10,483 nucleotides of DNA from NCBI GenBank assembly GCA_903879995.1, contig CAIRNW010000392.1:1-10483 (forward strand), in the 5' to 3' direction. The stretch is from an uncultured Bacteroidota bacterium (GTDB lineage Bacteria; Bacteroidota; Bacteroidia; Chitinophagales; Chitinophagaceae). The position numbers were made by a program, and so were the translations under genes. Each line of letters starts with the position of its first letter. Positions within the stretch are counted from its first letter, which is position 1. The notes under the pieces are model-generated. The model had not been told where the DNA came from. It saw nothing but the letters and a program-made list of their open reading frames with translations, and searched no databases. Of this stretch, positions 1 through 10,483 are shown in pieces.

Positions 1-1509
1 GGCTGATTGATTTTTGAGCTTTTCTTGAAGGGACTCCATATTCCCAATGCGTGCAACATCCTCGAGTAGATTTTCGATGGTATATTTCAAGTTTACTCCC
101 CACTTATCGTATTGTGGGTGGATAATTTCCAACCATTCGAGATGATACTGCTTCTTTGGAATAAGCTCCCATTTCAACTGATGGCAGATATCAAATAGCT
201 CGGTAGATTTTTCCTTGTTCTCCTTGAAGTCAGGGAATATAGCATCTCTAAGGCAAATTAAACCATTTTCTGTTTCTACCAGGGCTTGCTTAAGTAAGAA
301 TCTCCGCAAAGGCAGTTGTATTGCTTTTTGGTACCAATCCAGGTCAATATAATCCTTGGTGTTTTCAGGAAGTGAGGATAGTGCGAGATAATGGAGATTT
401 TTGAAGCCTTGGTTAATGGCAGATTGTATGAAGGTCTCTATTAAGGTCAACGATCCCTGGAGCAACGATTTGTTATGTTTTACATTTTCGTTTCGCGTAT
501 TTTTTAAATATATCCCGTCCCTTGCTTCAGTTGGCATAAAAATATGGCTGTTCAAAACAACAGGCAAATGAAAGTTACCTGTACCTACCAATGGAAAATC
601 CTTGAAAATCTTAGGTAGCCCTGCTCCACTTTCTCGTATCGAAATTTCTGGATTCGAGTCCAAACGCCTTGCCAGGGTTATCTTGCCATCGGAAATGGCT
701 GCTACATAAATATTTTCTATGGTTCCAGTGCGTTCGTCTTCTCTCAAAAATGGATAGACGGTTATATTGTCAAACGGATCTGGCCTACCCCTGGTAAAGC
801 GTATGTCTGAGTCTGTGGTATGGTCAATAATCCGCATGGATTGGAGTTTAGGCACGAATATCATCGTGTAGGGCAAGGCAGTTTCAAGATCTGCGATACC
901 GGTGCGGGCGGTATTTAGTCCTCTTTCATCTAAAGGGTATTCAAATATTGTATCAAAATCCGTTTTTTTTCTGGTTGACTGGTAATTTTCTTGCAGTGGA
1001 AAAATTTCATAGTTGTCCAATTCAAGGATATGGGAAAGGGCATTCCCAAGTAACTGCTTCATTTCTTCTGAGGTGCTTGCCCTGCGGTCTATCGCTAACT
1101 CAAATCGCTGGTATTTTTTTATTTCCGATTGTACAATGCCTTTTACATGAATCAATCTGGACAGCATGTGAGTCGTCATAAACCCGGTACCAAATTTTCC
1201 GGTCGTAGTGGCTTCGATATCTGAGTCATCTTTTGAGGATACTTGCTGAATCAGGGAGGTGAGGTGTTGTATCTCAAAAGGATCGGCATTGTGCCGAAAA
1301 ATAAGGAGCTCTTGGCTCAGTTCAATTTCAATGGAAACCCCATCGAATACGTTATCAACGTCTTTTGCATTCTGCATCAGCTCCCAAATCCAGCGCCTGA
1401 GTTCATAATCCGGGGCATTTTCGACCTTCTCGATGCCTTGGATGATTTTATCGCTGATGGTTTTGATATACCCTTCTGTAATGAGGTTTTGTACGACTTT
1501 ACTTGCCAT
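1..1509 (-). CDS. GHKL (Hsp90/sacsin-like) ATPase, 3' end beyond window
   Basis: An open frame of 503 codons runs from the ATG at 1509-1507 to the left edge without a stop. An in-frame TAA at 1515-1513 rules out an earlier start. Near the N-terminus I see the ATP-binding motifs of the GHKL fold. The N-box is WELMQNAKD, with Glu43, Asn47 and Asp50. A G1-like box is HNADPF (73-78), followed by SSKDD and the glycine-rich lid motif TGKFGTGF (103-110). The order and spacing match the sacsin/Hsp90-like group often annotated only as 'ATP-binding protein'. The G1 box is unusual: His73 stands where Asp is canonical, and Ala75 replaces the expected Gly. The rest of the visible protein has no motif I recognise. 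It is the last visible gene of the operon, 49 bases after the ABC-type ATPase. A conformational-switch or sensor role is inference. The GHKL call is strong, the biological role unknown. Confidence 0.85.
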   Translation of the reverse strand, partial: MASKVVQNLITEGYIKTISDKIIQGIEKVENAPDYELRRWIWELMQNAKDVDNVFDGVSIEIELSQELLIFRHNADPFEIQHLTSLIQQVSSKDDSDIEATTTGKFGTGFMTTHMLSRLIHVKGIVQSEIKKYQRFELAIDRRASTSEEMKQLLGNALSHILELDNYEIFPLQENYQSTRKKTDFDTIFEYPLDERGLNTARTGIADLETALPYTMIFVPKLQSMRIIDHTTDSDIRFTRGRPDPFDNITVYPFLREDERTGTIENIYVAAISDGKITLARRLDSNPEISIRESGAGLPKIFKDFPLVGTGNFHLPVVLNSHIFMPTEARDGIYLKNTRNENVKHNKSLLQGSLTLIETFIQSAINQGFKNLHYLALSSLPENTKDYIDLDWYQKAIQLPLRRFLLKQALVETENGLICLRDAIFPDFKENKEKSTELFDICHQLKWELIPKKQYHLEWLEIIHPQYDKWGVNLKYTIENLLEDVARIGNMESLQEKLKNQSA

Positions 1510-1558
1510 ATATTATGTTGATATACAATACATAAAATATAATTGACTTAAAAAAGGG
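1510..1558 (-). other. AT-rich spacer between the two ATPase genes
   Basis: This 49-base, very AT-rich gap is the longest spacer inside the operon; the other junctions are a 4-base overlap and 8 bases. I see no clear hairpin, no Shine-Dalgarno sequence and no convincing TAnnTTTG promoter box. Read-through transcription is therefore the simplest reading, although a weak internal promoter cannot be excluded by eye. Confidence 0.5.
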
Positions 1559-3058
1559 CTATACACCCAGCTCGCTTTTCAGCCGCTTTAAGGCCTTGAT
1601 AGTCCTTTTTATTTCGGTACTGTGCTCGCTTTTGTTGGTATCGTTATGGTTCAAGGGGTTTAAGACGAGTGGTAAAAGTTGGTCAATCTCCTGCTTGATT
1701 TTCGAGGTTAATCTCAATGCGTCACTGTGGTTTTTTGTCTTGTCCCAAAACTCACTGGCCTTGAGCTGGCTTTGGTCTACCACAAATCTCACGGTCACTT
1801 TTCCAAAACAAAACTGCTTCAGGATGGCTTCGAACGCTGAGCGCAGGTAAACGCCTGCTGCCTTGTTATCGCCCGAATTGAAATAATTTTCTGCAATCTG
1901 AATGTAGTAGTCCAAATGGGCATTGTTGCCTGTCCCTTTTATTTCTTTTACGACCGGGATGGAAAAACCTGCTGCGGAACGTCCGGCATAAATCTCAAAG
2001 CATTTCCAATCCTGGTTGTGGTTCAAGTAGTTTGTTCTGACGAACTCGTACCAGGGCTTGTCGTAAGTCGTGATAAATATTTGGTAACCTGGGAAATCAG
2101 TTTTTAGAATCTCTAATAGGGGCAGGCGGTTCGAAATATCGAGGCCGATAAAAATATCGTCCAGAAAAAGTACTTTACAGGGAAGGCGCTGGACGTGCCG
2201 CTTAACCATGCCCAAATAAATAGAAATCGCAATGGCCGATAGCCGGGCTTCGTTCAAAAAAATATGGGGCTTGTCTATTTCCTTCCCTAAGTATTGGATG
2301 CCCACTTTTACATGGTTTCTTTCTATGTCTTTGTAATTACCGCTCGGCTGGGCCTGGGTGTAGCGAAGCGACAACACAATGTTATGTCCAAATTTATCGA
2401 GGATAGGCTGTGCATACTTCAGAATATTTTCGATACTATTTTCGTCGAACAGTTTCTTGAAGGCCGAATTAAAAGCAGAAATGGCGCTATTTACCTCTGC
2501 CTCCTTTTGCCTGATATTAAAAGCCCGGTCGGTATCTTTTTTCAAGGAGGTCTCCACTGCCTCCCAGAGTTGGCCTAATTCTTTGTCTCCAGTGATGGCT
2601 ACACTTTTAAAATGCTTCAGTACGCCTTTTACGAGCAAGTCAAAAAGGTCTATCTCGTTGTTTTTTTTGATATAGTGTATGCCCAGCAGGTGCTTATACG
2701 TGAGAAAACTCTTGAGCTTGACAGCATCCCGGATACTGGTATCCCCGGGGGCATAGGTGTTACGGTTGGTTTTAGAGACGGTATATTCTTTGTCCACAGG
2801 CGACCCGTCTTTGTCGGGGTTGAACGTGACCTTGATGTAGCCTTGGCCTCTTTTACCCGGATCTAAAAAAATGTTTTCGGTTTCGTCGTAGTTCAACTCC
2901 TCCGTGGAAGACTGAAAAAAATCCTTCAGTGCGTAGTAAAAGGAACTTTTACCACTGCCGTTTTCTCCGTAGATGAATAGGTTTTTACCGTCCACCTGGA
3001 ACACATGGGTCCCGTAGAAGGCTTTGTAATCCTTTATGTCTATTTTTTTTATCCGCAT
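1559..3058 (-). CDS. RecF/SMC-like ABC-type ATPase with helical C-terminal domain
   Basis: A 499-residue protein of the AAA/ABC ATPase class found in RecF, SMC and many defence loci. The N-terminus shows the typical strand (MRIKKIDIKDYKAF) and a Walker A motif GENGSGKSS (31-39, Lys37). A signature-like segment LNEARLSAIA begins about residue 268, and Walker B is VLFLDDIFIGLD with Asp300/Asp301 and a D-loop. The switch position reads TTYD, with Tyr332 where His is usual in ABC ATPases. The middle (about 120-260) is predicted helical but too short for a long SMC coiled coil. After about residue 380 comes a separate helical region with a polar NPLNHND motif (His471), broadly HEPN-like; I cannot assign it a family. 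The ATG at 3058-3056 lies 8 bases after the methyltransferase stop, so the two are almost certainly co-transcribed. A DNA-end or structure sensor, or a regulator of the nuclease partners, is inference. Confidence 0.9.
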   Translation of the reverse strand: MRIKKIDIKDYKAFYGTHVFQVDGKNLFIYGENGSGKSSFYYALKDFFQSSTEELNYDETENIFLDPGKRGQGYIKVTFNPDKDGSPVDKEYTVSKTNRNTYAPGDTSIRDAVKLKSFLTYKHLLGIHYIKKNNEIDLFDLLVKGVLKHFKSVAITGDKELGQLWEAVETSLKKDTDRAFNIRQKEAEVNSAISAFNSAFKKLFDENSIENILKYAQPILDKFGHNIVLSLRYTQAQPSGNYKDIERNHVKVGIQYLGKEIDKPHIFLNEARLSAIAISIYLGMVKRHVQRLPCKVLFLDDIFIGLDISNRLPLLEILKTDFPGYQIFITTYDKPWYEFVRTNYLNHNQDWKCFEIYAGRSAAGFSIPVVKEIKGTGNNAHLDYYIQIAENYFNSGDNKAAGVYLRSAFEAILKQFCFGKVTVRFVVDQSQLKASEFWDKTKNHSDALRLTSKIKQEIDQLLPLVLNPLNHNDTNKSEHSTEIKRTIKALKRLKSELGV

Positions 3059-3066
3059 AGCAGGCT

Positions 3067-6000
3067 CTATTTCAAGGCTTCCTTTATGATTCGCACCTCC
3101 TCTATACTGTCCAGGGTCTCAAGGGCAGTCCGAACCGGGTGGTTGGGGTCATACAAGCGCTCGAACTCGCCCTGGATGATGGCGAGCTTCTCGGCATCGC
3201 TCATCTCATCGGTGATGGGCTTTAAATCGCCCAGGTACTTTAGGATTTCTTTGCCGGCTGATTTTAGTTCGGTGGGGAAGACTATTTCATAAACTATCCC
3301 ATCTATAACAGATTCAAAAAAGGATACAATAGACTGTTCTATAGATTTATCCTTGAAAATTCGTTTGTAATATCCTAAGTAATCTACTAAAATTTCGATT
3401 TTAGGTTTAGAGTTACCAGTTGGTTCAGGTATTGGAAGATTTTCTAAGAATATCTTTTTATACCGATATTTCCCCACTAGTTCACCTCCAGCATAGAAAA
3501 TCCTATAAAAAACTGTAAGTAATTCAGAATTTAACATCGCAACTAGCCATTTTAAATGCTCACCTATTATAAAAGAGGCGGTTACTTCGGGATAATATTG
3601 ATTATCATCATAATAAAATTGTGGTTCTGATACTATTTCTGAAAAAATAATCTTATTTTTTTCAATCTCATTTAGAAAAGCACAATTTCTTAAGTTAGTC
3701 CAATGATCTCCACTATCTGCTCTTGATCTAATCTCATTTGGAAATGAGCTTAAATATTCATACAAATTTGGAAAATCTTCGCGTACGTAAATTCTATGAA
3801 TACCTCTTTTTTTGTCACCGTTGTGGGTATTTATTAAATAATAATTATGGAAATTACAGTAATACTTTCTAATGTCCCTACCCCTCAAAATAGGTTTTAT
3901 TATTTGTTCTAATTTCGGTTCGATACTAATAAGGTTATTTCTAGATTCCTCATTAATTATAAATGCGTCATTATATCCAGTTAAAACACCACGATATAAC
4001 TCAACATTCCAGTTTTTTAATTTAACTGCTTTTCTCTCTAATCTAATCTTTATATTAATTAATTTTGGGTCAGAAAGTGCCCACACCTCTTCAGTGAAAT
4101 AATCAAGACTGATTACATTATCCCTAAAATATTGATCAAGTGAGTTCGTCTTCGCATTTGAAAATTGGCATCCCTTAAACTCATTATTATATCTATTTTT
4201 TTGAAAAAGTAATATATTACTGTGAACGATAGCAGTTGAGAAAATCATCACTTGACCAAAATCAAAAAGTAATTTTGGATTTGTCTTTGTCAAGAAAAAT
4301 TTTCGAGTTGAAGTGCCATAATTAGACCTCAGCCATTGATTTGAAGTAATAAAGCATAAATGCCCACCTTCTCTTAAAACCCTATTTCCATTTTCATAAA
4401 AACACTCATAAATATCTCCTCTAGAAGAAAAAGTTTCAAATTTCATTTTTAATAAACTCTTTTTCAAATCTTTATCAAGCTTTGAAATCGGCACATACGG
4501 CGGATTCCCAATCACCACATCGAATCCCCCCTTTTCTCGCCACACTTCCGAGAAAAAGAGTTTAAAGTCGAAGTCGATAGGATAGCCTGCAAACTCTTCG
4601 GCGGAATCCAGGAGTTCGCGGATTTTAGTATTGATTTCCTGTCGCAGGGCTTTCTTCTTCGCTTCATCGGTCAGGTTGTAAAATTGCTCCTTCAGACGTT
4701 CCAGTTCGGCTTCCACCTGCAAGTTGCGCATAGCGCTTTCTGGGAGCCCGATCAATGAGTTTCCACACACAATTTTATAATCCAGGTTGGGCAGGGTTTC
4801 GATGGGGTCCAGGGCCTCTTCGTCCACTACCAGGGAGAGCCACAAGCGCAGGCGGGCGATATCAATGGCGCTGGGGTCAATGTCCACCCCATAGATGCTT
4901 TCTTGAATAATATGCCGCTTCAGGCGATAGAGATAGCGGCTTTCGCTTAGGTTGTCCTGTGGCTGGAAACCGAAGCTCTTTAGTTTTTGATCCAGGTAGC
5001 CTTTGCTCAGGTGCGGTTTGAGTACCAGCATAGCGTTGACCAGTTCGTGCAGCAGGCCCAGCGGGAAGGCGCCGGAGCCGATGGCCGGGTCGCAAATACG
5101 GATATCACCAAGCGCTTTATCTATTTGGTCAGCGTTCTGGCGTATGCGTTCTGGGAGTTGGTATTGGTAGGTTTTCGATTCGCCTTTAGCAGCAACCCGC
5201 TCATCATTTTCCAGGGTTAAATGCCCAACGCGGACGAAGGTTTCGATGTCCTGTTTAGGAACCAGGATAGGATCGCCGTGTTGTATTTCGATTTTCAGGT
5301 TCCCTTTTTTATCGGTACTACCGCCAAATAAGCTGGTTTGGTCTGTGCCAATCTCCTGATAACTGACGGGGTTCCTGTTCAGCGAATTGTCGAGGTAGTG
5401 GATCAGGCTTTCCTGGCACATGTAGTGTACGATTTCCCGAGGTGTGTAGAAAGCGCCTTTGCTTTTGCGTTCGGTGACATCGAGCATGTTTTCGAACACT
5501 TTGCCCAACATTTCGGGGTCAACGGCTACCTCCTTGTCCAGGGGTTCATCTTCTTTGATGGTGAAGTTATAGCGGTCGAAGACGTCCAGTACCCCTGTGC
5601 CCAGGTCGCCGGACTTGTTTTTGTCGTCGTTGCTAAACAGGCGGTCGGGGATGGAGATTTCGGCATTTTCCCAATCGTAGCTGGCTTCAAAGAGCCCACC
5701 GTTTAGAAAAGGGATGCGGCAATTGAAGCGTGCATAATAAGCATCTATATTGTCCCGCTCTTTCGCAAGTGCTTCATAGAATAGGTATTGGAGTTTATCT
5801 TTATAGAAATTGACGCCCTCGGCCTGTGCCTTTTCAAACAGATGCCGCATAAAGTGTTTGCTGCCTGTTCCCCAGTGTTTATGTTGGGCGACGCCCAGCC
5901 AGCCTTTTTTCTGCAGGAAGTAGAGGAAGACGATTTGGCCGAGCAGTTTTTTGGTAAAGCGGGCATTGTCTATCCCGGCTTGAAGCAGGGCAGGTTTAAT

Positions 6001-6663
6001 ATGTGGAGTATTTTCGATGTATTCGTATAGTTTGACATACAGATCTTTGTATTGGTTAAAGAACTCGTCCGTAACCTTTTCCACGCTAAATGCCGCTTCT
6101 AAGGCTTCTACCGTAGGGTTATTGGCAATATTTTGGAGCAGGGGAAGCAGTTGGTTTTTCGCGGTATGGGCTTTTTCGTACTTGCCCACCAGGAAGGAGT
6201 AGCGTTTAGCGGGGGTAAATTCTTTCTTGGTTTTTACTTTGCCTTTTTCTTCGCCCAGTTCAGAGCGGTATTCCAGTTTGATGAAAGAGAAACGCCAGTC
6301 TGCACCTTCGTCTTGCTTGCTGTAAAAAGCTACCAAAGCATAATCTTTTTCAAACTTGCTCAGGTGTTTGATGACAAAATTTCGGAGTGCCGTTCTTGCC
6401 CGCTCCAATTTATTCACGCTCTTTACTTCTACAATCAACACGTCCAAAGCTTCGCCATCAGGGTCAACGTATTTACCAATGCGTTTGTAGGTGTTGATGT
6501 GTTCTTTGTAGTCGTCCCAAATCAGGTTGCCGCTATATCGGTTGTCCTTTTCTTCAAAGTCATTCAGCAGGTTTTTGGCAAAAATAGTGAACTGCTCCTC
6601 GCTGAAAGCATTGTTGAAAGTCTTTTCTATGAGTTCTTGTGCGGTTTTCTTGTCCATGGTCAT
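3067..6663 (-). CDS. Eco57I/PglX-like N6-adenine DNA methyltransferase with putative N-terminal nuclease
   Basis: A 1198-residue protein with the layout of large Eco57I-family (type IIG, BREX PglX-like) enzymes. The N-terminus contains Asp74 and the E79-V-K81 triad in LDVLIVEVK, matching a PD-(D/E)XK nuclease core; this is plausible but rests on a short motif. Next come the GAFYTPREIV segment (403-412), SAM-binding motif I DPAIGSGAF (525-533), GVDIDP (592-597) and catalytic NPPY (720-723). NPPY indicates methylation of the exocyclic amino group, here most likely N6-adenine. The C-terminal third is the target-recognition region, with LTGYNDAFII and LRGRDIRKYY (Asp930) as in TaqI/Eco57I-type specificity domains. 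The ATG at 6663 overlaps the helicase TGA (ATGA), suggesting coupled translation; a second in-frame ATG at codon 3 is possible. No separate specificity subunit is present, so recognition probably lies here. About 406 codons after NPPY are strongly AT-rich compared with the rest. Confidence 0.93.
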   Translation of the reverse strand: MTMDKKTAQELIEKTFNNAFSEEQFTIFAKNLLNDFEEKDNRYSGNLIWDDYKEHINTYKRIGKYVDPDGEALDVLIVEVKSVNKLERARTALRNFVIKHLSKFEKDYALVAFYSKQDEGADWRFSFIKLEYRSELGEEKGKVKTKKEFTPAKRYSFLVGKYEKAHTAKNQLLPLLQNIANNPTVEALEAAFSVEKVTDEFFNQYKDLYVKLYEYIENTPHIKPALLQAGIDNARFTKKLLGQIVFLYFLQKKGWLGVAQHKHWGTGSKHFMRHLFEKAQAEGVNFYKDKLQYLFYEALAKERDNIDAYYARFNCRIPFLNGGLFEASYDWENAEISIPDRLFSNDDKNKSGDLGTGVLDVFDRYNFTIKEDEPLDKEVAVDPEMLGKVFENMLDVTERKSKGAFYTPREIVHYMCQESLIHYLDNSLNRNPVSYQEIGTDQTSLFGGSTDKKGNLKIEIQHGDPILVPKQDIETFVRVGHLTLENDERVAAKGESKTYQYQLPERIRQNADQIDKALGDIRICDPAIGSGAFPLGLLHELVNAMLVLKPHLSKGYLDQKLKSFGFQPQDNLSESRYLYRLKRHIIQESIYGVDIDPSAIDIARLRLWLSLVVDEEALDPIETLPNLDYKIVCGNSLIGLPESAMRNLQVEAELERLKEQFYNLTDEAKKKALRQEINTKIRELLDSAEEFAGYPIDFDFKLFFSEVWREKGGFDVVIGNPPYVPISKLDKDLKKSLLKMKFETFSSRGDIYECFYENGNRVLREGGHLCFITSNQWLRSNYGTSTRKFFLTKTNPKLLFDFGQVMIFSTAIVHSNILLFQKNRYNNEFKGCQFSNAKTNSLDQYFRDNVISLDYFTEEVWALSDPKLINIKIRLERKAVKLKNWNVELYRGVLTGYNDAFIINEESRNNLISIEPKLEQIIKPILRGRDIRKYYCNFHNYYLINTHNGDKKRGIHRIYVREDFPNLYEYLSSFPNEIRSRADSGDHWTNLRNCAFLNEIEKNKIIFSEIVSEPQFYYDDNQYYPEVTASFIIGEHLKWLVAMLNSELLTVFYRIFYAGGELVGKYRYKKIFLENLPIPEPTGNSKPKIEILVDYLGYYKRIFKDKSIEQSIVSFFESVIDGIVYEIVFPTELKSAGKEILKYLGDLKPITDEMSDAEKLAIIQGEFERLYDPNHPVRTALETLDSIEEVRIIKEALK
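3280..4500 (-). other. AT-rich target-recognition cassette within the methyltransferase gene
   Basis: Hand counts on 60-base lines give about 25% GC at 3301-3360, 30% at 3961-4020, 30% at 4141-4200 and 28% at 4441-4500. Outside, I count 52% at 4501-4560, 53% at 4921-4980 and 55% at 3181-3240. The upper edge coincides with the NPPY codons (4506-4495). The lower edge falls about 70 codons before the stop. The block (about residues 722-1127) contains the predicted DNA-recognition region. The frame is intact and the protein joins smoothly, so this looks like replacement by homologous recombination at conserved flanks, not decay. Confidence 0.75.
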
Positions 6664-9600
6664 TTGGTTAAATACCCGGAGAGGATGACTTCGCGTTTTT
6701 GGAACAACGGGGTGGCCTGGGGTCCGAGTATGTTTATTTGGGGGATATGCTTTTCCAGGATGTACAATATTTGAAGCGGATCCAAGGTTTTTTCCAATTC
6801 CTTCTTGATGGATTGGGCTGTCTTTTTGGCGATAGTACCTTGTGCGAGCATTTCTTTTACGCCATTTATAAATTCCTCATTGGTATCGGTAAACCCTTTA
6901 TAGTGTTTAAAATTTTTGTCTTTGAGTCTGTTTTCGATATATTTTGTGTTGGACTGGCCGCCGCCTTTGGTACCTTCTTCTTCGGAGCTGGTGTCCATTT
7001 CAAATTGTTTTTTATTGGCATCCAGCATATTGTAATATGTTTCGGGCAAATGGGCGCGTCGGGTATCAGGTGGGCACTCGAGGTTGTTGACGGCGTCGAA
7101 GAAGGTTATTTCGCGGGAGTCCCCATTTTGGTACAGGTAGAACTTTTTTAGTCTGCCGATGCGGAAGAAGGTGATGAGCTGTTCGGTTTCCACCTTTTCG
7201 TTTTGGTGCCCAGAGCGGGCTTTTTTGGGGAGGTGTTTAATTTTCTCAAACAAATCCGGTTGCTGGTCGCGGATATTCCGCATCAGTTCCAGGTACTTCA
7301 ACTCTGAATCGCCTTCGGCATCTTCACCGGTATAAGCCGATTTGCGGTTCAGGGTGTCAAATAACTCCTGGCTTCCGAACTCTTCCCCATCGCTCAAGTA
7401 TTTAGCATCTTCGCCGAGGATATCATGGAAGATTTGGATTTTATTCGTGATGTTCACTTCGAGGCCCAGGTGGGCATCCGACTGGGTGGTAGGGAAGAAG
7501 TTGAAGATATGGACTTTATCGGAGGCGCTGCCCAGGCGGTTTACGCGCCCGGCCCTTTGGAGTACGCGGATTGGGTTCCAGGGCAGGTCATAATTGACCA
7601 GAACGTTGGAGAGATGCAGGTTGATCCCTTCGGACAAGATATCGGTTGCGATCAGGATTTTTATTTCGTCGCTTCGCTCTTTGGATTTGGGGTCGAAATT
7701 AGCGGTAATGATATCCCGTGCCACAGCGTGTTTCGAGACCAGGGTATGGTTGGTATGCCTTGCCCCGGCGCTGGAGTAGAACATTACCTTTCCGGGGTAT
7801 TCCCGGTGGAGGCGTTCGTACAGGTAGTCACCCGTTTCTTTGGACTCGGTGAAGACGACCAGTCGGTTGTTGTTGAGGGCGGGCACTGCTCTCAGTTGCT
7901 GGACAAAGGTTTCCAGTTTGGGGTCGGTATCCACGGTTTGCCAGAGTGTTTGAATTCGGTTGAGGATACCCAAATCGAACGATAAATTGGCTATAAACTC
8001 TTTTTTGAAGTCGTCGGAACTGTATTTTTGAGCTTGTTCATCCTGTACCAAGGCTTCCAGACGGTTGATATCGTCGCTTTCGATCAGGTCGTACACATCC
8101 ACTTTCTTGCTGATATAGATGGTACCGTCGAGGTACATTTTAATAAACTTCTCGTAGGAACCAATAAAACGTTGGACACTTTGGCGAAATGCATGAAAGC
8201 TACTCTCCAGGCGTTTCACCAGGATACTTTTCATAAACCCACCGATGTTCCGCTGCTGTTGCCGGTCGAACTCTCTCAAGGGTTTATTTCCGACATAATA
8301 GAGGAGAGGGGTATAGCGGGCATAATTAAATTCAGACAGCAGTTTTATGGTTTCGTTGAAAATTTGCTCAAGCTGGTCTTCGTACTGATAAACTATTTTT
8401 TGTGGGTTGTCCACTTCCGGGAAGACCAAACCCTGTACTTTCATATCCTCGAGGTAATAGGTCATTACGTCCTTTCTGGTCCGTCGAACCATCACGTAGC
8501 GCAATATTTTATTGCGGATATCGTCTGAAATGTCCTTGATGAGTTTTTTGTATTCCGGATCGGTTTTATCGAGTTTGGCCAACCTGGTTCTGAAGGAGGA
8601 GAAATATTTTTCCAGGTTTGGGATCCCGGGGATGGTTGCATTTTTAGGGGCCTGGAACAGTTTCAGTTGGGCGAAAATATCGTCTACGGTGTTGTTGAGA
8701 GGGGTTGCGGTGACCAGGATAACCTTTTTGCCGCGGCAGATATTCAGTAAATTGGCATACGCAAGCGTATTGTCGTTTCGGAATCGGTGTGCTTCGTCAA
8801 CGACGACATAATCATAGCGTGCAGTTCCTTTTTGGAGTAGGTGGTCGAGTTTGCCGAGGGATTCCACCTCGAAGCCACGTATGCCAAAATCGAACAGGGA
8901 ATCCTTCCAGTACTCCTTCAAGACGGGCGGACAGACGACCAGGGTTCTTCCTTGTAATTGTTGCAGCAACAGGGCCGTGATGAACGTTTTTCCAAGCCCG
9001 ACGACATCTGCCAAAAAAACACCGTTATAGGTTTCCAGGATTTTTTTGGCTTGCGTGGCTGCCTGGCTTTGATAGGTTAGCTTCATAAAGCCCTCGGGCA
9101 GGAAAGGCTCAAATTCGGCTGCTAGGTTGATATCCTCTTCTAAATATTCGTATATCAGCTTCAGGTACAGCTCATAGGGCAAGATCTGGTCGTTTAGCCA
9201 GGTTTTGTTTTGGATAGTATCCACAAAATCCTCGGATATATCGGCCGATTCGTTCCAAAGCGCATTAAATTGATCTTCGGCAAAGCGCACGTCCGCTCTT
9301 TTCCGCAATTCCACGTTAAACTCCCGGTTCGCTATAAGACCTGACTCCGAAAAATTACTGGAACCGGTGATGACAAAGCCGTAGTCCCTATCACCGGGTT
9401 TAAACCTGCCGATATAGACCTTTGCATGGATATTCTGAGAGGGAAAGGCTCGAATTTCCATTTTCTTTCCATTGCCATAAGTAGCCTCATCCAAATTGGA
9501 TTCCGTACATTCCATCGTCAAGAATTCGATGAACTTGCGCACCCCGATTTCGAGGTTTCTATCGTTTTCCTCGGCGTTTTCGATTTCCTCTTTTAGATGG

Positions 9601-9902
9601 GCCTGGTATTTTTTTTTGGTGCGTTGGTGCGATTCGAAGTCCAAAGAGCCGTTTCGCTGCTGAAGCTGGATCAGATTATAGGCTTCGCGGTCCAGGTTTA
9701 AACCCACCAGGATTCGAATTTTCCCCAATGGTTCCAGGGCATCGTACAGTTGATAAAAACCACTTGCCCTGAAATATCCCACCAAGACATCGAAATGCAC
9801 CGTGTCCCTTAACATGGCCTTGAAGCGGCCGAGCAGGGTTTGCCCCTCTTCGTTGGTGAAGAAGGTCAAGTCGGTATGTTCAGGTTGGTTTTTTATCGTC
9901 AT
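6660..9902 (-). CDS. PLD-nuclease/SNF2-type helicase fusion
   Basis: A 1080-residue two-part protein. Residues about 1-215 form a phospholipase-D-like domain. It has VLVGYFRASGF near residue 40, then a single HKD half-site with His159 and Lys161 (NIHAKVYIG) followed by GSSN (180-183). Single-HKD proteins normally pair as dimers to make one nuclease site. A complete superfamily-2/SNF2 motor follows. It comprises motif I ADVVGLGKT (298-306, Lys305), DEAH box (369-372), motif III TATPLNN (398-404), a motif IV-like VVFTE (about 682-686), motif V TDILSEG (753-759) and motif VI QRAGRVNRLG (782-791). About 280 residues lie between the two RecA lobes, and about 280 residues without recognised motifs follow motif VI. 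The ATG at 9902-9900 is 39 bases below a palindrome and candidate promoter, making this the first gene of the operon. The role is likely ATP-driven movement on DNA coupled to cleavage; no catalytic residue I can check is missing. Confidence 0.95.
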   Translation of the reverse strand: MTIKNQPEHTDLTFFTNEEGQTLLGRFKAMLRDTVHFDVLVGYFRASGFYQLYDALEPLGKIRILVGLNLDREAYNLIQLQQRNGSLDFESHQRTKKKYQAHLKEEIENAEENDRNLEIGVRKFIEFLTMECTESNLDEATYGNGKKMEIRAFPSQNIHAKVYIGRFKPGDRDYGFVITGSSNFSESGLIANREFNVELRKRADVRFAEDQFNALWNESADISEDFVDTIQNKTWLNDQILPYELYLKLIYEYLEEDINLAAEFEPFLPEGFMKLTYQSQAATQAKKILETYNGVFLADVVGLGKTFITALLLQQLQGRTLVVCPPVLKEYWKDSLFDFGIRGFEVESLGKLDHLLQKGTARYDYVVVDEAHRFRNDNTLAYANLLNICRGKKVILVTATPLNNTVDDIFAQLKLFQAPKNATIPGIPNLEKYFSSFRTRLAKLDKTDPEYKKLIKDISDDIRNKILRYVMVRRTRKDVMTYYLEDMKVQGLVFPEVDNPQKIVYQYEDQLEQIFNETIKLLSEFNYARYTPLLYYVGNKPLREFDRQQQRNIGGFMKSILVKRLESSFHAFRQSVQRFIGSYEKFIKMYLDGTIYISKKVDVYDLIESDDINRLEALVQDEQAQKYSSDDFKKEFIANLSFDLGILNRIQTLWQTVDTDPKLETFVQQLRAVPALNNNRLVVFTESKETGDYLYERLHREYPGKVMFYSSAGARHTNHTLVSKHAVARDIITANFDPKSKERSDEIKILIATDILSEGINLHLSNVLVNYDLPWNPIRVLQRAGRVNRLGSASDKVHIFNFFPTTQSDAHLGLEVNITNKIQIFHDILGEDAKYLSDGEEFGSQELFDTLNRKSAYTGEDAEGDSELKYLELMRNIRDQQPDLFEKIKHLPKKARSGHQNEKVETEQLITFFRIGRLKKFYLYQNGDSREITFFDAVNNLECPPDTRRAHLPETYYNMLDANKKQFEMDTSSEEEGTKGGGQSNTKYIENRLKDKNFKHYKGFTDTNEEFINGVKEMLAQGTIAKKTAQSIKKELEKTLDPLQILYILEKHIPQINILGPQATPLFQKREVILSGYLTK

Positions 9903-9940
9903 TCAACAGTACTTTAAAAATTGCCAAGGTTGTAGCGATT

Positions 9941-9969
9941 GTGGGGGAGTGTGCGCATACTTTCCCCAC
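9941..9969. promoter_or_regulatory. Imperfect 29-base palindrome, candidate operator or leader hairpin
   Basis: The arms GTGGGG (9941-9946) and CCCCAC (9964-9969) are perfect complements. The centre is the self-complementary TGCGCA (9952-9957). Allowing one gap and a few mismatches, the whole element reads nearly the same on both strands. It sits directly downstream of the candidate -7 box and upstream of the helicase start, where a repressor would block transcription. As RNA it could also form a hairpin in the 5' leader. No T-run follows on either strand, so it is not a standard terminator. Confidence 0.5.
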
Positions 9970-9976
9970 ATCCCTG

Positions 9977-10004
9977 CAAATTTAGCGATTAATAAGCTAC
10001 CAAA
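9977..10004 (-). promoter_or_regulatory. Candidate Bacteroidota-type promoter for the operon
   Basis: On the minus strand, TTTG (10004-10001), a 16-base spacer and TAAATTTG (9984-9977) resemble the known Bacteroidota promoter pattern: a TTG-type -33 element and a TAnnTTTG -7 element. The spacer is about one base shorter than the usual range. Transcription would start close to 9970, at the edge of the palindrome, giving a leader of about 65-70 bases. It is a motif match only. Confidence 0.45.
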
Positions 10005-10156
10005 GGGACTTGGTACCATAAAAAATATTAGGGTGGCTGCGTGCTTAAGAGGGAAGACTCGTTTATTAAAAGTGCCACTCTTTTTATGTTCCTGGCCTCA
10101 AGCAAATAGTCCATTTATCCCCTGCTATAGTTCCATTGGTAGAGAGGGACGTACTA

Positions 10157-10483
10157 CTAGCCTAATGCAATCCTCAACTTCTTTATACATTCGACAGTGC
10201 TTCCATTAATTCTTTCGTTTGTACCTAAAAAATGAACAAAATTTTTGGTATCCAAAAGTGCAATAGTTTCATCTAAAGCACCCATTAAAACATCTTTTTG
10301 CGCTAATTTTGAAGAAAGACGAAGGCTGCCAATAGTTTTATCAAAAATAAAAATGGATTTTTTATCTTTATATGTATACTCCTCATGATCAATTTCAAGT
10401 GGATCGATTACGTTCTGCATTGAAAACATTTCCTTGATTAACTTTGCTATGATTTTGACCTGAACATCTGGAGAGTCAAGAGA
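10157..10483 (-). CDS. Hypothetical protein, C-terminal part only
   Basis: The frame is open from the right edge to a TAG at 10159-10157, giving 108 visible codons. An ATG at 10429-10427 exists, but the frame continues upstream of it without a stop to the window edge, so the true start is probably outside. The visible part has a short helix-like stretch (KIIAKLIKEMF), then alternating hydrophobic residues (KKSIFIFDKT) and a helical tail. I do not recognise the family and see no catalytic motif, signal peptide or membrane segment. Its sequence is clearly AT-richer than the helicase and methyltransferase N-terminal coding regions. It is separated from the operon by 254 bases, so it is probably a different transcription unit. 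Confidence 0.6.
   Translation of the reverse strand, partial: SLDSPDVQVKIIAKLIKEMFSMQNVIDPLEIDHEEYTYKDKKSIFIFDKTIGSLRLSSKLAQKDVLMGALDETIALLDTKNFVHFLGTNERINGSTVECIKKLRIALG

Follow-up and report, generated by a model that had tools for sequence, protein, structure and literature searches.

A predicted restriction-like locus with a PLD-SNF2 helicase, an adenine methyltransferase and an exchangeable third gene, adjoined by a Tiamat homologue, in an uncultured Chitinophagaceae bacterium

In DISARM, the PLD nuclease is a separate protein, DrmC. The DUF499-centred BREX-related (BR) type 2 and Hma systems follow a logic of ATPase, methyltransferase and helicase, with an HKD nuclease at the N-terminus of the BR type 2 helicase (PMC12839542, PMC8565338). 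The ABC-HEPN anticodon nucleases PrrC and RloC occur beside R-M systems (PMC3710099). A search of the open-licence literature found no paper naming the combination of PLD-SNF2 helicase, adenine methyltransferase and RecF-like ATPase described here (the triad), and the passages concerned in a metaepigenome paper deal with an ordinary DISARM.

The stretch of DNA that was analysed (the window, 10,483 nucleotides) is the whole of contig CAIRNW010000392.1 (G000:C392) of assembly GCA_903879995.1, and its left flank thus lies outside the assembly's contig. The assembly is 96.7% complete and consists of 410 contigs; because its contamination is estimated at 4.15%, the contig may be misplaced. A check of the open reading frames returned all four genes on the minus strand, at the coordinates given beforehand. 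Read along that strand, they encode a PLD (HKD)-SNF2 helicase (6660..9902, 1080 aa), an adenine methyltransferase with Eco57I and TaqI_C domains, similar in length to type IIG enzymes (3067..6663, 1198 aa), a RecF/SMC-like ABC ATPase (1559..3058, 499 aa) and a GHKL protein homologous to TmtA of Tiamat (1..1509), of which the N-terminal 503 residues precede the contig end. The first two genes overlap by 4 bases, 8 bases separate the methyltransferase from the ATPase, and 49 bases at 18% GC lie between the ATPase and the GHKL gene, which bears out the tight packing of four genes on one strand described in the earlier note. The intergenic stretch upstream of the helicase (9903..10156, no strand assigned) is the presumed place of the operon promoter by position only; a promoter scan of the window found 17, with a mean of 18.5 expected from shuffles and hence no enrichment. 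Scans for Rfam families and for tRNAs gave 0 matches each.

The helicase is predicted to be an ATP-driven DNA translocase and nuclease that serves as the restriction subunit. It contains the Pfam domains PLDc_2, SNF2-rel_dom and Helicase_C, and its best PADLOC match is 'HKD+Snf2' (PDLC01075, E 3.7e-54). Its catalytic motifs are intact, with the HKD motif at residues 159-183, Walker A at 302-306, DEAH at 369-372 and motif VI at 782-789; HxK...GSxN, GLGKT, DEAH and QRAGRVNR are kept in 120 of the 120 helicase proteins listed, the window's cluster counted.

The methyltransferase is the predicted modification and specificity subunit. It matches Pfam Eco57I (E 2.8e-40) and TaqI_C, and its catalytic motif is intact, NPP (720-722) being present in 64 of 64 aligned rows and Y723 in 63. 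Residues 721-1120 (3304..4503, minus strand) form a variable target-recognition cassette, whose identity to four relatives is 12-27%, against 63-85% before it and 72-82% after it. Column conservation within the cassette is 0.38-0.55 in the 64-row alignment, and its GC content is 29%, compared with 48% for residues 1-720 and 51% for residues 1121-1198. The same protein matches the PADLOC profile REase_MTase_IIG (PDLC03596) over nearly its full length (residues 3-1099, E 8.4e-259), as would be expected if it were a type IIG restriction enzyme acting by itself, with the helicase belonging to another function. However, the candidate nuclease ExK in its N-terminus is poorly kept (of the 64 rows, 53 have E79 and 56 have K81) and is not retained in distant orthologues, for which reason the protein was rejected as an independent nuclease; the Pfam matches of the methyltransferase include no nuclease domain. 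The overlap of the two genes in the window and the presence of a helicase near the methyltransferase elsewhere also argue against a stand-alone enzyme, which is considered improbable.

This association was surveyed in 33 genomes, other than the window's own, that have a helicase match at E<1e-80. In 32 of them, helicase and methyltransferase are found close to one another on one strand, with helicase identities down to ~30%. Where relative loci were read, the ATPase or a remnant of it adjoins the methyltransferase in 14 of 15, the sole exception (L047) being a fragment, and in the 10 loci that hold all three genes in one stretch the order is fixed, with the ATPase downstream. Triads in this order, with helicases 75-76% identical, occur in Dysgonomonas sp. 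ZJ279, Geofilum rubicundum and a Bacteroidetes MAG. This type of ATPase was found in 11 of the 33 genomes (split over contigs in 2, a remnant in 1 and broken in 1). It was not found in the other 22, of which 3 end at the methyltransferase, using a threshold of 60 bits at which divergent ATPases may be missed; it may for this reason be accessory. Its occurrence is patchy, as 1 same-genus and 12 same-family genomes searched gave no match.

These absences are what would be expected if the helicase and methyltransferase were the whole system and the ATPase an independent defence or abortive gene riding alongside. So is locus L009, in which identity to the window's protein reaches 75% for the helicase but no more than 41% for the ATPase, as if the latter had been swapped separately, and so is the fact that other genes occupy a similar place: in nine loci scanned, the accessory slot holds a YhcG PD-(D/E)XK nuclease (4), DUF3800 (2), NYN (1), KAP (1) or an AAA_16/NACHT-like ATPase (1). 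Yet the ATPase is almost never seen without the methyltransferase and keeps its downstream position, so that a system of two genes only appears somewhat unlikely. The best explanation overall, and in our judgement a likely one, is that helicase, methyltransferase and RecF-like ATPase make up one predicted RM-like system. Found next to one another in many bacteria, the three genes probably serve as a restriction-like antiviral defence, in which an RM-like core is joined by a third gene that can be exchanged and that may, in the window, encode a PrrC-like backup effector.

The ATPase matches Pfam SMC_N (E 1.5e-13) and AAA_23, and 1832 of 8000 candidates scored are homologues at E<=1e-3. The PADLOC Mad3 profile of MADS matches its ATPase core (E 2.6e-14); the papers that a literature search on MADS listed were unrelated. 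The C-terminal domain (residues 378-499; 1559..1927, minus strand) is HEPN-like by motif only. It was found that R406, E410, N467 and H471, in the arrangement R-x3-E ... N-x3-H, are invariant in 129 of 129 aligned C-terminal domains, despite identities as low as 19-31% across the domain in eight distant orthologues. The pattern is also present in PrrC-type and some HEPN/DUF4145 proteins, and R...E-N...H occurs in 6 of 8 AAA_13 proteins. Because shuffled PrrC-type C-termini match it in 2-6% of trials, its presence in one protein is weak, and the evidence is its invariance. The domain lacks the arginine that canonically precedes N-x3-H in HEPN proteins.

PrrC-type and DUF4145 domains are both HEPN in the literature. 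Pfam DUF4145 matched ATPase C-termini below its cut-off (E 0.014 for the window, 0.0011 for L042 and 0.041 for L045) and matched 2 of the 8 distant C-termini at E<=1, the other 6 giving no match; it is not among the 25 families listed, of 27 matched, in full-length scans of 77 ATPase homologues. Alignment of the domain by hhalign gave p 0.33 with PrrC-type domains (reversed control 0.44) and p 0.028 with DUF4145 (reversed control 0.16; 10 rows used of 11 stretches, one stretch being of 41 residues), in a test that is without power, because PrrC-type against DUF4145, both HEPN, is not significant either (p 0.29). It may tentatively be suggested that the ATPase is a built-in guard of the system, a PrrC-like ABC-HEPN ribonuclease that the restriction complex keeps inactive and that is freed when a phage blocks restriction, and that the slot holds other backup effectors (YhcG nuclease, NYN, DUF3800, KAP or a NACHT-like ATPase) in other lineages.

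Within a three-gene system, the methyltransferase would recognize a site determined by its C-terminal recognition region, which is exchangeable, and, to judge from its family, would N6-methylate that site in host DNA. Unmarked foreign DNA would engage the PLD-SNF2 protein, whose SNF2 motor would move along the DNA while its single HKD half-site cuts, probably once two copies meet. The ATPase may act as a sensor or as a backup RNase-like effector, silenced by the other two proteins. The TmtA gene would be a separate defence gene of the same island.

This last point was examined through the distribution of the gene. Its product matches the PADLOC TmtA profile (E 3.6e-125) over positions 13-492 of 1063, the remainder lying beyond the contig, and scores 71 bits against the NCBIfam sacsin N-terminal ATP-binding model (cut-off 50); Pfam HATPase_c is matched at E 0.007 only. 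A literature search on TmtA/GHKL found no paper. That TmtA is the fourth subunit of a true four-gene system would suit its strand and the 49-base gap, and HEPN-fused GHKL ATPases have been reported in R-M neighbourhoods (PMC3710099). However, TmtA is absent from the stretches that carry the 32 other helicase-methyltransferase pairs and from the 3 named triad loci, and of 395 genomes only 12, the window's own counted, have a match to it. Among the 33 genomes with a strong helicase, a match exists only in G099, on a different contig from the helicase, and in G184, where it lies ~7 kb away from the stub of a broken helicase that has no methyltransferase. The next gene after TmtA is instead Schlafen/AlbA_2 in all three TmtA loci scanned. 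A four-gene system is therefore disfavoured as very improbable, and since TmtA was not found with the triad elsewhere, the gene is judged a neighbour, most likely a separate and already catalogued defence gene in the same island. The earlier note had suggested that the four genes may be one distinct or poorly described restriction-like system, with the two ATPases as accessory sensors. Genes 1-3 do recur together and the RecF-like ATPase behaves as part of the system, but the GHKL ATPase does not.

If this interpretation is true, a common restriction-like pair, unnamed as far as the open-licence literature was searched, gains definition, and swappable guard modules in restriction systems could be tested. 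The invariant R-E-N-H set of the third protein makes the guard guess testable by four point mutants. The case also bears on automatic system calling, as what looked like an operon of four genes is best read as a unit of three next to a known single gene.

The same genome also contains parts of named systems, which raises the question of a degenerate or partial DISARM, BREX or Hma locus with core genes elsewhere in the genome. Contig C261 encodes DrmD-like and DrmMI-like proteins, the one DUF499 match is on C262, and the only MZB match is the MZB/DUF1998 protein of C235. However, the scores on C261 (E 2e-115 and 4.9e-91) are far above those of the window's genes (1.9e-36 and 1.1e-32), so that C261 is a different locus; PglZ gave 0 matches in the genome (96.7% complete, 410 contigs), and no such genes are apparent alongside the triads of relatives whose neighbours were read by eye. 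A degenerate locus is thus hardly probable at all. The concern that the left edge hides core genes of a named system was addressed through relatives: in L007 and L008, where triads lie within 23 kb, none is apparent by eye among the listed open reading frames.

Compared with named systems, the window was rightly placed by the earlier note outside BREX, DISARM and HsdS-type systems. It resembles BREX in its PglX-like Eco57I methyltransferase domain, but membership was rejected, as the score against NCBIfam PglX is 69.2 bits (cut-off 500) and PglZ was not found. It resembles class 1 DISARM (DrmD-DrmMI) in combining a SNF2 helicase, a large adenine methyltransferase and a PLD nuclease function, the latter being fused to the helicase rather than separate as DrmC. 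DISARM was rejected as well: the five proteins of the window have no DUF1998/MZB (DrmB) match in Pfam, and the helicase reaches 155 bits against NCBIfam DrmD (cut-off 610). Among the best 25 of 38 PADLOC rows, DrmA matches only the helicase core (residues 662-809, E 3e-19). Unlike in type I RM, the specificity region sits inside the methyltransferase chain without a separate HsdS, and no HsdS domain is among the window's Pfam matches. Type IIG enzymes likewise carry the recognition domain on the same long chain as the methyltransferase, but the nuclease active site is not conserved here. PADLOC PbeA matches the PLD half of the helicase (E 8.8e-12); Pbe accompanies DNA phosphorothioation (PMC6459918), and it was rejected because the Pfam matches in the window include no domain of the dnd type. 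The Hma/BR type 2 systems share with the window the three-part logic of ATPase, methyltransferase and helicase and, in BR type 2, the HKD nuclease fused to a SNF2 helicase, but the window's ATPase is a RecF/SMC-like ABC protein (SMC_N/AAA_23, without a DUF499 match in Pfam) and not a DUF499 AAA+ protein, and the HmaA profile covers only part of the helicase core (residues 522-803, E 7.2e-28); membership was rejected as the operon is without a DUF499 ATPase. The fourth gene is Tiamat-like in its TmtA match, as far as residue 503, where it is cut. The third protein differs from PrrC/RloC in spacing, with 57 residues from E410 to N467 against 42-46 for the whole pattern in four PrrC-type proteins, and resembles them in its N-terminal ABC ATPase, its small C-terminal R-x3-E ... 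N-x3-H domain and its restriction-like neighbourhood.

The window is one entire contig of an assembly of 410 contigs. Using open reading frames and domain matches, the PLD-SNF2 helicase (6660-9902), the Eco57I/TaqI_C methyltransferase (3067-6663) and the RecF/SMC-like ATPase (1559-3058) were all located on the minus strand, as were, with profile matches in addition, the first 503 residues of the GHKL protein (1-1509). The helicase and methyltransferase genes overlap by 4 bases, the ATPase gene follows 8 bases after the methyltransferase, and a gap of 49 bases (18% GC) separates it from the GHKL gene, which bears out the earlier description of four tightly packed genes on one strand. A partial upstream reading frame (10157-10483) encodes a C-terminal stretch of 108 residues, for which a Pfam search returned nothing better than E 0.05.

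Judged by gene neighbourhoods, the helicase, methyltransferase and ATPase genes are a real recurrent three-gene unit of the predicted restriction-modification kind. Among the 395 genomes searched within the phylum, 28 gave a match to the ATPase (E ≤ 0.001), its own genome counted. Neighbourhoods were examined in 15 of the 27 non-self genomes, the excluded 12 being local matches of at most 110 residues. The methyltransferase immediately adjoins the ATPase, or a truncated or broken ATPase, at 14 of the 15 loci; the sole exception, L047, is a fragment with neither methyltransferase nor helicase. The helicase lies within the same stretch at 10 of the 15. At three of the remaining loci (L043, L046 and L052) the contig stops at or inside the methyltransferase, L054 retains only the methyltransferase end, and in two genomes of these helicase-less loci a different contig has, at its edge, the helicase together with the methyltransferase start (L096, L097). 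The same gene order recurs in three of four named loci, the fourth being a contig that stops after the helicase, and all three genes are present at a distant locus (L053 in genome G334; helicase E 1.9e-34).

A search of one same-genus and 12 same-family genomes gave no match to the ATPase, and helicases 75-76% identical to that of the window occur in three different named Bacteroidota; this patchy spread suggests horizontal transfer. A conjugative plasmid of Nostoc (NZ_AP025734.1, 7988-10434) encodes an ATPase with 35% identity that overlaps a TaqI_C methyltransferase piece by 4 bases, and thus the association extends to cyanobacteria; no helicase is annotated in that stretch.

Helicase matches at E ≤ 0.001 occur in 334 of the 395 genomes and are mostly partial, for example over the shared motor. 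A cut at E < 1e-80 leaves a strong set of 33 genomes, the own genome not counted, every one of which was fetched. A methyltransferase is found near the helicase on the same strand in 32 of the 33, the exception (G184) being a 405-residue helicase stub carrying two stops; at one locus, L085, the order is inverted and the two genes are 3.6 kb apart. The window-type ATPase is present in 11 of the 33, a count that takes in a remnant, a broken copy and two genomes in which the genes are divided between contigs. Among the 22 without it, three contigs stop at the methyltransferase, and the 60-bit threshold could miss a very divergent ATPase. Accessory genes, one per locus and chosen by eye at nine loci, sit between or next to the helicase-methyltransferase pair. 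These encode a YhcG PD-(D/E)XK nuclease (L049, L077, L078, L081), NYN (L071), DUF3800 (L070, L072), KAP (L073) or an AAA_16/NACHT-like ATPase (L069), and L049 carries both YhcG and the ATPase. At a relative's locus, L009, the helicase is 75% identical to that of the window and the ATPase only 41%.

The fourth gene matches the PADLOC profile TmtA (E 3.6e-125, profile positions 13-492 of 1063), which is that of Tiamat, a single-gene system. TmtA matches occur in 12 of the 395 genomes, its own counted. In seven of the 11 others, which were examined, neither the methyltransferase nor the triad ATPase was found, and a helicase was seen only in G184, where the stub lies about 7 kb from the TmtA gene. 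Within the strong-helicase set, only G099 and G184 have a TmtA match, that of G099 on another contig. The earlier note had proposed that all four genes may form one system, to be checked through the neighbourhoods of homologues; co-occurrence holds for the helicase, methyltransferase and ATPase and fails for the GHKL gene, which by this comparison is a neighbour outside the three-gene unit. At three of the seven examined TmtA loci, those where the next gene was scanned (L089, L090, L091), a TmtA homologue of about 850 residues is followed by a Schlafen/AlbA_2 gene, that of L090 carrying a TIR domain; this arrangement is a possible two-gene Tiamat variant.

The helicase motifs HxK...GSxN, Walker A, DEAH and motif VI are kept in 120 of 120 among the matches listed, the window's cluster included. 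Six distant orthologues retain them when the HKD spacing is searched more loosely, the exact DEAH being missing in two. In the methyltransferase alignment (the window plus 63 of 120 listed homologues), NPP is invariant across all 64 rows, and 63 of them keep Y723. Residues 721-1120 have a GC content of 29%, whereas the flanks have 48% and 51%, and their identity to four relatives is 12-27%, compared with 63-85% for the preceding part of the protein and 72-82% for the part that follows. An exchanged target-recognition region would be expected to look like this. Drawing on the protein families, the methyltransferase would mark self DNA and the helicase would attack unmarked DNA. Since the nuclease-like ExK of the methyltransferase N-terminal domain is not a conserved feature, the HKD domain of the helicase is the likelier cutter.

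In the C-terminal 122 residues of the ATPase, R406, E410, N467 and H471 are invariant in 129 of 129 sequences; this domain is only 19-31% identical in eight distant orthologues. PrrC, whose catalytic residues are presumably Arg-Glu-His, offers a HEPN comparison: all eight PrrC-type (AAA_13) proteins taken from the phylum contain R-x3-E, and six of them have the joint R-x3-E ... N-x3-H. A loose joint pattern, its register unchecked, was seen in five of 11 DUF4145 stretches (one mis-cut). Several results speak against a HEPN reading. Pfam DUF4145 scored below its cut-off against the window's domain (E 0.014) and against two of eight distant C-termini (E 0.0011 and 0.041), and a domain scan of 77 full-length homologues did not have it among the families listed, which were 25 of 27. 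The usual HEPN arginine preceding N-x3-H is missing. Profile alignments of the domain gave no significance, and the same test failed to link PrrC-type with DUF4145 domains.

Own-genome contig C261 encodes a second SNF2 helicase (40-2889; DrmD, E 2e-115) and a large methyltransferase (2903-6751; DrmMI, E 4.9e-91), a candidate separate class 1 DISARM. This pair scores far above the window's genes and serves as an internal control. Two other small contigs carry a DUF499 ATPase (C262, 5576-8098) and a 1720-residue MZB/DUF1998 protein (C235, 1527-6689). A further contig has a 1052-residue helicase of the same superfamily (C9, 9606-12764; 31% identical to the window's helicase over residues 275-826) that adjoins reading frames of 644 and 1012 residues resembling, by eye, a type III restriction pair.

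The suggestion of a restriction-like unit apart from BREX and DISARM is upheld by the profile comparisons. Unlike BREX, the unit has no PglZ, of which the own genome gave no match, and its methyltransferase falls under the PglX cut-off; unlike DISARM, it has no DUF1998/DrmB match among the window's proteins, and its helicase falls under the DrmD cut-off. It also differs from Hma/BR systems, as a DUF499 ATPase is not part of the triad. No open-licence paper naming the triad was found. Among the best 25 matches per protein, PADLOC covers the helicase by one profile ('HKD+Snf2') and the methyltransferase by another (type IIG), and the parts are therefore already known. According to PMC12839542, BR type 2 consists of an HKD-SNF2 helicase, an N6-methyltransferase and a DUF499 ATPase, which is the closest described logic to the triad.
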